This document shows, piece by piece, positions 1-64,000 of a DNA stretch of 64,000 nucleotides (positions are counted from its first letter, which is position 1; every line of letters begins with the position of its first letter). The stretch comes from Fibrobacter sp. UWEL (lineage in GTDB: Bacteria > Fibrobacterota > Fibrobacteria > Fibrobacterales > Fibrobacteraceae). The position numbers and the translations under genes were made by a program. The stretch lies in assembly GCF_900142535.1 (NCBI RefSeq), contig NZ_FRBE01000010.1, forward strand, positions 62,001 through 126,000. The letters run 5' to 3'. A model generated the notes under the pieces. The model ran no database searches. It saw only the letters and a program-made list of their open reading frames with translations, and was not told the origin of the DNA.

Positions 1-1
1 G

Positions 2-940
2 GGTTATCAGGATTGGGGCGATGGCGAATCCTGGGGCGGCATCTTGGGCGACTACTTGATGAAGAAAATCAAGGCGGACCCGAAGGTGGTTGTGATTCAT
101 TCTGCGGTTCCTGCAGGCATTGGTTTTTTTGAGCCCCAGCGTAAGGAAGCGGGCAAGCAGTTTATTGATGTAGGTATTGCAGAAGAGCATGCCGTGGCTC
201 TGGCCAGTGGCCTGGCCAAGGGTGGCGCCAAACCCATCTACAGCACTCACAGTACGTTTATCCAGCGCACTTACGACCAGCTTTCCCAGGACCTGTGCGC
301 CAATAACAATCCCGCCACCCTGCTCATTACCATGAGCGGAGCCGACGGCATGAACGACACCACCCATCTTTGCATTTTCGATATTGCAATGATGGTGAAC
401 ATTCCCAACTTGGCTTACCTCTGCCCCACCTGCGTAGAAGAAGCAAAGGCCATGATGGATTACGCAGTGGATCAGGTGCAGTGCCCCATGGCTGTCCGCA
501 TTCCCAATGGCGTTGCCCATCGCGATGTTGCATTTGACACCGACTATTCCAAGGTCACTTACAAGGTTGATAAGGAAGGTTCCAAGGTGGCAATTATCGC
601 TCTGGGCGATTTCTACCAGCGCGGTATTGCCGTTGCCGCAGAACTTGCCAAGCAGGGAATCAATGCAACCATCATCAATCCGCGATTTGCAAGCGGCGTC
701 GACGAAGAACTTCTGGAATCTCTGAAGGCAAACCATCAGGTTGTTGTGACTCTGGAAAACGGCGTTACCGCAGGCGGCTTCGGCGAAAAGATCGCAGCCT
801 TCTACGGTCCCAGCAGCATGAAGGTGCTTGTGAAGGGCTTGAAGAAGGAATTCTACGACAAGGTCAGCTTTGCGGATCTCTGCCATCGCAACCGCCTGAA
901 CCCGGATCAAATTACAGAAGATGTCCTGGCCGCGCTGTAA
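2..940 (+). CDS. dxs: 1-deoxy-D-xylulose-5-phosphate synthase-like transketolase, C-terminal part (5' end outside window)
   Basis: The reading frame is open at the left window edge, so the gene starts upstream. The visible 312 codons cover the pyrimidine-binding domain and the C-terminal transketolase domain. The GIAEEHAV motif holds the glutamate that activates thiamine diphosphate, and the TLENG and GGFGEKI stretches are typical of the last domain. DXS joins pyruvate and glyceraldehyde 3-phosphate in the first step of the MEP isoprenoid pathway, in the cytosol. The N-terminal diphosphate-binding domain cannot be seen, so another member of the transketolase family remains possible. The stop is 30 bases before the next gene on the same strand. 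Confidence 0.8.
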   Translation, partial: GYQDWGDGESWGGILGDYLMKKIKADPKVVVIHSAVPAGIGFFEPQRKEAGKQFIDVGIAEEHAVALASGLAKGGAKPIYSTHSTFIQRTYDQLSQDLCANNNPATLLITMSGADGMNDTTHLCIFDIAMMVNIPNLAYLCPTCVEEAKAMMDYAVDQVQCPMAVRIPNGVAHRDVAFDTDYSKVTYKVDKEGSKVAIIALGDFYQRGIAVAAELAKQGINATIINPRFASGVDEELLESLKANHQVVVTLENGVTAGGFGEKIAAFYGPSSMKVLVKGLKKEFYDKVSFADLCHRNRLNPDQITEDVLAAL

Positions 941-970
941 AAAACTGCGTTTCATAAATTTGGTATTTTA

Positions 971-2089
971 ATGAAGAAAAAATTTATGGTTACCGCAATC
1001 GTTCTAGCAGTCCTTTTCGCATTAGGAGATATTGGAGTGTTGTTCTTCAGTCAAGAAAGTTTTGGCCGTTTGCCTCAGGGCGAGCGCCTTGAACGCATCA
1101 AGAAGTCACCCAACTATGACAAATCCTTAAAGCAGTTCGTCAATCTGGAGCCTACCAAAACTATGGTCAGCGAGAAGGGTTTCGTCGCCAGCGGTATTGA
1201 GTTTCTCTTCAGCAAGGATACGGCGCAGAAAATACCCGATACAGCCCTTACTGTCATCAAAACAAACTTGCGTGAACTCCCCGCGGACAAAGATTGGCTG
1301 GTATGGTTCGGGCATTCCAGTTATCTCGTTAACCTGTCCGGTAAGAAATTTCTTATCGACCCCATTTTGTACAGCGGCTCTCCGGTCAGTTTCGTGAATA
1401 AGATGTTCAAGGGAACCGACGTTTACAAGCCCAATGATTTTCCGGATATTGATTTCCTGGTGATTAGCCACGACCATTGGGACCATCTGGATTACAAGGC
1501 GGTGAAGGAACTGGAGCCTCGCGTTGGCAAGGTGATTCTTGGCCTGGGCGTAGGCGAACACTTTGAATACTGGGGCTACCCAAAAGAAAAACTCATTGAG
1601 TTGGACTGGTGGGAATCCGCGCAGTTGTCTCCCGCGCTGTCTACACAGATCGCGGCAGACTCGAGTCAGAATTTCAAGGTTACCGCAACACCCGCCCGCC
1701 ATTTCTCCGGCCGAGACCTGCGACAGAATCGCACCTTGTGGGCTTCCTACGTGGTGGAATCTCCCAAGCGCACCATCTGGATTGGCGGCGACACCGGCTA
1801 CGGAAAACACATTGCGGAAATCGGCAAGAAGTTTCCTAGCATTGACCTTGGCATTCTGGAAAACGGCCAGTACAATGAGGACTGGGCTCTGATTCACACC
1901 ATGCCCGAATATCTGGGAACAGAGATGAAGGAACTGAATGCGGCCCGCTACATGACCGTGCATAATTCCAGATTCTGCCTTTCCAAGCACAGCTACTACG
2001 AACCTCTGGAAAATGCAAAAAAGGCCGCCGAAGAATCAGGCAAGCCTTTGTTAACCCCGCAAATGGGTGAAGTTCTTTATTTGGAATAA
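971..2089 (+). CDS. Membrane-anchored MBL-fold metallohydrolase (NAPE-PLD/RomA-like)
   Basis: This 372-residue protein begins with a hydrophobic segment (about residues 5-26) that looks like a signal anchor. A metallo-beta-lactamase fold follows: WFGHSSYLV, then the metal-binding motif SHDHWDHLDY near residue 170, a later GGDTGYG with the bridging aspartate, and a histidine near HNSRFC. The order matches the NAPE-PLD/RomA/UlaG-like branch, whose members hydrolyse phosphodiester or lactone bonds; the substrate here is unknown. The catalytic part probably faces the periplasm. No clear ribosome site precedes the ATG. It converges on the LuxR gene with a gap of only 7 bases. Confidence 0.8.
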   Translation: MKKKFMVTAIVLAVLFALGDIGVLFFSQESFGRLPQGERLERIKKSPNYDKSLKQFVNLEPTKTMVSEKGFVASGIEFLFSKDTAQKIPDTALTVIKTNLRELPADKDWLVWFGHSSYLVNLSGKKFLIDPILYSGSPVSFVNKMFKGTDVYKPNDFPDIDFLVISHDHWDHLDYKAVKELEPRVGKVILGLGVGEHFEYWGYPKEKLIELDWWESAQLSPALSTQIAADSSQNFKVTATPARHFSGRDLRQNRTLWASYVVESPKRTIWIGGDTGYGKHIAEIGKKFPSIDLGILENGQYNEDWALIHTMPEYLGTEMKELNAARYMTVHNSRFCLSKHSYYEPLENAKKAAEESGKPLLTPQMGEVLYLE

Positions 2090-2096
2090 GGAAGGA

Positions 2097-3456
2097 TTAT
2101 TCTTGACGGAAAATATCTAAAAAAGCCGTCAAGCAGTCTAGAACATGGTCTTTTTCCGTAGGCGGGAAAACGTCCAGGAAGGGACTCATGTCCTTCAGGG
2201 TGAACCCGGGATGGTGTTCAAAGAGGGCATCCACATGGGTTTGATGTTCGTCCATCTTGCCTACTCTGTAGCTACAGGCGATCATGAATAATCTTCCGAA
2301 GATTGCCTCGGGATGGAACATGAGCAACTGTTCGGAAATAGTGGCGCACCTATCATAATCTCTCTTGATAAATGCGAGGTATGCGTCCGCTACATATTGG
2401 AAAGGCTGGTGAATGTTCTTGGGAACGCGCTGATCGTATTCCTCCAGCTGTATTCTGGATTCTTCCGTGCGGCCTACGATGGCGTATAGCTGGGCCAGAA
2501 GCCTGCGGCAAACGATACTGATGGGGCTCTTGGTCTGTAGCAGATCTTCGAAGGTGGCAATTGCTACGTTACATTTCCCCAGGAACATGTTGTACAGCGC
2601 GCTGGTGTACTGGGAGTAAATCGAGGAAGGATTTTCCTGCATGGTTTGACATGCGATTTTACCCAGCTTGATAGCGCATTCCTCTGAACCGATCCAATGT
2701 TCTGTTAGGGAAGCGTAGTAGACGCAAGCTAAGGCGCATACGACGAAATCTCTGTGGTTTGGATTTTCCAGCAAGGATTGCTGTGTGGCTTCGCTCTTTT
2801 CCAGATATTCCTTGTTGCGGTTTTCCATCCTCACGATGGTGTGACTGGATGCGTACCACCACTTGGGAGTTGCATTAGGATTATTGGTATAGACTTCGGT
2901 GGCGGACAGAATTGCGTTGCGATAAATCTGGATGGCAATCTGATCGGAAAGAAGTGGAATCTGATCGCTGCTTTCGATTTTTTGCACGCAGGACCATAGC
3001 AGGGAATTGTTGCTGCCAAGATGGAGGCTTACGAATAAACCCTGGCTTTCATCCTGGGGCGTCGTAAGGCTTACCTGATAGGTAACATTGCTGGGAATGG
3101 AATCTTCGGTGCAGAGCTGAATCTGGAATACTTCAAAACTACGGAGCGCTGCGATCACGGAGTGGGACAGGTCGTGAGCTAAGGGGGAATTCCTATAGCT
3201 ATCGCTGTAGGTGATGGCGAGAGTCACGTCCTTCTTTTCGGGGGGAGTGTCCGCCATTTCTGTGGCGGCAGTGGCCGCTTCCGTTCTGTTAGTTACTTCC
3301 AGAATCCTGTAGATGTTGGCCAGATGGACTTTTACCGTATTCGCGGAAATGTTCAGGACGTAGCAAATCTCCGCATTGGTTAGCCCTTTGCGTACGAGAT
3401 TCAAAATCTCCCGCTGACGATCCGTCAGTTCCGTTTTTTTTGGATGTTTCTGCCAT
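2097..3456 (-). CDS. LuxR-type transcriptional regulator with a helical C-terminal region, frame interrupted at an A8 tract
   Basis: The N-terminus holds a GerE-type helix-turn-helix: ELTDRQREILNLV, then GLTNAEICYVLN and ANTVKVHLANIYRILEV. About 380 residues of mostly helical, TPR-like sequence follow with no receiver domain, so it would sense by protein or ligand contact. The only good ATG (at 3456) is in another frame. It reads MAETSKK, meets a run of eight A (3434-3441 as T on the plus strand) and would stop after about 60 codons. With seven A the ATG frame runs straight into the full helix-turn-helix. Without slippage, translation could only start at the TTG at 3404, which cuts into the DNA-binding domain. 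The gene lies 22 bases after the flavin reductase stop, so they are probably co-transcribed. Confidence 0.72.
3434..3441 (-). repeat. A8 homopolymer at the frame break of the LuxR gene
   Basis: Eight consecutive A on the coding (minus) strand lie five codons after the ATG at 3456. Removing one A joins the ATG frame to the regulator frame. Such a tract is prone to replication or transcription slippage and also to sequencing error. Confidence 0.7.
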
Positions 3457-3478
3457 CGCGCCCAAATTTAATTACATG

Positions 3479-4039
3479 TTATTGAATGGACTTTCCGTCG
3501 CTGAAGGCATTACCCACTTTTTCGCCAATTTCGTAATATCCATGGCCTGCGGAGTCATAGCAGATGGGGTTTAACTTCTTCATGTCGATTTTTCCGCTTG
3601 CGTCCAGGATGGATTCGTCGGCGGTAACGTTCACCACTTCGCCTAAAAGCAGTTCCGGTTCCTCGGCGTAGCTCACCATTTTGCATTCCAGGGTCAGGGG
3701 CAGTTCCGCAATCAGGGGCGCATCGATGTTTTCGCTCTTTACGGCGGTAAGGCCGGATTTGGCGAATTTTTCGGTGACCTTATGACCGGAATTCAGTCCC
3801 AGATAGTCGATTTCCTTGATGTTTGCGGCGGTGGCCATGCTGACGGTAAAGCACTTGCGGGCCTTGATGTTGTCCATGGTCCTGTGGCTGTTGGCTACGT
3901 AAATGGCTACCTGATTCACATCGCTGACACATCCCCAGGCGGCCACCATGGCGTTGGGGGTTCCGTCTTCGTTATAGGTGCCGATGACAAGTACCGGCTG
4001 GGGGTACAAATAGGGTTTGGCGCCGAGATTTTTTCGCAT
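3479..4039 (-). CDS. Flavin reductase family protein
   Basis: This 186-residue protein fits the FMN-binding split-barrel flavin reductase family: PQPVLVIGTYNEDGTPNAM at the start, then VAAWGCVS, and the HRTMDNI and NFTVS-like region (CFTVSMAT). Such proteins bind FMN and move electrons from NAD(P)H to flavin, or act as general flavoproteins, in the cytosol. The frame is open further upstream, but the ATG at 4039 is chosen because AAGGACC lies just before it and family similarity begins there. The LuxR-type regulator follows 22 bases downstream on the same strand, which suggests joint control. Confidence 0.82.
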   Translation of the reverse strand: MRKNLGAKPYLYPQPVLVIGTYNEDGTPNAMVAAWGCVSDVNQVAIYVANSHRTMDNIKARKCFTVSMATAANIKEIDYLGLNSGHKVTEKFAKSGLTAVKSENIDAPLIAELPLTLECKMVSYAEEPELLLGEVVNVTADESILDASGKIDMKKLNPICYDSAGHGYYEIGEKVGNAFSDGKSIQ

Positions 4040-4209
4040 AAAATGGTCCTTTTTTACTGAAAATAATAAAAAAACGCGTAAAAACGCACAAAATCCTGCG
4101 TTGTCGGTGGACAACAGCAAAATGTCTGGTTCAGTGATAATTGTGGCGTCCATATTTATATTTAGAATGGACAGTTGTAATGTGGTGTTAGGCTGTTCAA
4201 GGGATGTTT

Positions 4210-7134
4210 ATGAAAAAGCTTATGGTGTATGCAGGCCTTACGCTTGCAATGGGTTTTGGAGTGGCAAATGCGACTCGCCAGATGGAAGCCTTGGATCGAG
4301 GCCTGGTGGCAGTAAAAGTCAGTAACGGTGTATACCTGAGCTGGCGTGTGCTGGGCACCGATGGCAACGCAACCGGATTCAATCTTTATCGTGATGGTTC
4401 CAAAATTGCAAGCTTTGATGGAAAGGCTGCGTCCAATTATACGGATCCTCAGGGAACAAGTTCCAGTAAGTATGAAGTTCGTCCGGTAGTAAACGGCACG
4501 GAAAAGTCCGCAGACAAGTCCGTCTCTGTGTGGGGTTCCCAACAGCTGGTGATCAATCTGGATCGTCCCGCAGGTGGTTCAAACGCTAGCGGCAGCTACA
4601 CTTACAGCCCCAACGATATTGCCGTAGGTGACGTGGATGGCGACGGCGAATATGAACTGATTTTGAAGTGGGACCCGAGCAATTCCAAGGACAATTCCCA
4701 GAAGGGTTATACCGGCAATGTGTTTGTGGATTGCTACAAGTTTAACGGCAAGAAACTGTGGCGCATTGACTTGGGCGTGAACATTCGCGCTGGCGCTCAC
4801 TACACTCAGATGCTGGTGGGCGACTACGATAGCGACGGTAAGGCCGAAGTGGCCATGAAGACTGCCCCCGGCACCAAGGATGGTTCCGGCAAGTACATTA
4901 GCAAGGGTGCAGCCGCCAGCGAAACAAACCACACTAAAGACTACCGCAATTCTAGTGGCTATGTGTTGAGTGGTAACGAATACCTGACCATTTTCAACGG
5001 CGAAACCGGTGTGGAAATGGCTACTGTCAATTACAATCCCGCTCGCGGAACCGTTTCTAGCTGGGGCGATTCCTATGGCAACCGCGTAGACCGATTCTTG
5101 GCTACCAACGCATATTTGGATGGCCAGAAACCCAGCATGGTTTTCCAGCGCGGTTACTACACCCGTATGGCCGTTGCCGCCTTCGACTGGGACGGAAAAA
5201 CTTTAAGCCAGCGTTGGTATTATAATGCCGCCACCAAGGGCAGTGAATGCTACGGCCAGGGCGACCACAATCTTTCTGCCGGCGATGTTGACGAAGATGG
5301 CTTCGATGAAATTATCGAAGGAGCTTGCGCTATTGACCATAACGGAAAGTTCATGTACCGCACAGGCCTGGGTCATGGCGATGCCATTCATTTTGGCGAC
5401 CTGGATCCGGATCACGAAGGCCTGGAAGTGTGGCAGGTTCACGAAGACAAGCCTTACGGTTACGAACTGCACGACGCCCGCACCGGAACTATTCTGTGGC
5501 GTGCTACAAGCGATAGCGATAACGGTCGTGGCCTTGCCGCCGATGTGGACAGCACTAGCCGCGGTCACGAAATGTGGAGTACCGCCAACAGTAACGTTTA
5601 CTCCGCAAAGGGTACTGTTGTGGGCAGCCGCTACTCCGTAAACTTCCGCATCTATTGGGACGGCGACCTTCAGGACGAACTCTTGGACGGAAACAAGATT
5701 AGCAAGTGGAATTATTCTTCCAAGAAGTTTGGTGACCTGGTGACTTTGGAAGGCAACAGCTGCAACACCACCAAGGCAACTCCCAACTTTAGCGGCGACC
5801 TTTTTGGCGACTGGCGCGAAGAAGTTATCCTTCACGATGGCGCCTCCAAGCTGTATGTTTACACTACCACTATTCCTACCACACATCGCCTTTACACTCT
5901 GGCTCATGACCCCATTTACCGCAACGGCATGAGCTGGCAGAATACCGCTTACAACCAGCCGCCTCATCTGGGCTTCTGGCTGGGTGCAGGCATCGATAAG
6001 GCGCCCACACCGGATATCATGCTGGTGGGTGGCGAAGTGGGACCCAAGATTCCTGCAATTCAAAAGCAGGGCGCAGGCTCCAGCTTCCAGACTATTATGC
6101 TGGGCGACGCCATTACGGAATACGCCTTCGGTTACAGCAACTGCGATGGCCTTACCATTACTGGATTGCCTGCCGGCGTTACCGCAACTCTGGATGCAGC
6201 AAACTCTCGCTACGTCATTAGCGGCACTCCCACCAAGGCTGGCGTCTATGATATCAATATCGTGACCAAGGGCGGCAGCACCGAAGTGGAAGCCGCAACT
6301 CGCACCGCAAACATTACGGTTCTTACAGAAGCAAAAATTGTAAGCGCTAACGTCAATATTCTCTCTAGCTTGGAAGCATGCGTCCTTACCGATGGCGTGG
6401 GCTCTTGCGATAGCGACAATAGAGGCTTCCTAGATACAGGATTCTTCAACTTCACAAACGTAGTCACCAGCTACGGCATTTGGGACCTTTATTCTCCCGC
6501 TGCCCACGAAAATGCAACTCTGGTAATCCGCTATGCTCATGGCAAGACCGATACCCGCAAGATGGAATTGTTCGTTGAGGGCACTAGCTATGGTGTAGCT
6601 ACCTTCCCGCCCACCGCGGATTGGGTGACTTGGGATTCCATTGCCATCAAGGTCAATCTTAAGAAGGGCGTGAACGTTCTGAAGCTGCAGTCTGTTTCTG
6701 AACTGGGCGGCCCCAACATCGACCAGCTGGAATTTGACGTGGCAGGCATTGTATTTGCTACAGATGAGTCCATCGTGGATTCTGATCCTGAAGAAGGCGG
6801 TGACGTTCCTGAATCCAGCAGTTCCGCAGGTGAACCCGCAAGCAGTTCCTCTGACTCGGGAGAGAACGGCGGCGAAAACCCGGGCTCCAGCAGCTCTGAA
6901 GATAAGGACGGAATTTTCACAAATACCCTGCACGTTGTCGAATCCGGTATGGCACAAGTCCAGGTGTTTGACCTTATGGGCCATCGTGTCGCCACCTTCA
7001 GCGCTGAATATGCTGGCGGCGTCCTGAACGCAAAGCCTTACATGCAGGGCTTACCTAGCGGCGTCTACATGGTCCGCGCCAACATGGGCGGCCACGTAAC
7101 CATGTCCCGCATGGTGTTCCAGGCCGAACGCTAA
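4210..7134 (+). CDS. Secreted rhamnogalacturonan lyase (PL11) with CBM-like and C-terminal sorting-type domains
   Basis: The ATG at 4210 is preferred over 4204 because AAGGG sits 6 bases before it. Residues 1-21 form a signal peptide (MKKLMVYAG to VANA). Residues 24 to about 620 match family 11 rhamnogalacturonan lyases (YesW/YesX type), with repeated calcium-type blade motifs such as AVGDVDGDGEYEL and GDYDSDGKAEV and the GHGDAIHFGDLDP stretch. It should cut the rhamnogalacturonan-I backbone of pectin by beta-elimination. An Ig-like/putative-Ig domain (about 625-710) and a CBM35/6-like domain (about 715-850) follow, then a Ser-rich linker and a final ~70 residues (VQVFDLMGHRVATF, GLPSGVYMVR) resembling secretion-sorting tails. 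A terminator lies 90 bases after the stop. Confidence 0.9.
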   Translation: MKKLMVYAGLTLAMGFGVANATRQMEALDRGLVAVKVSNGVYLSWRVLGTDGNATGFNLYRDGSKIASFDGKAASNYTDPQGTSSSKYEVRPVVNGTEKSADKSVSVWGSQQLVINLDRPAGGSNASGSYTYSPNDIAVGDVDGDGEYELILKWDPSNSKDNSQKGYTGNVFVDCYKFNGKKLWRIDLGVNIRAGAHYTQMLVGDYDSDGKAEVAMKTAPGTKDGSGKYISKGAAASETNHTKDYRNSSGYVLSGNEYLTIFNGETGVEMATVNYNPARGTVSSWGDSYGNRVDRFLATNAYLDGQKPSMVFQRGYYTRMAVAAFDWDGKTLSQRWYYNAATKGSECYGQGDHNLSAGDVDEDGFDEIIEGACAIDHNGKFMYRTGLGHGDAIHFGDLDPDHEGLEVWQVHEDKPYGYELHDARTGTILWRATSDSDNGRGLAADVDSTSRGHEMWSTANSNVYSAKGTVVGSRYSVNFRIYWDGDLQDELLDGNKISKWNYSSKKFGDLVTLEGNSCNTTKATPNFSGDLFGDWREEVILHDGASKLYVYTTTIPTTHRLYTLAHDPIYRNGMSWQNTAYNQPPHLGFWLGAGIDKAPTPDIMLVGGEVGPKIPAIQKQGAGSSFQTIMLGDAITEYAFGYSNCDGLTITGLPAGVTATLDAANSRYVISGTPTKAGVYDINIVTKGGSTEVEAATRTANITVLTEAKIVSANVNILSSLEACVLTDGVGSCDSDNRGFLDTGFFNFTNVVTSYGIWDLYSPAAHENATLVIRYAHGKTDTRKMELFVEGTSYGVATFPPTADWVTWDSIAIKVNLKKGVNVLKLQSVSELGGPNIDQLEFDVAGIVFATDESIVDSDPEEGGDVPESSSSAGEPASSSSDSGENGGENPGSSSSEDKDGIFTNTLHVVESGMAQVQVFDLMGHRVATFSAEYAGGVLNAKPYMQGLPSGVYMVRANMGGHVTMSRMVFQAER

Positions 7135-7226
7135 TAACGTTAGACGCACGAATGTACCAAATATAACCAAGGCGAGAGAAGTGCGGATCGCTTGCTGATA
7201 ACGATAGATGTACCAAACACTCCAGT

Positions 7227-7256
7227 CCCTCGCGGTGAATGCCGCGGGGGATTTTT
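7227..7256 (+). terminator. Rho-independent terminator after the PL11 gene
   Basis: CCCTCGCGG and CCGCGGGGG form a 9-bp stem (one G-T pair) with a 6-base loop, followed by ATTTTTAC. It separates the lyase gene from the promoter-leader element that starts about 10 bases later. Confidence 0.7.
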
Positions 7257-7261
7257 ACTGT

Positions 7262-7370
7262 TTATTTACAAAGTAACGCTTGCCAGAAAATAGACGAATG
7301 CTATATTCTATCCCGAGCGTTACGGAATAGTGCTCTGAAACACCAGTTTAAAACTGGTGTTTTTTCTTTT
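7262..7370 (+). promoter_or_regulatory. Promoter-leader-terminator element, copy A
   Basis: A sigma-70-type promoter reads TTGCCA (7280-7285), a 16-base spacer and TATATT (7302-7307). The predicted ~60-nt transcript starts near TCCCGAGCG. It can form a small hairpin (GAGC 7315-7318 with GCTC 7332-7335) holding the loop GTTACGGAATAGT, then a strong hairpin (CACCAGTT with AACTGGTG) and a T-rich run. AAGGAG of the following gene comes right after the T run, so the element looks like an attenuator for that gene or a small RNA ending just before it. Copy B at 13496 shares the upstream region, promoter and first loop but has an unrelated, still paired, second stem. Confidence 0.7.
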
Positions 7371-7388
7371 AAGGAGTACTATATCAAA

Positions 7389-8894
7389 ATGATAAACGAG
7401 CATGTACTGGAAATGCTCCATGCAGGGGAAGGCTTGCGTGTGGAGTATAAAAAGGCCAAAGATAAGTTGCCTAATAGTATCTTTGAAACTGTCTGTGCTT
7501 TTCTCAATTCAATAGGTGGGTTCATCTTCCTCGGTGTTGATGATGAAGGAACGGTTGTGGGCGTGAACCCTTTGGCGGTTCCTCAAATGAAAAAGGATTT
7601 GGTCAATCTCGCTCATAACACAACGAAAATAAATCCAGCATGCAATCTTTATCCAGAGGAATGTGTTGTTGAAGGGAAAACGATTATTGTTTGCCAAGTT
7701 CAAACAAGTTCTGAAATTCATCGTTGCAATGGGGAGGTTTACCTGCGTAGTGATGATGGTGATTTCGTCACCCGCAATACTAACGTTTTGTCAGGTGTTT
7801 TGACTCGTAAGTTGGGACTTTTTACAGAGAAACGCCCCATGCACGGATTCGACATGAATGATTTACGTCCGGAACTTTGCCGTAAGGCGCAAAATCTGAT
7901 GGCAGTAACGTTCAATAATCACCCATGGGCGGATCTTACCTTTGAAGAACTATTGCAATATGGCGGTTTCTATACCGTAGATCGAGATTCAAATGAGCGC
8001 TGCTTAAACCTTGCCGCTATCTTAATGTTTGGAACGGATGAGGCTATTTTCAGGGCCGATCCCGCATTACTTTTTGATTGCCTGTTACGCCGTGAAGATG
8101 AAATCCGTTACGATGACCGCGTCATGATTCGTACGAATCTAATTGAGACTTATGAGCAAGTCATGAATTTCATTTCCAAGCATTTGCCGGATCCATTCTA
8201 CCTGGAAGGGGATCAACGGATCAGTTTGCGTGGCAAAATTTTCCGTGAGGCGGTGTCTAACATCATTTCTCATCGGGAGTATATGCACGGGTCGCCTGGA
8301 AGAATTATGATTTACAAGGACCGTGTAGAATTTACCAATCCCTGTGTTCAGTACTACATTGATAGAATTACTCCGGCGAATCTGGAACCTTTCGCCCGTA
8401 ATCCAACTATCTGTAATTTCATGGTTCAGATGGGCCGTTTTGAACGCCTTGGATCTGGAGTACGTAATACATGGAAATACCTGCCCATCTATGCAAAAGG
8501 AGCTTTGCCAATCTTTGAGGAAACCAAATACGGCTTCAAATTGACCCTGCCTTTAGGCGTCACCCAGCAAGTCACCCAGCAAGTCACCCCCCAAGTCACC
8601 CCCCAAGTCACCCCCCAAGTCACCCCCCAAGTCACCCCCCATGATGCGGAGAATATTGATGAACGTATTTTGCATCTCATGAAAGTTATGAAAGGTTCTA
8701 TGAACCGTCAGGAAATAATGCGGGCTTTGTACTTGAGTGATCGTAAGAATTTTAGAGAAATGTACCTGAATCCCGCTATTTCTTTGGGATATGTTGAAGC
8801 GTCTGCTCCAGACAAGCCGAATAGTAGTACAAAAGTATATCGTTTAACAAGCTTGGGCGATCAGGTTTTGGAATCGCTTAGTGAGGAGATTTAG
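7389..8894 (+). CDS. AlbA/Schlafen-type ATP-binding protein with a PQVT tandem-repeat linker
   Basis: The start at 7389 is chosen because AAGGAG lies 12 bases upstream and family similarity begins at once. Residues ~10-120 form an AlbA_2/Schlafen-like domain (GLRVEYKKAK, FLNSIGGFIFLGVDDEG). Residues ~240-395 contain a GHKL-like ATPase half with FREAVSNIISHREY and GSPGRIMIY. A linker of seven 4-residue units (VTQQ, VTPQ) leads to a C-terminal winged-helix-like end (MNRQEIMRAL). Proteins of this build are widespread accessory regulators and some act in phage defence; the role here is unknown. It heads an AT-rich block and sits behind leader copy A. Confidence 0.8.
   Translation: MINEHVLEMLHAGEGLRVEYKKAKDKLPNSIFETVCAFLNSIGGFIFLGVDDEGTVVGVNPLAVPQMKKDLVNLAHNTTKINPACNLYPEECVVEGKTIIVCQVQTSSEIHRCNGEVYLRSDDGDFVTRNTNVLSGVLTRKLGLFTEKRPMHGFDMNDLRPELCRKAQNLMAVTFNNHPWADLTFEELLQYGGFYTVDRDSNERCLNLAAILMFGTDEAIFRADPALLFDCLLRREDEIRYDDRVMIRTNLIETYEQVMNFISKHLPDPFYLEGDQRISLRGKIFREAVSNIISHREYMHGSPGRIMIYKDRVEFTNPCVQYYIDRITPANLEPFARNPTICNFMVQMGRFERLGSGVRNTWKYLPIYAKGALPIFEETKYGFKLTLPLGVTQQVTQQVTPQVTPQVTPQVTPQVTPHDAENIDERILHLMKVMKGSMNRQEIMRALYLSDRKNFREMYLNPAISLGYVEASAPDKPNSSTKVYRLTSLGDQVLESLSEEI
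8559..8642 (+). repeat. 12-bp coding tandem repeat (7 units)
   Basis: Two units of GTCACCCAGCAA, four of GTCACCCCCCAA and a last GTCACCCCCCAT follow each other without gaps inside the ATP-binding protein gene. Each encodes VTQQ, VTPQ or VTPH, so gain or loss of units keeps the frame and only changes linker length. Confidence 0.95.
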
Positions 8895-8925
8895 GCGAAT
8901 TAAATCAAATAAACATGCTTCTTTA

Positions 8926-8955
8926 TTGACTTGAATAAGGTTTTTAAGCTATATT
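8926..8955 (+). promoter_or_regulatory. Sigma-70-type promoter for structured RNA copy 1
   Basis: TTGACT (8926-8931), an 18-base spacer and TATATT (8950-8955). Transcription would start near 8962, just before the conserved 5' segment of the RNA candidate. Confidence 0.6.
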
Positions 8956-8961
8956 CAAGGT

Positions 8962-9190
8962 AAATAGAGAGTTTTGCTCTCGTTCTCTACCTGGAAACTT
9001 AGACACTTTTCAAAACACAGAGAATGGGACGAACGCTCGCGTCTGTCGGCTTTTATGTCGGCAACGTTTTGCTGCACGCATTGCGTGCTTGCAAGCGGCC
9101 TTTATGGGGCGCGGGTTGTTTGTATTTATTTGTGTAAGGCAGTCTAAGGCCCCAGGTAGATAGATGCATCAACCCCTCCGCCCTTTTTTT
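8962..9190 (+). ncRNA. Candidate structured RNA, copy 1
   Basis: This lies in the 563-base gap between the ATP-binding protein and the type III methylase; I see no convincing protein gene there. A two-part closing stem joins the ends: CTACCTGG (8987-8994) with CCAGGTAG (9152-9159), then inward CTTAGAC (8998-9004) with GTCTAAG (9142-9148). Inside are further hairpins such as GCACGC with GCGTGC around 9074-9088. A run of seven to eight T lies about 20 bases after the closing stem. The first ~55 bases recur in copy 2 at 9237. It does not match tmRNA, 4.5S, RNase P or any riboswitch I know; a 6S-like role is not excluded. Confidence 0.55.
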
Positions 9191-9234
9191 CAATTTAATC
9201 GTGGTTTGGTAATGTAGAACGAGCAAGACTCTTG

Positions 9235-9402
9235 GTGAGTTTTGCTCTTGTTCTCTACCTGGAACTTAGACACTTTCAACACGAAGAATAAGACAAATCT
9301 CGGAAGCCTATGGATGTCATGGGCGTATTGTACCCTGGGCGGATTGTTTCCTAGGGGTACTTCCGTCGTTTGTTTATGATTTGAAAATGATGTGCCAGGT
9401 TG
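9235..9402 (+). ncRNA. Candidate structured RNA, copy 2
   Basis: Bases 9237-9289 repeat the 5' segment of copy 1 with a few changes. ACCTGG (9257-9262) can pair with CCAGGT (9395-9400). Inside, ACAAA plus CGGAA (9293-9305) pair with TTCCG plus TTTGT (9361-9373), enclosing two hairpins, CCTATG with CATGGG and GTACCC with GGGTAC, in a three-way junction. The rest of the sequence differs from copy 1 although the overall plan is alike. No clear promoter of its own is seen. It ends about 55 bases before the methylase start, so it may be a leader of the restriction operon. Confidence 0.5.
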
Positions 9403-9457
9403 CTCTGAATACGGGCTGAACTCAGGTTCAACCTTTAATCCTCAAGGAGTGGGAGCG

Positions 9458-11068
9458 ATGGAAAAGACAACTGGCAATATTGGTGAAACAATCAAGTGTT
9501 TGGTTGACGATATCGAAAAAAGAGTCGTTGATAAAATTCTTGAGCCGACAAATGCGGAACTTTTGAAAAAGTTAATCAGTAACGCGGATTCTTTAGACGA
9601 AGCCATTGCCATCGCTGAATTGGGAACCACCTATAAACGTACGGGATTCCATTTTGATAAGCGTTTAGATGTCAAGTGCACCAACGATATAAAGTACTTC
9701 AAGAAAAACGAAGATTTGAGTATTCATACGGACGATGGCCCGATACATAAGTTGATTATTGGGGACAACTATGAAGCCTTGCAGAATTTGCTAATCCAGT
9801 ATAGAGGGATGGTCGATGTCATTTACATTGATCCTCCGTATGGAAAGGATAGCATGGGTGTTTCTGCGGAAACCAATTACCAGAATGCAATTACTAGGGA
9901 TAACTTGCTTTCGATGCTGTATCCGAGACTGGTTTTGGCGAAACAATTGCTTTCTAAAGGTGGTGTAATTTTCTGTAGTATTGATGATAGAAATCAGGCT
10001 TATATAAAATGCTTATTTGATGAAATATTTGAAGAACGAAATTTCATCGCAACGTATCTTTGGAAAAAAACAGATACACCTCCGTCTTTGTCCAAGAAGG
10101 TTAGAAAAAAATATGAGTATGTGCTATGTTATGGAAATGGCGTAAGCAAGTCCCATAAATTCGCACAGGGAAAAATAGATGGCGGTGATGCGCCGCTTTT
10201 AAATTCAGGAAATGCTGAAAAGAAAATAACCTTCCCTGCAGGAACTGTTCGGTTTAATATACCGGATGGAACGTACTCCATGAATTCAAATAGAAAGGTG
10301 CAACTACATGGATCCGTTGTGGTAAAAGACGGATTGAATAAAAATTCATTTGATGCTACAGGACCATGGAAATGGAATCAGGAAACTCTTGATGATGAAG
10401 TAAAAGAGGGTACTTATTTTCTTGTGAAATCGGAAAAGTTTTCTGTGAGATTCCAACGTGAAAATACTGATTCTACCAAGGCACCTCAAAATAACATTAA
10501 TTCTAAACTTGGTGTGGGAACTAATGAAGATGGAGCTAAACAAATTGAAAAGATTTTGAAGAAAGATGCCTTTGATAATCCGAAGCCCGTATCACTATTG
10601 AATTTTTTGATTGAAATGGTAAATATGGGTGATGATATAACCATATTGGATTTCTTTGCTGGTAGCGGAACTACCGGACATGCAGTTCTTGACTTGAATA
10701 AACAAGATGGTGGCAAGAGAAGTTTCATCCTGTGTCAGGTCAATGAAATTAATCCGACCAATCCCAATGGAATCGCTCTCGATGTTACTACCAAGCGCTT
10801 GAAGCGTGTTATGACCGGTGAGTGCTATGACGGCTCTAAGAATTTCAAGTGGGCTCAGGAAAATGAGCCTTATGGCGGAAACCTTGATGTTTACGAAATC
10901 GATTCTGTCGCAAATTTTGAATTCACGGAAGGAAAGACTCCTTTCGATGTAATTGACGAAACATTGTACGGAAAGGAAAAGTTCTCTACGTTACAGGAAA
11001 AAACGGAGTGGGTTTGTTCAAATTTCCAGAATACGCAAAAAGTTCTCCGTGAAAAAGGGGAGGACTAA
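9458..11068 (+). CDS. mod: Type III restriction-modification DNA methyltransferase (Mod)
   Basis: The ATG at 9458 follows AAGGAG with an 8-base gap; the frame is open further up but without such a site. The 536-residue protein has the amino-methyltransferase motif DPPYGKDSMG near residue 125 and the AdoMet-binding motif FFAGSGTTGHAV near residue 400. This order (IV before I) marks the beta class used by type III Mod subunits, which methylate N6 of adenine and carry the target-recognition region between the two motifs. The Res gene starts three bases after the stop, so both are one operon. Base composition is AT-richer than in flanking core genes, which suggests horizontal transfer. Confidence 0.92.
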   Translation: MEKTTGNIGETIKCLVDDIEKRVVDKILEPTNAELLKKLISNADSLDEAIAIAELGTTYKRTGFHFDKRLDVKCTNDIKYFKKNEDLSIHTDDGPIHKLIIGDNYEALQNLLIQYRGMVDVIYIDPPYGKDSMGVSAETNYQNAITRDNLLSMLYPRLVLAKQLLSKGGVIFCSIDDRNQAYIKCLFDEIFEERNFIATYLWKKTDTPPSLSKKVRKKYEYVLCYGNGVSKSHKFAQGKIDGGDAPLLNSGNAEKKITFPAGTVRFNIPDGTYSMNSNRKVQLHGSVVVKDGLNKNSFDATGPWKWNQETLDDEVKEGTYFLVKSEKFSVRFQRENTDSTKAPQNNINSKLGVGTNEDGAKQIEKILKKDAFDNPKPVSLLNFLIEMVNMGDDITILDFFAGSGTTGHAVLDLNKQDGGKRSFILCQVNEINPTNPNGIALDVTTKRLKRVMTGECYDGSKNFKWAQENEPYGGNLDVYEIDSVANFEFTEGKTPFDVIDETLYGKEKFSTLQEKTEWVCSNFQNTQKVLREKGED

Positions 11069-11071
11069 GGT

Positions 11072-13150
11072 ATGCTTCAGGAAGCCAAAGACCTCCAGTG
11101 CAATGCTGTATCCAGATTGATGGATGTTGTTGACAAAAAGCATGTTGTTACATTCAGGGCGCCTACGGGAAGTGGCAAAACAAGAATGATGTCCGATTTC
11201 ATGAATCGGGTATTAGCGAATAATGACGATGTTGTCTTTTTAGTCAGTACCCTTTCCAAGGGAAATCTTGCAAAGCAAAATTATGACGTGTTTCAGGAAT
11301 GTGCGGATACAGGCGTATTTCCGAACTTGAATCCTTTTTTGATTTCTTCGGAAGCGGGTGAAGAAGAAAGTGTCTTTATCCCTACGGATTATAACGTATA
11401 TGTGCTGGCTCGAGATCTGTACAAAGATGGTAGCCGCCTAAAACAGGGTGCATTGGAAAATTTTCTAAGGACAATGACCGCGTATTTTCTGGGTCAGGGC
11501 TTAAACAAGAAAATTTACCTCATTAAGGACGAATGTCATCAAGCGACCAATAATTTGGATTCGCTGTCCTCGGAATACTTTTCTAAGACCATCATGATGT
11601 CTGCCACGCCCAATCTTAAACGTGGACAAAAACCGGATGTGGTCATATCGGATGAAGATGCTCAAGATGTCAAACTGATCAAGAAAGTTGTTTGGGGAGC
11701 TGAAGAAGATACTGTTGAAAATGCATTTCAAAAATTTGAAGAGGTTAAAGAAAAGTATCGCAATTTGTTGGGAGTAAATCCCTGCCTCATCATCCAGATT
11801 TCAAATAAGGAAAAGGCAGAAGAGGAATGGACCAATATAGAATCCATTTTGAATAAGCCTGAATACCAGCATCTCAAGTGGATGAGTATTGTAGATAAAA
11901 AGGAGAATTGCAAGACTAACGATAAGGTTGGCAAACTCTCTCTTGATAAATGGAAAGACTATGCAAAGTCAAAAGCATCAACAATTGATGTAATCATCTT
12001 CAAGATGGTGATATCTGAGGGATGGGATATTCCTCGAGCTTGCATGCTGTATCAGGTTCGCGATGTGAAAAGTAAGCAGCTGGATGAACAGGTCATGGGG
12101 CGTGTTCGTCGAAATCCAAGGCTAATGGATTTTGAAACACTTACTGCGGAAGCTCAGGAGTTGGCGATGACCGCTTGGGTCTGGGGGATTGTTCCGGAAA
12201 CTGCAACAACACGACGTGTTAAATTGTATGGAGATGGTGGTTCTGCGATTGTTTCCGAATTAAAAGTAAAAACAACCGTGTTAAAACCTCTTACTCAGCG
12301 AAAAGGTTTTGATATAGAATCATTTTTAGCCAATCAAAAAGACCCTGTTGCATTCAAGAGCATTTTTGAGTTGTATTCAAAACTGCGGAATTGTAACGAG
12401 GAAATAAAAAGACTGTGTTATAGCTATGCTGGCAGCAGTGTTCAAAGATGGAATAAGTTCTGTGAACATCTAGATGCCATTCAAAAGGAATACGATACTT
12501 TCATTTGTAACTATGACGAAAGTATGGATCTTCGCAGGGATGATCAAGGAAATGAAGTTTTATCTTCTTTCCCGTCGAGTTCATCTTATGTTGAAAATGG
12601 CAATTTCAATAATATTGATGATTGGGTATGGAAACGAGCGGAAAATACAAATAAATTCTCTTTTGATAGTGAAGCCGAACGTGAATGGTGTTCTGTTTTG
12701 CGGAAACTTGCTCAAGAGGGCTTTGCTGCAAGTGTTGACATTGCAAAAGAATTGGAGCCGGCGCTGTTTAACGACAAAAAGGTGGAACTCAAGCATCTTT
12801 GGGGTAAGAACTTTATTGAAATGTCTGAAATCAAATTTGAATATTATTCAAATGGCTCCCATTTTTCATATCCAGATTTTGTAATGAAAGACGGTTTTGG
12901 TAGGATTCATTTATTTGAGGTCAAAAGCGTGAATAAATCTTCATCTCTTGCTGTTGACAGTGATCAGTATGAAGAAAAAATTTGTGCATTGAAGGATTGC
13001 TATAAGTATGCTTCTATTAAGACGGGACACTTTTTTTATATGCCTCTTTTAAAAGAAGATGTATGGCAAATTACTCGTTTTGTAAATGGAGTTGAAGATA
13101 GCATTACTGTAGAGAGGCTGACCGATTCATTTCGGGAGGGAAAAGGGTAG
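11072..13150 (+). CDS. res: Type III restriction enzyme helicase/endonuclease subunit (Res), compact
   Basis: Walker A APTGSGKT (residues 30-37), the DEAD-box-like KDECHQA, MSATPN and the arginine-finger motif QVMGRVRRNPR define a superfamily 2 helicase/translocase. Near the C-terminus YPDF (about 599-602) and FEVKS (about 613-617) form a PD-(D/E)xK nuclease site. Together they mark the Res subunit, which with Mod translocates from unmethylated sites and cuts DNA. At 692 residues it is shorter than the usual 900-1000. The ATG lies three bases after the mod stop, so translation may be coupled. All core motifs look intact, so the system could be active. Confidence 0.9.
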   Translation: MLQEAKDLQCNAVSRLMDVVDKKHVVTFRAPTGSGKTRMMSDFMNRVLANNDDVVFLVSTLSKGNLAKQNYDVFQECADTGVFPNLNPFLISSEAGEEESVFIPTDYNVYVLARDLYKDGSRLKQGALENFLRTMTAYFLGQGLNKKIYLIKDECHQATNNLDSLSSEYFSKTIMMSATPNLKRGQKPDVVISDEDAQDVKLIKKVVWGAEEDTVENAFQKFEEVKEKYRNLLGVNPCLIIQISNKEKAEEEWTNIESILNKPEYQHLKWMSIVDKKENCKTNDKVGKLSLDKWKDYAKSKASTIDVIIFKMVISEGWDIPRACMLYQVRDVKSKQLDEQVMGRVRRNPRLMDFETLTAEAQELAMTAWVWGIVPETATTRRVKLYGDGGSAIVSELKVKTTVLKPLTQRKGFDIESFLANQKDPVAFKSIFELYSKLRNCNEEIKRLCYSYAGSSVQRWNKFCEHLDAIQKEYDTFICNYDESMDLRRDDQGNEVLSSFPSSSSYVENGNFNNIDDWVWKRAENTNKFSFDSEAEREWCSVLRKLAQEGFAASVDIAKELEPALFNDKKVELKHLWGKNFIEMSEIKFEYYSNGSHFSYPDFVMKDGFGRIHLFEVKSVNKSSSLAVDSDQYEEKICALKDCYKYASIKTGHFFYMPLLKEDVWQITRFVNGVEDSITVERLTDSFREGKG

Positions 13151-13208
13151 CGACCTAGGTGTTTCTTTTCCCAATTGTTTATCAATTTTTTTTTCCACAT
13201 TTTCCCTC

Positions 13209-13478
13209 ATGGCAACAAGACGTACCCGATCCCTTAAAGAAATCGATCCCGAAACCGCCCGCTGCCTGATGGCAAATTATGTGGGCGATGAGACTCCTGT
13301 GGAATCCAGGGTTCATGCTACGGCCATCCAGATGAAGAAGGTGTGTTTCGATACTTATGGGGTCTGCCTGAAGTTGGATGTCGGTGGCCATTTGACAAGC
13401 GGCCTTCATTATGTAAAGGCTGTTGTGGAAAGCAACACCGCTGTTAAGATTTGGGTTGCGGAAACTCGCAAAGTATAA
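13209..13478 (+). CDS. Small hypothetical protein (89 aa)
   Basis: A basic N-terminus (MATRRTRSLKEID) is followed by a segment rich in beta-type residues (VCLKLDVGGHLTSGLHYVKAVV). No family is recognised. No ribosome-binding site precedes the ATG, and the T-rich stretch before it could be a termination or promoter region. It lies between the restriction operon and leader copy B. The even codon use and lack of stops support a real gene only moderately. Confidence 0.5.
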   Translation: MATRRTRSLKEIDPETARCLMANYVGDETPVESRVHATAIQMKKVCFDTYGVCLKLDVGGHLTSGLHYVKAVVESNTAVKIWVAETRKV

Positions 13479-13495
13479 ACTGTGATTTTTTACTG

Positions 13496-13602
13496 ATTAT
13501 TTACAAATTAACGCTTGCCAAGAAATGGCGTAATGCTATATTCATCCCGAGCGCTACGAAATAGTCTCCGAAGCATCCGAAAAGAATCGGATGCTTTTCT
13601 GT
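13496..13602 (+). promoter_or_regulatory. Promoter-leader-terminator element, copy B
   Basis: The promoter is TTGCCA (13515-13520), a 16-base spacer and TATATT (13537-13542), with the same TTATTTACAAA upstream as copy A. The leader has GAG (13549-13551) pairing with CTC (13566-13568) around a loop close to that of copy A (GCTACGAAATAG). Then AAGCATCCGA pairs with TCGGATGCTT (10 bp, 6-base loop) before CTTTTC. The second stem differs from copy A at almost every position yet stays paired. The next gene starts about 70 bases later. Confidence 0.7.
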
Positions 13603-13670
13603 TATGTGTTTTTCCTTTAATGGTGTATTGTGCCTTGGAGGAAAACGGAAAAAGTAGACAAGGAGACTGT

Positions 13671-13982
13671 ATGGTCAAAGTTGCAAAAGATGTAAATTTA
13701 AGGTATATTGTAAGCCAGAGGTTTCCCGTGTGCCAAATATCCATGAATATTCCAGAAGAGGTATTGTTTGATACCCACATGAACAAGGAACGTGCACTTT
13801 CTTTTGCAAAGTGTGCCGTTGCTCTGGAATTTTATAGAAATCTTGGAGTTTCTGTTGGGTATTGCGCTGAGATTGCGGGAATGACCGAAGAGGACTTTGT
13901 AAAGTATCTCGGTAGCAAGGGCATTTCCATATTCCATTTTGAAAACGAAAATGAGTTTATGGAAGAACTGAAAAATGCGTAG
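13671..13982 (+). CDS. UPF0175 family antitoxin
   Basis: This 103-residue protein fits the UPF0175 group: ISMNIPEEVLFD at the N-terminal third, then AVALEFYRNLGVSVGYCAEIAGM, the usual helix-turn-helix-like core, and the acidic C-terminus. Such proteins neutralise DUF3368/PIN-type RNases. The ATG at 13671 has AAGGAG five bases upstream, while longer in-frame starts would read into leader copy B. It overlaps the toxin gene by 8 bases (the ATG of the toxin lies inside the last codons), the standard layout of a coupled toxin-antitoxin operon. Confidence 0.8.
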   Translation: MVKVAKDVNLRYIVSQRFPVCQISMNIPEEVLFDTHMNKERALSFAKCAVALEFYRNLGVSVGYCAEIAGMTEEDFVKYLGSKGISIFHFENENEFMEELKNA

Positions 13983-14286
13983 AGTTGTAATTAATTCTAC
14001 CCCATTAATCATTCTTGGAAATTTAAACCTTTTGAACGTACTTCACCGTTTGTATGGTGTGGTGTCTGTTCCGCAGGCCGTTATTAGAGAGATAACGGCA
14101 AAGAAAACTGCCAAATTTCTAGGTTTAACTGTAACTGGAACATTAGGAGTCTTGCTTAAAGCGAAATCAAATGGAATTATCGGTGAAGTAAAACCTATTA
14201 TGGATGAGATGAATCGTCTTTCTTTTTATGTTAGCGAAGGTGTTCGTAATATGGTTTTAACGCAGGCTGGAGAGTTGGATAAGTGA
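13975..14286 (+). pseudogene. DUF3368/PIN-type toxin with an in-frame internal deletion
   Basis: The N-terminal strand-helix (VVINSTPLIILGNLNLL, SVPQAVIREI) and the C-terminal part (FLGLTVTGTLGVLLKAK, AGE) are typical of DUF3368 PIN-domain toxins. In that family about 50-65 residues separate these parts and hold the LDEGE and later DD/DE positions that bind metal. Here REI runs straight into AKKTAKFLGL, so the centre of the RNase site is absent while the frame is kept. The 103-residue product is probably inactive as an RNase; it might still bind the antitoxin and the operator. It overlaps both the antitoxin gene and the following phosphoesterase gene. Confidence 0.7.
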
Positions 14287-15122
14287 CCTGTTTCTTCGTT
14301 AGTGATTTGCATATTGATTTTTATGCGCCTTTGACAAGGACGGTGCCTTTGCTGCGCCGTTGCTTTGAGGATTTCTTTGAGAAACATTTTTTGCTGGCGG
14401 ATGTTTGCTGTATCGCTGGGGACATTGCGAATAATTACTTCACCTATGTAGAGTTCCTGAAGTTTATTTCGGAAAAGTATAGCCAAGTTTATATCTGCCT
14501 GGGCAATCACGATGTCATTACGGAACGTGAGGGTGTGTTTGGGGCAGATCGTGACTTTCCTACTTCCGAAAGTAAGATTGCGTTCTACTTGCAGGAGGCT
14601 GCAAAAATTCCCAACGTCCACCTGCTGGAAAATAGTGCGTTGGGCGGATTTGCGGGTTGCATGGGGATGTGCGATTTCAGCTATAAGCACAATCCGGATG
14701 CTCGCATTGAAGATTACAAGTTAATGTGGAAAGTTCGCTGGTTTGATGGACGCCACTGGAATTACAAGGGCAATGATGTGGCTGCTCTCTGGGCTCACTA
14801 TAAGTCCGTCATGAATGACCTGACGGCGGCTCGCCCGAAAATCATGATGACTCATTTTCTGCCTATGGAATTCGGCATGGCGGAAATGTACCTGACCAAT
14901 CCCAACTCCACCTACTTCTTCTTTCAGGGAGATGAATTCCTGAAAAATCTGGACGAGGGTTCCATCTGGCAGGCGGGACACACTCACTCTGCCATCAAGC
15001 GGGTGGTTCGCGATAGCTTGGGTAAATCCCATCTCTTGCTTTGCAATCCTGTTGGGTATCCCACAGAACATCCTTATGAAGAAAACAACCTAAAGCGAGA
15101 AGATTTTCTTCTTGAAATATAA
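14283..15122 (+). CDS. Metallophosphoesterase (calcineurin-like)
   Basis: All motifs of the superfamily are visible in 279 residues: SDLHID at the start, IAGDIAN, LGNHDV, MMTHFLPM and AGHTHSA. They bind two metal ions, and the enzyme would hydrolyse a phosphomonoester or diester in the cytosol; the substrate is unknown. The start is a GTG at 14283 that overlaps the toxin stop by 4 bases, and similarity begins right there, so translation is probably coupled to the toxin-antitoxin genes. Whether it belongs to that module or just follows it is unclear. Confidence 0.85.
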   Translation: MTCFFVSDLHIDFYAPLTRTVPLLRRCFEDFFEKHFLLADVCCIAGDIANNYFTYVEFLKFISEKYSQVYICLGNHDVITEREGVFGADRDFPTSESKIAFYLQEAAKIPNVHLLENSALGGFAGCMGMCDFSYKHNPDARIEDYKLMWKVRWFDGRHWNYKGNDVAALWAHYKSVMNDLTAARPKIMMTHFLPMEFGMAEMYLTNPNSTYFFFQGDEFLKNLDEGSIWQAGHTHSAIKRVVRDSLGKSHLLLCNPVGYPTEHPYEENNLKREDFLLEI

Positions 15123-15142
15123 AACTGCTGAATCTTGAAAAA

Positions 15143-15253
15143 CTTAGGAGGCACTTTAGTGCCCCTAAGACTGTAAAACAAATGACCCTTAAGCAACGCT
15201 TATGGGTCTGAAGTTTTACATGGGGGTCCAGGGGGGCGGAGCCCCTTGCGTCA
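15143..15253. repeat. Intergenic block of three hairpins with a GC-rich repeat
   Basis: CTTAGG-GGCAC with GTGCC-CCTAAG gives a strong stem at 15143-15169. TGTAAAAC (15172) pairs with GTTTTACA (15213), enclosing GACCC with GGGTC. The last part, GGGGTCCAGGGGGGCGGAG with CCCC, resembles the complement of the block at 37309-37336. It lies between two convergent genes and may terminate both. Confidence 0.6.
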
Positions 15254-16555
15254 TTATTCCTTGTCCTTGGGCAATACCAAATTCAGGATTACGGCTAGCA
15301 GGAACACCACGGCCACGCAGTTTTCTGCGAAGATGGTCTGGATGATCTGGGGGAATGCCTTGAACATGCCTGTTGCCTGAGTGAAGCCTAGGCCTACGCT
15401 GAGGGAGAGGCTCACGATGATCATGTTGCGCTGGCTAAAGCCGCTCTTGGCCATCATGCCGAAACCTGCAAACAGGATGGAACCGAACATCATGATGGTG
15501 CAGCCGCCAAGCACAGCCTGGGGGATGGTGGTGAGTAGCGTGCCCACCGGCGGGAAGATGCCGCCCAACAGCATGATGATGGCGCCTGTGGCGATGGTGA
15601 AGCGGTTCACTACGCCGGAGAGGGAAGCGAGACCCACGTTCTGGCTGAAGGAGGTGATGGGGGTGCAGCCGAAGATACCGGAGATGGTGCTGACGAAGCC
15701 GTCGCAGGAGATGGCGCCGCCCATTTCGACTTTGTGAATCTGACGCTTGAGAGCGCCGCTGACCAGTGCGCTGGAATCGCCCACGGTTTCAGTTGCGGAA
15801 ACCAGGAAGATGGCGATGACGGAAAGGATGGGTCCCAAGTGGAATTCCGGAGTGAAGGGGAGGATCTTGGGAAGTGCCACAATGCTGCAGCCTGCAAGTC
15901 CAGAGAAGTCCACCATGCCCATGCACAGGGCTAGTATGTAGCCTACGACGAGGCCCACCAAAACGGAGAGGGAGCGGAGGAAGCCCTTGGCGAATACTTG
16001 AGTGAGTAAGCAGGTCAACAGGGTTACGGATCCAACGATCCAGTTCTGGGTTGCTCCAAAGTCGGGAGAACCCATGCCGCCGGCGAAGGAATTTGCGCCA
16101 ATGGGCAACAGAGAGAAACCGATGGCGGTCACCACGGTAGCTGCCACAATGTGGGGGATGAGTTTCAGCCAGTATTTTGCGCAAAGGCCCAGGAGACCTT
16201 CTACGATACCGCCTACGATGACGGCGCCCATCAAGGTGCCCATGCCCTGTGTGGTTCCAATACCGATGGAAACGGAAAGGAAGGTGAAGCTAATGCCCAT
16301 GACGATGGGCAGGCGGGAACCAATTTTCCAGACGGGATAGAGCTGCACCATGGTGCCGATGCCCGCAATGATCATGCAGTTCTGAATGAGGGAGGCGGTA
16401 AGGCCTTTTTCAAGACCTACGACACCTGCGAGAATAATGATGGGGGTGATGTTCGAGACGAACATGGCCAGCACATGCTGCAGGCCGAAGGGTACCGCCT
16501 TCATCACCGGGACGCGACCGTCCAGCTGATAGATATTTTCAGATGAAGTACTCAT
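15254..16555 (-). CDS. pbuX: Xanthine/uracil permease (NCS2 family)
   Basis: This 433-residue protein has about 12-14 hydrophobic segments and NCS2 motifs (VPFGLQHVLAMFVSN at the start; the ATETVGDSSALV region with the substrate-contact glutamate; NVGLASLSGVVNR). It imports a purine base, most likely xanthine, by proton symport across the inner membrane. The ATG at 16555 is preceded by AGAGGA. It lies downstream of xpt on the same strand, 140 bases away across a repeat-rich gap, so uptake and phosphoribosylation of xanthine are likely linked. The gene symbol rests on this context. Confidence 0.85.
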   Translation of the reverse strand: MSTSSENIYQLDGRVPVMKAVPFGLQHVLAMFVSNITPIIILAGVVGLEKGLTASLIQNCMIIAGIGTMVQLYPVWKIGSRLPIVMGISFTFLSVSIGIGTTQGMGTLMGAVIVGGIVEGLLGLCAKYWLKLIPHIVAATVVTAIGFSLLPIGANSFAGGMGSPDFGATQNWIVGSVTLLTCLLTQVFAKGFLRSLSVLVGLVVGYILALCMGMVDFSGLAGCSIVALPKILPFTPEFHLGPILSVIAIFLVSATETVGDSSALVSGALKRQIHKVEMGGAISCDGFVSTISGIFGCTPITSFSQNVGLASLSGVVNRFTIATGAIIMLLGGIFPPVGTLLTTIPQAVLGGCTIMMFGSILFAGFGMMAKSGFSQRNMIIVSLSLSVGLGFTQATGMFKAFPQIIQTIFAENCVAVVFLLAVILNLVLPKDKE

Positions 16556-16570
16556 GTTTTCCTCTTAAGT

Positions 16571-16702
16571 GTCATTCTGAGCGGAGAGCCGGAGGCTCGA
16601 AGTCGAAGAATCTAGATTCCTCGACTTCGCTCGGAATGACGTGTGTGTGCGCTCGGAATGACATGCGTTTTGTCATCCCGGACTTGATCGGGGATCTAGC
16701 CA
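16571..16702. repeat. Cluster of GTCATYCYGAGC repeats between xpt and pbuX
   Basis: One copy (GTCATTCTGAGCG to AAGTCGAAGAATCT, 16571-16612) faces an inverted copy (ATTCCTCGACTTCGCTCGG to AATGAC, 16615-16640), so together they form a large inverted repeat centred on TCTAGA. A second inverted fragment (GCTCGGAATGACAT) and a direct one (TGTCATCCCGGACTTG) follow. The same family occurs at 24846, 32189, 32756 and 63873. Confidence 0.85.
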
Positions 16703-17316
16703 AGTTTTAAGTTGGTGTTCTTCAGCGGGATTTCCGGCTGTTCGCGGAACTTGATGGTCTGAGTTTCCCAGTCCATGGATTCTACGATAGCGATGGATTC
16801 TACGCGGTAGCCTTCGGAACGGAGGGTGGCGCCGCCTTTCTGCTGGCCTTTTTCAATAGCGATGCCCAGGCCTGCCACGGTGCCGCCTGCCTGATGAACC
16901 AGGTCGATAAGGGCGTGTGCTGCGGCGCCATCTGCCAGGAAGTCGTCCACAATGAGGACCTTGTCGGAAGCGCTCATGTAGGGCTTGGAAATGAACACGT
17001 TGTTCATCTTCTTGTGAGTGAAGGAGTAGGCCTGAGCCACGTACTTGTCGTCGGTGCTGTTGGCGGTCTGACTCTTCTTGGCGAATACTACGGGTACGTC
17101 GTAAAGATGTCCCAACAGCGTTGCGATTGCAATACCGCTTGCCTCGATGGTGAGAATCTTATTGATTTCCACATCGCGATAACGACGCTGGAATTCGTAT
17201 GCCATCTGGCGCATGATATCCACGTCAATTTGATGGTTCAGGAAACTGTCGACCTTAAGGATATTGCCTTCCTTAATGACGCCGTCCCGGAGAATCTTTT
17301 CTTCAAGAAAGTTCAT
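16696..17316 (-). CDS. xpt: Xanthine phosphoribosyltransferase
   Basis: The 206-residue sequence has the type I phosphoribosyltransferase PRPP loop VLIVDDFLADGAAAHAL and the Xpt-type N-terminus (ILRDGVIKEGNILKVDSFLNHQID) and TIEASGIAIAT. It turns xanthine plus PRPP into XMP for purine salvage. The ATG at 17316 follows GGGAAT. It starts 14 bases after the rsmA stop and is followed by the xanthine permease, so the three genes probably form one transcript. No purine riboswitch fits in the short gap before it. Confidence 0.93.
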   Translation of the reverse strand: MNFLEEKILRDGVIKEGNILKVDSFLNHQIDVDIMRQMAYEFQRRYRDVEINKILTIEASGIAIATLLGHLYDVPVVFAKKSQTANSTDDKYVAQAYSFTHKKMNNVFISKPYMSASDKVLIVDDFLADGAAAHALIDLVHQAGGTVAGLGIAIEKGQQKGGATLRSEGYRVESIAIVESMDWETQTIKFREQPEIPLKNTNLKLG

Positions 17317-17330
17317 AATATTCCCTTTGC

Positions 17331-18110
17331 TTAACCCACAATTACTTTATAAAATTCCAGGAACTGTTCGGGGGACAATTCTTCCGCGCGAACGGTAGTA
17401 GGGTAGTCCAGCAGCTCGATGGCTTCCTGGATTTTCTTCTTGTCATAAGCCTTCCCGAAGGAATTGCTCAAAGTCTTACGCTTCTGGGTGAATGCCGCAC
17501 GAACGAAATCGAAGAAGCCTTCCGGAGCGGACAATGCGTCGGAGCGTGGTGTCAACAGCATGGTGGCGCTATCCACATTGGGCTTGGGCGTAAAATGTTC
17601 CGGCCCGATCTTACGTAAGATCTGTGTATTGGCGAAGGCGGATACCAGCACGGAAAGGCTTCCGTAATTGCTGCTGCAAGGGTCAGCGCAGATGCGTTCC
17701 GCAACTTCCAGCTGAACCATTCCCATAAAGCCCTTTGTCAAGTGGAGTCGGGGCATGAGACCTGCGATAATCGCAGTAGAAACATTGTAGGGAAGGTTGC
17801 CTGTAACCCAGGGCTTTTCGTGAGAGTCTAAGAAACCCTGCAGGTCAAACTTCAAAAAGTCGATGTTGGTAATATGGAAATTCTTGCGGTCGCCGAACTT
17901 ACCATTCAGAACTTCGACGCACTGCTCGTCAATTTCCACTGCGGTCAGGTCCACACCGCGGTTCAGCAGGTGCTCTGTGAGGGCGCCATGACCGGGGCCG
18001 ATTTCAAGAACGGCTTCGCCTTCATTTGCCGGCAGGTCGCCTGCAATTGCTATGGCGGTGGGAACATCCAGAAAGTTCTGGCCAAATTTACGACGACGTG
18101 CTCTATCCAT
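17331..18110 (-). CDS. rsmA: 16S rRNA (adenine1518/1519-N6)-dimethyltransferase
   Basis: This 259-residue KsgA/RsmA protein shows KFGQNFL at the N-terminus, the AdoMet-binding motif VLEIGPGHGALTEHL, and the catalytic GNLPYNVST. It dimethylates two adjacent adenines in the 3' hairpin of 16S rRNA during small-subunit assembly. The length is normal. It heads the rsmA-xpt-pbuX group on the minus strand; the patatin gene ends 67 bases upstream on the same strand. Confidence 0.95.
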   Translation of the reverse strand: MDRARRRKFGQNFLDVPTAIAIAGDLPANEGEAVLEIGPGHGALTEHLLNRGVDLTAVEIDEQCVEVLNGKFGDRKNFHITNIDFLKFDLQGFLDSHEKPWVTGNLPYNVSTAIIAGLMPRLHLTKGFMGMVQLEVAERICADPCSSNYGSLSVLVSAFANTQILRKIGPEHFTPKPNVDSATMLLTPRSDALSAPEGFFDFVRAAFTQKRKTLSNSFGKAYDKKKIQEAIELLDYPTTVRAEELSPEQFLEFYKVIVG

Positions 18111-18177
18111 AATTACAAATTTAGAATAATGAATCCGCGGGCTGTTTCATCCTGTAATGAATCTGCGGTCAACGAGG

Positions 18178-19032
18178 TTACTTTAAAAATTCCTTCAGTT
18201 CCTGCATGCGGTCTCGGGCATCTTTCAGTCCCAGGGCGTACAGGGCCTGCAGTTTGGCGGTGTCCTTCTCCACGCGGCTGATTTTCATATTCACGGTGGG
18301 GCGCAAGACGAATGCCTTTCCTTGCTTTTCCCATTCCGCCAGAGTTTTCAGGCAGTTGTTATATCGCTTGTAGCGATTGCCTACAGCCTTGATGAAGTTG
18401 GGATACTTGCGGTACGCCAGTTTGTACAGGAACAGGAGAGAGTTGGGAGACTTCTGGTATCCCATAGGCCGTGTGGTGATCACTACCTGCTTCTTGTAGC
18501 CAATGGAGTCCATATACTCAAAGGGGATACTGTCGGCGGTGTTTCCGTCAAACATTTTCTTGCCTTGGTATTCCACAAGACTGCTGACCAGTGCCAGCGA
18601 AGAAGAAGCGCGGATGGCGTCCATATCCGTACGCAAGTCGCGGACTCGGAAATGCTCGGCACCGCCTGTCTCCACGTTGCTGGCCGCAACAAAAAACTCC
18701 GAAGCTTGGGCTCTCTCGCGGAAAGTATCGTAATCAAAAGGATCGATTTTCTCCGGCACGGTGTGGTAGCAGAATTTCAGGTCGAAGTAGTTGCCGGTCC
18801 TGAGCCAGTTTCCAAGGCTCATGTAGCGGGGATCCTTAGAGTGGATGGTGTCCAGGCGCAGGTTTCGTTCCCGCTGTTCCGACAGGTAGTTGCAAAGGTG
18901 TGTGGCCCCTGCAGAAGTTCCCGCGTAACCGCCGAACTTGAATCCTTCATCGTGGAATGCGTCCAGCACGCCTGCGGTATAAGCCCCGCGCATGCCGCCA
19001 CCTTCTAATACCAGTGCAATATCCTTGAACAT
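18178..19032 (-). CDS. Patatin-like phospholipase
   Basis: The start at 19032 puts the oxyanion-hole motif EGGGMRGAYTAGVLDAF immediately at the N-terminus. The nucleophile motif GTSAG near residue 39 and the DGNTADSIP stretch with the catalytic aspartate complete the Ser-Asp dyad. It resembles the YjjU branch of bacterial patatins, which hydrolyse acyl esters of lipids; no signal peptide is seen. 284 residues is a common size. The upstream in-frame ATG at 19068 lacks family similarity. Confidence 0.88.
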   Translation of the reverse strand: MFKDIALVLEGGGMRGAYTAGVLDAFHDEGFKFGGYAGTSAGATHLCNYLSEQRERNLRLDTIHSKDPRYMSLGNWLRTGNYFDLKFCYHTVPEKIDPFDYDTFRERAQASEFFVAASNVETGGAEHFRVRDLRTDMDAIRASSSLALVSSLVEYQGKKMFDGNTADSIPFEYMDSIGYKKQVVITTRPMGYQKSPNSLLFLYKLAYRKYPNFIKAVGNRYKRYNNCLKTLAEWEKQGKAFVLRPTVNMKISRVEKDTAKLQALYALGLKDARDRMQELKEFLK

Positions 19033-19155
19033 ATGGACAAATCTATATAAAAACCGCCCACACTCCAAATTGGAATATTCCTTATTGAATCTCCAATAAT
19101 CCTCATTTTTCGAGAAACAAGTCTATATTAAGGATTCTTAGGAAGATAGGTTTAG

Positions 19156-19584
19156 ATGAAACCAGTTATACATGGAATTTTTACTCTGGAAACACCCGCC
19201 GAGAATAGGGTGCAGTTTAACGATGCTGTCTACGTACTTCGCAAGCATTTTGACGATGTCTTAAGTAAGGCTCCCGCTACTCATTCCGTTGCTGATGGGG
19301 CGCCGACCGTCATTGACGAGGCGGGCGGTCTTCAGTACAAGACCACCGACGAATTCTGGCTCTTTCAAATTGATTATGAATTTTGGACGGCCTTTGCCAA
19401 GAAATTCCCCTCCATTGAAATCTCGCTTTACTACGGTTCCATTTTTGCCGGGGAAGATTGCGGCATGTTCCTATCCAACGGGGGCAACATTTCGGACATC
19501 CGGTATGAAAACGGGTCGCCGGATGCCTTGGAATTTTCCAAGAGTCTAGACGGAATGGACGGCTTGCACGAGGAAGAAACTTAA
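19156..19584 (+). CDS. Hypothetical protein, possibly with a DUF1281-like ferredoxin-type fold
   Basis: The 142-residue protein contains FWTAFAKKFPSIEISLYYGSI and then FAGEDCGMF, a pattern reminiscent of the C-terminal part of YubB/DUF1281 proteins, where a Pro/Trp loop precedes a kFP motif and a YxExG strand. The match is weak, and no function is implied. An AGG-containing site precedes the ATG. It is transcribed divergently from the patatin gene and ends at a terminator. Confidence 0.6.
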   Translation: MKPVIHGIFTLETPAENRVQFNDAVYVLRKHFDDVLSKAPATHSVADGAPTVIDEAGGLQYKTTDEFWLFQIDYEFWTAFAKKFPSIEISLYYGSIFAGEDCGMFLSNGGNISDIRYENGSPDALEFSKSLDGMDGLHEEET

Positions 19585-19591
19585 AAAGTGG

Positions 19592-19629
19592 CCGCTGGGA
19601 AATTTCCAGGCGGTTATTTTGTTATTTTT
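19592..19629 (+). terminator. Terminator hairpin after the 19.2-kb gene
   Basis: CCGCTGGGAAATTTCCAGGCGG is a near-perfect inverted repeat followed by TTATTTTGTTATTTTT. A second small hairpin (GCGGG with CCCGC) lies in the leader of the next gene. Confidence 0.7.
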
Positions 19630-19688
19630 CCTGCCGATAAAAATGCGGGTTCAGCCCGCTTGTGATCAAAAAGAACATTGAGGTTTAA

Positions 19689-21203
19689 ATGTCTGTTGCA
19701 ATGCAAGATGTAATGAAGCAGTCCGGTGTGGCTTTCGGTACTAGCGGTGCCCGCGGCCTGGTTTCTGCAATGACCGACCGTGTGTGCTATGTTTACGCAT
19801 GTTCCTTTATCAAGTACTGCGAAGCTAGCTACAAGTGCGAAAAGAATATCGCTATTGCTGGTGACCTTCGTCCCAGTACTGGTCGCATTTTGCAGGCTCT
19901 GGTAAAGGCTGGTGAAGATGCTGGCTGGAAGGTGACTTACTGCGGTCGCATTCCTTCTCCGGCAATCGCCCTCTATGGCCTGGACAAGAAGCTGCCTACC
20001 ATCATGGTGACCGGCTCCCACATTCCTGCTGACCGTAACGGCATCAAGTTCAACCATCCCAATGGTGAAATTACCAAGGCTGACGAGCAGGGCATTGTTT
20101 CTCAGGCTGTGGATTTTGACGAAGCTCTGTTTGACGCTGCCGGCATGCTGAAGAATGCTCCGGAACTGCCTGCTGTTGAAACTGAAGCGGAAGAAAACTA
20201 CTGCAAGCGTTATCCTGAATTCTTTGGTGAAAAGGCCCTGCAGGGTTTGACTATCGGTGTTTACCAGCATTCCGCTGTTGGCCGCGATATTGTGGTTCGC
20301 GTTCTCGAGAGCCTGGGTGCCTGCGTGAAGCCTTTCGCCCGCAGTGAAGTGTTTATTCCGGTGGATACCGAAGCGATCCGCCCCGAAGATGAAGAACTGG
20401 CTCGCGAATTTACCCACAAGGATTATGTGGACGCCGTGTTCAGTACTGACGGCGATTCCGACCGCCCGCTTTTGGCTGATGACGTGGGCATGTGGCTCCG
20501 CGGTGACGTGCTGGGTATTTTGGCTGCACAGGCTCTTGGCATCAAGCGCATTGCAACTCCTGTTAGCTGCAATACTTCTCTTGAAAAGTCCGAAAGCTTT
20601 GAAAAGATTTGCCGTACTCGCATCGGTTCTCCGTATGTTATCGCCGGCATGGAAAGCCTGGTGGAAGGTGATGCTTCCGTCGCGGGCTACGAAGCTAATG
20701 GCGGTTTCCTGCTGCAGACCGACCTGAAGCGCACCGCTTATGATGGCATTACCCGCACCCTGAAGGCTCTGCCTACTCGTGATGCCTTGCTGCCTATGAT
20801 TGCCGTGATGGTCATGGTTCGCGAACAGAAGATGTGCGTGGTGGATCTGCTCCGCAAGCTTCCCAAGCGCTTTACCGTAAGTGACCGCCTCAAGGAATTC
20901 CCCACCGACATTTCCAAGGCAAAGCTTGCTGAAATCAAGGAAAAGAACCTGGGTGAAAAGCTGTTCGGCAAGTTTACTGCAAAGCCCAGCAAGTTCAACA
21001 AGGGTGCTGCATTCCAGGGCAAGATGGTCTCTCTCAACGAAGTGGACGGCTACCGCATGGAATTTGACTCTGGCGACATCGTTCACCTGCGTCCCAGCGG
21101 CAACGCTCCGGAATTCCGCTGCTATGTGGAAACCGAAGGCAAGGACCGCTCCGCAGAACTTCTGGCAGACTGCATGAAGCTCATGGAAGGCTGGCGCAAG
21201 TAG
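19689..21203 (+). CDS. Phosphomannomutase/phosphoglucomutase family protein
   Basis: The alpha-D-phosphohexomutase motifs appear in order in 504 residues: FGTSGARG near the start, the phosphoserine loop TGSHIPADRNGIKF (near residue 102), the metal loop STDGDSDRP (about 255), the sugar-binding EANGGF and the C-terminal phosphate-binding RPSGNAPEFR. It interconverts hexose 1- and 6-phosphates for sugar nucleotide and envelope synthesis in the cytosol. Which sugar is preferred cannot be told from the sequence. The gene stands alone between two terminators. Confidence 0.9.
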   Translation: MSVAMQDVMKQSGVAFGTSGARGLVSAMTDRVCYVYACSFIKYCEASYKCEKNIAIAGDLRPSTGRILQALVKAGEDAGWKVTYCGRIPSPAIALYGLDKKLPTIMVTGSHIPADRNGIKFNHPNGEITKADEQGIVSQAVDFDEALFDAAGMLKNAPELPAVETEAEENYCKRYPEFFGEKALQGLTIGVYQHSAVGRDIVVRVLESLGACVKPFARSEVFIPVDTEAIRPEDEELAREFTHKDYVDAVFSTDGDSDRPLLADDVGMWLRGDVLGILAAQALGIKRIATPVSCNTSLEKSESFEKICRTRIGSPYVIAGMESLVEGDASVAGYEANGGFLLQTDLKRTAYDGITRTLKALPTRDALLPMIAVMVMVREQKMCVVDLLRKLPKRFTVSDRLKEFPTDISKAKLAEIKEKNLGEKLFGKFTAKPSKFNKGAAFQGKMVSLNEVDGYRMEFDSGDIVHLRPSGNAPEFRCYVETEGKDRSAELLADCMKLMEGWRK

Positions 21204-21225
21204 TTTAAAGCGTAAAGGATAAAGG

Positions 21226-21260
21226 GACGGGTAAATCCTCGGGATTTGCCCGTCTTTTTT
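21226..21260 (+). terminator. Rho-independent terminator of the phosphohexomutase gene
   Basis: GACGGGTAAATCC pairs with GATTTGCCCGTC around TCGG, followed directly by six T. Confidence 0.85.
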
Positions 21261-21317
21261 GTATCACTGGCGGCCTCATCATGCGGGGGCGCCTCTTTTT
21301 TTTGTATCTTAAGCCCT

Positions 21318-22244
21318 ATGATGAAGAAACTTCTTGCAACTGCTTTGCTTTCGACCGCTGTCACCGCCTTCGCTGGCGAATATTGGCATGTGGATCGTGG
21401 TGGCGTTTCCATGAAGTATCTTTCCATGCAGGTGTCTGCCCGCAGTGCTGCCATGTCTGGCGCCGGTGTGGCGGATGTTGCCCGCGTGGCCGAAGCTTCC
21501 CGCAATCCCCTGGCTGCAAGCGCTGTAAGCGAAGCCGAACTGGGATTGAATCAGCTGGTCTTTAACGAGAACAGCGCGGACAACTTCGTTTCCGCCTACT
21601 ATGGCCTTCCTTTTGAAATCAAGAAGTACCCCCTGGCATTGACCATGTCCGTAGACTTTTTGGGTTACGATAACATCGAAGGTCGCGACGAGTACGGCAA
21701 CGAAACTTACGAGTATGGCGCCTACGCCTGGAGCGTTCAGGCCGGTCTTGGTAGCCGCGGTAAGGTTTTCAACTGGGCAGCCGCTGCCCGTTTTGCAAGC
21801 CAGACTATTGACGATGAATCCGCCATTGCCCTTCTGGCTGATGTGGGTGGCTCTTTCAGGGTGAACAAATATTTTGCCTTCGCAGCCACTCTTACCAACT
21901 TGGGTTATATGGGCGATTATGACGGGGAAGATGAAGTGGCCCCGCTGGCCGTGCAAGCTGGTGTTACTGGAATCCTGCCCGTTGCCGATAAGTGGAATCT
22001 TCATCTTTCTGCGGATGCTTACCGCCGCGCCGATACAGACGCTCAGTGGCTCTTTGGCGGTGAAGTCAACTATATGGATGTGCTTTCTTTCCGCGCAGGT
22101 TACGCGATTCGCCCCGATACCGAAGATGGTATCAGCTGCGGTCTGGGCCTGAACTTCGGGATGATCGTATTTGACTACGGCTACAGCCCGCGCCCTGCTT
22201 TTGGCGGCGGCGACCACCACATTACCGTGGGTCTGAAGTTCTAA
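21318..22244 (+). CDS. PorV/PorQ-like outer-membrane beta-barrel protein
   Basis: Residues 1-19 are a signal peptide (MMKKLLATALLSTAVTAFAG). The mature N-terminus has the pattern MKYLSMQVSARSAAMSGAGVADV followed by NPLAAS, as in the PorV/PorQ (UPF0164) family, and the remainder is a series of amphipathic strands ending in VGLKF. PorV works as a shuttle in type IX secretion in Bacteroidota, and relatives occur in Fibrobacterota; here that role is an inference, supported by the sorting-like tails on secreted proteins in this window. Two ATGs in a row (21318, 21321) are equally possible starts; no strong ribosome site is seen. Confidence 0.75.
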   Translation: MMKKLLATALLSTAVTAFAGEYWHVDRGGVSMKYLSMQVSARSAAMSGAGVADVARVAEASRNPLAASAVSEAELGLNQLVFNENSADNFVSAYYGLPFEIKKYPLALTMSVDFLGYDNIEGRDEYGNETYEYGAYAWSVQAGLGSRGKVFNWAAAARFASQTIDDESAIALLADVGGSFRVNKYFAFAATLTNLGYMGDYDGEDEVAPLAVQAGVTGILPVADKWNLHLSADAYRRADTDAQWLFGGEVNYMDVLSFRAGYAIRPDTEDGISCGLGLNFGMIVFDYGYSPRPAFGGGDHHITVGLKF

Positions 22245-22289
22245 TTTCCAAACATCAAAATGTTTCAGGATCTTTCCGCCTGTAACATA

Positions 22290-23291
22290 TCAGGATTGTT
22301 CCGCCCGCGGGGTGGTGTCCTGATGTTTCCTCACATGATAGCAGAGGCTGCCTCTGCTAATGCCTAGCTTTTGCGCGGTTACCGTCTTGTTCCAGTTGTT
22401 CTTTTGCAATGCCTCGTGAAGGATATTCCATTGAGGTGTGGGGTTGTAAAGCTTGATTTCTTCTGGCGGGTTTGTTTCGCAGGTGGTGTTTGGCGGGAGC
22501 GTCTCCGCGAATTCGTCCCGAAGGATTTCCCCTAGGGAGGTTCCGTAGGGTCCGAGCAGGGCGTAACGCTGCAGCACGTTCTTTAACTGACGGACATTTC
22601 CCGGCCAGGGTTTTACTGCGAGAGACTGCACCTCTTGCGGCGACAGCGGTGCCGCGACGAAACTGCCTGAAGTCTGCGGGATGGAACCGCTCGCGGCGTC
22701 GGGATGAAAACCGCCCGCCAGTCCTGCGGCTTCTTGACTATAGACCGCTTCTCGCCAGATGTCTTGTGCCAGCGCCGCGAAGTCCTTACGTTCCCGTAGG
22801 GCGGGGACTTTTATGGGGAAGACGTTCAGCCTGAAGTACAGATCCTCACGGAAGCGTCCGGAGGCGACCTCCTGACGGAGGTTCCTGTTCGTAGCGCAAA
22901 TCAGCCGGAAGTCCACCGGGATGTTTGTGGTTGCGCCAAGAGGCATGACGGATCGTTCCTGGAGAATCCTCAATAACTTGCACTGGGCTTCCAGCGGCAT
23001 TTCTCCAATTTCGTCCAGGAAAAGTGTGCCGCCGTTGGCCGCCCGCACCACGCCCAGCTGGTCGCCTACCGCTCCGGTGAACGCCCCCTTTCGGGAACCT
23101 TCCAGGATACTTTCCGTGAGGCTGTGGGCGATGGCACCGCAGTTCAATGCCACGAAGGGACCGTTGCACCGCTTGCTGTGATCGTGTACGTATCGCGCCG
23201 CCACTTCCTTTCCGGAGCCGGATTCCCCCTGGAGCAGCACCGAAATGTTGGAGTTGGAGGCGATTCGAAGGAGATTTTCTGTCTGTTTCAT
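22290..23291 (-). CDS. Sigma-54 interacting transcriptional activator without N-terminal sensor domain
   Basis: From the ATG at 23291 (GGAGAGAGG upstream) 333 residues hold a complete AAA+ activator core: GESGSGKE (Walker A), the sigma-54 contact loop [18 protein letters not shown] (Walker B) and the [12 protein letters not shown]-type sensor region ([16 protein letters not shown]). A Fis-type helix-turn-helix ends the protein ([16 protein letters not shown]). No receiver, GAF or PAS domain precedes the ATPase, so activity must be set by expression level or by a partner, as in PspF. Between the ATPase and the helix-turn-helix there is an odd Pro/Gly-rich insert ([14 protein letters not shown]). 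Targets are unknown. Confidence 0.9.
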
Positions 23292-23362
23292 TTGGACCTC
23301 TCTCCTATACACGTTGTAATGGGTTGATTTGTACGATTTTTCTTGCTATTTTTACACCCGCC

Positions 23363-23508
23363 TTGAAAATTTTACATTCGAGTACGTAGAATGGAGGCGT
23401 TTCAGGGCACTAAGGCTGGCTTAGGCAAGTAGGTTCGAGTCGATGGATTGTCGCTCCGAGTGGGGCGCGAGGCTTGGGACCCAGGGGCCGGCAGCCTAAA
23501 GGAAAAAC
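23363..23508 (+). promoter_or_regulatory. Promoter and structured leader of the aspartate kinase gene
   Basis: TTGAAA (23363-23368), an 18-base spacer and TAGAAT (23387-23392) give a promoter. The ~110-nt leader is GC-rich and can close on itself through AAGGCTG near 23410 and CAGCCT at 23492-23497. It lacks the conserved core of the lysine riboswitch, so any amino-acid control would be of another kind. AAAGGAAAAAC provides the ribosome site. Confidence 0.5.
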
Positions 23509-24828
23509 ATGTCTAGAATCGTATGTAAGTTCGGTGGCTCTTCTGTCGCCGACGCAGGTCAGTTCCGTAAGATCAAGAATATCGTTTCCGCTGACGCAAA
23601 GCGCAAAGTGGTTGTGGTCTCTGCCCCGGGCAAGCGCAACCCCAAGGAAACTAAGCTGACCGACCTCCTCTATAGCACCTATGATCTGGCTTCCAAGCAC
23701 TTGGATTTCTCCCAGCCCTGGAATCTGATCCGTACCCGCTATCTCGAAATTTGCTCTGACCTTGGCATTGAACCTAAGGTTGCCGAAGACCTGGATCTTC
23801 TGGAAAAGCAGCTGCGCGATGATGTTGAATCCATCACCACCGATTACCTGGTGAGCCGTGGCGAATACTTGAGCGCACGCGTTATGTCCGTGTACCTGGG
23901 CGCAGAATTCGTGGATACTTTCCCCATCATCACTTTCGATGAAAAGTACCGCATTCTCCCCTCCAGCTACGAAACCATCGCCAAGGCCCTTTCCGACGAA
24001 AACAAGCTCTATGTGCTTCCGGGCTTCTACGGTTCCAACACCCGTGGCGAACTGAAGACTTTCAGCCGCGGCGGCTCCGACATTACCGGCGCTATCCTCG
24101 CTAACGCCATCGACGCCGAAGTCTACGAAAACTGGACCGACGTTTCCGGCATGCTGATGGCTGATCCCCGCATCGTGGAAAATCCGCTGCCCATCGAATA
24201 CGTGTCCTACCGCGAAATCCGCGAACTGGCATACTCCGGTGCAAGCGTCCTTCACGACGAATCCATCGCTCCTTGCCGCGCCAAGAAGATTCCTATCAAT
24301 ATCCGTAACACCAACCGTCCGGAAGACGCTGGCACCATTATCGGTCCCACTCCGGAATCCACCAAGCTTCCCATTACCGGCGTTGCAGGCCGTAAGGGCT
24401 TCTCCATGATTTACATCGAAAAGTCCATGATGAACAAGGAAGTTGGTTTCGGTCGCCGCGTGCTTGCCGTCCTCGAAGGCGAAGGCCTTTCTTACGAACT
24501 GTGCCCCAGCGCTATCGACTCCATGAGCATCGTTGTGGATACCAAGCAGCTGGAAGCCGTTGAACACGTCGTTCTCGAAGATATCACTCAGCAGATGCAC
24601 CCGGACCGCATTAAGATCTTCAAGGGCATCAGCCTCATCGCTACCGTGGGTCATGGCATGACCAACAAGATCGGTGTTGCAGCTCAGCTCTTTACCGCCC
24701 TTGCAGAAAGCAGCGTGAACGTCCGTATCATTGACCAGGGTTCTTCCCAGATCAATATCATTACCGGTGTGGACGAAGCCGATACCGAAAAGGCTATCAA
24801 GGCTATCTACGCCGCATTCACTAAGTGA
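23509..24828 (+). CDS. lysC: Aspartate kinase
   Basis: The 439-residue protein starts with the kinase motif VCKFGGSSVAD, has FSRGGSDITGAI in the catalytic domain and two ACT domains at the C-terminus (VGHGMTNKIGVAAQLF, SQINIITGVDEAD). It phosphorylates aspartate, the first step to lysine, methionine, threonine and diaminopimelate. It is monofunctional, with no homoserine dehydrogenase part, and the ACT domains point to feedback inhibition. The gene is monocistronic, with its own promoter and a strong terminator after a GTCATCCTGAGC repeat. Confidence 0.94.
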   Translation: MSRIVCKFGGSSVADAGQFRKIKNIVSADAKRKVVVVSAPGKRNPKETKLTDLLYSTYDLASKHLDFSQPWNLIRTRYLEICSDLGIEPKVAEDLDLLEKQLRDDVESITTDYLVSRGEYLSARVMSVYLGAEFVDTFPIITFDEKYRILPSSYETIAKALSDENKLYVLPGFYGSNTRGELKTFSRGGSDITGAILANAIDAEVYENWTDVSGMLMADPRIVENPLPIEYVSYREIRELAYSGASVLHDESIAPCRAKKIPINIRNTNRPEDAGTIIGPTPESTKLPITGVAGRKGFSMIYIEKSMMNKEVGFGRRVLAVLEGEGLSYELCPSAIDSMSIVVDTKQLEAVEHVVLEDITQQMHPDRIKIFKGISLIATVGHGMTNKIGVAAQLFTALAESSVNVRIIDQGSSQINIITGVDEADTEKAIKAIYAAFTK

Positions 24829-24845
24829 CAAATCGCTTGCGATTT

Positions 24846-24906
24846 GTCATCCTGAGCGAAGCACCGAAGGTGCGAAGTCGAAGGATCTAGCTCCGTCAAG
24901 GATCTA
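24846..24906 (+). repeat. GTCATCCTGAGC-type intergenic repeat
   Basis: GTCATCCTGAGCGAAGCACC followed by GAAGTCGAAGGATCTAGC, plus a short echo (GTCAAGGATCTAGC), lies between lysC and its terminator. It belongs to the same family as the copies at 16571, 32189, 32756 and 63873. Confidence 0.85.
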
Positions 24907-24910
24907 GCAA

Positions 24911-24948
24911 AAACAGCCCGCAGTTCAACGCTGCGGGCTGTTTGTATT
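24911..24948. terminator. Strong bidirectional terminator between lysC and the AAA ATPase gene
   Basis: AACAGCCCGCAG pairs perfectly with CTGCGGGCTGTT (12 bp, 7-base loop), followed by TGTATTT on one side and preceded by A-rich sequence on the other. Confidence 0.9.
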
Positions 24949-24996
24949 TACTTAATCCTATTGTCGCAATATTCCTGCCTGCTAAAAATGCGCGCT

Positions 24997-26721
24997 TTAG
25001 AAATCCTTTCCGTCGATTTCGCTGATGTTTACGGCGCCTAGATGTTCCACTCGAGCTAGGCGGTTTGCCTGACGTTCGATGGTCTTTTCAAACAGGTTGC
25101 GGACGAAACGTCCGTTGCCGAAATGATTGTCCTTTTCGCTGACAGCCTTGGCGATGCAATCCTGCAAGGCCCTGCGACCGGATTCGTTCAGAGTGTAATC
25201 GTACTGATCCACTAAAGCCTTGAAGATTTCTTCTAGTTCGCTTTCAGTATAATCCGGGAAGTTGATATAGCGATTAAAACGTGAGGCGAGGCCCGGATTG
25301 GAATTCACGAAGTTCTTGATTTCGTCGGTGTAGCCTGCGATGATGACAACCAAGCGGTCGCGATCATCTTCCATACGCTTCAACAGCGTGTCGATGGCTT
25401 CCTGGCCGAAATCATTTTCGGAGCTGCGGGAAAGAGTGTAGGCTTCGTCGATGAACAGTACACCATTCAACGCACTGTCAATCACCTTGTTTGTCTTGAT
25501 GGCGGTTTGTCCCATGTAGCCTGCCACCAAGTCACTGCGGGAAGCTTCCACCAAGTGCCCGCTGGAAATGACGCCCAGAGATTTCAGGATTTGAGCCATA
25601 ATGCGGGCGATGGTGGTCTTGCCGGTGCCGGGATTTCCGGAGAAAACCAGATGGTAAGACGTGGGCGGAACGGACAAGCCCTTCTTGCGGCGTTCATTTT
25701 GAATTTTCAGGAAGTTGCGGAAGGTAATCACTTCCTGCTTCACAGAAGAAAGTCCAATCAATTCGTTCAGTTTCTTTTCGGCATCCTCGGCGCACTGTTC
25801 TGCGGAAAGCTTGGTCACCTTTGCGGTAACGGCTGCACCGTCCATCTCGTCTGTAGAATCACTAGCGTCCTTGTACTTGAGGGTTCTGGGACTGAACTTA
25901 ACATCCTTCGCTCGGTTGGCGAAACGGTTGCCGCCAATGTACTTTTCCATGAACTGGAGCCACTGAATTTCCGCCAAGGTCAGCTTGCCGTCGATGTTTG
26001 CAAGGGCTGCGGAAAAGTCGTAGAGCAGGCGCATGTATTTTTTCGTGGCGTCTGGAGAGAAATCTGCAAAGACGGAGGGGAACAGGAATGTGTCCCCGGC
26101 TCTTTCCAGGGGGGCGCGGTTTTGCTTCAGTTCGGCGACCAAGGCGTCCACGTCAATTTCGTTGTTGACGATGGTCTGCAAGGTCAAACGCTTCCAGTCG
26201 ATTTCGCAAGGTGTGGAGGAACGCAAGCGCAACATCAAAGAAATGAAACCGCAGGATTCCGCAGTCTGCATGCTTACGGGATGTCCGGACTTCTCGGAAA
26301 TGTAAGCCAGGTCCGTAAGGAAAATGGTGGACAGTTCGTCGGAGGGACTGCTTCCATTCTGGTCGGTCAAATGCATGCGAAGTTTGTCGCTGACGCCATT
26401 GAACAGCAGAAAATCTTGGAAGAAGTTCACCATGTTGGAAACGGTGGGCTCCAGCTTCTGCATGTACTTGGCTAGCTTCGGATCAATCACTGCTTCCGGC
26501 GCTACCTTGGTGGCGGTGGATGATTGAGAGCCGTCGGCAGCCTTGGTGGTTTCCACCTGCTTGACACTTAAATCCTTGGCGAATTCCTGCAGAGCCCTTT
26601 TGGCGCGGCCTTCCTGTAGCTGTTTTGTCTTTGCTGTTTGAAACTGTTTGACTGCTAAATTAATTCCTATGATAATGACCGCAGCAGTTATCATAAAGGC
26701 AATAAAAGTTCCGCTAAACAT
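24997..26721 (-). CDS. CbbX/EccA-like AAA+ ATPase with N-terminal membrane segment
   Basis: This 574-residue protein has a membrane segment at residues ~4-24, a helical TerB-like middle part (about 75-270), and a CbbX/SpoVK/EccA-type AAA+ domain. The latter shows the entry motif LNELIGLSSVKQEV, Walker A SGNPGTGKTT (near 360), Walker B VLFIDEAY (near 420), and FGQEAIDTLLKRMEDDR and SRFNRYINFPDY typical of this clade. Such ATPases remodel protein complexes, for example in type VII secretion or Rubisco activation. No secretion or Rubisco genes are near, so the client is unknown. Confidence 0.85.
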   Translation of the reverse strand: MFSGTFIAFMITAAVIIIGINLAVKQFQTAKTKQLQEGRAKRALQEFAKDLSVKQVETTKAADGSQSSTATKVAPEAVIDPKLAKYMQKLEPTVSNMVNFFQDFLLFNGVSDKLRMHLTDQNGSSPSDELSTIFLTDLAYISEKSGHPVSMQTAESCGFISLMLRLRSSTPCEIDWKRLTLQTIVNNEIDVDALVAELKQNRAPLERAGDTFLFPSVFADFSPDATKKYMRLLYDFSAALANIDGKLTLAEIQWLQFMEKYIGGNRFANRAKDVKFSPRTLKYKDASDSTDEMDGAAVTAKVTKLSAEQCAEDAEKKLNELIGLSSVKQEVITFRNFLKIQNERRKKGLSVPPTSYHLVFSGNPGTGKTTIARIMAQILKSLGVISSGHLVEASRSDLVAGYMGQTAIKTNKVIDSALNGVLFIDEAYTLSRSSENDFGQEAIDTLLKRMEDDRDRLVVIIAGYTDEIKNFVNSNPGLASRFNRYINFPDYTESELEEIFKALVDQYDYTLNESGRRALQDCIAKAVSEKDNHFGNGRFVRNLFEKTIERQANRLARVEHLGAVNISEIDGKDF

Positions 26722-26800
26722 GTGGCGCAGTTCTCCTCAACAATCCCGAAAGACGAAAAATTCTATATAGAATGTAGTATAAAAATGGAATGATTTTAAA

Positions 26801-27454
26801 ATGAAAAAGCTTTCAATGATAGTTTATGCGGTTTCCATGGTCTTTGCCCTTTGTACGCTGGTATCATGCTCTAGTAATTTTACAGACGATCGAGATGGAC
26901 AAAGCTATAGTGTGGTAGAAATCGCGGGCCAACTCTGGATGGCTGAAAATTTGAACTACGCTGGCAGCGAAGTTGCCGCTGGAAGTTTCTGCCCCGACGG
27001 GGACGATCGCAATTGTAAAAAGTATGGCCGCCTATACACTTGGGAAGCCGCCAAGGTTGCGTGCCCCGCAGGTTGGCGCCTCCCGACCGCCGGTGATTTC
27101 CAAAAGCTGATTGCCGCTGCGGATCCCGCCAGCGAAAATCTCGCAGCCGCCGGCAACAAGGCGGGCTCCGCCTTGAAAGCTTCCAGCGGGTGGTTCAAGA
27201 AGGGGGACGGCAAGGATGCCTTGGGATTTGCGGCTCTTCCCGCAGGTTATATGACTGCGGCGGATCCTTCCGAAGGAAAAACTGCGGGCAAATTCGACGG
27301 CATTGGCGGTTATGCTCATCTCTGGAGCGAAACCGCAGACCCTCAGGAATCCGCCTTCGCGCAGTATCTCTATCTGGATTTCAGCAGCGATGCCGCGCGA
27401 ATTAGTTCCTTCAGCGCCACAGACGCACGCTCCGTACGTTGTGTCAAAAACTAG
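26801..27454 (+). CDS. Lipoprotein with Fibrobacter succinogenes major paralogous domain
   Basis: The N-terminus is a lipoprotein signal (ALCTLVSCSSN, cysteine near residue 23). The rest is one TIGR02145-type domain with its hallmark stretches: GQLWMAENLNYAG, the CPDG and CKKYGRLYTWEAA section, ACPAGWRLPTAGDFQKL, and a C-terminal RSVRCVKN. Dozens of paralogues occur in Fibrobacter genomes, mostly surface-exposed and of unknown role. This is a minimal version, with a single domain directly after the lipid anchor. It is divergent from the AAA ATPase gene. Confidence 0.93.
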   Translation: MKKLSMIVYAVSMVFALCTLVSCSSNFTDDRDGQSYSVVEIAGQLWMAENLNYAGSEVAAGSFCPDGDDRNCKKYGRLYTWEAAKVACPAGWRLPTAGDFQKLIAAADPASENLAAAGNKAGSALKASSGWFKKGDGKDALGFAALPAGYMTAADPSEGKTAGKFDGIGGYAHLWSETADPQESAFAQYLYLDFSSDAARISSFSATDARSVRCVKN

Positions 27455-27473
27455 CGGAAAGAATTTGCTATAT

Positions 27474-27590
27474 TCATTGCAAGGAAGATGAACTTCTGTT
27501 TGTCTTCCGCAAATTCAACAGAGTTAATTAGATCGCTTCCTGCCAGAAACTGGATTGTGCCAGTGGACCGCAGAGGCGGTCTTTTTTTAT
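27474..27590 (+). ncRNA. Candidate leader or small RNA ending in a terminator
   Basis: TTTGCTATATTC provides a possible -10 at 27476-27481. After it come GGAAGA with TCTTCC (27482-27507), then CTGCCAG/CTGG-rich sequence and a terminator. The ~105-nt unit sits between two genes on the same strand, 50 bases before the DprA-like pair. No riboswitch class is recognised. It could be an attenuator, a small RNA, or just the 3' end of the lipoprotein mRNA. Confidence 0.35.
27566..27588 (+). terminator. Terminator before the DprA-like genes
   Basis: GACCGC pairs with GCGGTC across AGAG, followed by seven T. Confidence 0.85.
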
Positions 27591-27636
27591 GTCCTGAATT
27601 TGCGCTTTTTTAAAACTGCAACAGAAAGGCTGTAAA

Positions 27637-28170
27637 ATGAATAGAAATAAGAAAATGAAAGCGTTGCTGCCTCATGAGGTGAGCGTTGAAAAGTTGGGAA
27701 TGGCAGGCGGGAAATACATCGGGGACCCGACGCTCCTTACGTTGCCTTGGCCGCGAATTGGAGTGTTTGCTTCTCGCACCACAGATCATGCCATCGATTT
27801 CCTGCGGGAACAGTGGGGCATGTCTAAGGGACGCCGCCATAGTGTTGTCGTCGGGACGTTTCATTCCCAGGCGGAATGCGAGCTGCTTTACTTTGTCCTG
27901 AAGTTCGGCGGGTCTGCCGTATGGTTCATGGGATGTTCCCTTCCGGAAAAGCTGCCGGACTTCTGCAAGGGCGCCATCCGCAAGGGGCACCTGCTGATTA
28001 TCTCCTGTTTCAACCAGGAGCATCACTCGCTGGCGACGGCCCGCTATTGTACCCAGATGGTGGATATGCATTCTAGCAGTCTCGCCATCTGGTCTATGAA
28101 GGCGGGAGGGCTGATCCATCCCATTTACAATCGTGCGAAAGCCTGCGGTAAAAAAGTGGAGGTGTTCTAA
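27637..28170 (+). CDS. DprA/SLOG-like Rossmann protein 1
   Basis: The 177-residue protein resembles the C-terminal half of the DprA-like (SLOG) fold: RIGVFASRTT, then VVVGTFHSQAECELLYFVLKFGGSAVWFMGCSLPE, HLLIISCFN and the TARYCTQMVDMHSSSLAIW stretch. The expected early SGGxxGxD loop of true DprA is missing, so it is a reduced variant, unlikely to be the transformation factor itself. Members of this fold bind nucleotides or single-stranded DNA. The gene stops one base into the start of its paralogue (TAATG), so the two are translationally coupled. Confidence 0.6.
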   Translation: MNRNKKMKALLPHEVSVEKLGMAGGKYIGDPTLLTLPWPRIGVFASRTTDHAIDFLREQWGMSKGRRHSVVVGTFHSQAECELLYFVLKFGGSAVWFMGCSLPEKLPDFCKGAIRKGHLLIISCFNQEHHSLATARYCTQMVDMHSSSLAIWSMKAGGLIHPIYNRAKACGKKVEVF

Positions 28171-28835
28171 TGTCCGCGATGAACCAACCCGAAAAAATGA
28201 TGGACCAACCCGAAATCAAACCCGCAGAAAAGAAATTTATTTTCAGCATGTCTCGTAAGAAACGTCCCTATAAGTCTCCCAACAGGCCGGTTCCTCAAAT
28301 GCATCGTCGGGATTTTCAGCAGGCGGAATGCAATGGGGCTTTGACTCTCACAGGAATGAGCTGGATCGGGAACGTTTCCCTCTGGCGCATGGGCCGCAAG
28401 AATCGTATAGGCGTTTTCGCCAACGAAGGTTCCATCAAACATCGGGATGGGACTCTGGATATTGCCCGCTGCCAGTGGGCGATCAAGATGGGGGCGGAGC
28501 GCAAATGCCTGGTGGGAACGTTCTTCTCCTATCCGGAACAGGAAATCCTTCGCTTGCACTTACGTCATGGTGGCCGCGCTATCTGGCTTTTGGGTCGCTC
28601 CTTTCCGGAAAAGTTCAATGCGGACTGCGCCAAGGCCATTTACGAGAACCGCCTTCTGGTGGTGTCCTGTTTCTGGAAGCCTCGCTGGGGATACTCTACC
28701 TACAGATATTGCAGCCAGTTGACGACCATGTGTTCCGCTTCCCTGGTGTTCTGGTCCCTAGGGGAGAATCCCTGCGCCGCCGCCATTTACCGCAAGGCTA
28801 TGGCTTATGGTATCCCTGCAGAACTCCACACTTGA
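28170..28835 (+). CDS. DprA/SLOG-like Rossmann protein 2 (paralogue of the preceding gene)
   Basis: This 221-residue protein repeats the layout of the gene before it: RIGVFANEGSI, CLVGTFFSYPEQEILRLHL, GGRAIWLLGRSFPEKF, RLLVVSCFW, and YRYCSQLTTMCSASLVFWSL. It has an extra N-terminal tail of ~75 residues that is basic and probably disordered. The start overlaps the preceding stop by one base. The two paralogues probably act as a pair, perhaps as a heterodimer; the function is unknown. The LOTUS-like gene follows on the same strand after 22 bases. Confidence 0.6.
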   Translation: MSAMNQPEKMMDQPEIKPAEKKFIFSMSRKKRPYKSPNRPVPQMHRRDFQQAECNGALTLTGMSWIGNVSLWRMGRKNRIGVFANEGSIKHRDGTLDIARCQWAIKMGAERKCLVGTFFSYPEQEILRLHLRHGGRAIWLLGRSFPEKFNADCAKAIYENRLLVVSCFWKPRWGYSTYRYCSQLTTMCSASLVFWSLGENPCAAAIYRKAMAYGIPAELHT

Positions 28836-28857
28836 CAAATGTTCTATCTTTTGCAAT

Positions 28858-29625
28858 ATGAAATCACAAGTCTACACTCTTCTCGGGGAACTGCAGTTCC
28901 GCTGCCAGCGTATTGAATGGCAGATGAGACGTCTTGTAGATAAGGATGCCAGCGACTCCGAAATCGCAGGCAAGTCCGCCGGTAAGGTTGGCTCCTTCGC
29001 CAGCTTTAAGCAGACTTATCTGGATTTGGTGTATGGCCCCAAGGTTGAGAAAAATCTGGAAGTGGGTGAACGTAACCGCGCCCGTCGTAGCAAGTCCCTG
29101 GACGCCTTCGTCAGCAAGCGTAATTACCTGTCCCACTATTTCGCCTTCGAGTACGATCTTGCTTCTGATGATTCCTGCAAGAAGGCTCTTGCCCGCCTGA
29201 AGAAAGTCCAGAAGGTGGTGGAAAAGGCTGAAAACGATGTGGCGGCGGATAAGGAAACGCTCCAGCGTTCCCGCAAGAGCATTACCCAGATTCTCAATCC
29301 CTCCGATTTCCTGGCGGTCCTGGAAGAACGTGTGGTGCAGTTTAACAGCAACCGCGAAGTGGCGGTGTACCTCTCTTCCCTGGGCTTCTCGGAACAGGAA
29401 ATTCTTGTGATTGTAGATATCCTCCTGTCTTACGAAAAAGGCAGCTGGGTTGTTTCGAGCTCTTTCGGCCAGCGTCTTACCAGGCGCTTGCCCGGCTTCA
29501 AGTTCGCAGACCATCAGGTCAATTCTCAAGGCAAGCTTTTTGACCTTCTTGCCCAGAAGAATTACATCGAGCTCATTTGTGACGTGACCGGCAACCAGAA
29601 GTTCCGCGTGCTCTTTAAAGTCTAA
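28858..29625 (+). CDS. Protein with a C-terminal OST-HTH/LOTUS-like domain
   Basis: From the ATG at 28858 the 255 residues form a mainly helical N-terminal part (about 1-160, with charged coiled-coil-like stretches such as LKKVQKVVEKAEND) and a C-terminal ~70 residues (WVVSSSFGQRLTRRLPGFKF, then GKLFDLLAQKNYIEL). The latter follows the LOTUS/OST-HTH pattern of a small RNA-binding winged helix, often found with NYN RNases. No nuclease motif is present here. An upstream in-frame start at 28807 is less likely because it lies inside the previous gene. A role in RNA binding is inferred only from this domain. Confidence 0.55.
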   Translation: MKSQVYTLLGELQFRCQRIEWQMRRLVDKDASDSEIAGKSAGKVGSFASFKQTYLDLVYGPKVEKNLEVGERNRARRSKSLDAFVSKRNYLSHYFAFEYDLASDDSCKKALARLKKVQKVVEKAENDVAADKETLQRSRKSITQILNPSDFLAVLEERVVQFNSNREVAVYLSSLGFSEQEILVIVDILLSYEKGSWVVSSSFGQRLTRRLPGFKFADHQVNSQGKLFDLLAQKNYIELICDVTGNQKFRVLFKV

Positions 29626-29689
29626 TTACTTTATACGTAATTTGTAATCACGGGCGGTCCTGCCCCCGCGGCTCATTTTCATAAAACGA

Positions 29690-29720
29690 AAAATCCCGCC
29701 TCACAAGGCGGGACTTTTAA
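29690..29720. terminator. Bidirectional terminator between the LOTUS-like gene and dnaN
   Basis: AAAAATCCCGCC pairs with GGCGGGACTTTT across TCACAA, with A and T runs on both sides. Confidence 0.85.
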
Positions 29721-29742
29721 TATCGCGATTTATGCTGGCATC

Positions 29743-30858
29743 TTAATCAGTTAAGCGCAGGGGCATCAGCAGGAAGCTGAAGTTGAGGCCTTCGCCAACC
29801 GGTTCGATAATTACAGCGCCGATGGGGTTGTTCATCTTGAGAACCACTTCTTCGCTCTTGCACATGCCGAGGATTTCGGAAATGTAGCGACCGTCGAAAC
29901 CGATGCTGAAGCTGCCTTCGCCGCTATGGGTTACAGCCAGTGCTTCGCGGGATTCGCCGCCTACATCCGGGTCGGTAGCGCTGATTTCTGCCATGTTGCC
30001 ATCGATCTGGAAACGGATCTGGTGGGTACGGGGATTAGCCATAGGCAGGATGCTGCGGACCTTGTTCTGCAGTTCGGTGGTGTTGGCCTGAACGGTACGT
30101 TCGAAGCTCTGGGGGATCACTGCGCGGTAGTTAGGATATGGTCCGTCGTACAGCTTGGAAATGATCTGGGTAGAACCGGTGGAGAGCAGGATGTGAGTTT
30201 CGGTGGTGCGAACTTCGATCTGGTCGTCGCTCTTTGCCATGCGGAGGATCTGCTGGAGAACCTTGGGCTGGACGATGATGCCACCGGGCAGGCTTACGCC
30301 TTCCTGTTCGATGCTTGCACGGCCCATGCGGTGGCCGTCGGTTGCAACCATGGAAATCTTACCGTCGGTAGCTTCCAGGTAAACACCGTTCAAGTTCAAG
30401 CGGGTAGAGTCGTTGGAAACTGCAAATGCGGTTCTTTCAACGAGGAATGCAAGTTCGCAGGCAGCGAAAGTGATGCTGTCGCCTTCCACTTCCGGGAACG
30501 GAGGGAAGTCGCTTGCGTCGAAGCCCATGATGGAAGCCTGGCCGCGTTCGCTCCACTTGATCTTGGTCAGGTAGTCCTGAACGTCGATGCTGATGGTTTC
30601 GATGGAGGGATCCACGAGAGCCTTGATGAGTTCAGAGAACTTACGAGCGTTCACGACAACTTCGCCGTCACGTTCGCCGTTCACTTCAATCTTGGTCCTG
30701 ATGCCCAGGTTCAAGTCGGTAGCGCAGATTTCGAGAATATTGCCTTCCAGACGGAGGGAATAGTTGTTCAGAATCTGAAGGGTGGACTTGTTCGGAATTG
30801 CAGTAATTGCAGTCTGCAAGGCTTCCTGCAATACGGACTTCTTGATCTCAAACTTCAT
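29743..30858 (-). CDS. dnaN: DNA polymerase III beta subunit (sliding clamp)
   Basis: The 371-residue length is that of bacterial beta clamps. Three similar domains are visible: MKFEIKKSVLQEALQTAI at the start, then VNGVYLEATDGKISMVATDGHRM in the second domain, and the C-terminal NPIGAVIIEPVGEG and LMPLRL, which form the protein-binding cleft. It encircles DNA and tethers the replicase. It is not next to dnaA here. The ATG lies three bases after the stop of a 49-codon gene on the same strand, so the two are probably coupled. Confidence 0.95.
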   Translation of the reverse strand: MKFEIKKSVLQEALQTAITAIPNKSTLQILNNYSLRLEGNILEICATDLNLGIRTKIEVNGERDGEVVVNARKFSELIKALVDPSIETISIDVQDYLTKIKWSERGQASIMGFDASDFPPFPEVEGDSITFAACELAFLVERTAFAVSNDSTRLNLNGVYLEATDGKISMVATDGHRMGRASIEQEGVSLPGGIIVQPKVLQQILRMAKSDDQIEVRTTETHILLSTGSTQIISKLYDGPYPNYRAVIPQSFERTVQANTTELQNKVRSILPMANPRTHQIRFQIDGNMAEISATDPDVGGESREALAVTHSGEGSFSIGFDGRYISEILGMCKSEEVVLKMNNPIGAVIIEPVGEGLNFSFLLMPLRLTD

Positions 30859-30861
30859 GGA

Positions 30862-31011
30862 TTAGCCTCTCTGAATAAGTGTGGTTCCTACGAAGAAAAC
30901 CACGGCAACAACTGCCAGTGCGACGATAACCCAGGTATTCAAGCTTTTCTTCTTGCTGGGTACAAATTTCTTAGCATCTTGCTTTGCGTGTCTACGATCG
31001 CGACGACTCAT
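30862..31011 (-). CDS. Small single-span membrane protein (49 aa) directly upstream of dnaN
   Basis: The 49-codon gene begins with a highly basic stretch (MSRRDRRHAKQDAKKF), followed by one hydrophobic segment (WVIVALAVVAVVFFVG) and a short tail. AGAGG precedes the ATG by 7 bases. The stop is three bases before the dnaN start. The N-in topology predicted by the basic end would leave the cytosolic tail free to bind nucleic acid or ribosomes, but no family is recognised. Confidence 0.75.
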   Translation of the reverse strand: MSRRDRRHAKQDAKKFVPSKKKSLNTWVIVALAVVAVVFFVGTTLIQRG

Positions 31012-31074
31012 AGAAAACCTCTTTTGTTTTACGGATAAAAAACTAATTTTTTTATAGAAGTAAGGAATAACTTA

Positions 31075-31341
31075 ATGAGCGAAACACCTCTAAATAAGCT
31101 GAAAAACAAGGGTATGGATTGCGCCTCCGCTATGCTTACGCGAGTTGACCTGGCCATGGAGGAATCCAAGCTCCGCAGATGCTTTACCCGCCTGGGCCAA
31201 AAGCTCCACGGATCCATCAAGACCCAGCTCTTTACCGATGTGAAAAACGATCCTTCCATGGTTGAACTCCTGGGCGAGATTGAAGAAAGAACGAAGGTCA
31301 TCAAGGACCTTAAGAACCGTTTGAACAAACGAAATCCCTAA
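31075..31341 (+). CDS. Small hypothetical helical protein (88 aa)
   Basis: The protein is rich in charged residues and predicted helical (LAMEESKLRRCFTRLG; LLGEIEERTKVIKDLKNRL). The phrase KLHGSIKTQLFTDVKNDPSM resembles small uncharacterised proteins found next to M23 peptidases in some bacteria. AGGA lies 8 bases before the ATG. The M23 peptidase gene follows after 6 bases, so they form an operon; the protein may work with it at the envelope. Confidence 0.7.
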   Translation: MSETPLNKLKNKGMDCASAMLTRVDLAMEESKLRRCFTRLGQKLHGSIKTQLFTDVKNDPSMVELLGEIEERTKVIKDLKNRLNKRNP

Positions 31342-31347
31342 GACGAC

Positions 31348-32178
31348 GTGAAAAAACTCGAAGTACATGTATTCCCCAATAAGACCGATAGCGGAAAGAG
31401 CTACAAGTTCTCTATCGTACGCGCGGTGTTTGCGGTCTTTCTCGTGATTGCCGGCGTGGCTGGATTTATCCTGTTTACACCGGGTAAGATTATAGACAAC
31501 GTAACGAGTGGCGACATTACGGAAATGCACCGCCAGAATTCTACCATCAAGAAGGAACTGAAGGAAATCCGCGAGAGCGTGGATGAATCGATTCTGAAGG
31601 CGGAAGAAACAAGAATTTTGCGAGACAGTACCATGAAGCATAGCGGCATGGGCTTCAAGCTTGAACAATCCGTCAGTGATGACGAGTCGGACAAGTCCCG
31701 TCGCAAGAGCCTGATGGAAATGGAAGTGACCTTCAAGAAGCTGGTGGACGCCCTGGAAAAGGATTCCGTATTGGCCGCAAAGGTTCCTGTGCTCCATCCC
31801 ATGAAAAACGGTCACCCTGTCCGCAAGCGTTATGAGATGGCTTACGACCCGTTCACAGATCGCATGCTGCCTCATCGCGGTATTGACTATGTGGCTGCTG
31901 AGGGCGATACGGTCTACGCCACGGGCGACGGCACTGTGATTGAATCTCAGAAACATCGCGGTTTTGGCCTTTCCATCAAGATCGAGCACATTAAGGGAGT
32001 CAGGTCTTTCTATGCCCATCTGGCGGAATCTTTTGTCACCAGTGGCAGTAAGGTTTCCCGCGGTCAGCCCATTGGCCTCGCAGGTGATACCGGTCGCGGC
32101 TCTAGCATTGGCCTGCATTACGAAATCCGCCTGGCGGGTAATTCCATCAATCCCGAACGTTTCTTCATTACTAAGTGA
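31348..32178 (+). CDS. M23 family metallopeptidase, membrane-anchored
   Basis: The start is a GTG at 31348. A short cytosolic N-terminus, one membrane segment (about residues 24-42, RAVFAVFLVIAGVAGFILF), a coiled-coil stretch (about 55-130) and a LytM domain follow. Zinc ligands appear in HRGIDY, in YAHLAE and in LHYEIR (M23 pattern HxxxD and HxH-like), so the site seems complete. It would cut cross-links in peptidoglycan or activate amidases in the periplasm, with the coiled coil as a spacer. It is coupled to the small gene before it. Confidence 0.9.
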   Translation: MKKLEVHVFPNKTDSGKSYKFSIVRAVFAVFLVIAGVAGFILFTPGKIIDNVTSGDITEMHRQNSTIKKELKEIRESVDESILKAEETRILRDSTMKHSGMGFKLEQSVSDDESDKSRRKSLMEMEVTFKKLVDALEKDSVLAAKVPVLHPMKNGHPVRKRYEMAYDPFTDRMLPHRGIDYVAAEGDTVYATGDGTVIESQKHRGFGLSIKIEHIKGVRSFYAHLAESFVTSGSKVSRGQPIGLAGDTGRGSSIGLHYEIRLAGNSINPERFFITK

Positions 32179-32188
32179 TGCTCGCGTT

Positions 32189-32227
32189 GTCATCCTGAGC
32201 GAAGCGCAGCGTAGTCGAAGGATCTAA
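32189..32227 (+). repeat. GTCATCCTGAGC-type intergenic repeat
   Basis: GTCATCCTGAGCGAAGCGC, then AGTCGAAGGATCTA, lies 10 bases after the M23 peptidase stop and immediately before the HAD gene, which itself is broken by the same repeat. Confidence 0.85.
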
Positions 32228-32241
32228 AAAGAGGCTTAAAT

Positions 32242-33247
32242 ATGTCGAATTCCGCATTTGAACAGAACGTCATTGCCCTGGTGTGGGACTGCGATAAGAC
32301 TCTCATCAGCTCCTACATGCAGGAACCTCTTTTCCGCTACTTCAATGTGGATGGCGGCAAGTTCTGGGCGGAAGTCAACGCTCTGAAGGATCGCTATAAG
32401 GAACAGGGCATTCATGTCAATGCGGATACCAGCTATCTGAACCACATTTTGACTTATGTGAAGGCTGGTCTCTTTAAGGGACTTTCCAATAAGCTCCTTC
32501 GTGAGTTCGGCAAGGAACTGAAATTCTACCCCGGCCTTCCTGATTTCTTTGGGGAGGTGAAGCGCCTCATTGAAGAAGACCCCAAGTACAAGGCCTTCGA
32601 TATCCGGGTGGAACATTATGTGGTGAGCACCGGCTTCGCGGAAACCATCCGCGGTAGCGCTATCGCCCCCTATGTGGACGGCGTGTTCGGTTGCGAATTC
32701 ATCGAGGACGTTCTCCAGCCCGGCTTTTTAGACGCCGGTGAGGATGGCGCCCCTCGTCATCCTGAGCCGTCCCTCTGTCATCCTGAGCGAAGCGATAGGA
32801 TCCAAGGAAATCTCCCAGATCGCCTGCGCCCTGGATAACACTTCCAAGACCCGCTACATCTTTGAAATCAACAAGGGAAGCAACAAGTATCCCGAAACCA
32901 TCGACGTCAATTCCACCATCGCAAGGGAAGTCCGTCGCGTGCCTTTCCAGAATATGGTGTATATTGCCGACGGACCCAGCGATGTTCCTGCGTTCAGTAT
33001 TTTGAACAATAACGGTGGCAGCACATTTGCGGTATATCCCAAGGGTGACGTAAAGGGCTTTAAGCAGGTGGACGCCCTTCGTCGCGATGGACGTGTCCAG
33101 ATGTTTGGTGAAGCGGACTACAGCCCTGCCACTCAATCCTGGATGTGGCTTACGGAAAAGGCCCGCGCCATTGCCGATCAGATCGTCGCCACAAAGCAGG
33201 CCGCCATCAAGAACAGCGCGGGCGCTCCTCCCACACACTTGAACTAA
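32242..33247 (+). pseudogene. HAD-family phosphatase gene split by an intergenic repeat
   Basis: The 5' part encodes LVWDCDKTLI (HAD motif I with the nucleophile aspartate) and a cap-like region up to GCEFIEDVLQPGFL. After about 32754 the frame reads repeat-derived sequence and stops at 32838. The C-terminal part resumes one frame over (KEISQIACALDNTSKTR), with YIADGPSDVPAF carrying motif IV, and ends at 33247. Between them lie two cores of the GTCATCCTGAGC family (32756-32804), so insertion of the repeat explains the break. Joined, the product would be about 330 residues. As it stands only a fragment without motif IV can be made, unless a second start is used. Confidence 0.8.
32755..32804 (+). 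repeat. GTCATCCTGAGC repeat inside the HAD gene
   Basis: Two core units, GTCATCCTGAGC at 32756 and again at 32777, the second continuing GAAGCGATAGGATCC. Reading through it in the upstream frame gives the peptide CHPERSDRIQGNL. Confidence 0.85.
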
Positions 33248-33821
33248 AGCATCGATTTAAAGAAAGAGATCAAGATCGCTACCAGTAATATCACTACGGG
33301 AATGGCGACGAATAATGCGATATCGTCATCTTTCATATTTCCGATGTCGCACTTGCTTGGGGGCGTGTAATCTTTGTATTTCTCCTCAAGTTCGTCTAAT
33401 GTTTGGAGAATCTCGGACATTTCTGCTTCGGATACGTTACGGCTTTTTGCCTTGCGGGATAATTCCTGTTGTTTCTCGTCAACGGGATTTGCGGGGATAA
33501 TGGGCTTTGTTTTCTTTTTGGATATTGAATTCTTTACTGTCTCATCCCTGGTAAACGCAATATCGGGATATTGGACAGTCGGCTCTTCTTTGGTCGTAGC
33601 CTCTTCCATTTCGCGGAGGTAGCTATCTCGTGTAGGATCAAATCCGTCTGTTTCTATTTGCTGGATACGTCTGGTGACGATATTGATTCTTCCTGGGGTA
33701 GGATCATCTTGAATGATGTCCAGAATCTCGTACAGTTCCTCAAGAGGAAGCTTTCGAATATTGGATCGATGGGATCGAACTTACGGAAAGGATCTTCCTC
33801 TGGTGTAATTTTTAAAGTCAC
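33244..33821 (-). pseudogene. Hypothetical C-terminally membrane-anchored protein, frameshifted
   Basis: A GTG at 33821 with GGGGG upstream starts VTLKITPEEDPFRKFDPIDP. The frame then leaves the coding track near 33760-33766 and continues one frame over as NIRKLPLEELYEILDIIQDD, down to a C-terminal membrane segment (IALFVAIPVVILLVAILISF). Adding one base in GATCCAAT would join both parts into about 190 residues. In the present sequence only the part from the ATG at 33609 (121 residues) is continuous with a normal start. It overlaps the 3' end of the HAD gene by 4 bases on the other strand. No family is recognised. Confidence 0.6.
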
Positions 33822-33842
33822 TCTTTATCCCCCAAGTGCTCT

Positions 33843-34091
33843 TTAGAGCAAGTATATCCCTATTTCGTTCAGGAATTTATTCAGACAAAATAACGCAAAT
33901 CCCAGGATGGCAACGAGCAAGATAACGTATTGCACCGGGTGTTCCCTGAAGTCAAAATCACTGCCTTGATGAGAAACCTTACCCCGTACGATGGCGGTAA
34001 TGAACCAGGCGAAGAATATGACGGTAAGGATTAGGGACATTTCCCCTAAAATTACAAAAAATACAAGCTTTTTAGGCCCCGAAAGGTCCAA
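33843..34091 (-). CDS. Small two-span membrane protein
   Basis: Up to 82 residues with two hydrophobic segments (LILTVIFFAWFITAIV and YVILLVAILGFALFCLN) separated by a short charged loop. The frame opens at a TTG (34091); the ATG at 34040, preceded by TAGGGGAA, would give 65 residues and both membrane segments. It lies just upstream of the frameshifted membrane protein on the same strand, so the two may have been one operon. No function is recognised. Confidence 0.6.
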   Translation of the reverse strand: MDLSGPKKLVFFVILGEMSLILTVIFFAWFITAIVRGKVSHQGSDFDFREHPVQYVILLVAILGFALFCLNKFLNEIGIYLL

Positions 34092-34194
34092 TTCTCAAAA
34101 AACAAATTGAACCACTTATATATATTTATGGTCCCTAGTTTTCTAGGGGGAAGTTTTATCGACTATCCTGTATTTTTGACTACTTAGGTTTTTA

Positions 34195-37100
34195 ATGACG
34201 AATAAGTGTAAATGTGGGATTCTGATTAGCAAGACGCCCTACGAGAAGCGCTATGCCATCATGGAAGATGGCGAATTAGTGGAACTGATCGTAGATGGTG
34301 GCTCTGCTACCCAGATTCTCGGAAATATCTATAAGGGTATTGTCAAGAAGGTCCTTGCCGGAAAGCTTGCTTTCATCGACATCGGTCTTGATGCGGATGG
34401 CGTCCTGCTGCAGGAAGATGCAGTGGATCGTAGCGCTCCCCGTGGCAAGTTCGATCGCGAAGATGTTGCTGTAAGCATCGAAAAGGTGCTCCGCGCAGGT
34501 GACGAGGTGATGGTACAGGTGTCCGCCGAGCCCGAGGGCAAGAAGGGTGCCGGTCTTACCATGAACCTGAATTTGGCAGGAACCCTCCTGGTTTGCATGC
34601 CGGGTACCGACCTGATTCGCGTTTCCAAGCGTGAACGTGACCAGGGTCGACGTGCCGATATCAAGCGTTTTATCAATCATGCCAAGGCTCGCGACGTGGG
34701 CTACATTGTCCGTACCGAAGGTGTGAATGCTTCTGAAGTGGAACTGACCCAGGAAATGCGTGGTCTGGAAACCAAGTGGGAAGGCATCAAGGAAAACTAT
34801 GCCAACCTGAATGGTGCTGGCCTTATTTACGAGGAATCCAGTTCTACCAAGCGCGCCATTGGCGAATACATCAACGAAAACACCGATTATGTCTATATCG
34901 ACAATCGTGATGAGTATTTCGCTGTCCGCGACGATTTGAAGTCTTTCTCTCCGGATAAGCTGGACAAGGTGAAGCTCTGGAGCTCCGCCGAAAGCCTGTT
35001 CGAGTATTTCAAGGTGGAAAACGACTACGCCCGCTCCCTGCAGCGTACCGTACCTCTGCCCCGTGGTGGTAACCTGGTCATCGAACAGACCGCCGCTCTG
35101 GTGTCTATCGACGTGAATACCGGTCCCAAGGTCCATGGTAAGGATCAGGGCAAGATTATCCTGGAAACCAACATCGATGCCTGCCGCGAAATCGCCAAGC
35201 AGCTGCGCCTCCGTGACGTAGACGGCTTGACCATCGTGGACTTTATCGATATGGAAACCGAGGCTGACAATACCACGGTCTATAACGAATTTTGCAAGGC
35301 AATCCGCCGCGACAAGGCGGAAGTGACCCCGGCTACCATTAGCCAGTTTGGTCTGATGGAAATCAAGCGCAAGCGTGTTCATGTAGAACCGGTTGGCGGC
35401 AAGACTCATGTGTGCCCGGTTTGCTCTGGTGGTGGACGTACTGCTACTCTGGAAAGCACCCTGGGTATGATCGACCGCTGGATGGCTCGTGCCAGCGCCA
35501 AGGGGAACATGAACCAGGTGACTCTGGTGACCAACCCCTTCGTGGTGGATGTACTTGCCAAGGACCGCAGCCGCATGTTCAACTACCTGGAATACAAGCA
35601 TGGCATGACCATCGACTTGATCCAGGATGAAAATGCCCATGTGAACCAGTTCTGGATGTACAACGAGAATAAGGAAGACATCACAGACCAGTACAACTTT
35701 GCCGACGTGGAAAAGGTGGAAAAGCCTGCCAAGCCCAAGGCTCCCAAGCAGCCTGGCCAGAAGCGCAACCGTCGCGACAACCGCAACAAGGCAAAGCGTG
35801 AAATCCTCATCAGTAAGACTCCCTATGAAAAGCGTATCGCTATCATGGAAGACGGTGAGCTGGTGGAACTGGTAGTGGAAGGTGTTTCTTCCAACCGCGT
35901 TCTGGGTAACATTTACAAGGGCGTTGTCCAGAAGGTGCTCCCCGCACTGAAGGCTGCCTTTATTGATATCGGTATGGAAAAGGCCGGCTTCCTCCATCAG
36001 GAAGACGCCATGGATCGCGCAGAACTTCTCCGCCGTGAATACGGTGACGATGATGATGAAGGCGGTTCCGCAAAGGAAATTCCTATCGACCAGATTCTGA
36101 AGGAAGGCCAGGAAATCATGGTGCAGGTGGTGAAGGAACCCATCAGTACCAAGGGTGCCCGTCTGACCACACACTTGAGCTTTGCTGGCCGCTTCCTGGT
36201 CTGCATGCCTGGCACCAACTTCATTGGCGTGTCCAAGCGTGAACGTGACCCGGCCAAGCGTCGTGAATTCAAGAAGGTGGTCCGCCGCCTGAAGGGTCGC
36301 GATGTGGGCTATATCGTCCGTACCAACGGCCTGAACGAATCTGAATTTGAAATCAACAAGCAGATGCGTGAACTGGAAGCCAAGTGGGAAGAAACGAAGT
36401 TCAACTTCGAAAATCAGCCCGCAGAAACTTGCATCTACGAAGAATCTGATTCTATCGAACAGACGGTTCGCGAATACTTCAGCGACAATACCGATGTAGT
36501 CTACATCGATAATCGCGACGAGTACTTTGCCCTCCGCGACTACCTGCAGCGCCTGTCTCCGGACAAGCTGAACAAGGTGAAGCTGTGGAACGAAGACGTG
36601 AGCCTGTTCGAAAACTTCAAGATTGAAAACGATTACGCTCGCTCCCTGCAGCGCAAGGTTCCCCTGTCCAGCGACGGCAAGCCTCTTGGCTGGCTGATTC
36701 TGGAACAGACCGAAGCTCTGGTTTCTATCAAGGTGGACGTTCCTGAGATGACCAACAACTGCGCTGCAGTGGTCTGCCAGGAAATTGCAAAGCAGTTGCG
36801 TCTCCGTGACGTGGGCGGCTTGATTATCATCAAGTTCCCGGAATTCGCTGACGAATCTGTTCGCGAAACGGTGTACACCGAATTCCGTAAGGCTATTCGT
36901 CGTGACAAGGCTCCCATTAGTCCGTCTCCCGTTAGCCAGTTCGGCCTGATGGAAGTGACCCGCAAGCGTGTCCGCGTGAACCTCATGACTGAAAAGACGG
37001 AAGTCTGCTCTGTCTGCTGTGGCGGTGGCCGTATCGGTACCATCAACGGCACTCTGGGCATGATCGACCGCTGGATGTCCCGTGCTCACAACAAGGGCCG

Positions 37101-37299
37101 TCTCCGCGACGTTACCCTGGTAGTGAACCCGGCTGTGGTAGATGAACTGTGCAAGAATGATTGCAACATTTATCGCTATCTGGAATCCAAGCACTTCATA
37201 AAGATCAACTTGGTGGAAGACAGCCACGCTCACGTAAATCAGTACTGGATGTACGACAAGAATAACGAAGATATTACAGAACTGTATAACTTCGCGTAA
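34195..37299 (+). CDS. RNase G/E-type protein built of two fused copies, second copy lacking catalytic aspartates
   Basis: Residues ~8-505 and ~536-1034 are two full RNase G/E units in a row (both begin ILISKTPYEKR and IMEDGELVEL), joined by a Lys/Pro/Arg-rich linker. Copy 1 keeps both metal-binding aspartates, in SIDVNTG (D306) and TIVDFIDM (D349), and the zinc link CPVCSGGG. Copy 2 has SIKVDVP (K846) and IIIKFPEF (K880) at these places, though CSVCCGGG remains. Copy 2 has the better S1 domain (VLPALKAAFIDIG), while copy 1 is one residue short there. The protein should process rRNA and mRNA, with copy 1 as the enzyme and copy 2 perhaps for binding or assembly. A hairpin (CCCTAG with CTAGGG) lies in the leader. 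Confidence 0.9.
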   Translation: MTNKCKCGILISKTPYEKRYAIMEDGELVELIVDGGSATQILGNIYKGIVKKVLAGKLAFIDIGLDADGVLLQEDAVDRSAPRGKFDREDVAVSIEKVLRAGDEVMVQVSAEPEGKKGAGLTMNLNLAGTLLVCMPGTDLIRVSKRERDQGRRADIKRFINHAKARDVGYIVRTEGVNASEVELTQEMRGLETKWEGIKENYANLNGAGLIYEESSSTKRAIGEYINENTDYVYIDNRDEYFAVRDDLKSFSPDKLDKVKLWSSAESLFEYFKVENDYARSLQRTVPLPRGGNLVIEQTAALVSIDVNTGPKVHGKDQGKIILETNIDACREIAKQLRLRDVDGLTIVDFIDMETEADNTTVYNEFCKAIRRDKAEVTPATISQFGLMEIKRKRVHVEPVGGKTHVCPVCSGGGRTATLESTLGMIDRWMARASAKGNMNQVTLVTNPFVVDVLAKDRSRMFNYLEYKHGMTIDLIQDENAHVNQFWMYNENKEDITDQYNFADVEKVEKPAKPKAPKQPGQKRNRRDNRNKAKREILISKTPYEKRIAIMEDGELVELVVEGVSSNRVLGNIYKGVVQKVLPALKAAFIDIGMEKAGFLHQEDAMDRAELLRREYGDDDDEGGSAKEIPIDQILKEGQEIMVQVVKEPISTKGARLTTHLSFAGRFLVCMPGTNFIGVSKRERDPAKRREFKKVVRRLKGRDVGYIVRTNGLNESEFEINKQMRELEAKWEETKFNFENQPAETCIYEESDSIEQTVREYFSDNTDVVYIDNRDEYFALRDYLQRLSPDKLNKVKLWNEDVSLFENFKIENDYARSLQRKVPLSSDGKPLGWLILEQTEALVSIKVDVPEMTNNCAAVVCQEIAKQLRLRDVGGLIIIKFPEFADESVRETVYTEFRKAIRRDKAPISPSPVSQFGLMEVTRKRVRVNLMTEKTEVCSVCCGGGRIGTINGTLGMIDRWMSRAHNKGRLRDVTLVVNPAVVDELCKNDCNIYRYLESKHFIKINLVEDSHAHVNQYWMYDKNNEDITELYNFA

Positions 37300-37308
37300 T
37301 GAGATGCA

Positions 37309-37389
37309 GAGGGGGTGCCCCCCTCTGGACTCCCCCAAAAAAGGAATGTGCTATCACAAGCAAAGCTTGTTCAGCGCATTCCTTTTTTC
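37309..37389 (+). terminator. Repeat hairpin and terminator after the RNase gene
   Basis: GAGGGGG with CCCCCTC at 37309-37325, part of a GC-rich repeat also seen near 15220, is followed by a long A-T-flanked stem (AAAAAAGGAATG with GCATTCCTTTTTT, 37337-37389). Confidence 0.75.
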
Positions 37390-37444
37390 GTTGAGGGGAG
37401 GTGGAACCTCCTCCTCAATTTTGTCGGGTTGTCGTTATAAAAAT

Positions 37445-37470
37445 GGATACCCCAGTTTTCTGGGGTATCC
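37445..37470. terminator. Terminator of the first fibro-slime gene
   Basis: GGATACCCCAG pairs perfectly with CTGGGGTATCC around TTTT, flanked by A-rich sequence on the left, which becomes the T run in the minus-strand transcript. Confidence 0.85.
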
Positions 37471-37496
37471 TTGGGTTTTGTTGGTCGGATGAGGTT

Positions 37497-40400
37497 TTAG
37501 AAACTTAGGTTTACCTTGGTGGTGGAACTGCGGCGGACGCCCATGAGCTTGTCGCGGGTTTGGTCCAGAGTGGTCTTGCCGTTGACCTTGATTTTCAGCT
37601 GGAGTCGGGCGATGTAAACGCCTGTGGCTACCAGGCGGCCACTGTCACTACGCATGTTCCAGGCCAGGAACAGCCTGCCGCTGTTGGTTAGGCAGTTCCC
37701 CTGTCCATTTGTGTCCTTGTACAGGTCACTATTGCAGGTGACGGTTCCGTGATCGCCTCCCACGTATTCGCCAAACTGGCTGTAGTAGCGGGTTTGATAA
37801 GTCATGACTACCGCATCCTCGGAAAGGAGCGTCTTTGTGCCGCCTCGATATTCTTCGATGCTGTACTGGTTCAGATCCCCGTTGTGGAGGGCTTCCAGGG
37901 TGGCGCCTGTAATACCCGCTTCCTTCAGGACTTCATCATATTGTCCGTTCCTGATGGATTCGAATACATCGGCAGACGTCGTGGTGGTCACTTCCTTCAC
38001 GGTGATGCTTGTGTCGCGACTCATCTCGATGTTGTCCTGGGTCAGTTTATTCACCGCGGTGAGTATAGTCTTGGATGTTTTTGATTCGTAATTCTCGGTT
38101 GTGATGGATCCGTCCTTAACGCCTTCAATAAAACTTGCGATACTTGCACTATCGGCCCCTTCAAAATAGGCTTCTCCAACTACGTCTGTTGCAATGTCTA
38201 CGAACAGCTGGGCCAATGCCTGGTCCTCGGTAAGGGCAGTGATGGTGGTGTCGTAGGTGGTGGTCTTACCAAGTTTCGTTTCGATGAAGGCGTCCAGCAG
38301 ATCCACCTGGTTCTGGGTTTCTTGCGTCAGGATGTCCGCGATGCTATAGTCGATTACGCTACCCTGAACGCCATACTTGCTGCCCATCTCTTCCACAGAG
38401 AGGGAGGCATCTTTTTCAAGAATGGACTGTGTGGTTGCCTGGGTATTGGCAATGATTCCGAAGGGGTCTTCTCCGACGGTGACCAGGTTGGGGCTTTCGT
38501 TGGATACTTCCTGCTGTCCGGTAATGGTAATCCAGGGATTGTCCTTGTGGGGCTTATTTCCGGAAAGGTCCGTTGCCGGCTCGGGGATGTTGTAGGCCAG
38601 CTGTATCCTGTCGCCGTTATCCGGAAGAACCGCGTTCTCTGTGGAGGGACTGAACACGAGAATCATTGTGTTTCCGTTACCGCTTTGCAACACGGGTTTC
38701 TCGGGATCTGCGGCCTCGCCGTTTCTCATGCAGGTGTAGTTGAAAATGCTCTTGAAGTTCTTTCGGGATTCGTCAGAGAGGGCTTCGCTAAAGGTCAGTT
38801 CCAGCTGGCGGTTGCCATCGCTGTTCTTGCTCTTTACCGCCTTCTTCATGACAGGGCCTACGCTATCCGCTACCATCTGGTATTGAGAGTCGAAATGTTC
38901 CTCGACTTTACCTTCCTTGTGGGTAAACCAGGTGTGGATGGATCCTGTGTAAGGTTCGCTTTCCCCGCCGGTAAATACCTTGGAGCCAAATCCGCAGGTT
39001 TCGTCACTGCAGTCCGCTGCGAGATATTCAATTTCCGTATCGCTAATCTGGTCGAACTTGCTTGTGCTGGGGAAGTCTTCTCCAAAGCTGATTTGCAGGC
39101 TGTTCAAGATGTTGGTGGAATTGATGGCCTTGTCAAACTTGGCGTAAAGTCGATCGGCACGTCCATCGCCATTGCGATCGTAGATGGAGGCTGCGATTAC
39201 CTTGGGTTCCGGAGATTCAATAAATACAAGATTTGTCCAGTAGGAGGCCGTTGCCGCAGAGCCCTTTGCAATGAGGGTAGCGCCTTCTACAGCGCCGTTG
39301 GCATGGACCTTGAAATGGGCCTGGGCGTTTTCGTCTAGGTTGATGGAGGTGATGGAGTTTCCGTTGGTATCAAGAATGTCGATGTCGCCACCTACAATGG
39401 AAAGATTGACTTTACGGTTATAGTTGGAAACCTGGGCCCATTCTTCAAAGAAGGTAATGTAGACGTCGTAATCCTTGTTGGCCCACTTGCCAATTTGCAA
39501 CGTATCGCCGGAAACTTCCTTTCCCAGAATTTTCCAGCTGCTGTCGGCAAAGGCGATGCTGGGAATGGCGTAGGAAGGAATAATGATTTCGATTTTTGTC
39601 ACCTGGCTGGGATCGGACTTCAAGGTGATTTCCAGGAAGTAGTGTCCCGGAGCCAAGGTGTAGTTGTCTACAATCTTTGCGGAATCGATGGTGAAGGTGG
39701 AATCGCTTGTGATTTCAATACCTTCGTAGTAGGTACCAACCTTAGGGAAGGATTCTCCTTCGGCGCCCAGGTTGCCTCCTGTGAGTTTGAAGGTGGAAGC
39801 ACCTCCGGTGGTGTCCATAGTGGTCTTGGCCTTGGCGGAAAAGTCGCAACTGAGCGCATCCTTCTTGGTGACCTGCCAGACTTCATATGATTTTACGGTT
39901 CCCTTCTGGTCGGCGGAAACAAACATGCTGGCATCCGTCTTGAGATCGATGGACGTGCGCATCTTGAAATTGCCTTGCACCCTATAGCGTTCCGTGTAGA
40001 AGATGTAGAAGTTGTATTCCTGGCCTTCGGTAAGTCCCAAGGTGTCCAGATTGACGGAGGCGCTTCTGCGGTCATGAACTCCGCCGATGTCTACTACCAA
40101 TTTGTTGTCGATGAAAACCCATACATCGTCATCGCCCAGGAATTCAAATTCCTGACCGCGGACATATTCGAACTTGGCCTGCACCTTCATGGACATGCCG
40201 TAGTTATGGTATGCCTTGCTGGAAGTTTTTCCGCTTCCGTCAATGCCAGAGAAGCCCGAGGGAATGGAATCGTAATAAGGGTTGGGAATGGTCTTTTCAT
40301 CATCCAGGTACTGGAAGTCATCCAGCAGGAACATGCCGCCACGAGCTTCCCCTGTGGATTCCGCGGATTTACTATCCATCTGTCCGCGCCAGATTCCGTC

Positions 40401-41585
40401 ATCGTCCATGACCAAGGTCAGGTCGCGGCAGGTGGCGTTGGTATAGGCCTTGCCGTTCTTAACAGTAATGGTATCGGGAATAAACCAGTGGTTGAGATAT
40501 TCCGCATTCTGGCATTGGCCTTCCCAGTCAAAGAGTTCGTTACGGACGGGTACGCCATTTTTTCCTAAGGTCGTTTCCACCATGCCGTGAATCACGGAGG
40601 TTCCATCGTTCTTGCAGTTTCCCGTTTCCGTAACGCTGGTTCCCTTGGCCCCTGTGGGAGTGGAGTTGGGCCAGCAGAGATTGTTGTTGTCTCCGCCAAA
40701 GTCAGAACTGATACCGTCACCCCCGCGGGCAGTTTTACCGCCTAAGGAGTCTGCACGGGTCTTGGGATTGTACTTGGCGACGTTATCGTAGGAACCGTCG
40801 TACCAGTCGAACATCATGACGGGCAGTTTCTTGGTGGGGCAATCGCTGAGGATACCCGGATATTCCGTATAGAGGCTGGGGGCATCCCCGTTGTAGGCGC
40901 GAATCCAGAGGGTGTCACTGAGAGCTGCGATGCTGTCCAGGGCGATTTCACTTTCTGCGGAAACCTGGTTTAAGACCACTCCTTCCATGCCGTAGAACTT
41001 GTTGCCCACGGTCTGTTTAAAATACACGCTGAACTCGCCTGCGGGCTTGGTAATCTTCTTTTCGTACCAGCCGCAGTAATTGTTCACGGAGGTCATGATT
41101 CCCGTGGAATCCCCGTTCAAATAGAGAATGGCGTTGGTGTTGGTCCAGGGTGCCAAAAAACGCAGGACCTTGCTGCCCGATACTTTGACGGCGCTGCTGG
41201 AAGAATTCGTCTTGGATGAACTGGAACTTTGGGCGCTAGGGGAACCTACGCTCAGGCTTCCGCTTTTGGAGATCGTAATGTCAAAGGTGCCGCCGGTAGC
41301 CCCGAGAAGGTCGGCTACGGTTTGTTCGTCGGAAACGGACTTGGTGCAGCTTTCATCGCTAAAGAAGGCAATGGTTCGCTGGGCGGGCTTGCTGGTGTTG
41401 AACTCGTAGGAGTAGGATCCCTTGCTTCCGGCATTGCTACAGCCGGACTGCTGTCCGCCATCTACCTTGAAGTACAGGCTCTCGCCATCGTAATTGATGT
41501 TGCCTGCATAATCTGCTGCAAACACGCCTGCTGAAATAAGGGGGAAACCAACCAAGGCTGCCAGGATTTTTTTGTCACACCACAT
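37497..41585 (-). CDS. Giant fibro-slime domain surface protein 1
   Basis: The ATG at 41585 has GGGAG 8 bases upstream and starts a signal peptide (MWCDKKILAALVG to GVFA). In about 1362 residues one sees an N-terminal beta domain, a Ser-rich linker (~120-135), a Trp-rich repeat-like domain (APWTNTNAILYLNGD, CGWY), and the fibro-slime domain with FLGDDDVWVFIDNKLVVDIGG (near 482-500) and NFKMRTSIDL. Ig-like parts, a calcium-type DRNGDGRAD motif (near 800) and a helical region follow, ending in AWNMRSDSGRLVATGVYIARL, a FlgD-like tail. Such proteins are exported and tied to cellulose adhesion in Fibrobacter; the exact role here is not known. Confidence 0.88.
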   Translation of the reverse strand: MWCDKKILAALVGFPLISAGVFAADYAGNINYDGESLYFKVDGGQQSGCSNAGSKGSYSYEFNTSKPAQRTIAFFSDESCTKSVSDEQTVADLLGATGGTFDITISKSGSLSVGSPSAQSSSSSKTNSSSSAVKVSGSKVLRFLAPWTNTNAILYLNGDSTGIMTSVNNYCGWYEKKITKPAGEFSVYFKQTVGNKFYGMEGVVLNQVSAESEIALDSIAALSDTLWIRAYNGDAPSLYTEYPGILSDCPTKKLPVMMFDWYDGSYDNVAKYNPKTRADSLGGKTARGGDGISSDFGGDNNNLCWPNSTPTGAKGTSVTETGNCKNDGTSVIHGMVETTLGKNGVPVRNELFDWEGQCQNAEYLNHWFIPDTITVKNGKAYTNATCRDLTLVMDDDGIWRGQMDSKSAESTGEARGGMFLLDDFQYLDDEKTIPNPYYDSIPSGFSGIDGSGKTSSKAYHNYGMSMKVQAKFEYVRGQEFEFLGDDDVWVFIDNKLVVDIGGVHDRRSASVNLDTLGLTEGQEYNFYIFYTERYRVQGNFKMRTSIDLKTDASMFVSADQKGTVKSYEVWQVTKKDALSCDFSAKAKTTMDTTGGASTFKLTGGNLGAEGESFPKVGTYYEGIEITSDSTFTIDSAKIVDNYTLAPGHYFLEITLKSDPSQVTKIEIIIPSYAIPSIAFADSSWKILGKEVSGDTLQIGKWANKDYDVYITFFEEWAQVSNYNRKVNLSIVGGDIDILDTNGNSITSINLDENAQAHFKVHANGAVEGATLIAKGSAATASYWTNLVFIESPEPKVIAASIYDRNGDGRADRLYAKFDKAINSTNILNSLQISFGEDFPSTSKFDQISDTEIEYLAADCSDETCGFGSKVFTGGESEPYTGSIHTWFTHKEGKVEEHFDSQYQMVADSVGPVMKKAVKSKNSDGNRQLELTFSEALSDESRKNFKSIFNYTCMRNGEAADPEKPVLQSGNGNTMILVFSPSTENAVLPDNGDRIQLAYNIPEPATDLSGNKPHKDNPWITITGQQEVSNESPNLVTVGEDPFGIIANTQATTQSILEKDASLSVEEMGSKYGVQGSVIDYSIADILTQETQNQVDLLDAFIETKLGKTTTYDTTITALTEDQALAQLFVDIATDVVGEAYFEGADSASIASFIEGVKDGSITTENYESKTSKTILTAVNKLTQDNIEMSRDTSITVKEVTTTTSADVFESIRNGQYDEVLKEAGITGATLEALHNGDLNQYSIEEYRGGTKTLLSEDAVVMTYQTRYYSQFGEYVGGDHGTVTCNSDLYKDTNGQGNCLTNSGRLFLAWNMRSDSGRLVATGVYIARLQLKIKVNGKTTLDQTRDKLMGVRRSSTTKVNLSF

Positions 41586-41700
41586 TCTATCGTCTCCCAA
41601 AATATCTGGTTTTATCCAAAGGTATCTATAATCTGGAGAAAAAGACGCAAAACGCCTTCTGGGGCCTTTTTATGCGTGTTAGAAAATGTGCTTTCCGTGT

Positions 41701-41735
41701 AAAAAAAGTAGCGCTCCGAAGAGCGCTACAAAAGT
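41701..41735 (-). terminator. Terminator of fibro-slime gene 2
   Basis: GTAGCGCTC pairs with GAGCGCTAC around CGAA. The A7 on the left becomes a T run on the minus strand. Confidence 0.85.
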
Positions 41736-41758
41736 TTTGAAAAAGGATTTTCTAGAGG

Positions 41759-44700
41759 CTAGAAATTCAGATCCAGACCTGCGGTAGAACCGCGGCGGAC
41801 ACCCATGAGCTTGTCGCGGGTCTGGTCCAGAGTGGTCTTGCCGTTCACCTTGATCTTCATCTGGAGTCGGGCGATGTAAACGCCGGTACCTACCAGGCGA
41901 CCGCTGTCAGAACGCATGTTCCAGGCCAGGAACAGCTTGCCCTTGTTTGCCAAGCAGCCACCAGCTCCGTATACGCTTTCGTCGGAACACTTGATGGTCT
42001 TGGAGGCGCCGCCAACGTATTCGCCAAACTGGCTGTAGTAGCGGGTCTGGTAGTGGAGAACCACGGCGGTGTCTGCCACCAGGGTCTTGGCGCCGCTGCG
42101 GTAGTCTTCAATGTTGCTTTCGTTCAAGGTGCCGTTCTTGATGGCTTCAATCATGTTGGCGCTGACGCCAGCCTTCTTCAGCTTTTCATCCAGAGCGCCG
42201 CTGCGAATCTGGTCGAACATGTCTGCCTGAGTGGTGGTAGAGATGTTGCTGATGGTGATGGCGGTGTCGCGGCTTGCTTCCACACTGTTGTTCACCAGTT
42301 CCTTGATGGTTGCGACTTCGGATTTGCTCATCTTGGAAGTGTAGTTAGAAGCGGTAATGGTTCCGTTCATGACACCAGCCACCGTTTCTTCGCTGATCAT
42401 GTAGTTATCGCCGATGATGCCGTTCTTAATATCGCTGAAGATTTCGGCCAGAGCTTCGTCATTCGTCATGGCGGTAATTACGGTATCATAAGTTGTGGTG
42501 CTACCCAGGCGAGTCTCGATGAAGGCTTCAAGAGCGTCGATGTCGTTCTGAGTTTCTTCCTGCATGATCTTGGAAATGTCGAAGTCAATCAAGTGACCCT
42601 GCACGCCCAGGGAGTCACCGATGCTCTGAACATCCTGATTGATGTTGGTAATCAAGGTGGGCTGTGTGGTTTCCGGATTGGAGATGATTCCGTAAGGGTC
42701 TTCGCCAAGAGCCACAACGCCGGGAGCTTCGTTACTTACTTCCTGGTCGCCGGTGATGGTTACCCAGGGGTTGTTCCAGTGGGGGGCATTTCCGGACAGG
42801 TCTACGGTCTTTACATCCTTGTAGAGGAAGCGAATCTGGTCACCGTTATCCGGCAGGACTGCGTCGTCGTCGGCAGGGCTGTAGATCAGAATCAGAGTGT
42901 TGCCGCTACCTGCAACCTGCACCGGATTTTCGGGAGTGGCAGGAATGCTGTTGCGTACGCACATCAGATCAAAGATGTTTGCAAAGTTCTTACGGGACTC
43001 ATCGGAGATGGCTTCACTCATAGTGATTTCAAGTTCGCGGTTGCCGTCTTTCAGCTTGGTCTTTACGGCCTTCAGCACGATGGGGCCAACGCCGTCGGTA
43101 ATCTTTTCTTTTTCGGTATTGAACTGAGTGGACTTGCCGTTCTTCGTGTAGGTAAACCAGGAGTTCAACTGTCCGAAATACACATCCTTGTTGCCACCCG
43201 TAATCTGTCTGCTGCCGAATCCGCAGTTTTCATCGCTGCAGGGCTTGCCGGTAGATTCTGCGGTAACAATCAAGTCGGTGTTATTGACAATCTTGTATTT
43301 GGTTGTGGTAGCGAAGCTTTCTCCAAAGGTAAACTGGATGGAGTCTAGCTTGCTTTCACCATTCAAGGCTGCGTCATACTGAACGTACATACTGTCTGCG
43401 CGGCCATCGCCATTGCGGTCCACGATGATAGCATTCTTCACATGGGGAATGGGAGGATCCTTGAAGTTCAAGTTTGTCCAGATCGTGGGTGTTGCTGCGG
43501 AACCCTTGGCAATCAGGGTTACGCCCTGAACGGCTGCATTTGCATGAATGTAGAAGGTAGCGCGGCCCTTTTCGTCCAGGTTCACATAGGAAATCTTTCT
43601 GCCGGTAGAATCCTGCACATCCACGTTGGGATTATCGAAGGATAGACCGACTCTCTTATTGTAGTTGGTGACTACGGCAAAGTCTTCGAAGAAGGAAATG
43701 TTCACCTTGTAGGTGGCGTAGGCGAATTCACCAATCTGCAGGGTATCGCCAGAAACTTCTGTACCCAGGATGGTCCAGTCATCCTTGGCAAAAGCTACTC
43801 TGGGAACTGCATAAGTGGGAACCACAATTTCAACCTTGGTCATCTGGGAAGGATCGGACTTCAAGGTGATTTCCAGGAAGTAGTGTCCCGGCGGGAGAGT
43901 TGCCTTGTCAACAATCAGTGCGGAGTCAATGCTGAAGGTAGAGTCGGTCAAGATCTTCAGGCCTTCGTAGTAAGTCTTGCCCGGAGTAAGTTCCTGGTCA
44001 ATGTTACCGCCTGTGAGTTTGAACTTGGATGCACCGCCAGTGGTATCCACTTCTGTATTGGAGGCATCGTAGCCGCAGGACAGCTTGTTCTTCTTGGAGA
44101 CCTGCCAGACGTCGTAGCTGGTTACAGTGCCGCGCTTGTCAGAGGTGAGGAAGATGGAAGCGTCCACCTGCAGGTCAATGGAGGTACGCATACGGAAGTT
44201 GGAGGAACTGACATGGCGTTCCACATAGAAAATATGGAAGTTATAGGTTTCGCCAGGAACCAGCTTCTTGCCGTTGTTCTGACCGATGGTATCCAGGTCC
44301 ACTGCACCGGCTACCTGACCGTGCTGACCACCGATATCCACTGCCAGGCGGTTGTCGATAAAGACCCAAACATCATCATCGCCGTAGAAGTCGAAGTACT
44401 GGCCAGGAACGTATTCGAAGGTAGCCTGGATCTTCACGGCGAAGCCGAAGTTGTGGTAGCCGCCGCTACCGTTCAAATTATCGTAGTAGGGATTGAGAAT
44501 TGTCTGGGCGTCATCCAGGTACTTGAAGTCATCCACCAGGAACATGCCGCCCTTGTTGGCTTCGTTGCCTTCGGAAATCTTGTTGCTGGAAACTTCTGCC
44601 AGCCAGAAACCGGCATCATCCATGGAAATGTACAAGTCGCGGCAGGTCATGTTGGTGTATTCGTTACCTGCGGCATCCTTGGCTACCACTTCGGGCAGGA

Positions 44701-45715
44701 ACCAGTCTGCAAGGTGAGTGGTCAGCTGGCATTTTTCGGGGAACGGAGTGGCGGGGACAGGCACGCCATTGGCGCCCAGGTTGTATTCCACCATGCCTTC
44801 CATGAAACCCTTGTTATTATTGCTGCCACCGCAGCCACCGGAACCGAAGTCTGCACTAACACCGTTTTCGGGATTGCCGTTACCTTTTTCTCCGTCACCC
44901 TTGTTGCCGTGAAGCCAGTCAAACACGGTTACGGGGAACTTTTTCAAGGGGCAGTCACCCAATACCTTGGGATAGCTGGAGAATACGGAAGGAACGTCGT
45001 TCTTGTAACCCTGGATCCAGATGGTGTCAGAACCGAGAGATGCTACGGAGTCCAGAGAAATTTCTGTTGCGATGGTGGGTTCCTTATTGACGAGGCCTTC
45101 GGCGGTCACGTAGTTCAGACCCACGGTCTGCTTAAAGTAGACGGTAAAGTTGCTGGAGGGAGGAGTTACCACGGCCCTGAACCAGCCGCAATAGTTTTTC
45201 ATGGCGGTCATGGTGGCAACGGAGTCGCCGTTCATGTAAAGGACTGCGTTGGTGTTGGACCAGGGGGTAAAGAAGGCGATGACCTTCTTGCCTGCAGCCA
45301 CCTGATCTTGCTTGCCGGGCTGCTGAGTTCCTGGCTGCTGTTCTGCACCGGGCTTTGCCGCACTATACTGCCATGTACCATCAGCCTTCATGGTGATGGT
45401 AACGCTTTCGCCTTGAGAGAACAAAACACTTCCCTTCACTTCGGCAAGGGCTCTTTTCTTACAGTCCTTATCTGTATAGAACACGAAATTACGGGTGTTG
45501 ATCGTGCTGTTGGTGTATGATAGGCTTGGTGTTGCCGCCCTGCAGGACTGACTCTGGCTTCCGCCATTGGAAGAAACCACCTTATAGTATAAGGTGCCAT
45601 TGCCCTCATAAGTGACGTTTGCGGTATATGTTGCAGCAATAGCAGAAGTGGCGCACATGAAGACGCCCAAAGTCAGAGCGCGTACAGCGCTCCTAAAGAT
45701 ATTTCCACACCTCAT
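41759..45715 (-). CDS. Giant fibro-slime domain surface protein 2
   Basis: This 1318-residue paralogue starts at an ATG with AAGGAG upstream and has a signal peptide ending near SAIA. The order is the same as in protein 1, with a Pro/Gln/Gly linker (PGTQQPGKQ) instead of a Ser-rich one. The fibro-slime core reads FYGDDDVWVFIDNRLAVDIGG (near 444), with GQHG in place of GVHD. DRNGDGRADSM lies near 765. The helical region (ETQNDIDALEAFIETRLG) and the C-terminal RDSGR/GVYIARLQ tail are nearly identical to protein 1. Its own terminator and leader suggest separate transcription. Confidence 0.88.
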   Translation of the reverse strand: MRCGNIFRSAVRALTLGVFMCATSAIAATYTANVTYEGNGTLYYKVVSSNGGSQSQSCRAATPSLSYTNSTINTRNFVFYTDKDCKKRALAEVKGSVLFSQGESVTITMKADGTWQYSAAKPGAEQQPGTQQPGKQDQVAAGKKVIAFFTPWSNTNAVLYMNGDSVATMTAMKNYCGWFRAVVTPPSSNFTVYFKQTVGLNYVTAEGLVNKEPTIATEISLDSVASLGSDTIWIQGYKNDVPSVFSSYPKVLGDCPLKKFPVTVFDWLHGNKGDGEKGNGNPENGVSADFGSGGCGGSNNNKGFMEGMVEYNLGANGVPVPATPFPEKCQLTTHLADWFLPEVVAKDAAGNEYTNMTCRDLYISMDDAGFWLAEVSSNKISEGNEANKGGMFLVDDFKYLDDAQTILNPYYDNLNGSGGYHNFGFAVKIQATFEYVPGQYFDFYGDDDVWVFIDNRLAVDIGGQHGQVAGAVDLDTIGQNNGKKLVPGETYNFHIFYVERHVSSSNFRMRTSIDLQVDASIFLTSDKRGTVTSYDVWQVSKKNKLSCGYDASNTEVDTTGGASKFKLTGGNIDQELTPGKTYYEGLKILTDSTFSIDSALIVDKATLPPGHYFLEITLKSDPSQMTKVEIVVPTYAVPRVAFAKDDWTILGTEVSGDTLQIGEFAYATYKVNISFFEDFAVVTNYNKRVGLSFDNPNVDVQDSTGRKISYVNLDEKGRATFYIHANAAVQGVTLIAKGSAATPTIWTNLNFKDPPIPHVKNAIIVDRNGDGRADSMYVQYDAALNGESKLDSIQFTFGESFATTTKYKIVNNTDLIVTAESTGKPCSDENCGFGSRQITGGNKDVYFGQLNSWFTYTKNGKSTQFNTEKEKITDGVGPIVLKAVKTKLKDGNRELEITMSEAISDESRKNFANIFDLMCVRNSIPATPENPVQVAGSGNTLILIYSPADDDAVLPDNGDQIRFLYKDVKTVDLSGNAPHWNNPWVTITGDQEVSNEAPGVVALGEDPYGIISNPETTQPTLITNINQDVQSIGDSLGVQGHLIDFDISKIMQEETQNDIDALEAFIETRLGSTTTYDTVITAMTNDEALAEIFSDIKNGIIGDNYMISEETVAGVMNGTITASNYTSKMSKSEVATIKELVNNSVEASRDTAITISNISTTTQADMFDQIRSGALDEKLKKAGVSANMIEAIKNGTLNESNIEDYRSGAKTLVADTAVVLHYQTRYYSQFGEYVGGASKTIKCSDESVYGAGGCLANKGKLFLAWNMRSDSGRLVGTGVYIARLQMKIKVNGKTTLDQTRDKLMGVRRGSTAGLDLNF

Positions 45716-45891
45716 CCGAATCTCCTTCTAGAAAACGCGTTCAAAAACGACCCAAACCAACCTACGGGTTTCCTAGATCCTTGATAATACTCCCTAGAAA
45801 TACCTTTTTTTGCTTAAAAATTCAATACCCCGCCTTTCGTATGGACGTTAATTTGTGGTTTACAAAGGGAATTTTTGCCCCGAAAACATGC

Positions 45892-45934
45892 AAAAAGGGG
45901 TATTTCACCCCAAAAAGATGAAATACCCCTAAAA
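45892..45934 (-). terminator. Terminator of fibro-slime gene 3
   Basis: AGGGGTATTTCA pairs perfectly with TGAAATACCCCT (12 bp) around an 11-base loop, with A and T runs outside. Confidence 0.9.
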
Positions 45935-45951
45935 CTATGGGAGAGAATGGG

Positions 45952-48900
45952 TTAGAGACCGAAATCTACCGCATTGACCTGACCGCGACGGACACCCCAC
46001 AGGAAGTCCTGGGTACGGTCGGTAATGACCTTGGTGTTGACCTTCACCATGATCTGGATACGGGCAATGTAGACGCCGGTTGCAGCCAGTCTACCGCCGG
46101 CGGAACGCATATTCCATGCCAGGAACAGGCGACCTTCGCTACCCAGGCAATTTTCCGCACCGCCCACCTTGTAGATATCAGCGTTGCAGTTGATCGAGCC
46201 GGATTCCTCATTGACGAAGTGGCCCAGGCTGGTGTAGTAAGTGGTCTTGTAGCGCAGTTCAGTTCGGTCTGCCACGGCGGAAACGATGTCCTTGATATCA
46301 GCTTCGGTGCCGTGAGCGTAGTTCTTCAGGTTTTCCTTGGTCAGGAGTCCGTTCTTGTAGGCATCGACGATGGTTTCGCTGACGCCATACTTCTTCTGGG
46401 CCTTTTCGATGGAAATTTCACCTGCGGCAACTTTGTTGAGGATTTCTTCCAGAGTGTAGCTTGCAAGAGCTGCGGCGCTGGTGCTATCCTTCTTCACGGC
46501 GTCCTTGTCGTGATAGATGGAGGTGCCTTGAACTTCCTTGACGATTTCTGCAATTTCGTTTTCCACCAGTTCAGCCATATCCAGGTCTCCCAGGAAGTGG
46601 CCCTGGGTGCCGAATTCTGCTGCAGCGGCTTCTGCAGAAATGTTTCCGCCAGTAAGGATCTTGGGAACGGTTGCGCTGTCGCTTCGTACAATTTCCTTGG
46701 ACTTTTCAAAGGCCTCGGAACCAGGAGTAAGAGTTACCACGGCAGGGCTTGTGACCGTAATACGTTGTTCGCCAGTGACGCGAACCCAGGGGTTGTTTTC
46801 GTGGGGGCCGATTCCAAGCAGGTCCCTTGCTTCGCCATTCTGGGAAGGCGGAGTGAAGCGGACGGAGTCGCCTACTGCGGGAATCAGATCCAGGTCGCTG
46901 CCCTTGGGGAATACGAGAGTCCACTGGTCGAAGGGAATGGTTCCGATGTCGCTGGCCGGCTTCACGATGGAATCCAGAACATTGTTTCTCCAGCAATGGA
47001 ATCGGAACATTTCCGTATTAGCCTGAGTGTAATCCAGACCTTCACTGAAGGAAAGTTTCAGCTGGGTGTTGCCGTCGTTCAGGTATTCCACTTCGGCTGC
47101 GATAATCACGGGGCCTACATGGTCTGTCAGGGCGCCTTCCACAGGGAACAAGGTCACCTTGCCAGCGTCATCCGTATAGGTGTAGTAGACTGTTATCTTT
47201 CCCGAGTAAGCCTTGCCCGTTCCACCTGTAAAGATAGATGAGCCAAAGCCCGGTTCGTCCGTAAAGATGGATGCGGTGGTACTGCCAGCTTCGTATACGG
47301 CCTTGTAGGATCTATCGAAGTTTGCACCGAAGATGAATTTTGCGGAGTCAAGAATACTGATGCCAGAATCGTTGGGATCCCTTACGCCAAGAGGCTTGGT
47401 GAATTGAACCCAGATACTGTCTGCGCGACCATCACCGGTGCGGTCGTAAATGTAGGCGGTTTCAATCTGCGGGACAGGCGGGACGGCCATGTTGATTTTA
47501 ATCCAATCCACGCTCTTGTTTTCTGCGCCGGGGCTAGATACGGTCAGTGTTCCGTTCACCACTTCGCCAAGACCCTTCACGAAGAAGCTTGCTCGGCCCT
47601 GTTCCAGCAGGATTTCGCTGATGGGATCGCCCATGGAGTCGCAGGGCTGGAGCATGGGGTTGTTGGTAGTGATGGTTACAGGAATGCCGCTGTACATGGT
47701 TGCCCATTCTTCGGCGTACATCACGTAAACCGGGTAGGAACGTCCGGCCCACATCTTCTCGCTCTTGTCCTGGCTGATGGGCAAGGTGTCGCTAGAAATG
47801 TTGCGAGTGATTTCGTTACCGAAGGGGCTCCAGTACTGGTCGAAGTACAAGGTGTCTTCGATGTTGTAGCCAATGTTATAGTAGCTGGAATCCTTTACGT
47901 ACTTGCCGAAAGCCAAGGTGGGAAGTTCGTGAGGATCCACGGTGAAGTAAACGTCGATGTATTCATCGGGATTGCTCTTGAGGGCCACTCGAACGTAGTA
48001 AGTTCCCGGAGGCAGGAGCATGGCCTTGCTCAGGGTCTCGATGTCGATGGTCAGGCGAGTGTAGTTTTCGCTAACGGTAATGCCTGCATAGTAGGCGGAG
48101 TCCAGAGTCTTCAGGGCAACGCCGCCCTTGGCAACGCCCTTACCGAAGAGGGTAAAGTTGGACGGACCGTGTTCGGTGGTTTCCTTTTCCGGACTGCTGG
48201 AGAAGTCGCAAGCCAGTTCGCGTTCGCGAACGATCTGCCACACGTCCTTGATCTTCTTCACGGTGGTGTCGGCAGAGAGTTCCGTAAGGAACATGCTTGC
48301 GTCTGTACGCAGGTCGATGGAGGTACGCATCTTGAAGTTGGATTCGTCCTTGTGACGTTCTGCATAGAAGATGTGGAACGGATAAGTCTCACCTTCTGTC
48401 AGACCCAGATCGTCCAGGTCGACGGTGCCGGTCTGTTCTCCGTGCTGGCCGCCGATATCCACCACCAGCTTGTTGTTGATGAACACCCACACGTCGTCAT
48501 CGCCCAGGAATTCAAAGTACTGACCCTTCACGTATTCAAACTGGGCCTGGATCTTCATGGTAAAGCCGTAGTTGTGAGTTCCAATGGAACTGCCACCGCT
48601 AATCCAGTCGAAGTAAGGGTTCTTGACGGTCTTTGCGCTGTCCAAATATTCAAAGTCATCCAGGAAGAACAGACCTTTTTCGGGACTGCGCTTATTCTTC
48701 TGGCCCAGCCAGAAGCCCTTGTTGTCCAATTCCAGATCCAGGGTGCGGCAAGTGACGTTGGTGTATTCCTTGCCGTTGGCATCCTTGGCGACCACTTCCG
48801 GAAGGAACCAGTCGTTGATGTGTTCGGAAAGCTTGCAGTTTTCGGGGAAGTTCTTTGCACGTACGGGAACGCCGTTAGCGCCCAGAGTCTCTTCCACCAT

Positions 48901-49878
48901 ACCCTTGGCAAGAGCTACACAGCCACTTGTTCCGAAATCCTGGCTGGTGGTTCCCGCCTGGGTAATTTCGTTGATTCTGTCGTCGTTGAGAGAGTCCGGT
49001 CCACCGGCGTCGCGCATTCTGTAATCCTTATCGCCGTTGCCGTTACCGTGAAGCCAGTCGAACATCATCACCGGAAGCTTCTTTACAGGGCAATCGCCCA
49101 GGTCGCCTGGGTAAGAGGTGTAAAGTTCCGGATAGCCGTACTTTGCGGAAATCCATACTTCGTTACTGATGGCCAGGATGGAGTCCAGGTTGATTTCTTC
49201 GGAGATGGAAAGTTCAGAATGGGAAATGCCGTCCTTGCCAAGGTAGGTATCGCCGATGCTCTGCTTAAAGGAAACGTATGCGTTCTTCGGGATGATTCTA
49301 AGAGTGTCCACGAACCAGCCGCAGTAAGTTTCGCGAATGGGAGCCATGGAATACTTGTTGCCGTCCACATACATCAGTACGGAAGTGTTGTTCCAGGGCG
49401 GGAGAACTCTCACGATTGCGGTAATGGAATCGGGGAGAACGTACTCGTCGGGAATCTTGTCCAGCACCTTGTAGCCGGAGTTGGTCAATTCAATCCATAC
49501 TTCGGGGACGGAGGTATTGATGGTATCCTTCTCGCCGTCCTTGATATAGACATAACCCGGGAAGATGTCCTTCAGGAAGGAAAGCTGTTCTTCTGCGGTG
49601 TAGAGGTAAGTATCGCAGTTGCTTGAGTTTTCTGTACAATTCAGGCCGAAGCGCAACCTTCTATCGGTTTTAAAGCGTTCGTTCTTGAATTTGATTGTGT
49701 AGGTGCCGTCGTGCTCTTTCTCCAGAGCCTGAAACTTTAAATTCTCTTCATTATCGGCATAATAAAGATTATCGCCATCGTAAATGACGTGTGCGATTGC
49801 GACTGTCTGCGCATAAGCGCAAGACACAAACAGAGCTAGGAATAATCCCAAGCCCCGGAATAGGTTTGAATACCTCAT
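45952..49878 (-). CDS. Giant fibro-slime domain surface protein 3
   Basis: The 1308-residue protein has a signal peptide (to CAYA), the CGWF domain, and the fibro-slime core FLGDDDVWVFINNKLVVDIGG (near 458; N in place of the usual D after FI), followed by NFKMRTSIDLRTD. DRTGDGRADSIWV lies near 809. It is the most diverged of the three: it lacks the Ser- or Pro-rich linker and has its own C-terminal helical region, but ends in the same WNMRSAGGRLAATGVYIARI tail. It is the first of the three in transcription order; the 246-base gap to pta holds the divergent promoters. Confidence 0.88.
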   Translation of the reverse strand: MRYSNLFRGLGLFLALFVSCAYAQTVAIAHVIYDGDNLYYADNEENLKFQALEKEHDGTYTIKFKNERFKTDRRLRFGLNCTENSSNCDTYLYTAEEQLSFLKDIFPGYVYIKDGEKDTINTSVPEVWIELTNSGYKVLDKIPDEYVLPDSITAIVRVLPPWNNTSVLMYVDGNKYSMAPIRETYCGWFVDTLRIIPKNAYVSFKQSIGDTYLGKDGISHSELSISEEINLDSILAISNEVWISAKYGYPELYTSYPGDLGDCPVKKLPVMMFDWLHGNGNGDKDYRMRDAGGPDSLNDDRINEITQAGTTSQDFGTSGCVALAKGMVEETLGANGVPVRAKNFPENCKLSEHINDWFLPEVVAKDANGKEYTNVTCRTLDLELDNKGFWLGQKNKRSPEKGLFFLDDFEYLDSAKTVKNPYFDWISGGSSIGTHNYGFTMKIQAQFEYVKGQYFEFLGDDDVWVFINNKLVVDIGGQHGEQTGTVDLDDLGLTEGETYPFHIFYAERHKDESNFKMRTSIDLRTDASMFLTELSADTTVKKIKDVWQIVRERELACDFSSSPEKETTEHGPSNFTLFGKGVAKGGVALKTLDSAYYAGITVSENYTRLTIDIETLSKAMLLPPGTYYVRVALKSNPDEYIDVYFTVDPHELPTLAFGKYVKDSSYYNIGYNIEDTLYFDQYWSPFGNEITRNISSDTLPISQDKSEKMWAGRSYPVYVMYAEEWATMYSGIPVTITTNNPMLQPCDSMGDPISEILLEQGRASFFVKGLGEVVNGTLTVSSPGAENKSVDWIKINMAVPPVPQIETAYIYDRTGDGRADSIWVQFTKPLGVRDPNDSGISILDSAKFIFGANFDRSYKAVYEAGSTTASIFTDEPGFGSSIFTGGTGKAYSGKITVYYTYTDDAGKVTLFPVEGALTDHVGPVIIAAEVEYLNDGNTQLKLSFSEGLDYTQANTEMFRFHCWRNNVLDSIVKPASDIGTIPFDQWTLVFPKGSDLDLIPAVGDSVRFTPPSQNGEARDLLGIGPHENNPWVRVTGEQRITVTSPAVVTLTPGSEAFEKSKEIVRSDSATVPKILTGGNISAEAAAAEFGTQGHFLGDLDMAELVENEIAEIVKEVQGTSIYHDKDAVKKDSTSAAALASYTLEEILNKVAAGEISIEKAQKKYGVSETIVDAYKNGLLTKENLKNYAHGTEADIKDIVSAVADRTELRYKTTYYTSLGHFVNEESGSINCNADIYKVGGAENCLGSEGRLFLAWNMRSAGGRLAATGVYIARIQIMVKVNTKVITDRTQDFLWGVRRGQVNAVDFGL

Positions 49879-50124
49879 CCGTTCTCTCCTGTTGACCAGA
49901 CATTTCCAGAAACACCGAGCGCAAAAATAGAAATATTTTGTTTACAGTCAAGAAGTTATGGTTTTTCATCGTGATAAATTTGTATGTTCTGAACTTATGT
50001 AAATTTTTGTTTAAAAAGTGAAGGCTTTGGTTGCTTTGGCGAGGTAAAATCCTAATTTTTACCACGAAGTTATTAATTGATTAATCAGGCAGAATAAGCT
50101 AGTGATTAAACAAGGAGCTAAGAA

Positions 50125-51513
50125 ATGAATCGTGTATATCTCGTGGCCGCTAAGGACATGTCCGCAAAGGTTAAGGAAGCTAGTGACGCAGTTGTCGCCG
50201 TAGGCCTCAAGACCGCAACCTACAAGCCGTCCGTGAATGGCGCCGCTGCCGTGGAAATGTTAAAGTCCGGCAACAGCGCTGTCCTTATGGAAAAGATCGC
50301 TGCAGACTTCCTCAAGCAGGATTTTAACGCAGTGGATGTTGTCATCGTGGAAGGCGCTCAGGACATGAGTGACGCTGCCGCCTACAAGTACAACGACAAG
50401 CTGGCCACCGCCCTGGACGCAAAGATCTTCTGCAAGGACGAAGATGCTGACCTTTACTGCTGCACCCGCCTCCTGAAGTGCGTAGATTGTTTCGTCAAGA
50501 GCCTGAAGGAACCCGCCGCCGAACGTAAGACTTCTCAGGCTATGTTCCGCGCAGGTCTTCTCCAGAAGGCTTCCAAGGCTGTCAAGCGCATCGTTCTTCC
50601 CGAAGGTTCTGAACCTCGTACCGTTCAGGCTGCAGCCATCGCCGTAGAACGTAACATTGCTGTTCCCGTCCTCATTGGCGCAAAGGCTGAAATCGAAGCC
50701 GTCGCCGCAGAAAAGGGCGTAAAGCTTCCCGCTAACATCGAAATTATCGAACCTTCCGATGCTCTTGCCGAAAAGTACGTCCCCACTCTGGTGGAACTCC
50801 GTAAGTCCAAGGGCATGACCGAAGAACAGGCCCGCGCAGCCCTTAAGGACAACGTGATGCTTGCTACCATGATGTTAAAGATGGGTGAAGTGGACGGTCT
50901 CGTTTCTGGTGCCATCCACTCTACCGCAGACACTCTCCGCCCGGCTCTTCAGATCATCAAGTGCGCTCCTGGCGTTAAGTCCGTGAGCTCCGTATTCTTT
51001 ATGTGCCTCCCCGGCCAGACTTATGTGTACGGTGACTGCGCTATTAATCTGAACCCCACCGCAGAAGAACTTGCAGGTATCGCCCTCCAGTGCGATGATA
51101 CCGCAAAGGCTTTCGGACTTCCCAGCCGCGTGGCAATGCTCTCCTACAGCACCATCAATTCCGGTAAGGGTCCCGACGCAGATCTCGTGAAGGAAGCTAC
51201 CGCTATCGCTAAGGCTGCTCGCCCCGACATGGCTCTGGATGGCCCGCTGCAGTACGATGCAGCAACCACTCCCAGCGTGGGCTCCCTGAAGGCTCCGGGT
51301 TCCGCTGTGGCTGGCAAGGCAACCGTGTTTGTGTTTCCGGATCTTTCTGCCGGTAACATCGGCTATAAGGCTGTGCAGCGTTCCGCTCAGGGCACCATCG
51401 CTATTGGCCCCATGCTCCAGGGCCTCGCAAAGCCCGTGAACGACCTGTCCCGTGGCGCCTTGGTGGAAGACATCGTCTATACCATCGCCCTGACTGCAGT
51501 TCAAGCACAGTAA
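50125..51513 (+). CDS. pta: Phosphate acetyltransferase
   Basis: The C-terminal two thirds (from about residue 140) form the PTA_PTB catalytic domain: [50 protein letters not shown] and the [10 protein letters not shown] end. About 140 residues precede it, a shortened remnant of the P-loop/DRTGG region of long Pta proteins. It converts acetyl-CoA and phosphate to acetyl phosphate for acetate production, a main end product in Fibrobacter. AAGGAG lies 8 bases before the ATG. No ackA follows in the window. Its last 93 bases are duplicated 2.3 kb downstream. Confidence 0.93.
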
Positions 51514-51539
51514 TACATGGTATTACATTAAAGAATAAA

Positions 51540-51570
51540 GCGTCCGGTTTTACTCGGACGCTTTTTCTTT
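51540..51570 (+). terminator. Terminator of pta
   Basis: GCGTCCG pairs with CGGACGC around a short T-rich loop, followed by TTTTTC. Just before it TAATACATGGTATTA is a near-palindrome around the pta stop. Confidence 0.85.
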
Positions 51571-51595
51571 TTTATAAAGGTATTTTCATTCTATA

Positions 51596-51624
51596 TTGAC
51601 ATTTGGTCTTTTTTTTTTTATATT
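51596..51624 (+). promoter_or_regulatory. Promoter with poly-T spacer, 17 bp (11 T)
   Basis: TTGACA (51596-51601) and TATATT (51619-51624) are separated by 17 bases, the last ten being T (the run of 11 extends into the -10). This is the ideal sigma-70 distance. The same promoter in the downstream copy has only 9 T. Confidence 0.8.
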
Positions 51625-51683
51625 GCTAGATAACTTGTATGAGATAGTTTATACAAAGTATATTGGTCCGTTAGGAGGATCCG

Positions 51684-53342
51684 TTGAAAAATATATTCTG
51701 CCTTGGCGCAGCATCTTTGATGCTCTGCGCCTGTTCTGAAATGTCCAATCCTCAGGTTTCCTATTCCGAGGGAGATGAGGGTTACTCTTCTGTTAATGTA
51801 ATTTCTTCCACTATAGTCAGTAATCCTGCCCAGGATCCTTATTCCGTGGAAAACATGAGTGAGGCTCTACGCAAGACCGCCTTGACAAAGAGTCGTAGTG
51901 CTACTGATTCGGCAGAAGCGAGTCAACTATCTTTTGAACCGAATTATCTGTATGTAAGATTTCTTTCGGAAGGCAAGAAAGGCGCATACGAATTAAAAAA
52001 GTATGACTCTTCCTTGGTATTGTTTAAGCATCCTTTGGACTATAAACCCATTAAGAAACCTGTCGTTTATAAGGATCCCTCGCTGCCCGATTCTATTATT
52101 CCTTATTTTGCTACTGTTCCGGTAGATTATGAATTTGGACCAACTAAATATGAAATTATTAAGGAACTTTTTCTTGTAGAACCCGACGAAGTGCAGGGCG
52201 ATAATGCTGTGAAGGGACTTGCAAAGAAAACTTCTGCCAAGATGGATGAATTAGGAATATCTCTTCACGAAGTTGAATGGAATTCTTTGGAAATGACTGG
52301 TAATCTTGCCGAGCGCCTCAAATCCCTTAACGATGAAAGTATGATAGGTGAAAAAACGAAATCTGCGTGGTCTCTATTCAGCAGTGCAAAAAAATTAGGT
52401 GGAACGCTGAAATTTCAGGATGATTATCTTGGAGAGCAGCCTTTGGTTGGTGTTCGTGTAACGGGTGGATATTCCTATTATTGGCGCGAAGCCCATACTG
52501 ATGCAAATGGCCATTTCTCGATTCCGGAAAAGTGGAGCTTTGACATTGATTATGAAGCAAATTTTGATTCTGATGAGTTTTTGCTTGAAGATGGACATTC
52601 ATTCTACGGAGAAGATTTAGAGGTTGAGAAGAATGGCAAGCATTCTGATTGGAACCAAACGTTTAAAGGAGATACTGCCAAATGGTGTGTTGTTTGGACT
52701 GCCGCATACCAGTATTGGTACGGGGATAATTATGGCCTAAAACGACCGAGGCAGAATACAGCGACGAATTGGAGTTTGGATATTGAGGTGTATTATAGGA
52801 ATAAAAAAGATTACTATGATAATCTTGTTGATGGAGGAGAGTCTTCCGTAGGAAACTATGACGGGACTTTGGGAGTGGAGGATATTTGTATTCTTGCGTA
52901 TGGACAAACGTCAAAGCAGATATATTCAACGACGATACATGAGGTTGCCCATTCCTCTCATTATTGGAATACATCGAAGTCGTTATGGAGTTTTTTTAAA
53001 TTACCCAGTGGGTTTAGAAATACCTATACAAGGGGGGTAGAGGACTTTTTCACTCAAAAAAAATATGGCTCGCCAGCGAATAATAATTATGATAAGACAT
53101 ATACTGCTATATTCGGAGATCTTATTGATGGTGATAAAGACTATAAAAAGAAAAATGGAGTTGTGTCCAGTGGTGATGCGGTGAAAGGGTTTGAAATTAC
53201 TGAACTAGAAAAGGGGGTGTTTAATTCATCTAGTTTGAATGGATTAAAAAATTATTTAATGGAAAAATATCCCTCGGGAGTTAATGGAAGATCTTATACT
53301 AAAGATGCTATGAATAATCTTTTCAATTATTGGACAAAGTAA
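51684..53342 (+). CDS. Lipoprotein with a putative zinc metalloprotease motif
   Basis: A TTG start follows AGGAGG by 6 bases. The signal peptide ends in the lipobox LCAC (residue ~17-20). In 552 residues, a carboxypeptidase-regulatory-like beta domain (about 240-300, GVRVTGGYSYYWREAHTDANG) precedes TTIHEVAHSSHYW near residue 420, a HExxH zinc motif of the gluzincin/metzincin kind. The third ligand is not evident. It should be tethered to the outer membrane; the substrate is unknown. Codon use is AT-rich compared with pta. It is expressed from the poly-T promoter, and the next gene starts two bases after its stop. Confidence 0.75.
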   Translation: MKNIFCLGAASLMLCACSEMSNPQVSYSEGDEGYSSVNVISSTIVSNPAQDPYSVENMSEALRKTALTKSRSATDSAEASQLSFEPNYLYVRFLSEGKKGAYELKKYDSSLVLFKHPLDYKPIKKPVVYKDPSLPDSIIPYFATVPVDYEFGPTKYEIIKELFLVEPDEVQGDNAVKGLAKKTSAKMDELGISLHEVEWNSLEMTGNLAERLKSLNDESMIGEKTKSAWSLFSSAKKLGGTLKFQDDYLGEQPLVGVRVTGGYSYYWREAHTDANGHFSIPEKWSFDIDYEANFDSDEFLLEDGHSFYGEDLEVEKNGKHSDWNQTFKGDTAKWCVVWTAAYQYWYGDNYGLKRPRQNTATNWSLDIEVYYRNKKDYYDNLVDGGESSVGNYDGTLGVEDICILAYGQTSKQIYSTTIHEVAHSSHYWNTSKSLWSFFKLPSGFRNTYTRGVEDFFTQKKYGSPANNNYDKTYTAIFGDLIDGDKDYKKKNGVVSSGDAVKGFEITELEKGVFNSSSLNGLKNYLMEKYPSGVNGRSYTKDAMNNLFNYWTK

Positions 53343-53344
53343 AA

Positions 53345-53731
53345 ATGAAAAAAATACTACTGTTTATTTGCGTTTTGGCAATTTTCTTCCTCTCGTCTTG
53401 TGCTGAGGATGATCCTGAATATGTCTATTTTCCAGTTTTGTTAGAAAATCTGACTGAAGATGATGTCTATTATTGTGTTGCATGGAATGGGGACGAACAA
53501 TGTTCTGTTCTTGCATCAGAAAGGACTCTCTCCCTTGAAGATTCTGTCCGTACATTTATTAAACAGAACAAAAATTGCTGTGCCGATTTCGGGATTACCT
53601 CGACCAAGTCAGCGAGCGATTCTTCTCTAGAGGTTGAAACAAAAGAAATGTCTTCCGAGTACAACGACGACTGGGGAAAGACGATGGTTTTTGTTCATGC
53701 CATGTTTAAAAGGGCCTCGCAAAGCCCGTGA
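53345..53731 (+). CDS. Small lipoprotein, 3' end replaced by the duplicated pta segment
   Basis: The signal peptide ([18 protein letters not shown]) carries a lipobox at LSSC. The mature part has pairs of cysteines ([15 protein letters not shown]) and no known domain. The final residues (FKRASQSP) are encoded by the duplicated pta tail read in another frame, so the natural C-terminus has been cut off at about 53712. It resembles the small lipoprotein at 53974 in size and in its YF.....NxT beginning. It follows the metalloprotease gene after two bases and is likely co-translated. Confidence 0.7.
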
Positions 53732-53805
53732 ACGACCTGTCCCGTGGCGCCTTGGTGGAAGACATCGTCTATACCATCGCCCTGACTGCAGTTCAAGCAC
53801 AGTAA
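53713..53805 (+). pseudogene. Duplicated 3' fragment of pta (31 codons)
   Basis: These bases equal the pta end at 51421-51513, including the stop. There is no start, so it is a by-product of the duplication. Confidence 0.9.
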
Positions 53806-53831
53806 TACATAGTATTACATTAAAGAATAAA

Positions 53832-53858
53832 GCGTCCGGTTTTACTCGGACGCTTTTG
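53832..53858 (+). terminator. Duplicate of the pta terminator
   Basis: Same GCGTCCG/CGGACGC stem as at 51540, followed by TTTTG. It would now end the transcript of the upstream lipoprotein genes. Confidence 0.85.
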
Positions 53859-53887
53859 CTTTTTTATAAAGGTATTTTCATTCTATA

Positions 53888-53914
53888 TTGACATTTGGTC
53901 TTTTTTTTTATATT
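53888..53914 (+). promoter_or_regulatory. Promoter with poly-T spacer, 15 bp (9 T)
   Basis: TTGACA (53888-53893) and TATATT (53909-53914) are 15 bases apart, two less than in copy 1. This spacing should make the promoter weak unless the tract grows. Confidence 0.8.
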
Positions 53915-53973
53915 GCTAGATAACTTGTATGAGATAGTTTATACAAAGTATATTGGTCCGTTAGGAGGATCCG

Positions 53974-54420
53974 TTGAAACATATATTTTGCCTTGGTGCG
54001 GCATCCTTGATGCATCTCTTATTTTTGTCGTCCGTTTTGTCGCTGCTCCTCGTTGCTTGTGGAGAAACCGATGATTTTGGCGATTTGACCTATTTCAATT
54101 ATGTCAATTCAACCCAAAGTACTGTTGTCATTGAAAAATGGAATGATGATGGCTTGCAACGTTCTCATGAAATTATGGCGAAGGATTCCATAAATCTTCC
54201 GAGTTCTCTTACGAATGTTGTTGCGATTATGGACGATTTATCTGATTCTAGTCAAGTTATCTTGCGGTTTGTTGGAACTGAGGATAGGTGTTTTATCTAT
54301 CCTTTGAAAGAATGGATTGAAAACGACATTCGCTTGGTGGAGTCATATACCAAAGTTGGTGAGACTCTTCGATTCGAAATATCCGATACTTTGCAGACAG
54401 TTGTCTGTTCAAAAGAATAA
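53974..54420 (+). CDS. Chimeric small lipoprotein behind the second poly-T promoter
   Basis: The first ~13 residues (MKHIFCLGAASLM) come from the repeat and match the start of the metalloprotease lipoprotein; then the sequence changes to a second hydrophobic stretch and a new lipobox (SLLLVACGE). The signal peptide is thus unusually long, as if a complete one had been added in front of another. The mature 110 residues (FGDLTYFNYVNSTQST, then RFVGTEDRCFIYPL) have no known family. A TTG start follows AGGAGG. A terminator comes right after the stop. Confidence 0.75.
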   Translation: MKHIFCLGAASLMHLLFLSSVLSLLLVACGETDDFGDLTYFNYVNSTQSTVVIEKWNDDGLQRSHEIMAKDSINLPSSLTNVVAIMDDLSDSSQVILRFVGTEDRCFIYPLKEWIENDIRLVESYTKVGETLRFEISDTLQTVVCSKE

Positions 54421-54430
54421 ATAAAAGACG

Positions 54431-54456
54431 CGCGACCCCATTGAGGTCGCGTTTCT
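54431..54456. terminator. Terminator after the chimeric lipoprotein gene
   Basis: CGCGACC pairs with GGTCGCG around CCATTGA, followed by TTTCTT. It lies between converging genes. Confidence 0.8.
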
Positions 54457-54472
54457 TGTAGTTCATATTTTT

Positions 54473-55228
54473 TTACTTCTTATCAAGTTTTGCGTTGATT
54501 TTTTTCTGCAGTTCCTTCAGGTGCCAACGGCCGCGCTTGTCTTCCAGGAAAAAGTTGGTGCGTACTCCGCGGGCTAGACCTCTTTCAATGAGGTCCAGGG
54601 CGTCGGCATAGCGCTTCTGATCGAAACGCAGTTCCGCCAGGAAGAAATAGTTGTACAAATCCTTGGGATCCTTCTTCATGGCCATGGTCAAGTACTTGTC
54701 CGCTTCCTTCTTGTCCGGCCATGAAAGAATGATGGGGACGTAGGGCAACACAAAGTGGGCGCGACCCAGTACCTGCCAGTCTTCGACGGAAGTGGCTACA
54801 TCGCGAACCGTCTTGGCCACACCTTCCTTCACGGAGGTCATGGCTCCACGTTCGTTTCCCCAAATGGAAAGGATGGAGGTGTAGACGTGCGCGATTTCCT
54901 TGTTCTTAGGGAACTTCCTGTAGGCGTTCTCGCAATCGATCTTCATGGAGTCCAGCGTTTTCATGCGCTTGCTCTTGTCGATGTTTACGAAACGGATGGT
55001 AAAGAAAAGACTCTTGACGTAACCTTCGGTGGCCTTTTCCTCTACGGAGGCATCGGCCATGGCTGCCTTGTACTTTTCTGTCATCAGGTGAGCGTTTTTC
55101 TTGTCTGCCTTGTCCCCGTTGGCGCGTTCCGCACGGGCCGCATAGCAGGAATCTGCAACACGAAGATCTTCGTTTGCGAAGGCAACTCCTGCCAGGAGAA
55201 GAAACAGTATGACGCTAATAGCTCTCAT
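54473..55228 (-). CDS. Exported TPR-like hypothetical protein
   Basis: Residues 1-18 are a signal peptide (MRAISVILFLLLAGVAFA). The 230-residue mature part is helical with repeat-like pairs (DPKDLYNYFFLAELRFDQKRY and ADALDLIERGLARG) typical of tetratricopeptide repeats, which serve as protein-binding scaffolds in the periplasm. No enzyme motif is seen. A small gene lies 15 bases upstream on the same strand. Confidence 0.75.
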   Translation of the reverse strand: MRAISVILFLLLAGVAFANEDLRVADSCYAARAERANGDKADKKNAHLMTEKYKAAMADASVEEKATEGYVKSLFFTIRFVNIDKSKRMKTLDSMKIDCENAYRKFPKNKEIAHVYTSILSIWGNERGAMTSVKEGVAKTVRDVATSVEDWQVLGRAHFVLPYVPIILSWPDKKEADKYLTMAMKKDPKDLYNYFFLAELRFDQKRYADALDLIERGLARGVRTNFFLEDKRGRWHLKELQKKINAKLDKK

Positions 55229-55243
55229 GTATCGAACTTAATT

Positions 55244-55387
55244 CTAGACTTTCCAGGTTTGCAACAGTTTGTTCAGTTGGGCAATACGAGCTTTTTCCTC
55301 GTCGGTGCCGTGGTAGGTCTTAAATAATAAATAACGATATTCCATGAGCGCAGTGCGAATCAAAACTTTTTCTTCTTTCTTCAGCAT
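55244..55387 (-). CDS. Small hypothetical protein (47 aa)
   Basis: An ATG at 55387 starts a 47-codon frame (MLKKEEKVLIRTALMEYRYL to LLQTWKV) with coding-like composition: amphipathic helices and charged pairs. No clear ribosome site is present. It ends 15 bases before the exported TPR-like gene and would be its operon partner. It fills the gap up to the phosphofructokinase terminator region. Confidence 0.5.
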   Translation of the reverse strand: MLKKEEKVLIRTALMEYRYLLFKTYHGTDEEKARIAQLNKLLQTWKV

Positions 55388-55461
55388 AAATCAATAAACA
55401 AAAAGGTACAAAGAGGAACGGGGGCTTTACGTCCCGCCCTCCTGGCAATATTTATGTAGAG

Positions 55462-56799
55462 TTACTTGTGACCCTTGCCCTTACCGGAGAAGTAGTCCTG
55501 CTGGCGGGTCATGCCCAGCACAGCGTGCCACAGGTTTCCGTTGGGGTTGATCTTCTTACGTTCGTTGACGGCGTATTCGATAGGTACGTGGGAGAAGGCA
55601 TTGTTCATGCTGCCCACCACCATGTCGGTCTTACCGGCCATACCTGCGTGTACGGCGGCTTCAGCCAGCTGGAAACAGAAAATAGCGTCGGTACCCTTGG
55701 CCGGGGTGCTACGAACCATGTAGCTGGGGTCAAAGTACTTGATGTTGATTTCCTTGCCCACCTTGTTGAAGTGTTCCTTGATCTTGCGGGTCAGGAATTC
55801 ACCAATATCGTTCTTCAGGACGTTACCGCTAGCATCCTTACGTTCCGGCTGGTCTAGGAACAGTTCCTGGCCGGCGCCTTCGGCAACTGCGATCACGGCG
55901 TGAGTCTTGCCGTTGTCGTAGCGGCTTTCCAGAGCCTTGCAGAGGCCTTCCAGAGTAAAGGGAACTTCGGGAACCAGGCAGATGTTCACCACGGTAGTAG
56001 CAAGAGCTGCGTAGGCAGCAATAAAGCCGGAGTCGCGACCCATGAGCTTCACCAGGCCAAGACCGTTGAATGCACCGTTTGCTTCGTTATGGGCGCAGGT
56101 GATCACGTCTGTTGCACTGAGAACTGCGGTTTCGAAACCGAAGGTTCTGTCAATGAGGTTCAAGTCGTTGTCGATGGTCTTGGGAATACCGATGATGGAA
56201 ATGGGCTGCTTGCGCTTCTTCACTTCTTCGGCAATGGCGTGAGCGCCGCGGAGGGTACCGTCACCGCCGATGCAGAACAGAATGTTGATGTTCAGACGCA
56301 TCAGGGTGTCCACCATGATGGCCGGATCCTGTTCACCGCGGGAGCTGCCGAGAATGGTGCCGCCGTCTTCCTGGATGGCGTCCACAACGTCCGGATTCAG
56401 GACCTTGGGAGAGTAGCCATACTTGGGATTGAGACCGCGGTAGCCATAGGGAATACCAAAGATGTTGCGAACGCCGTAGTCAAACCACAGGGTCTGAACA
56501 AGGCCCTTGATCACGCTATTCAGGCCGGGGCAGAGGCCGCCGCAAGTAATGATGCCAGCGCGGGTCCATGCCGGGTCGTGGAAAATGGTTTCGCGGGGGC
56601 CAGCAGCTTCCAGGCTGGGCACCGGAGTGCCTGTTTCGTAGAAATGCTTGATGCGCTTCACGTCAGTCGTCAGGCTTACCTGTTCACTGTCGGAAACGTA
56701 CTGTAGGCCCTTCAGAGGGGACTTCAAGGTTCCCACGCCTACAGTTTCGATAGAAAGATCATATTCAGTCGGATTCTGCAGAATATCTTCTTGTGTCAT
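55462..56799 (-). CDS. pfkA: ATP-type 6-phosphofructokinase of the mixed (Gly/Lys) clade
   Basis: The 445-residue protein has ITCGGLCPGLNSVI, the nucleotide-site GGDGTLRGAHAI and the catalytic GIPKTIDNDLNLIDRTFGF. The Gly in GGDG favours ATP as donor, whereas the Lys in PKTIDND is common in pyrophosphate enzymes. The combination is known from the long ATP-dependent PFKs of trypanosomes, plants and some spirochaetes. It phosphorylates fructose 6-phosphate in glycolysis. The long N-terminus (about 70 residues before the first motif) also fits that clade. It has its own promoter region downstream of the two-component operon. Confidence 0.88.
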   Translation of the reverse strand: MTQEDILQNPTEYDLSIETVGVGTLKSPLKGLQYVSDSEQVSLTTDVKRIKHFYETGTPVPSLEAAGPRETIFHDPAWTRAGIITCGGLCPGLNSVIKGLVQTLWFDYGVRNIFGIPYGYRGLNPKYGYSPKVLNPDVVDAIQEDGGTILGSSRGEQDPAIMVDTLMRLNINILFCIGGDGTLRGAHAIAEEVKKRKQPISIIGIPKTIDNDLNLIDRTFGFETAVLSATDVITCAHNEANGAFNGLGLVKLMGRDSGFIAAYAALATTVVNICLVPEVPFTLEGLCKALESRYDNGKTHAVIAVAEGAGQELFLDQPERKDASGNVLKNDIGEFLTRKIKEHFNKVGKEINIKYFDPSYMVRSTPAKGTDAIFCFQLAEAAVHAGMAGKTDMVVGSMNNAFSHVPIEYAVNERKKINPNGNLWHAVLGMTRQQDYFSGKGKGHK

Positions 56800-56856
56800 A
56801 ATAGCATCCCTTTTATGGTTGCTGGGTTTTTAAAGCTTGCCCTTACTCTAAAAATA

Positions 56857-56890
56857 CATATTTGCAATTCTTGCGAATGTTGCAAATATG
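56857..56890. promoter_or_regulatory. Perfect 11-bp inverted repeat between pfkA and the histidine kinase gene
   Basis: CATATTTGCAA and TTGCAAATATG flank a 12-base centre. A-rich and T-rich sequence lies outside, so it may end the kinase transcript; as it also overlaps the region where the pfkA promoter must lie, it could equally be an operator. Confidence 0.55.
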
Positions 56891-56908
56891 ATTTTTATTC
56901 ATACTGAA

Positions 56909-58795
56909 TTACAGCTCCAGCGGGGGGAAATGAATTTTTGTCCTTAAGCCAGGGTTTGCGTTTTCCACTTCAATCTTCATATTACATAAAGTGCAAAGCT
57001 TTTTCACCATGGATAGGCCGATACCCGTTCCGCTTGTCTGTCGGGTCATTTCATTTTCCACGCGGTAGAACTCCTGGAACACCTTCTTCATTTCGGAGGG
57101 AGGAATACCTGGGCCGTAGTCGCGAACAGCCATGTACATGTCCGTACCCTTGATGGCAAGTTCAATGCTGATCATCTTGTAGTCGGACTTCTTGCTGAAC
57201 TTCAGGGAGTTATCCACCAGGTTCATGAGGATCTGCATGATGGCGTCACGGTCAATGAGCAGGTGGATGTTGTCCGCTTCCATGTCGGTGGAGACCGTCA
57301 GCTCAAAGCCCTGCTTTTCCACGTTCTTGCTGTAGGTGGCCAAGAAGTCGTCAATGACTGCCTTGGGGCGTTCCATGCGCAGCTGCACATTCCAGCGGTT
57401 TCCATCCAGTTTGGACAAATTAAGCACGTTCTGGATCAGGCGGGAAAGGCGGTCGGCTTCACTTGCAATCTGGTTGTAGTAGCGCTGCTTCTTTTCCTCG
57501 TTTGCCACCCAGGAATTTTGCAGGAGTTCCGCATACATCTTGATGGCTGCCAGAGGAGTCTTCAGTTCGTGAGTGATGGCGGAGACGAAGTCCTGACGCT
57601 TGGTGGCAAGATCCACCTTACTGCGGGTAAACCTGTAAATGGTAATCAGACAGATGGCGATGATAATCAGCAGGATGGTGCCTGTCAGCAGGATGGTGTA
57701 TCCGGCCAGCTGCTGACCGCTGTTGGAATAAACTCGGAAGGTAAGCTGTTCAAACGGTGCGGAAAGACTCTTCTCGAAGATCAGCCTGCTGTTGAACTTC
57801 TTGCGACCACGAGTGTTCTCCACCTTGCCGTCCAGGGCCAGTTCCACGGCGTAATCCGGATTTGCAATTTCCCGGGGCAGACTAAGCAGCCGGTAGTTTA
57901 GGTAAGTATTTTGATTGACCACAAAACCTTGCACCATGGAAAGTGCGCCAAAGCCAATGTCTCGATAGAAGACGATGTAGCCTCTGGAATACTTAGCCTG
58001 GAATAGGGAAGTAACCACGCTCAAGTCATTACCGATGGATAACTGCATGCGTCCCATGTTGGCGCTGTCCATCTTGGCTGTTTCGACGAAGTAGGTCAAG
58101 GCTTCGTCTTCGGAAGTAATTTCCGTACGGCGGATGTTGATGTTGGAATTCTTGTCCCACAGCTGGTCGATAATGGGAGCTTCCGCCACTTTCGTAGAGT
58201 CCACCACCTGGAAGGATTCCTGACTCACGATTTCGTTACGGATCTCAAGAGTGTCCACAAGCTGCTTGATCAAATCCCTGATGGAACGTCTCTGCTTTTC
58301 ATCTTCGAAAGCGTAGTAATCCCATACCATCTTGCCCACGATGGCGTTGGTGTCGGGATAGAACGGCGTGAGAAGGGTGTTGCTTTGGTCAATCTGGAAA
58401 TGTCCCACTAGACCTTTACGGCAGTGGTTGTTTTCTACATCGAAGGAGCAGTAAGGACCCGCGGAATCCGGGAAGAAGAAGGATTCTGAAATCTGGGGGC
58501 TGTAACCGCCGATCACAGGTGTTGAGTTCAGGATGCCGTAAACCTTATAGGAACGGTTGTTCTCTCCGTTGAAATCCTGGGTAAGATCGTCGGACAGTGC
58601 CTGGTAAGCGTTGTTTGCCGAGTACAGCTGGGTCTTTTCCGCAAGAGCAGAAGACTGCTGGTAGGTATGCACAAAAAGAATGCTCAGCGGGACGCCAATA
58701 ACTAGAAAAATGGAAACAAACACCAGGCGGTCTTTGACAATCGCCTGGTGTTTCTTTAAGTAAGAGAGAATTTCAGATACGTTTAGCGTTCGCAT
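56909..58795 (-). CDS. Sensor histidine kinase
   Basis: Two membrane segments (about 23-43 and 371-394) enclose a ~330-residue periplasmic sensor. The cytosolic part has the phosphoacceptor motif AITHELKTPLAAIKMYAEL (His409), the N box LMNLVDNSLKFS, the G1 box DYGPGIP and the G2 box GTGIGLSMV, so it is complete. It phosphorylates the OmpR-type regulator whose gene precedes it and overlaps it by 13 bases. The signal is unknown; the sensor domain shows no family I recognise. Confidence 0.92.
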   Translation of the reverse strand: MRTLNVSEILSYLKKHQAIVKDRLVFVSIFLVIGVPLSILFVHTYQQSSALAEKTQLYSANNAYQALSDDLTQDFNGENNRSYKVYGILNSTPVIGGYSPQISESFFFPDSAGPYCSFDVENNHCRKGLVGHFQIDQSNTLLTPFYPDTNAIVGKMVWDYYAFEDEKQRRSIRDLIKQLVDTLEIRNEIVSQESFQVVDSTKVAEAPIIDQLWDKNSNINIRRTEITSEDEALTYFVETAKMDSANMGRMQLSIGNDLSVVTSLFQAKYSRGYIVFYRDIGFGALSMVQGFVVNQNTYLNYRLLSLPREIANPDYAVELALDGKVENTRGRKKFNSRLIFEKSLSAPFEQLTFRVYSNSGQQLAGYTILLTGTILLIIIAICLITIYRFTRSKVDLATKRQDFVSAITHELKTPLAAIKMYAELLQNSWVANEEKKQRYYNQIASEADRLSRLIQNVLNLSKLDGNRWNVQLRMERPKAVIDDFLATYSKNVEKQGFELTVSTDMEADNIHLLIDRDAIMQILMNLVDNSLKFSKKSDYKMISIELAIKGTDMYMAVRDYGPGIPPSEMKKVFQEFYRVENEMTRQTSGTGIGLSMVKKLCTLCNMKIEVENANPGLRTKIHFPPLEL

Positions 58796-59505
58796 TCAGG
58801 TGCAGAGCGCATCTGGTAGCCTTCGCCGCGGAAGGTGACCAGAAGCTTCGGGTGAGAAGGATCGTCTTCGATTTTCTTGCGGAGCTTGGTAATGTGGATG
58901 TCCACAGTACGGGTGTCCACGGATTCTGCGTTTTCGTAACCCCAGACCTTGCGGAGGAGTTCGGAACGAGGAACGGCGTGGTCGCGATTGTTCCACAGGT
59001 ATTCGAGGATTTCAATTTCCTTACGGGTAAATGCCAGTTCTTCGTCACCGCGGGTACCAGTGTATTCGCGGAAGTTGACCTTCAGGTTACCAGCAACCAG
59101 CTTGCCTTCGTTTTCCATGGACTGACGGCTACGGCGGAGCACTGCTTCGATACGGGCCAGGAGCATGGGAACGGAGAACGGCTTGGGGATGTAGTCATCG
59201 GCGCCGAACTTCAGACCGTTGATGATGTCTTCGTCAGCGTTCTTGGCGGAGAGGATGATGATCGGCAGGCTTCTGTCCTGTTCGCGAATCTTGTCGCAGA
59301 CAGTGAAACCGTCCATGCCGGGAAGCATCAGGTCCAGAAGGACCAGGCCGTACTGGCCGGACAGAGCTTCGGCAAGGCCGTCTTCGCCGTTAATGACGTG
59401 CTTTACACGGTAGCCGTTTAATTCGCAAAGGTCTACGAGGCCTTCTGCGATTGCAATTTCATCTTCGATGATAAGGATGTTGGTACTGCTGGTATTCTGA
59501 GTCAT
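58783..59505 (-). CDS. OmpR/PhoB-family response regulator
   Basis: Residues 1-122 are a receiver domain with the acidic pair IIEDE, the phosphoacceptor in LLDLMLPGMDGF (Asp58) and the KPF lysine. Residues ~135-235 form a winged helix with EFTRKEIEILEYLWNN-like (FTRKEIEILEYLW), VWGYE and DTRTVDIHITKLRKKI. It is a full-length DNA-binding regulator. The stop of this gene overlaps the start of the kinase gene, so the pair is made in fixed ratio. Confidence 0.95.
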   Translation of the reverse strand: MTQNTSSTNILIIEDEIAIAEGLVDLCELNGYRVKHVINGEDGLAEALSGQYGLVLLDLMLPGMDGFTVCDKIREQDRSLPIIILSAKNADEDIINGLKFGADDYIPKPFSVPMLLARIEAVLRRSRQSMENEGKLVAGNLKVNFREYTGTRGDEELAFTRKEIEILEYLWNNRDHAVPRSELLRKVWGYENAESVDTRTVDIHITKLRKKIEDDPSHPKLLVTFRGEGYQMRSAPECER

Positions 59506-59532
59506 TTTACACCTAGTTAATCTTTAAATCTA

Positions 59533-60456
59533 TTAGAGAGCGAAGCCCACACCGACTTCTGCAGTCATGTTGCCAGCGTCAATTTCGGTGGGATAGTCAC
59601 CGCCGAAGTAGTACTTGAAGTTAGCGTAAGCTGCAATGGGGATGATGGGGAGCTTGGCACGAACGCCCAGCATGACGTGGCCACCGATGCTGGTCTTCAG
59701 GCCTTCTTCCAGGGCTGCTTCCTTGATCTTATCCACGGCCTGATCCTGAATGCGGGAGGCGAGACGGTCTGCCATCTGGGCCGGGTCCATCTGTGCTGCC
59801 AGGTCGGCTGCCTTGGACGGATCGTTCAGAGCTTCGGAAGCGGCTTCAGCCATTTCGTCCTTCATGCTCTGGAGGACTGCACCATAAATACCATTCACGA
59901 CACTGTAGGTGAAGCTCTGGTTCAGGATGAAGGTGTTCAGGTTATAAGTAACACCACCGCCGATGTAGGGGCGGATGATAGGAATGAAAGTAATGGGGTA
60001 GGTGATGGTCAAGTCACCGTTCATGTGGAAGAACTTGGGGTTAGCTTCTGCCCAGGAGGGTACGCCACCCAGTTCCACCTTCAGGGGGATTTCCTTGTAA
60101 AGGTCAATATTGCTGGGATCTACTTCGCCACCTTCGGAAAGGATCTTGGACAGGGCTTCCTTGTCCTGGAGAACGTAGAGGCTTGCGTCATAGGAGCCGA
60201 ACTGGATGTTGAAAGTTGCTTCGACGTCGATAATGGGGAGGATGTCGATCCATGCCTTGAAACCCACACCCTGCATGATGCCCTTGAAGCCTTCATGCTT
60301 TACGAGGATGGTTCCGTCATCGGTTACTGCGGCAGGCTTATCCATGCCGGACATCTTGGTTCCAAAACCGGGGGCATAATGAGCACCGACGCCCAAAATA
60401 GCGAAGGACTGGCTTGCGAGCAGAGCAGCTGCAGCAGCAAATACTTTAAACTTCAT
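59533..60456 (-). CDS. Predicted outer-membrane protein, hypothetical
   Basis: A signal peptide (MKFKVFAAAAALLASQSFA) is followed by about 288 residues with alternating beta-strand patterns at both ends (GVGFKAWIDILPIIDVEATFNIQFGS; the C-terminus ends VGVGFAL with the terminal aromatic replaced by Leu) and a helical insert (about 195-250, DPAQMADRLASRIQDQ). The build suggests a small barrel or a lipid-facing beta protein. It lies 27 bases upstream of nothing else on its strand except the regulator operon, so it may belong to that regulon. Confidence 0.65.
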   Translation of the reverse strand: MKFKVFAAAAALLASQSFAILGVGAHYAPGFGTKMSGMDKPAAVTDDGTILVKHEGFKGIMQGVGFKAWIDILPIIDVEATFNIQFGSYDASLYVLQDKEALSKILSEGGEVDPSNIDLYKEIPLKVELGGVPSWAEANPKFFHMNGDLTITYPITFIPIIRPYIGGGVTYNLNTFILNQSFTYSVVNGIYGAVLQSMKDEMAEAASEALNDPSKAADLAAQMDPAQMADRLASRIQDQAVDKIKEAALEEGLKTSIGGHVMLGVRAKLPIIPIAAYANFKYYFGGDYPTEIDAGNMTAEVGVGFAL

Positions 60457-60541
60457 GGAAGTACTCCTTAAAAACGTTTTGACTTGAAATTACATTAAAA
60501 ATTGGAAAAACGGACGTCTAAAATTCCCGAAGATCCCAAAA

Positions 60542-61939
60542 TTACCGTATGGAAGGCACAAAAAGGAATCTTTTCTGTCCCTTGGCCACGTTGATGCTGT
60601 TGAAGTTGAAGTCATCCACGGGCTGATTGTCCTTATTGATAGCCTTTACATTCAAGGTGTGGGTTCCCGCTTCCACCGGGATACGTGCCACGTAGATGTA
60701 GTTAGGCATGAAAAGTCCTACTCGCAGGTCCGCCTGTTCCAACTGGCTCTGGGCCACGTCCACGCCAATGTTCTTCACCAGGTCGAAAAGTCCGTTTCCT
60801 GTCTGGGTTGCCTTCTTGGTCGCCTGGGCGGCGATGGTTCTTACCACCACTCGCAGGGCAGTACGTCCGATAGTTACCGGAGTTTCTTCCTCGATATTCT
60901 TGGTCAGTTCGTTGTCCACGTTCATCACTCTTTCGGGCATGACCTTCAGGCTGTTGTCTAATTTGGCAAAGAAGTGATGGGTGACCTGCTTCAGGGGCTT
61001 CTTTTCGGGCAGGGCAAAGCCAATGTGGAAGGTTTCGCTACCGGCGTTAGGAACAATGGGGGCCACCAGGGTGAGGGAGCTGATGTTACCGGTCTTTGCG
61101 TCCTTGTAATTCAAGTGCATGGAGCCGCCGCTAATGAAGGTACCGGACATGTAGAGTTCGCCCAGAATGGGGCTGTGACCCGCATAGCCTACCAGCACGA
61201 TTTCCTGTCCCAGCTTTCTTACGTCATCTGCCTTGGGGGTAGATTCCACAGGCTTGTAGCCCAGGGCGTTCAAGTCGGATACGCGATCCATTCGGGTCAG
61301 GCTTTCGCAGATGAATTCCCACACTTCCTTGGGCATGTCGATGTTGCCTTCCTTGAAGGCCTTGGCTGCCTTGATGTAGGCAATGGCGGCATCGTCATCT
61401 TCGCCGGCCATTTCATATACAATTCCGCAGAGATAGCGGAGGAATCCGTTGTCGTTCACCTTGTCCTTATCCTTCTGGTAAAGGGCATCCAGGGCAATCT
61501 GGGCGCGCTTCACTTCCACCAGGGCGTCGTCCACATTCTTCATGGCCAGGTAATTCATGATCTGCAGCTGGTGCATGACAATGATTTCAAAGGGACGTGC
61601 GCGGTAGGGGCGAACATTGTCGTTGGTTACCACGGCGGCAGCTTCGTTTGTGACGGAACGGGTGTACAGATCATCGTAAATCTGTTCGGCCTGTTCCAGG
61701 TGCATGCTGCTCTTTTCGTACTCGCCGTTATAATGATAGAGAGTACCCAGGTCAAAGTGATAAAGGTAGGCGCTCTTTTCCCCGTAGAGGTCATCCTTCT
61801 TCTTGTCGATTTCCTTGATGGTACCAGAAAATCCCTTCTTTTCCATAACGGGTGCCAGGGTCTCGTATCGAGTCATGGCCTTATTGGCGCAGGAACAAAG
61901 CAGCAACAGGCTGGACAAGAGTAATACGATGCGTTTCAT
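60542..61939 (-). CDS. COG3014-like lipoprotein with TPR-like repeats
   Basis: A lipobox (LLLLCSCAN) gives a lipid-anchored 465-residue protein. Helical repeat-like parts (YLYHFDLGTLYHYNGEYEKSS, MHLEQAEQIYDDL, YLCGIVYEMAGEDDDAAIAY) make up residues ~50-220, as in the COG3014 group of uncharacterised lipoproteins. The C-terminal half holds beta-rich segments with a helical part containing RTALRVVVRTIAAQATKKAT. The related proteins often sit next to PEGA and LpoB-like genes, and a PEGA gene indeed lies just upstream. Confidence 0.8.
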   Translation of the reverse strand: MKRIVLLLSSLLLLCSCANKAMTRYETLAPVMEKKGFSGTIKEIDKKKDDLYGEKSAYLYHFDLGTLYHYNGEYEKSSMHLEQAEQIYDDLYTRSVTNEAAAVVTNDNVRPYRARPFEIIVMHQLQIMNYLAMKNVDDALVEVKRAQIALDALYQKDKDKVNDNGFLRYLCGIVYEMAGEDDDAAIAYIKAAKAFKEGNIDMPKEVWEFICESLTRMDRVSDLNALGYKPVESTPKADDVRKLGQEIVLVGYAGHSPILGELYMSGTFISGGSMHLNYKDAKTGNISSLTLVAPIVPNAGSETFHIGFALPEKKPLKQVTHHFFAKLDNSLKVMPERVMNVDNELTKNIEEETPVTIGRTALRVVVRTIAAQATKKATQTGNGLFDLVKNIGVDVAQSQLEQADLRVGLFMPNYIYVARIPVEAGTHTLNVKAINKDNQPVDDFNFNSINVAKGQKRFLFVPSIR

Positions 61940-61990
61940 AGATTCTCCCTTTTATATACGGGGTAGAATATAATTTATTCTGAGGATACA

Positions 61991-62021
61991 AAAAAATCCC
62001 CGGTAGGAATACCGGGGAAAA
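61991..62021. terminator. Terminator of the PEGA-protein gene
   Basis: TCCCCGGTA pairs with TACCGGGGA around a GGAA-type loop, with A6 on the left serving as the T run for the minus-strand transcript. Confidence 0.85.
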
Positions 62022-62044
62022 CTCTAAGCATTTACAAGAGAGAA

Positions 62045-62590
62045 TTACTTCTTCTTCTTCTTGGAAGTGTCGATAGTGACGTTGATGGTTTCTTCACCCT
62101 TCACGGTCACCAGTTCTTCTGCAGCCTTGCGGTTGTTGCATTCTGCACGAACCAGGTGGTCACCAGCTTCCAGGTTGTGGACGGTCAGCGGAGCGCCATC
62201 GGTCTTGTCTGCCAGATCGCCATCGATGTAGACGTTGCACTTGCCCGGAACGGTAGTGATCTTGATGTGACCCTTAGGAATCTTGGTGCCGAAGTTGAAG
62301 TCGTTGCACTTGTCCTTGCCCGGCCAAATGTTCACGCGCTTGTTCACCAGTTCGTAACCCTGGTCGATGACCACGAGAGTCTGACGGCCGGACTTAACGT
62401 TCAGGTTTACAATGGGGCTCTTACCGAGAGGTTCGCCACCCAGGAACACGTCACTGTTAGGAGGTTCGGTAATGATGTTGACCACTGCGGGCTTGTTGCG
62501 GGCAGGAGGTTCATCGCCGTCGCATTCAGTTGCGAAGGCGTTGATGGAGAGGAATGCCACCATAAGGGCGAAAATGTAAAGCTTCTTCAT
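62045..62590 (-). CDS. PEGA-domain exported protein
   Basis: A signal peptide (MKKLYIFALMVAFLSINAFA) precedes two PEGA-like beta domains: NIITEPPNSDVFLGGEPLG with SPIVNLNVKSGRQTL, and IKITTVPGKCNVYIDGDLA with APLTVHNLEAGDHLV. The C-terminus is a run of lysines. PEGA domains are small surface or periplasmic beta modules of unclear role. It precedes the COG3014-like lipoprotein on the same strand but a terminator lies between. Confidence 0.85.
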   Translation of the reverse strand: MKKLYIFALMVAFLSINAFATECDGDEPPARNKPAVVNIITEPPNSDVFLGGEPLGKSPIVNLNVKSGRQTLVVIDQGYELVNKRVNIWPGKDKCNDFNFGTKIPKGHIKITTVPGKCNVYIDGDLADKTDGAPLTVHNLEAGDHLVRAECNNRKAAEELVTVKGEETINVTIDTSKKKKK

Positions 62591-62710
62591 ATAAGAGAAC
62601 TCCTATCAATTAACTTGCTCGTTAAAAATATAAAGATTTTAAAAATATGAGCCCCGATTTATGAAAAATGTTTGTTAATAATGGACCTTTCAAATGTTAT
62701 TTTTGGGAAT

Positions 62711-64000
62711 ATGAAAGCACTTTATCAAAAAATTCGCACTTTAAATGGCAAAAACTACGGTCTGTACAAGTCCTTGGCGGAAAAACCCTGGGATTTCGGA
62801 GATTTCTCCCTGGAATTTCTCCACGTACAGGGGGATCCCTTTGCCCCTGCCTCCCGAATCTTGATAAAGGCAAGTCTCCAGATGCTGGGGTACCCCTCTG
62901 AATGGGGCAGTACTTTTGAACGTCGCCTGGCTCTGTCTGATTTTTTATTGCGCCGTATGAGTGCGGTGGTGAAGGAAAGATATCCCGATAAGGATGCTGC
63001 CGTCGTCTTTGACGTGGCTGGACCTGAAATGCTGGTGCGAAATTCCCTCTGGATTGACAATGGGGAGCTGCGAGCCTGCCTCCAGGTGAAACTTCCCGGC
63101 GAAGGACGTAAGATCCAGTCCGAGTCCGCGGCAGAAATCCTGACCATGGTCCTTCCGGATTTGGTTTCTGCAAGTCTCTATAATGACGGTTCCCGCTGTG
63201 AAGGCGGTGTGAAGCCGGAACTGATGGCTCACTATAACGTTCTTGCGGATCGTAAAGTGATTCTCGAGGAACTGGACCGTCGGGGTCTTTGCGCCTTTGT
63301 TCCCGATGGGGCGGTACTTCCCAGAGCCTCCGGAATTTCTCAGGAACCGATGGAAGGGGCAATCCCGTTTGCTTCTCCCGCTGAATTGGCGGTCACCCTG
63401 AATGTGAACGGTCGAGATATTCGTGGCATGGGTATTCCTAAGGGAATTACAGTCATTACCGGCGGTGCATTCCACGGCAAGTCCACCCTGCTTCAGGCAT
63501 TGACCCGCGCTGTCTACCCTCATATTCCGGGAGACGGACGTGAAGGAATCGTGATTGATGAAAGTGCCCTTCGAGTGGGTGTTGAAGATGGCCGCAGCGT
63601 TCGCGGTACGGACTTATCCCAATTTGTCAGGGACCTTCCCGGCGGCATCTCCACCAAGGACTTTACAACTGCCAGCGCCTCCGGTTCTACCAGCGAGGCG
63701 GCCAACTTGCTGGAAGCTATGGAGGCGGGGTCTTCCACGTTCCTCATTGACGAAGACTCTTCCGCAGTGAACTTCCTTATTCGTGACGTTCGCGTCCGTA
63801 AACTTCTTGGGGATGACCGCGAACCGCTGATCCCGCTGACTGACCGCATCCGCGAAATTTGCTATGGAGAATGTCATTCCGAGCGCAGCGAAGCGGAGTC
63901 GAGGAATCTCGTCGCAATTCGTAGCTTTATTCTCGTGGCTGGCGCCTGCGGTGACTATCTGGAACTTGCGGACAACATAATTGTCATGGCCAATTACAAG
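62711..64000 (+). CDS. ABC-class predicted ATPase (COG3044), 3' end outside window
   Basis: The frame runs from the ATG at 62711 to the window edge (430 codons visible). It matches the COG3044 class: the N-terminal region with GDPFAPASRILI, then RGMGIPKGITVITGGAFHGKST (Walker A near 255), SVRGTDLSQFVRDLPGG, the signature-like ASGSTSEAANLLEAM, and TFLIDEDSSAVNFLIRD (Walker B). Near the right end IREICYGE is followed by CHSERSEAESRNL, which is the GTCATTCCGAGC repeat translated in frame, and the domain then resumes as SFILVAGACGDYLELAD. The ATPase role is unknown. Confidence 0.85.
   Translation, partial: MKALYQKIRTLNGKNYGLYKSLAEKPWDFGDFSLEFLHVQGDPFAPASRILIKASLQMLGYPSEWGSTFERRLALSDFLLRRMSAVVKERYPDKDAAVVFDVAGPEMLVRNSLWIDNGELRACLQVKLPGEGRKIQSESAAEILTMVLPDLVSASLYNDGSRCEGGVKPELMAHYNVLADRKVILEELDRRGLCAFVPDGAVLPRASGISQEPMEGAIPFASPAELAVTLNVNGRDIRGMGIPKGITVITGGAFHGKSTLLQALTRAVYPHIPGDGREGIVIDESALRVGVEDGRSVRGTDLSQFVRDLPGGISTKDFTTASASGSTSEAANLLEAMEAGSSTFLIDEDSSAVNFLIRDVRVRKLLGDDREPLIPLTDRIREICYGECHSERSEAESRNLVAIRSFILVAGACGDYLELADNIIVMANYK
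63873..63909 (+). repeat. GTCATTCCGAGC-type repeat inserted in frame into the ATPase gene
   Basis: GTCATTCCGAGCGCAGCGAA followed by GCGGAGTCGAGGAATCT. It is the same repeat family as at 16571 and 32756, here within the coding region without breaking the frame. Confidence 0.9.

Follow-up and report, generated by a model that had tools for sequence, protein, structure and literature searches.

A structured-RNA family with locus-private pairing codes upstream of restriction-modification genes in Fibrobacteraceae, and its possible role as a self-limiting attenuator leader

We examined a DNA stretch of 64,000 nt from Fibrobacter sp. UWEL (assembly GCF_900142535.1, contig NZ_FRBE01000010.1, positions 62,001-126,000, forward strand), called the window below; all positions are counted within it. 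A 563-base gap upstream of its type III restriction-modification (RM) genes holds two related RNA units, u1 and u2, which are laid out with their neighbors as follows.

8926-8955, + strand: promoter of u1, -35 box TTGACT at 8926-8931 and -10 box TATATT at 8950-8955 (sequence; -10-like box in homologues)
8962-9192, + strand: unit 1 (u1), structured RNA of about 230 nt (family in 79/80 genomes of the genus; covariation; fold z -5.5)
8967-8985, + strand: u1 5' hairpin with the "seed" GAGTTTTGCTCTCGTTC (alignment, sequence, seed-antiseed comparison)
8979-9028, + strand: 5' stem-loop of the terminated fold, arms 8979-8987/9020-9028 (helix 1: 98.3% paired, 3 two-sided pairs)
8987-8994, + strand: P1 5' strand, partner 9152-9159 (6/6 pairs vary on both sides, 98.7% paired)
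8998-9004, + strand: P2 5' strand, partner 9142-9148 (7/7 pairs vary on both sides, 96.0% paired)
9015-9019, + strand: P3 5' strand ACACA, partner TGTGT 9131-9135 (5/5 pairs vary on both sides, 81.9% paired)
9036-9041, + strand: P4 5' strand CTCGCG, putative antiterminator, partner CGCGGG 9110-9115 (100% paired in 39 sequences)
9107-9183, + strand: 3' stem-loop/intrinsic terminator, arms 9107-9118/9170-9183 and 9122-9129/9160-9168 (helices 5-6; covariance model R1)
9184-9190, + strand: T7 tract closing u1 (sequence; T-run after the stem in aligned homologues)
9217-9253, + strand: u2 5' hairpin, antiseed 9217-9231 paired to u2's own seed copy 9237-9253
9255-9283, + strand: u2 barcode loop, P1 9255-9262, P2 9265-9271, P3 9279-9283 (complementary to the u1 3' loop; covaries)
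9302-9364, + strand: u2 3' domain, hairpins closed by GGAAG/CTTCC (predicted fold, z -3.9)
9451-9455, + strand: Shine-Dalgarno sequence GGGAG of mod (sequence)
9458-11068, + strand: type III methyltransferase, mod (PF01555, 1.7e-29)
11072-13150, + strand: type III restriction subunit, res (PF04851, 1.5e-12)

The loop of the u1 5' stem-loop (8979-9028) contains the 5' strands of P1, P2 and P3, and that of the u1 3' stem-loop holds the 3' strands of P3 (9131-9135), P2 (9142-9148) and P1 (9152-9159); the u2 antiseed (9217-9231) is complementary to the u1 5' seed. The gene upstream of the RNAs (7239-8894) has SLFN_AlbA_2, HATPase_c_4 and Fic-like_C domains, with an in-frame VTPQ/VTQQ repeat run at about 8560-8640. 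Directly after the RM operon, at 13515-14286, genes for a UPF0175 protein and then a DUF3368 protein form a toxin-antitoxin-like pair.

A first-pass annotation, made from sequence alone, had proposed two tandem units with a shared 5' segment, each able to close a long-range stem of its own. Both units lie where it had placed them and the 5' repeat is real. The stems it gave for u1, CTACCTGG/CCAGGTAG (8987-8994 with 9152-9159) and CTTAGAC/GTCTAAG (8998-9004 with 9142-9148), are present in the minimum-free-energy (MFE) fold and covary across 39 homologues, and its proposal of a promoter for u1 was upheld (TTGACT-18-TATATT, 8926-8955). The boundaries required correction: u1 runs from 8962 to 9192 and is closed by an intrinsic terminator that had been missed, a GC-rich stem with T7 after it, and u2 begins at about 9215. 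The claim that each unit closes by its own stem held only in part, u2 being no independent closed structure and carrying instead a copy of the u1 5' half. The long stem claimed for u2, ACCTGG/CCAGGT (partner 9395-9400), is unsupported; apart from the window it could be recognised, by eye, in the closest homologue (L022) alone, and was dropped for that reason. The checks it had suggested on homologues in Fibrobacterota, on covariation of the long stems and on matches before defence genes were positive, with copies found throughout the genus and the defence-gene matches far above chance.

The distribution and novelty of the RNA were assessed by several searches. The Rfam 15 covariance models gave no match at either threshold (best sub-threshold E 3.6) and a tRNA/tmRNA search found none, so that a known RNA class was ruled out, as the first-pass annotation had supposed. 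A BLASTN search with u1 recovered relatives from 24 of 61 genomes, every one of the same genus. Alignments were made of 39 full units (alignment A1) and of their 3' stem-loop (alignment A2; covariance model R1), and the covariance search placed the element in 79 of 80 genus genomes, with 1-22 copies in each; by number of matches, the source genome has 10 and other genomes reach about 20-30. Extended to the phylum, the covariance search matched 90 of 168 genomes, belonging to 5 of 41 genera, all in Fibrobacteraceae; a wider distribution was rejected because the matches were confined to this one family. Motif matches in GTDB contigs were nearly all from Fibrobacter, including F. intestinalis ATCC 43854. 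The motif also occurred in short contigs of metagenome-assembled genomes (MAGs) labelled Paludibacteraceae, Bacteroidales, Bacilli or Lachnospiraceae (L129, L131, L139, L178, L197, L207), and these are probably mis-binned Fibrobacter. A pattern search of IMG/VR viral contigs and BLAST of plasmids and phages gave no match, and a mobile or viral origin was rejected on this ground. No prior description of such an RNA was found in the open-access literature searched (subscription literature was outside the scope). We therefore regard the family of u1 as a new one among structured RNAs, without an entry in Rfam 15.

The folding energy of u1 (MFE -85.7 kcal/mol, versus -64.1 in 200 dinucleotide shuffles, z -5.5) and of u2 (about 9215-9456, z -3.9) is lower than that of shuffled sequence. 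Six helices were scored on A1 against shuffles and against slid versions of the helices. Paired cells amounted to 95.2% (82.7% shuffled), 25 pairs showed two-sided changes (15.9 shuffled) and 218 cells were two-sided (66 shuffled), giving a covariation score of 0.425 versus 0.193 for shuffles and no more than 0.118 for slid versions; in P1, P2 and P3 there were up to six pair types per pair. Since the homologues are related, the shuffle controls and counts are not strict probabilities. P4 (consensus CUCRCG/CGYGRG) reads CUCACG/CGUGAG in the family and is 100% paired, its sole two-sided change being the copy in this window; in minimal copies it is, by eye, a direct simple hairpin. These helices cannot all form at once: P1-P2-P3-P4 make up one set and the 5' stem-loop plus terminator the other, and P4 overlaps the terminator 5' arm, which meets the criterion of a mutually exclusive antiterminator. 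When each was forced, the P4 fold averaged -90.5 and the terminator fold -89.9 kcal/mol over the 39 units, a gap of 0.6. We take the covarying long-range stems and both alternative folds of u1 as shown. G.U pairs are conserved in both stems, which points to selection at the level of RNA rather than DNA.

Matches such as the u1 promoter-like TTGACT-18-TATATT are expected 1.1 times by chance in a region of this size; among 40 homologues, 38 have a -10-like box on their upstream side. The criterion of an intrinsic terminator between promoter and gene is met, with helix and U-run conserved. No promoter was found for u2, and none of the sigma-70 type on the minus strand at 8880-9480. Some u2 units (L025, L037, L053) appear by eye to close with their own terminator, GGCGAGGAGTGAGTCGGCTCCCCGCC-TTTCTTTTT, upstream of which an ACTCGCC could serve as an antiterminator and repeat the u1 plan.

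A terminator/antiterminator architecture adjoining start codons, with strongly conserved segments such as GTTTGYGTTTAT, could also be that of a metabolite or ion riboswitch, in which a ligand bound by a conserved aptamer would tip the balance between the two folds. We consider this highly improbable. The two alternative folds account for the conserved segments, which supply their strands; the helices that stand out most are, unlike an aptamer, hypervariable and private to each locus; and the targets (all RM types, lipoproteins) have no common metabolic pathway.

The private character of P1-P3 was assessed by pairing energies within and between loci. Within six genomes, 63 of 65 copies had a 3' loop that paired best with the 5' domain of the same copy (-32.7 versus -14.3 kcal/mol); nine copies were excluded where P4 was not recognised automatically, and of the two exceptions one (L069a) probably stems from a misplaced 5' domain. 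At tandem loci u2 carries a copy of the u1 5' loop without a 3' partner of its own. Pairing between this loop and the u1 3' loop averages -27.8 kcal/mol within a locus, versus -15.3 with other loci; over 37 tandem loci 90.9% of the cells between the u2 5' loop and u1 3' loop were paired, and the covariation score was 0.443 versus 0.181 for shuffles and at most 0.13 for slid versions. The u1 3' loop thus shows cognate-specific complementarity to the 5' loops of both u1 and u2, meeting the criterion of a complementary RNA from the same locus; the criterion of an opposite-strand antisense RNA is not met, the complementarity lying within same-strand transcripts. Some of the matching between u1 and u2 may represent recent duplication, because 4 of the 7 P2 pairs are invariant among tandem loci. 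At one chromosomal site (L106a compared with L086a/L041) the P1 and P3 codes have changed jointly in the u1 5', u1 3' and u2 5' segments within near-identical surroundings, the barcode loops differing at 21% of positions versus 6% elsewhere; at a second site the figures were 22% and 4%. This faster divergence is clear in these two same-site pairs only, and three other pairs showed little contrast. P1-P3 are locus-private barcodes, and the three segments that carry them covary.

Downstream genes were surveyed for the association with RM. In five genomes, 26 of 62 copies were followed by a DNA-methyltransferase domain within 2.2 kb, where 0.21 were expected; taken from the side of the genes, 27 of 55 matches to three DNA-methyltransferase families lay no more than 2.2 kb downstream of a copy and 28 of the 55 methyltransferase genes were without the RNA. 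The first genes behind 67 copies matched the Pfam families N6_Mtase (9), DNA_methylase (8), N6_N4_Mtase (7), Fib_succ_major (7), Eco57I (5), and EcoRI_methylase, Tsp45I, ISP, D12 and HsdM_N (3 each), where one protein may match several families. Counted by hand, about 35 of the 67 precede RM or defence genes, and the others genes for secreted proteins or lipoproteins, or small operons of unknown function; part of the gene assignments is based on motifs. Of 40 tandem pairs whose downstream genes were visible, 39 stand before RM (37 by motif, L027 and L036 by inspection; the exception is L119b). Behind single units lie RM genes of types I, II, IIG, ISP and III, or secreted-protein or lipoprotein genes. 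The RM association of the family is therefore established; the family is not RM-only, though its tandem form is nearly so. The first-pass suggestion of control of, or partnership with, the restriction genes is supported within the limit that about half of the copies precede secreted-protein, lipoprotein or unknown genes. Single units before FISUMP or other lipoprotein genes were noted at L028 (u1 near 1529-1776), L056, L069, L085, L090 and L118, where a link to RM is unexplained. At L092, L104, L113, L119 and L125, two element copies 1.4-3 kb apart form RNA-gene-RNA-gene arrays.

Comparison of loci indicates exchange of the genes behind the RNA. L046 and L047, on two contigs of one MAG (G032, C169 and C25), are 100% identical over 1,965 bases, a stretch that contains u1-u2 and reaches the first codons of the first RM gene; beyond this breakpoint at the start codon lie different RM genes, and then identical sequence again. 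It seems that one MAG here combines two strains, which have different RM cassettes at a single locus. In L027 and L031, too, the sequences part at the start codon. From these breakpoints we infer that the RNA leader is a standing platform behind which RM genes change. Near-identical u1-u2 copies also lie at unrelated sites (L042, L043, L044), and therefore the module itself also moves.

Such swapping directly behind the element, its near-identical copies at unrelated sites, and the clustering of some copies 1.4-3 kb apart could be taken to represent a DNA-level recombination or integration platform, attC-like, that exchanges RM cassettes, with RNA structure incidental. We give this very little credence. 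The conserved G.U pairs, promoter-like boxes, intrinsic terminators and Shine-Dalgarno-to-start spacing indicate a transcript; copies are mostly scattered singles with a co-directional gene downstream; no integrase was noticed adjoining copies (without a systematic search); and homologous recombination over the conserved leader would be enough for the swapping. Equally remote is the explanation that the RNA is a working part of defence (sensor, decoy or antitoxin-like RNA) and not a regulator. In its favor, the tandem form is closely tied to RM (39/40), and fast-evolving private barcodes would suit conflict with phage RNAs; against it, one family serves unrelated proteins (types I, II, IIG, ISP, III) and lipoproteins, and RM genes are exchanged behind an unchanged RNA, which argues against any protein-specific fit.

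The reading we favor, by a modest margin over the alternatives taken together, is a bistable attenuator leader with locus-specific RNA pairing, which probably exerts self-limiting feedback on RM expression. In this model u1 would be the 5' leader of the RM transcription unit. In fold A, the 5' domain would pair with the 3' loop through P1-P2-P3 and P4 would capture the terminator 5' arm, allowing read-through into u2 and the RM genes; in fold B, the 5' domain would close upon itself as a stem-loop, the terminator would form, and u1 would be released as an RNA of about 230 nt. Attenuation fits because the anatomy is that of a promoter, a bistable leader, a terminator and, at single-unit loci, a start codon in most cases 50-100 nt farther downstream. 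That the switch is transcription attenuation is inferred, there being no transcript data on termination or read-through. The repetition of the private barcode in u2 suggests that terminated u1 recognises nascent u1 or u2 of its own locus: terminated u1 would expose its 3' barcode loop, which may pair with the nascent u1 5' domain or the u2 copy of the same locus only, and this pairing would favor termination (negative feedback). RM expression would then be high upon arrival of the locus, when u1 is absent, and be damped as u1 builds up. Feedback in trans, and its sign, remain a hypothesis resting upon complementarity and covariation only. Against the RM-timing model stands the fact that many copies precede lipoprotein or unknown genes, where RM timing is no argument.

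Many loci have, after the terminator, an antiseed that can pair with the u1 5' end (mean 13.5 of 17 pairs versus 12.0 for shuffles; at least 14 pairs in 46 of 85), and the seed-antiseed duplex has a mean z of -1.7, with 20 of 42 loci in the lowest ~5% of shuffles. The antiseed might close the read-through leader in cis, or it might act on translation. A rival explanation built upon the latter is that u1 is mainly a trans-acting small RNA for translation, whose 5' seed would pair with the antiseed before the Shine-Dalgarno sequence and open or block ribosome binding, the barcode giving locus specificity. The presence of the antiseed in many loci, with pairing above shuffles, is in its favor. 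We regard it as unlikely: the antiseed excess is absent at many loci, the antiseed may merely be the outer helix that closes the read-through leader in cis, and sequestration of the Shine-Dalgarno sequence is not above that of control genes. A translational switch by such sequestration had been tried in MFE folds (62% paired versus 55% of control genes); the effect was weak and the switch was not supported.

The attenuator reading has partial precedents. Plasmid attenuators of the pT181/pIP501 type are controlled by antisense RNA. Like them, the Fibrobacter leader has mutually exclusive terminator and antiterminator folds, loop-loop recognition would give the specificity, and a small RNA could tip the nascent leader to termination. 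Unlike them, its pairing partner would be the leader's own terminated RNA, from the same strand; the RNA is chromosomal and multi-copy with a separate barcode per locus, its targets are RM and surface-protein genes, and it has no sequence match to a known family. The EcoRI and Eco29kI RM systems are under RNA control through reverse-strand transcripts (PMC3874152). These share with the present case an RM operon under RNA-based control, putative here, but are reverse transcripts overlapping a particular RM gene, whereas the Fibrobacter RNA is a conserved structured upstream RNA common to unrelated RM types. T-box and similar leaders regulate by terminator and antiterminator; the conserved attenuator architecture is alike, but the present family lacks both an Rfam match and a known ligand, and its recognition helices are hypervariable. 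Type II RM systems are regulated by controller (C) proteins. The Fibrobacter element would solve the same problem of RM timing on entry, by an RNA and not a protein, and without being bound to one RM type.

It has long been asked how an incoming RM system secures protection of the host genome before it starts to cut, and the answers to date have been mainly controller proteins, along with a few antisense RNAs. What is new here is that a single unlisted RNA family, spread over a bacterial family, precedes RM operons of every type and has an orthogonal base-pairing code at each locus. A bolder reading, which we offer as no more than a possibility, is a lineage-wide RNA operating system for RM: each RNA-bearing RM locus in Fibrobacteraceae would use its private barcode to sense its own copy number or the time since arrival and to set RM expression, and new RM genes would be inserted at the start codon, behind an RNA platform that stays in place. 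If the attenuator model is true, it would provide a general, protein-independent control of RM, and dozens of natural RNA switches, orthogonal to one another, would be available ready-made. Fibrobacter are major cellulose degraders of the rumen, and it is likely that their RM systems hinder DNA transfer and genetic work in these organisms.
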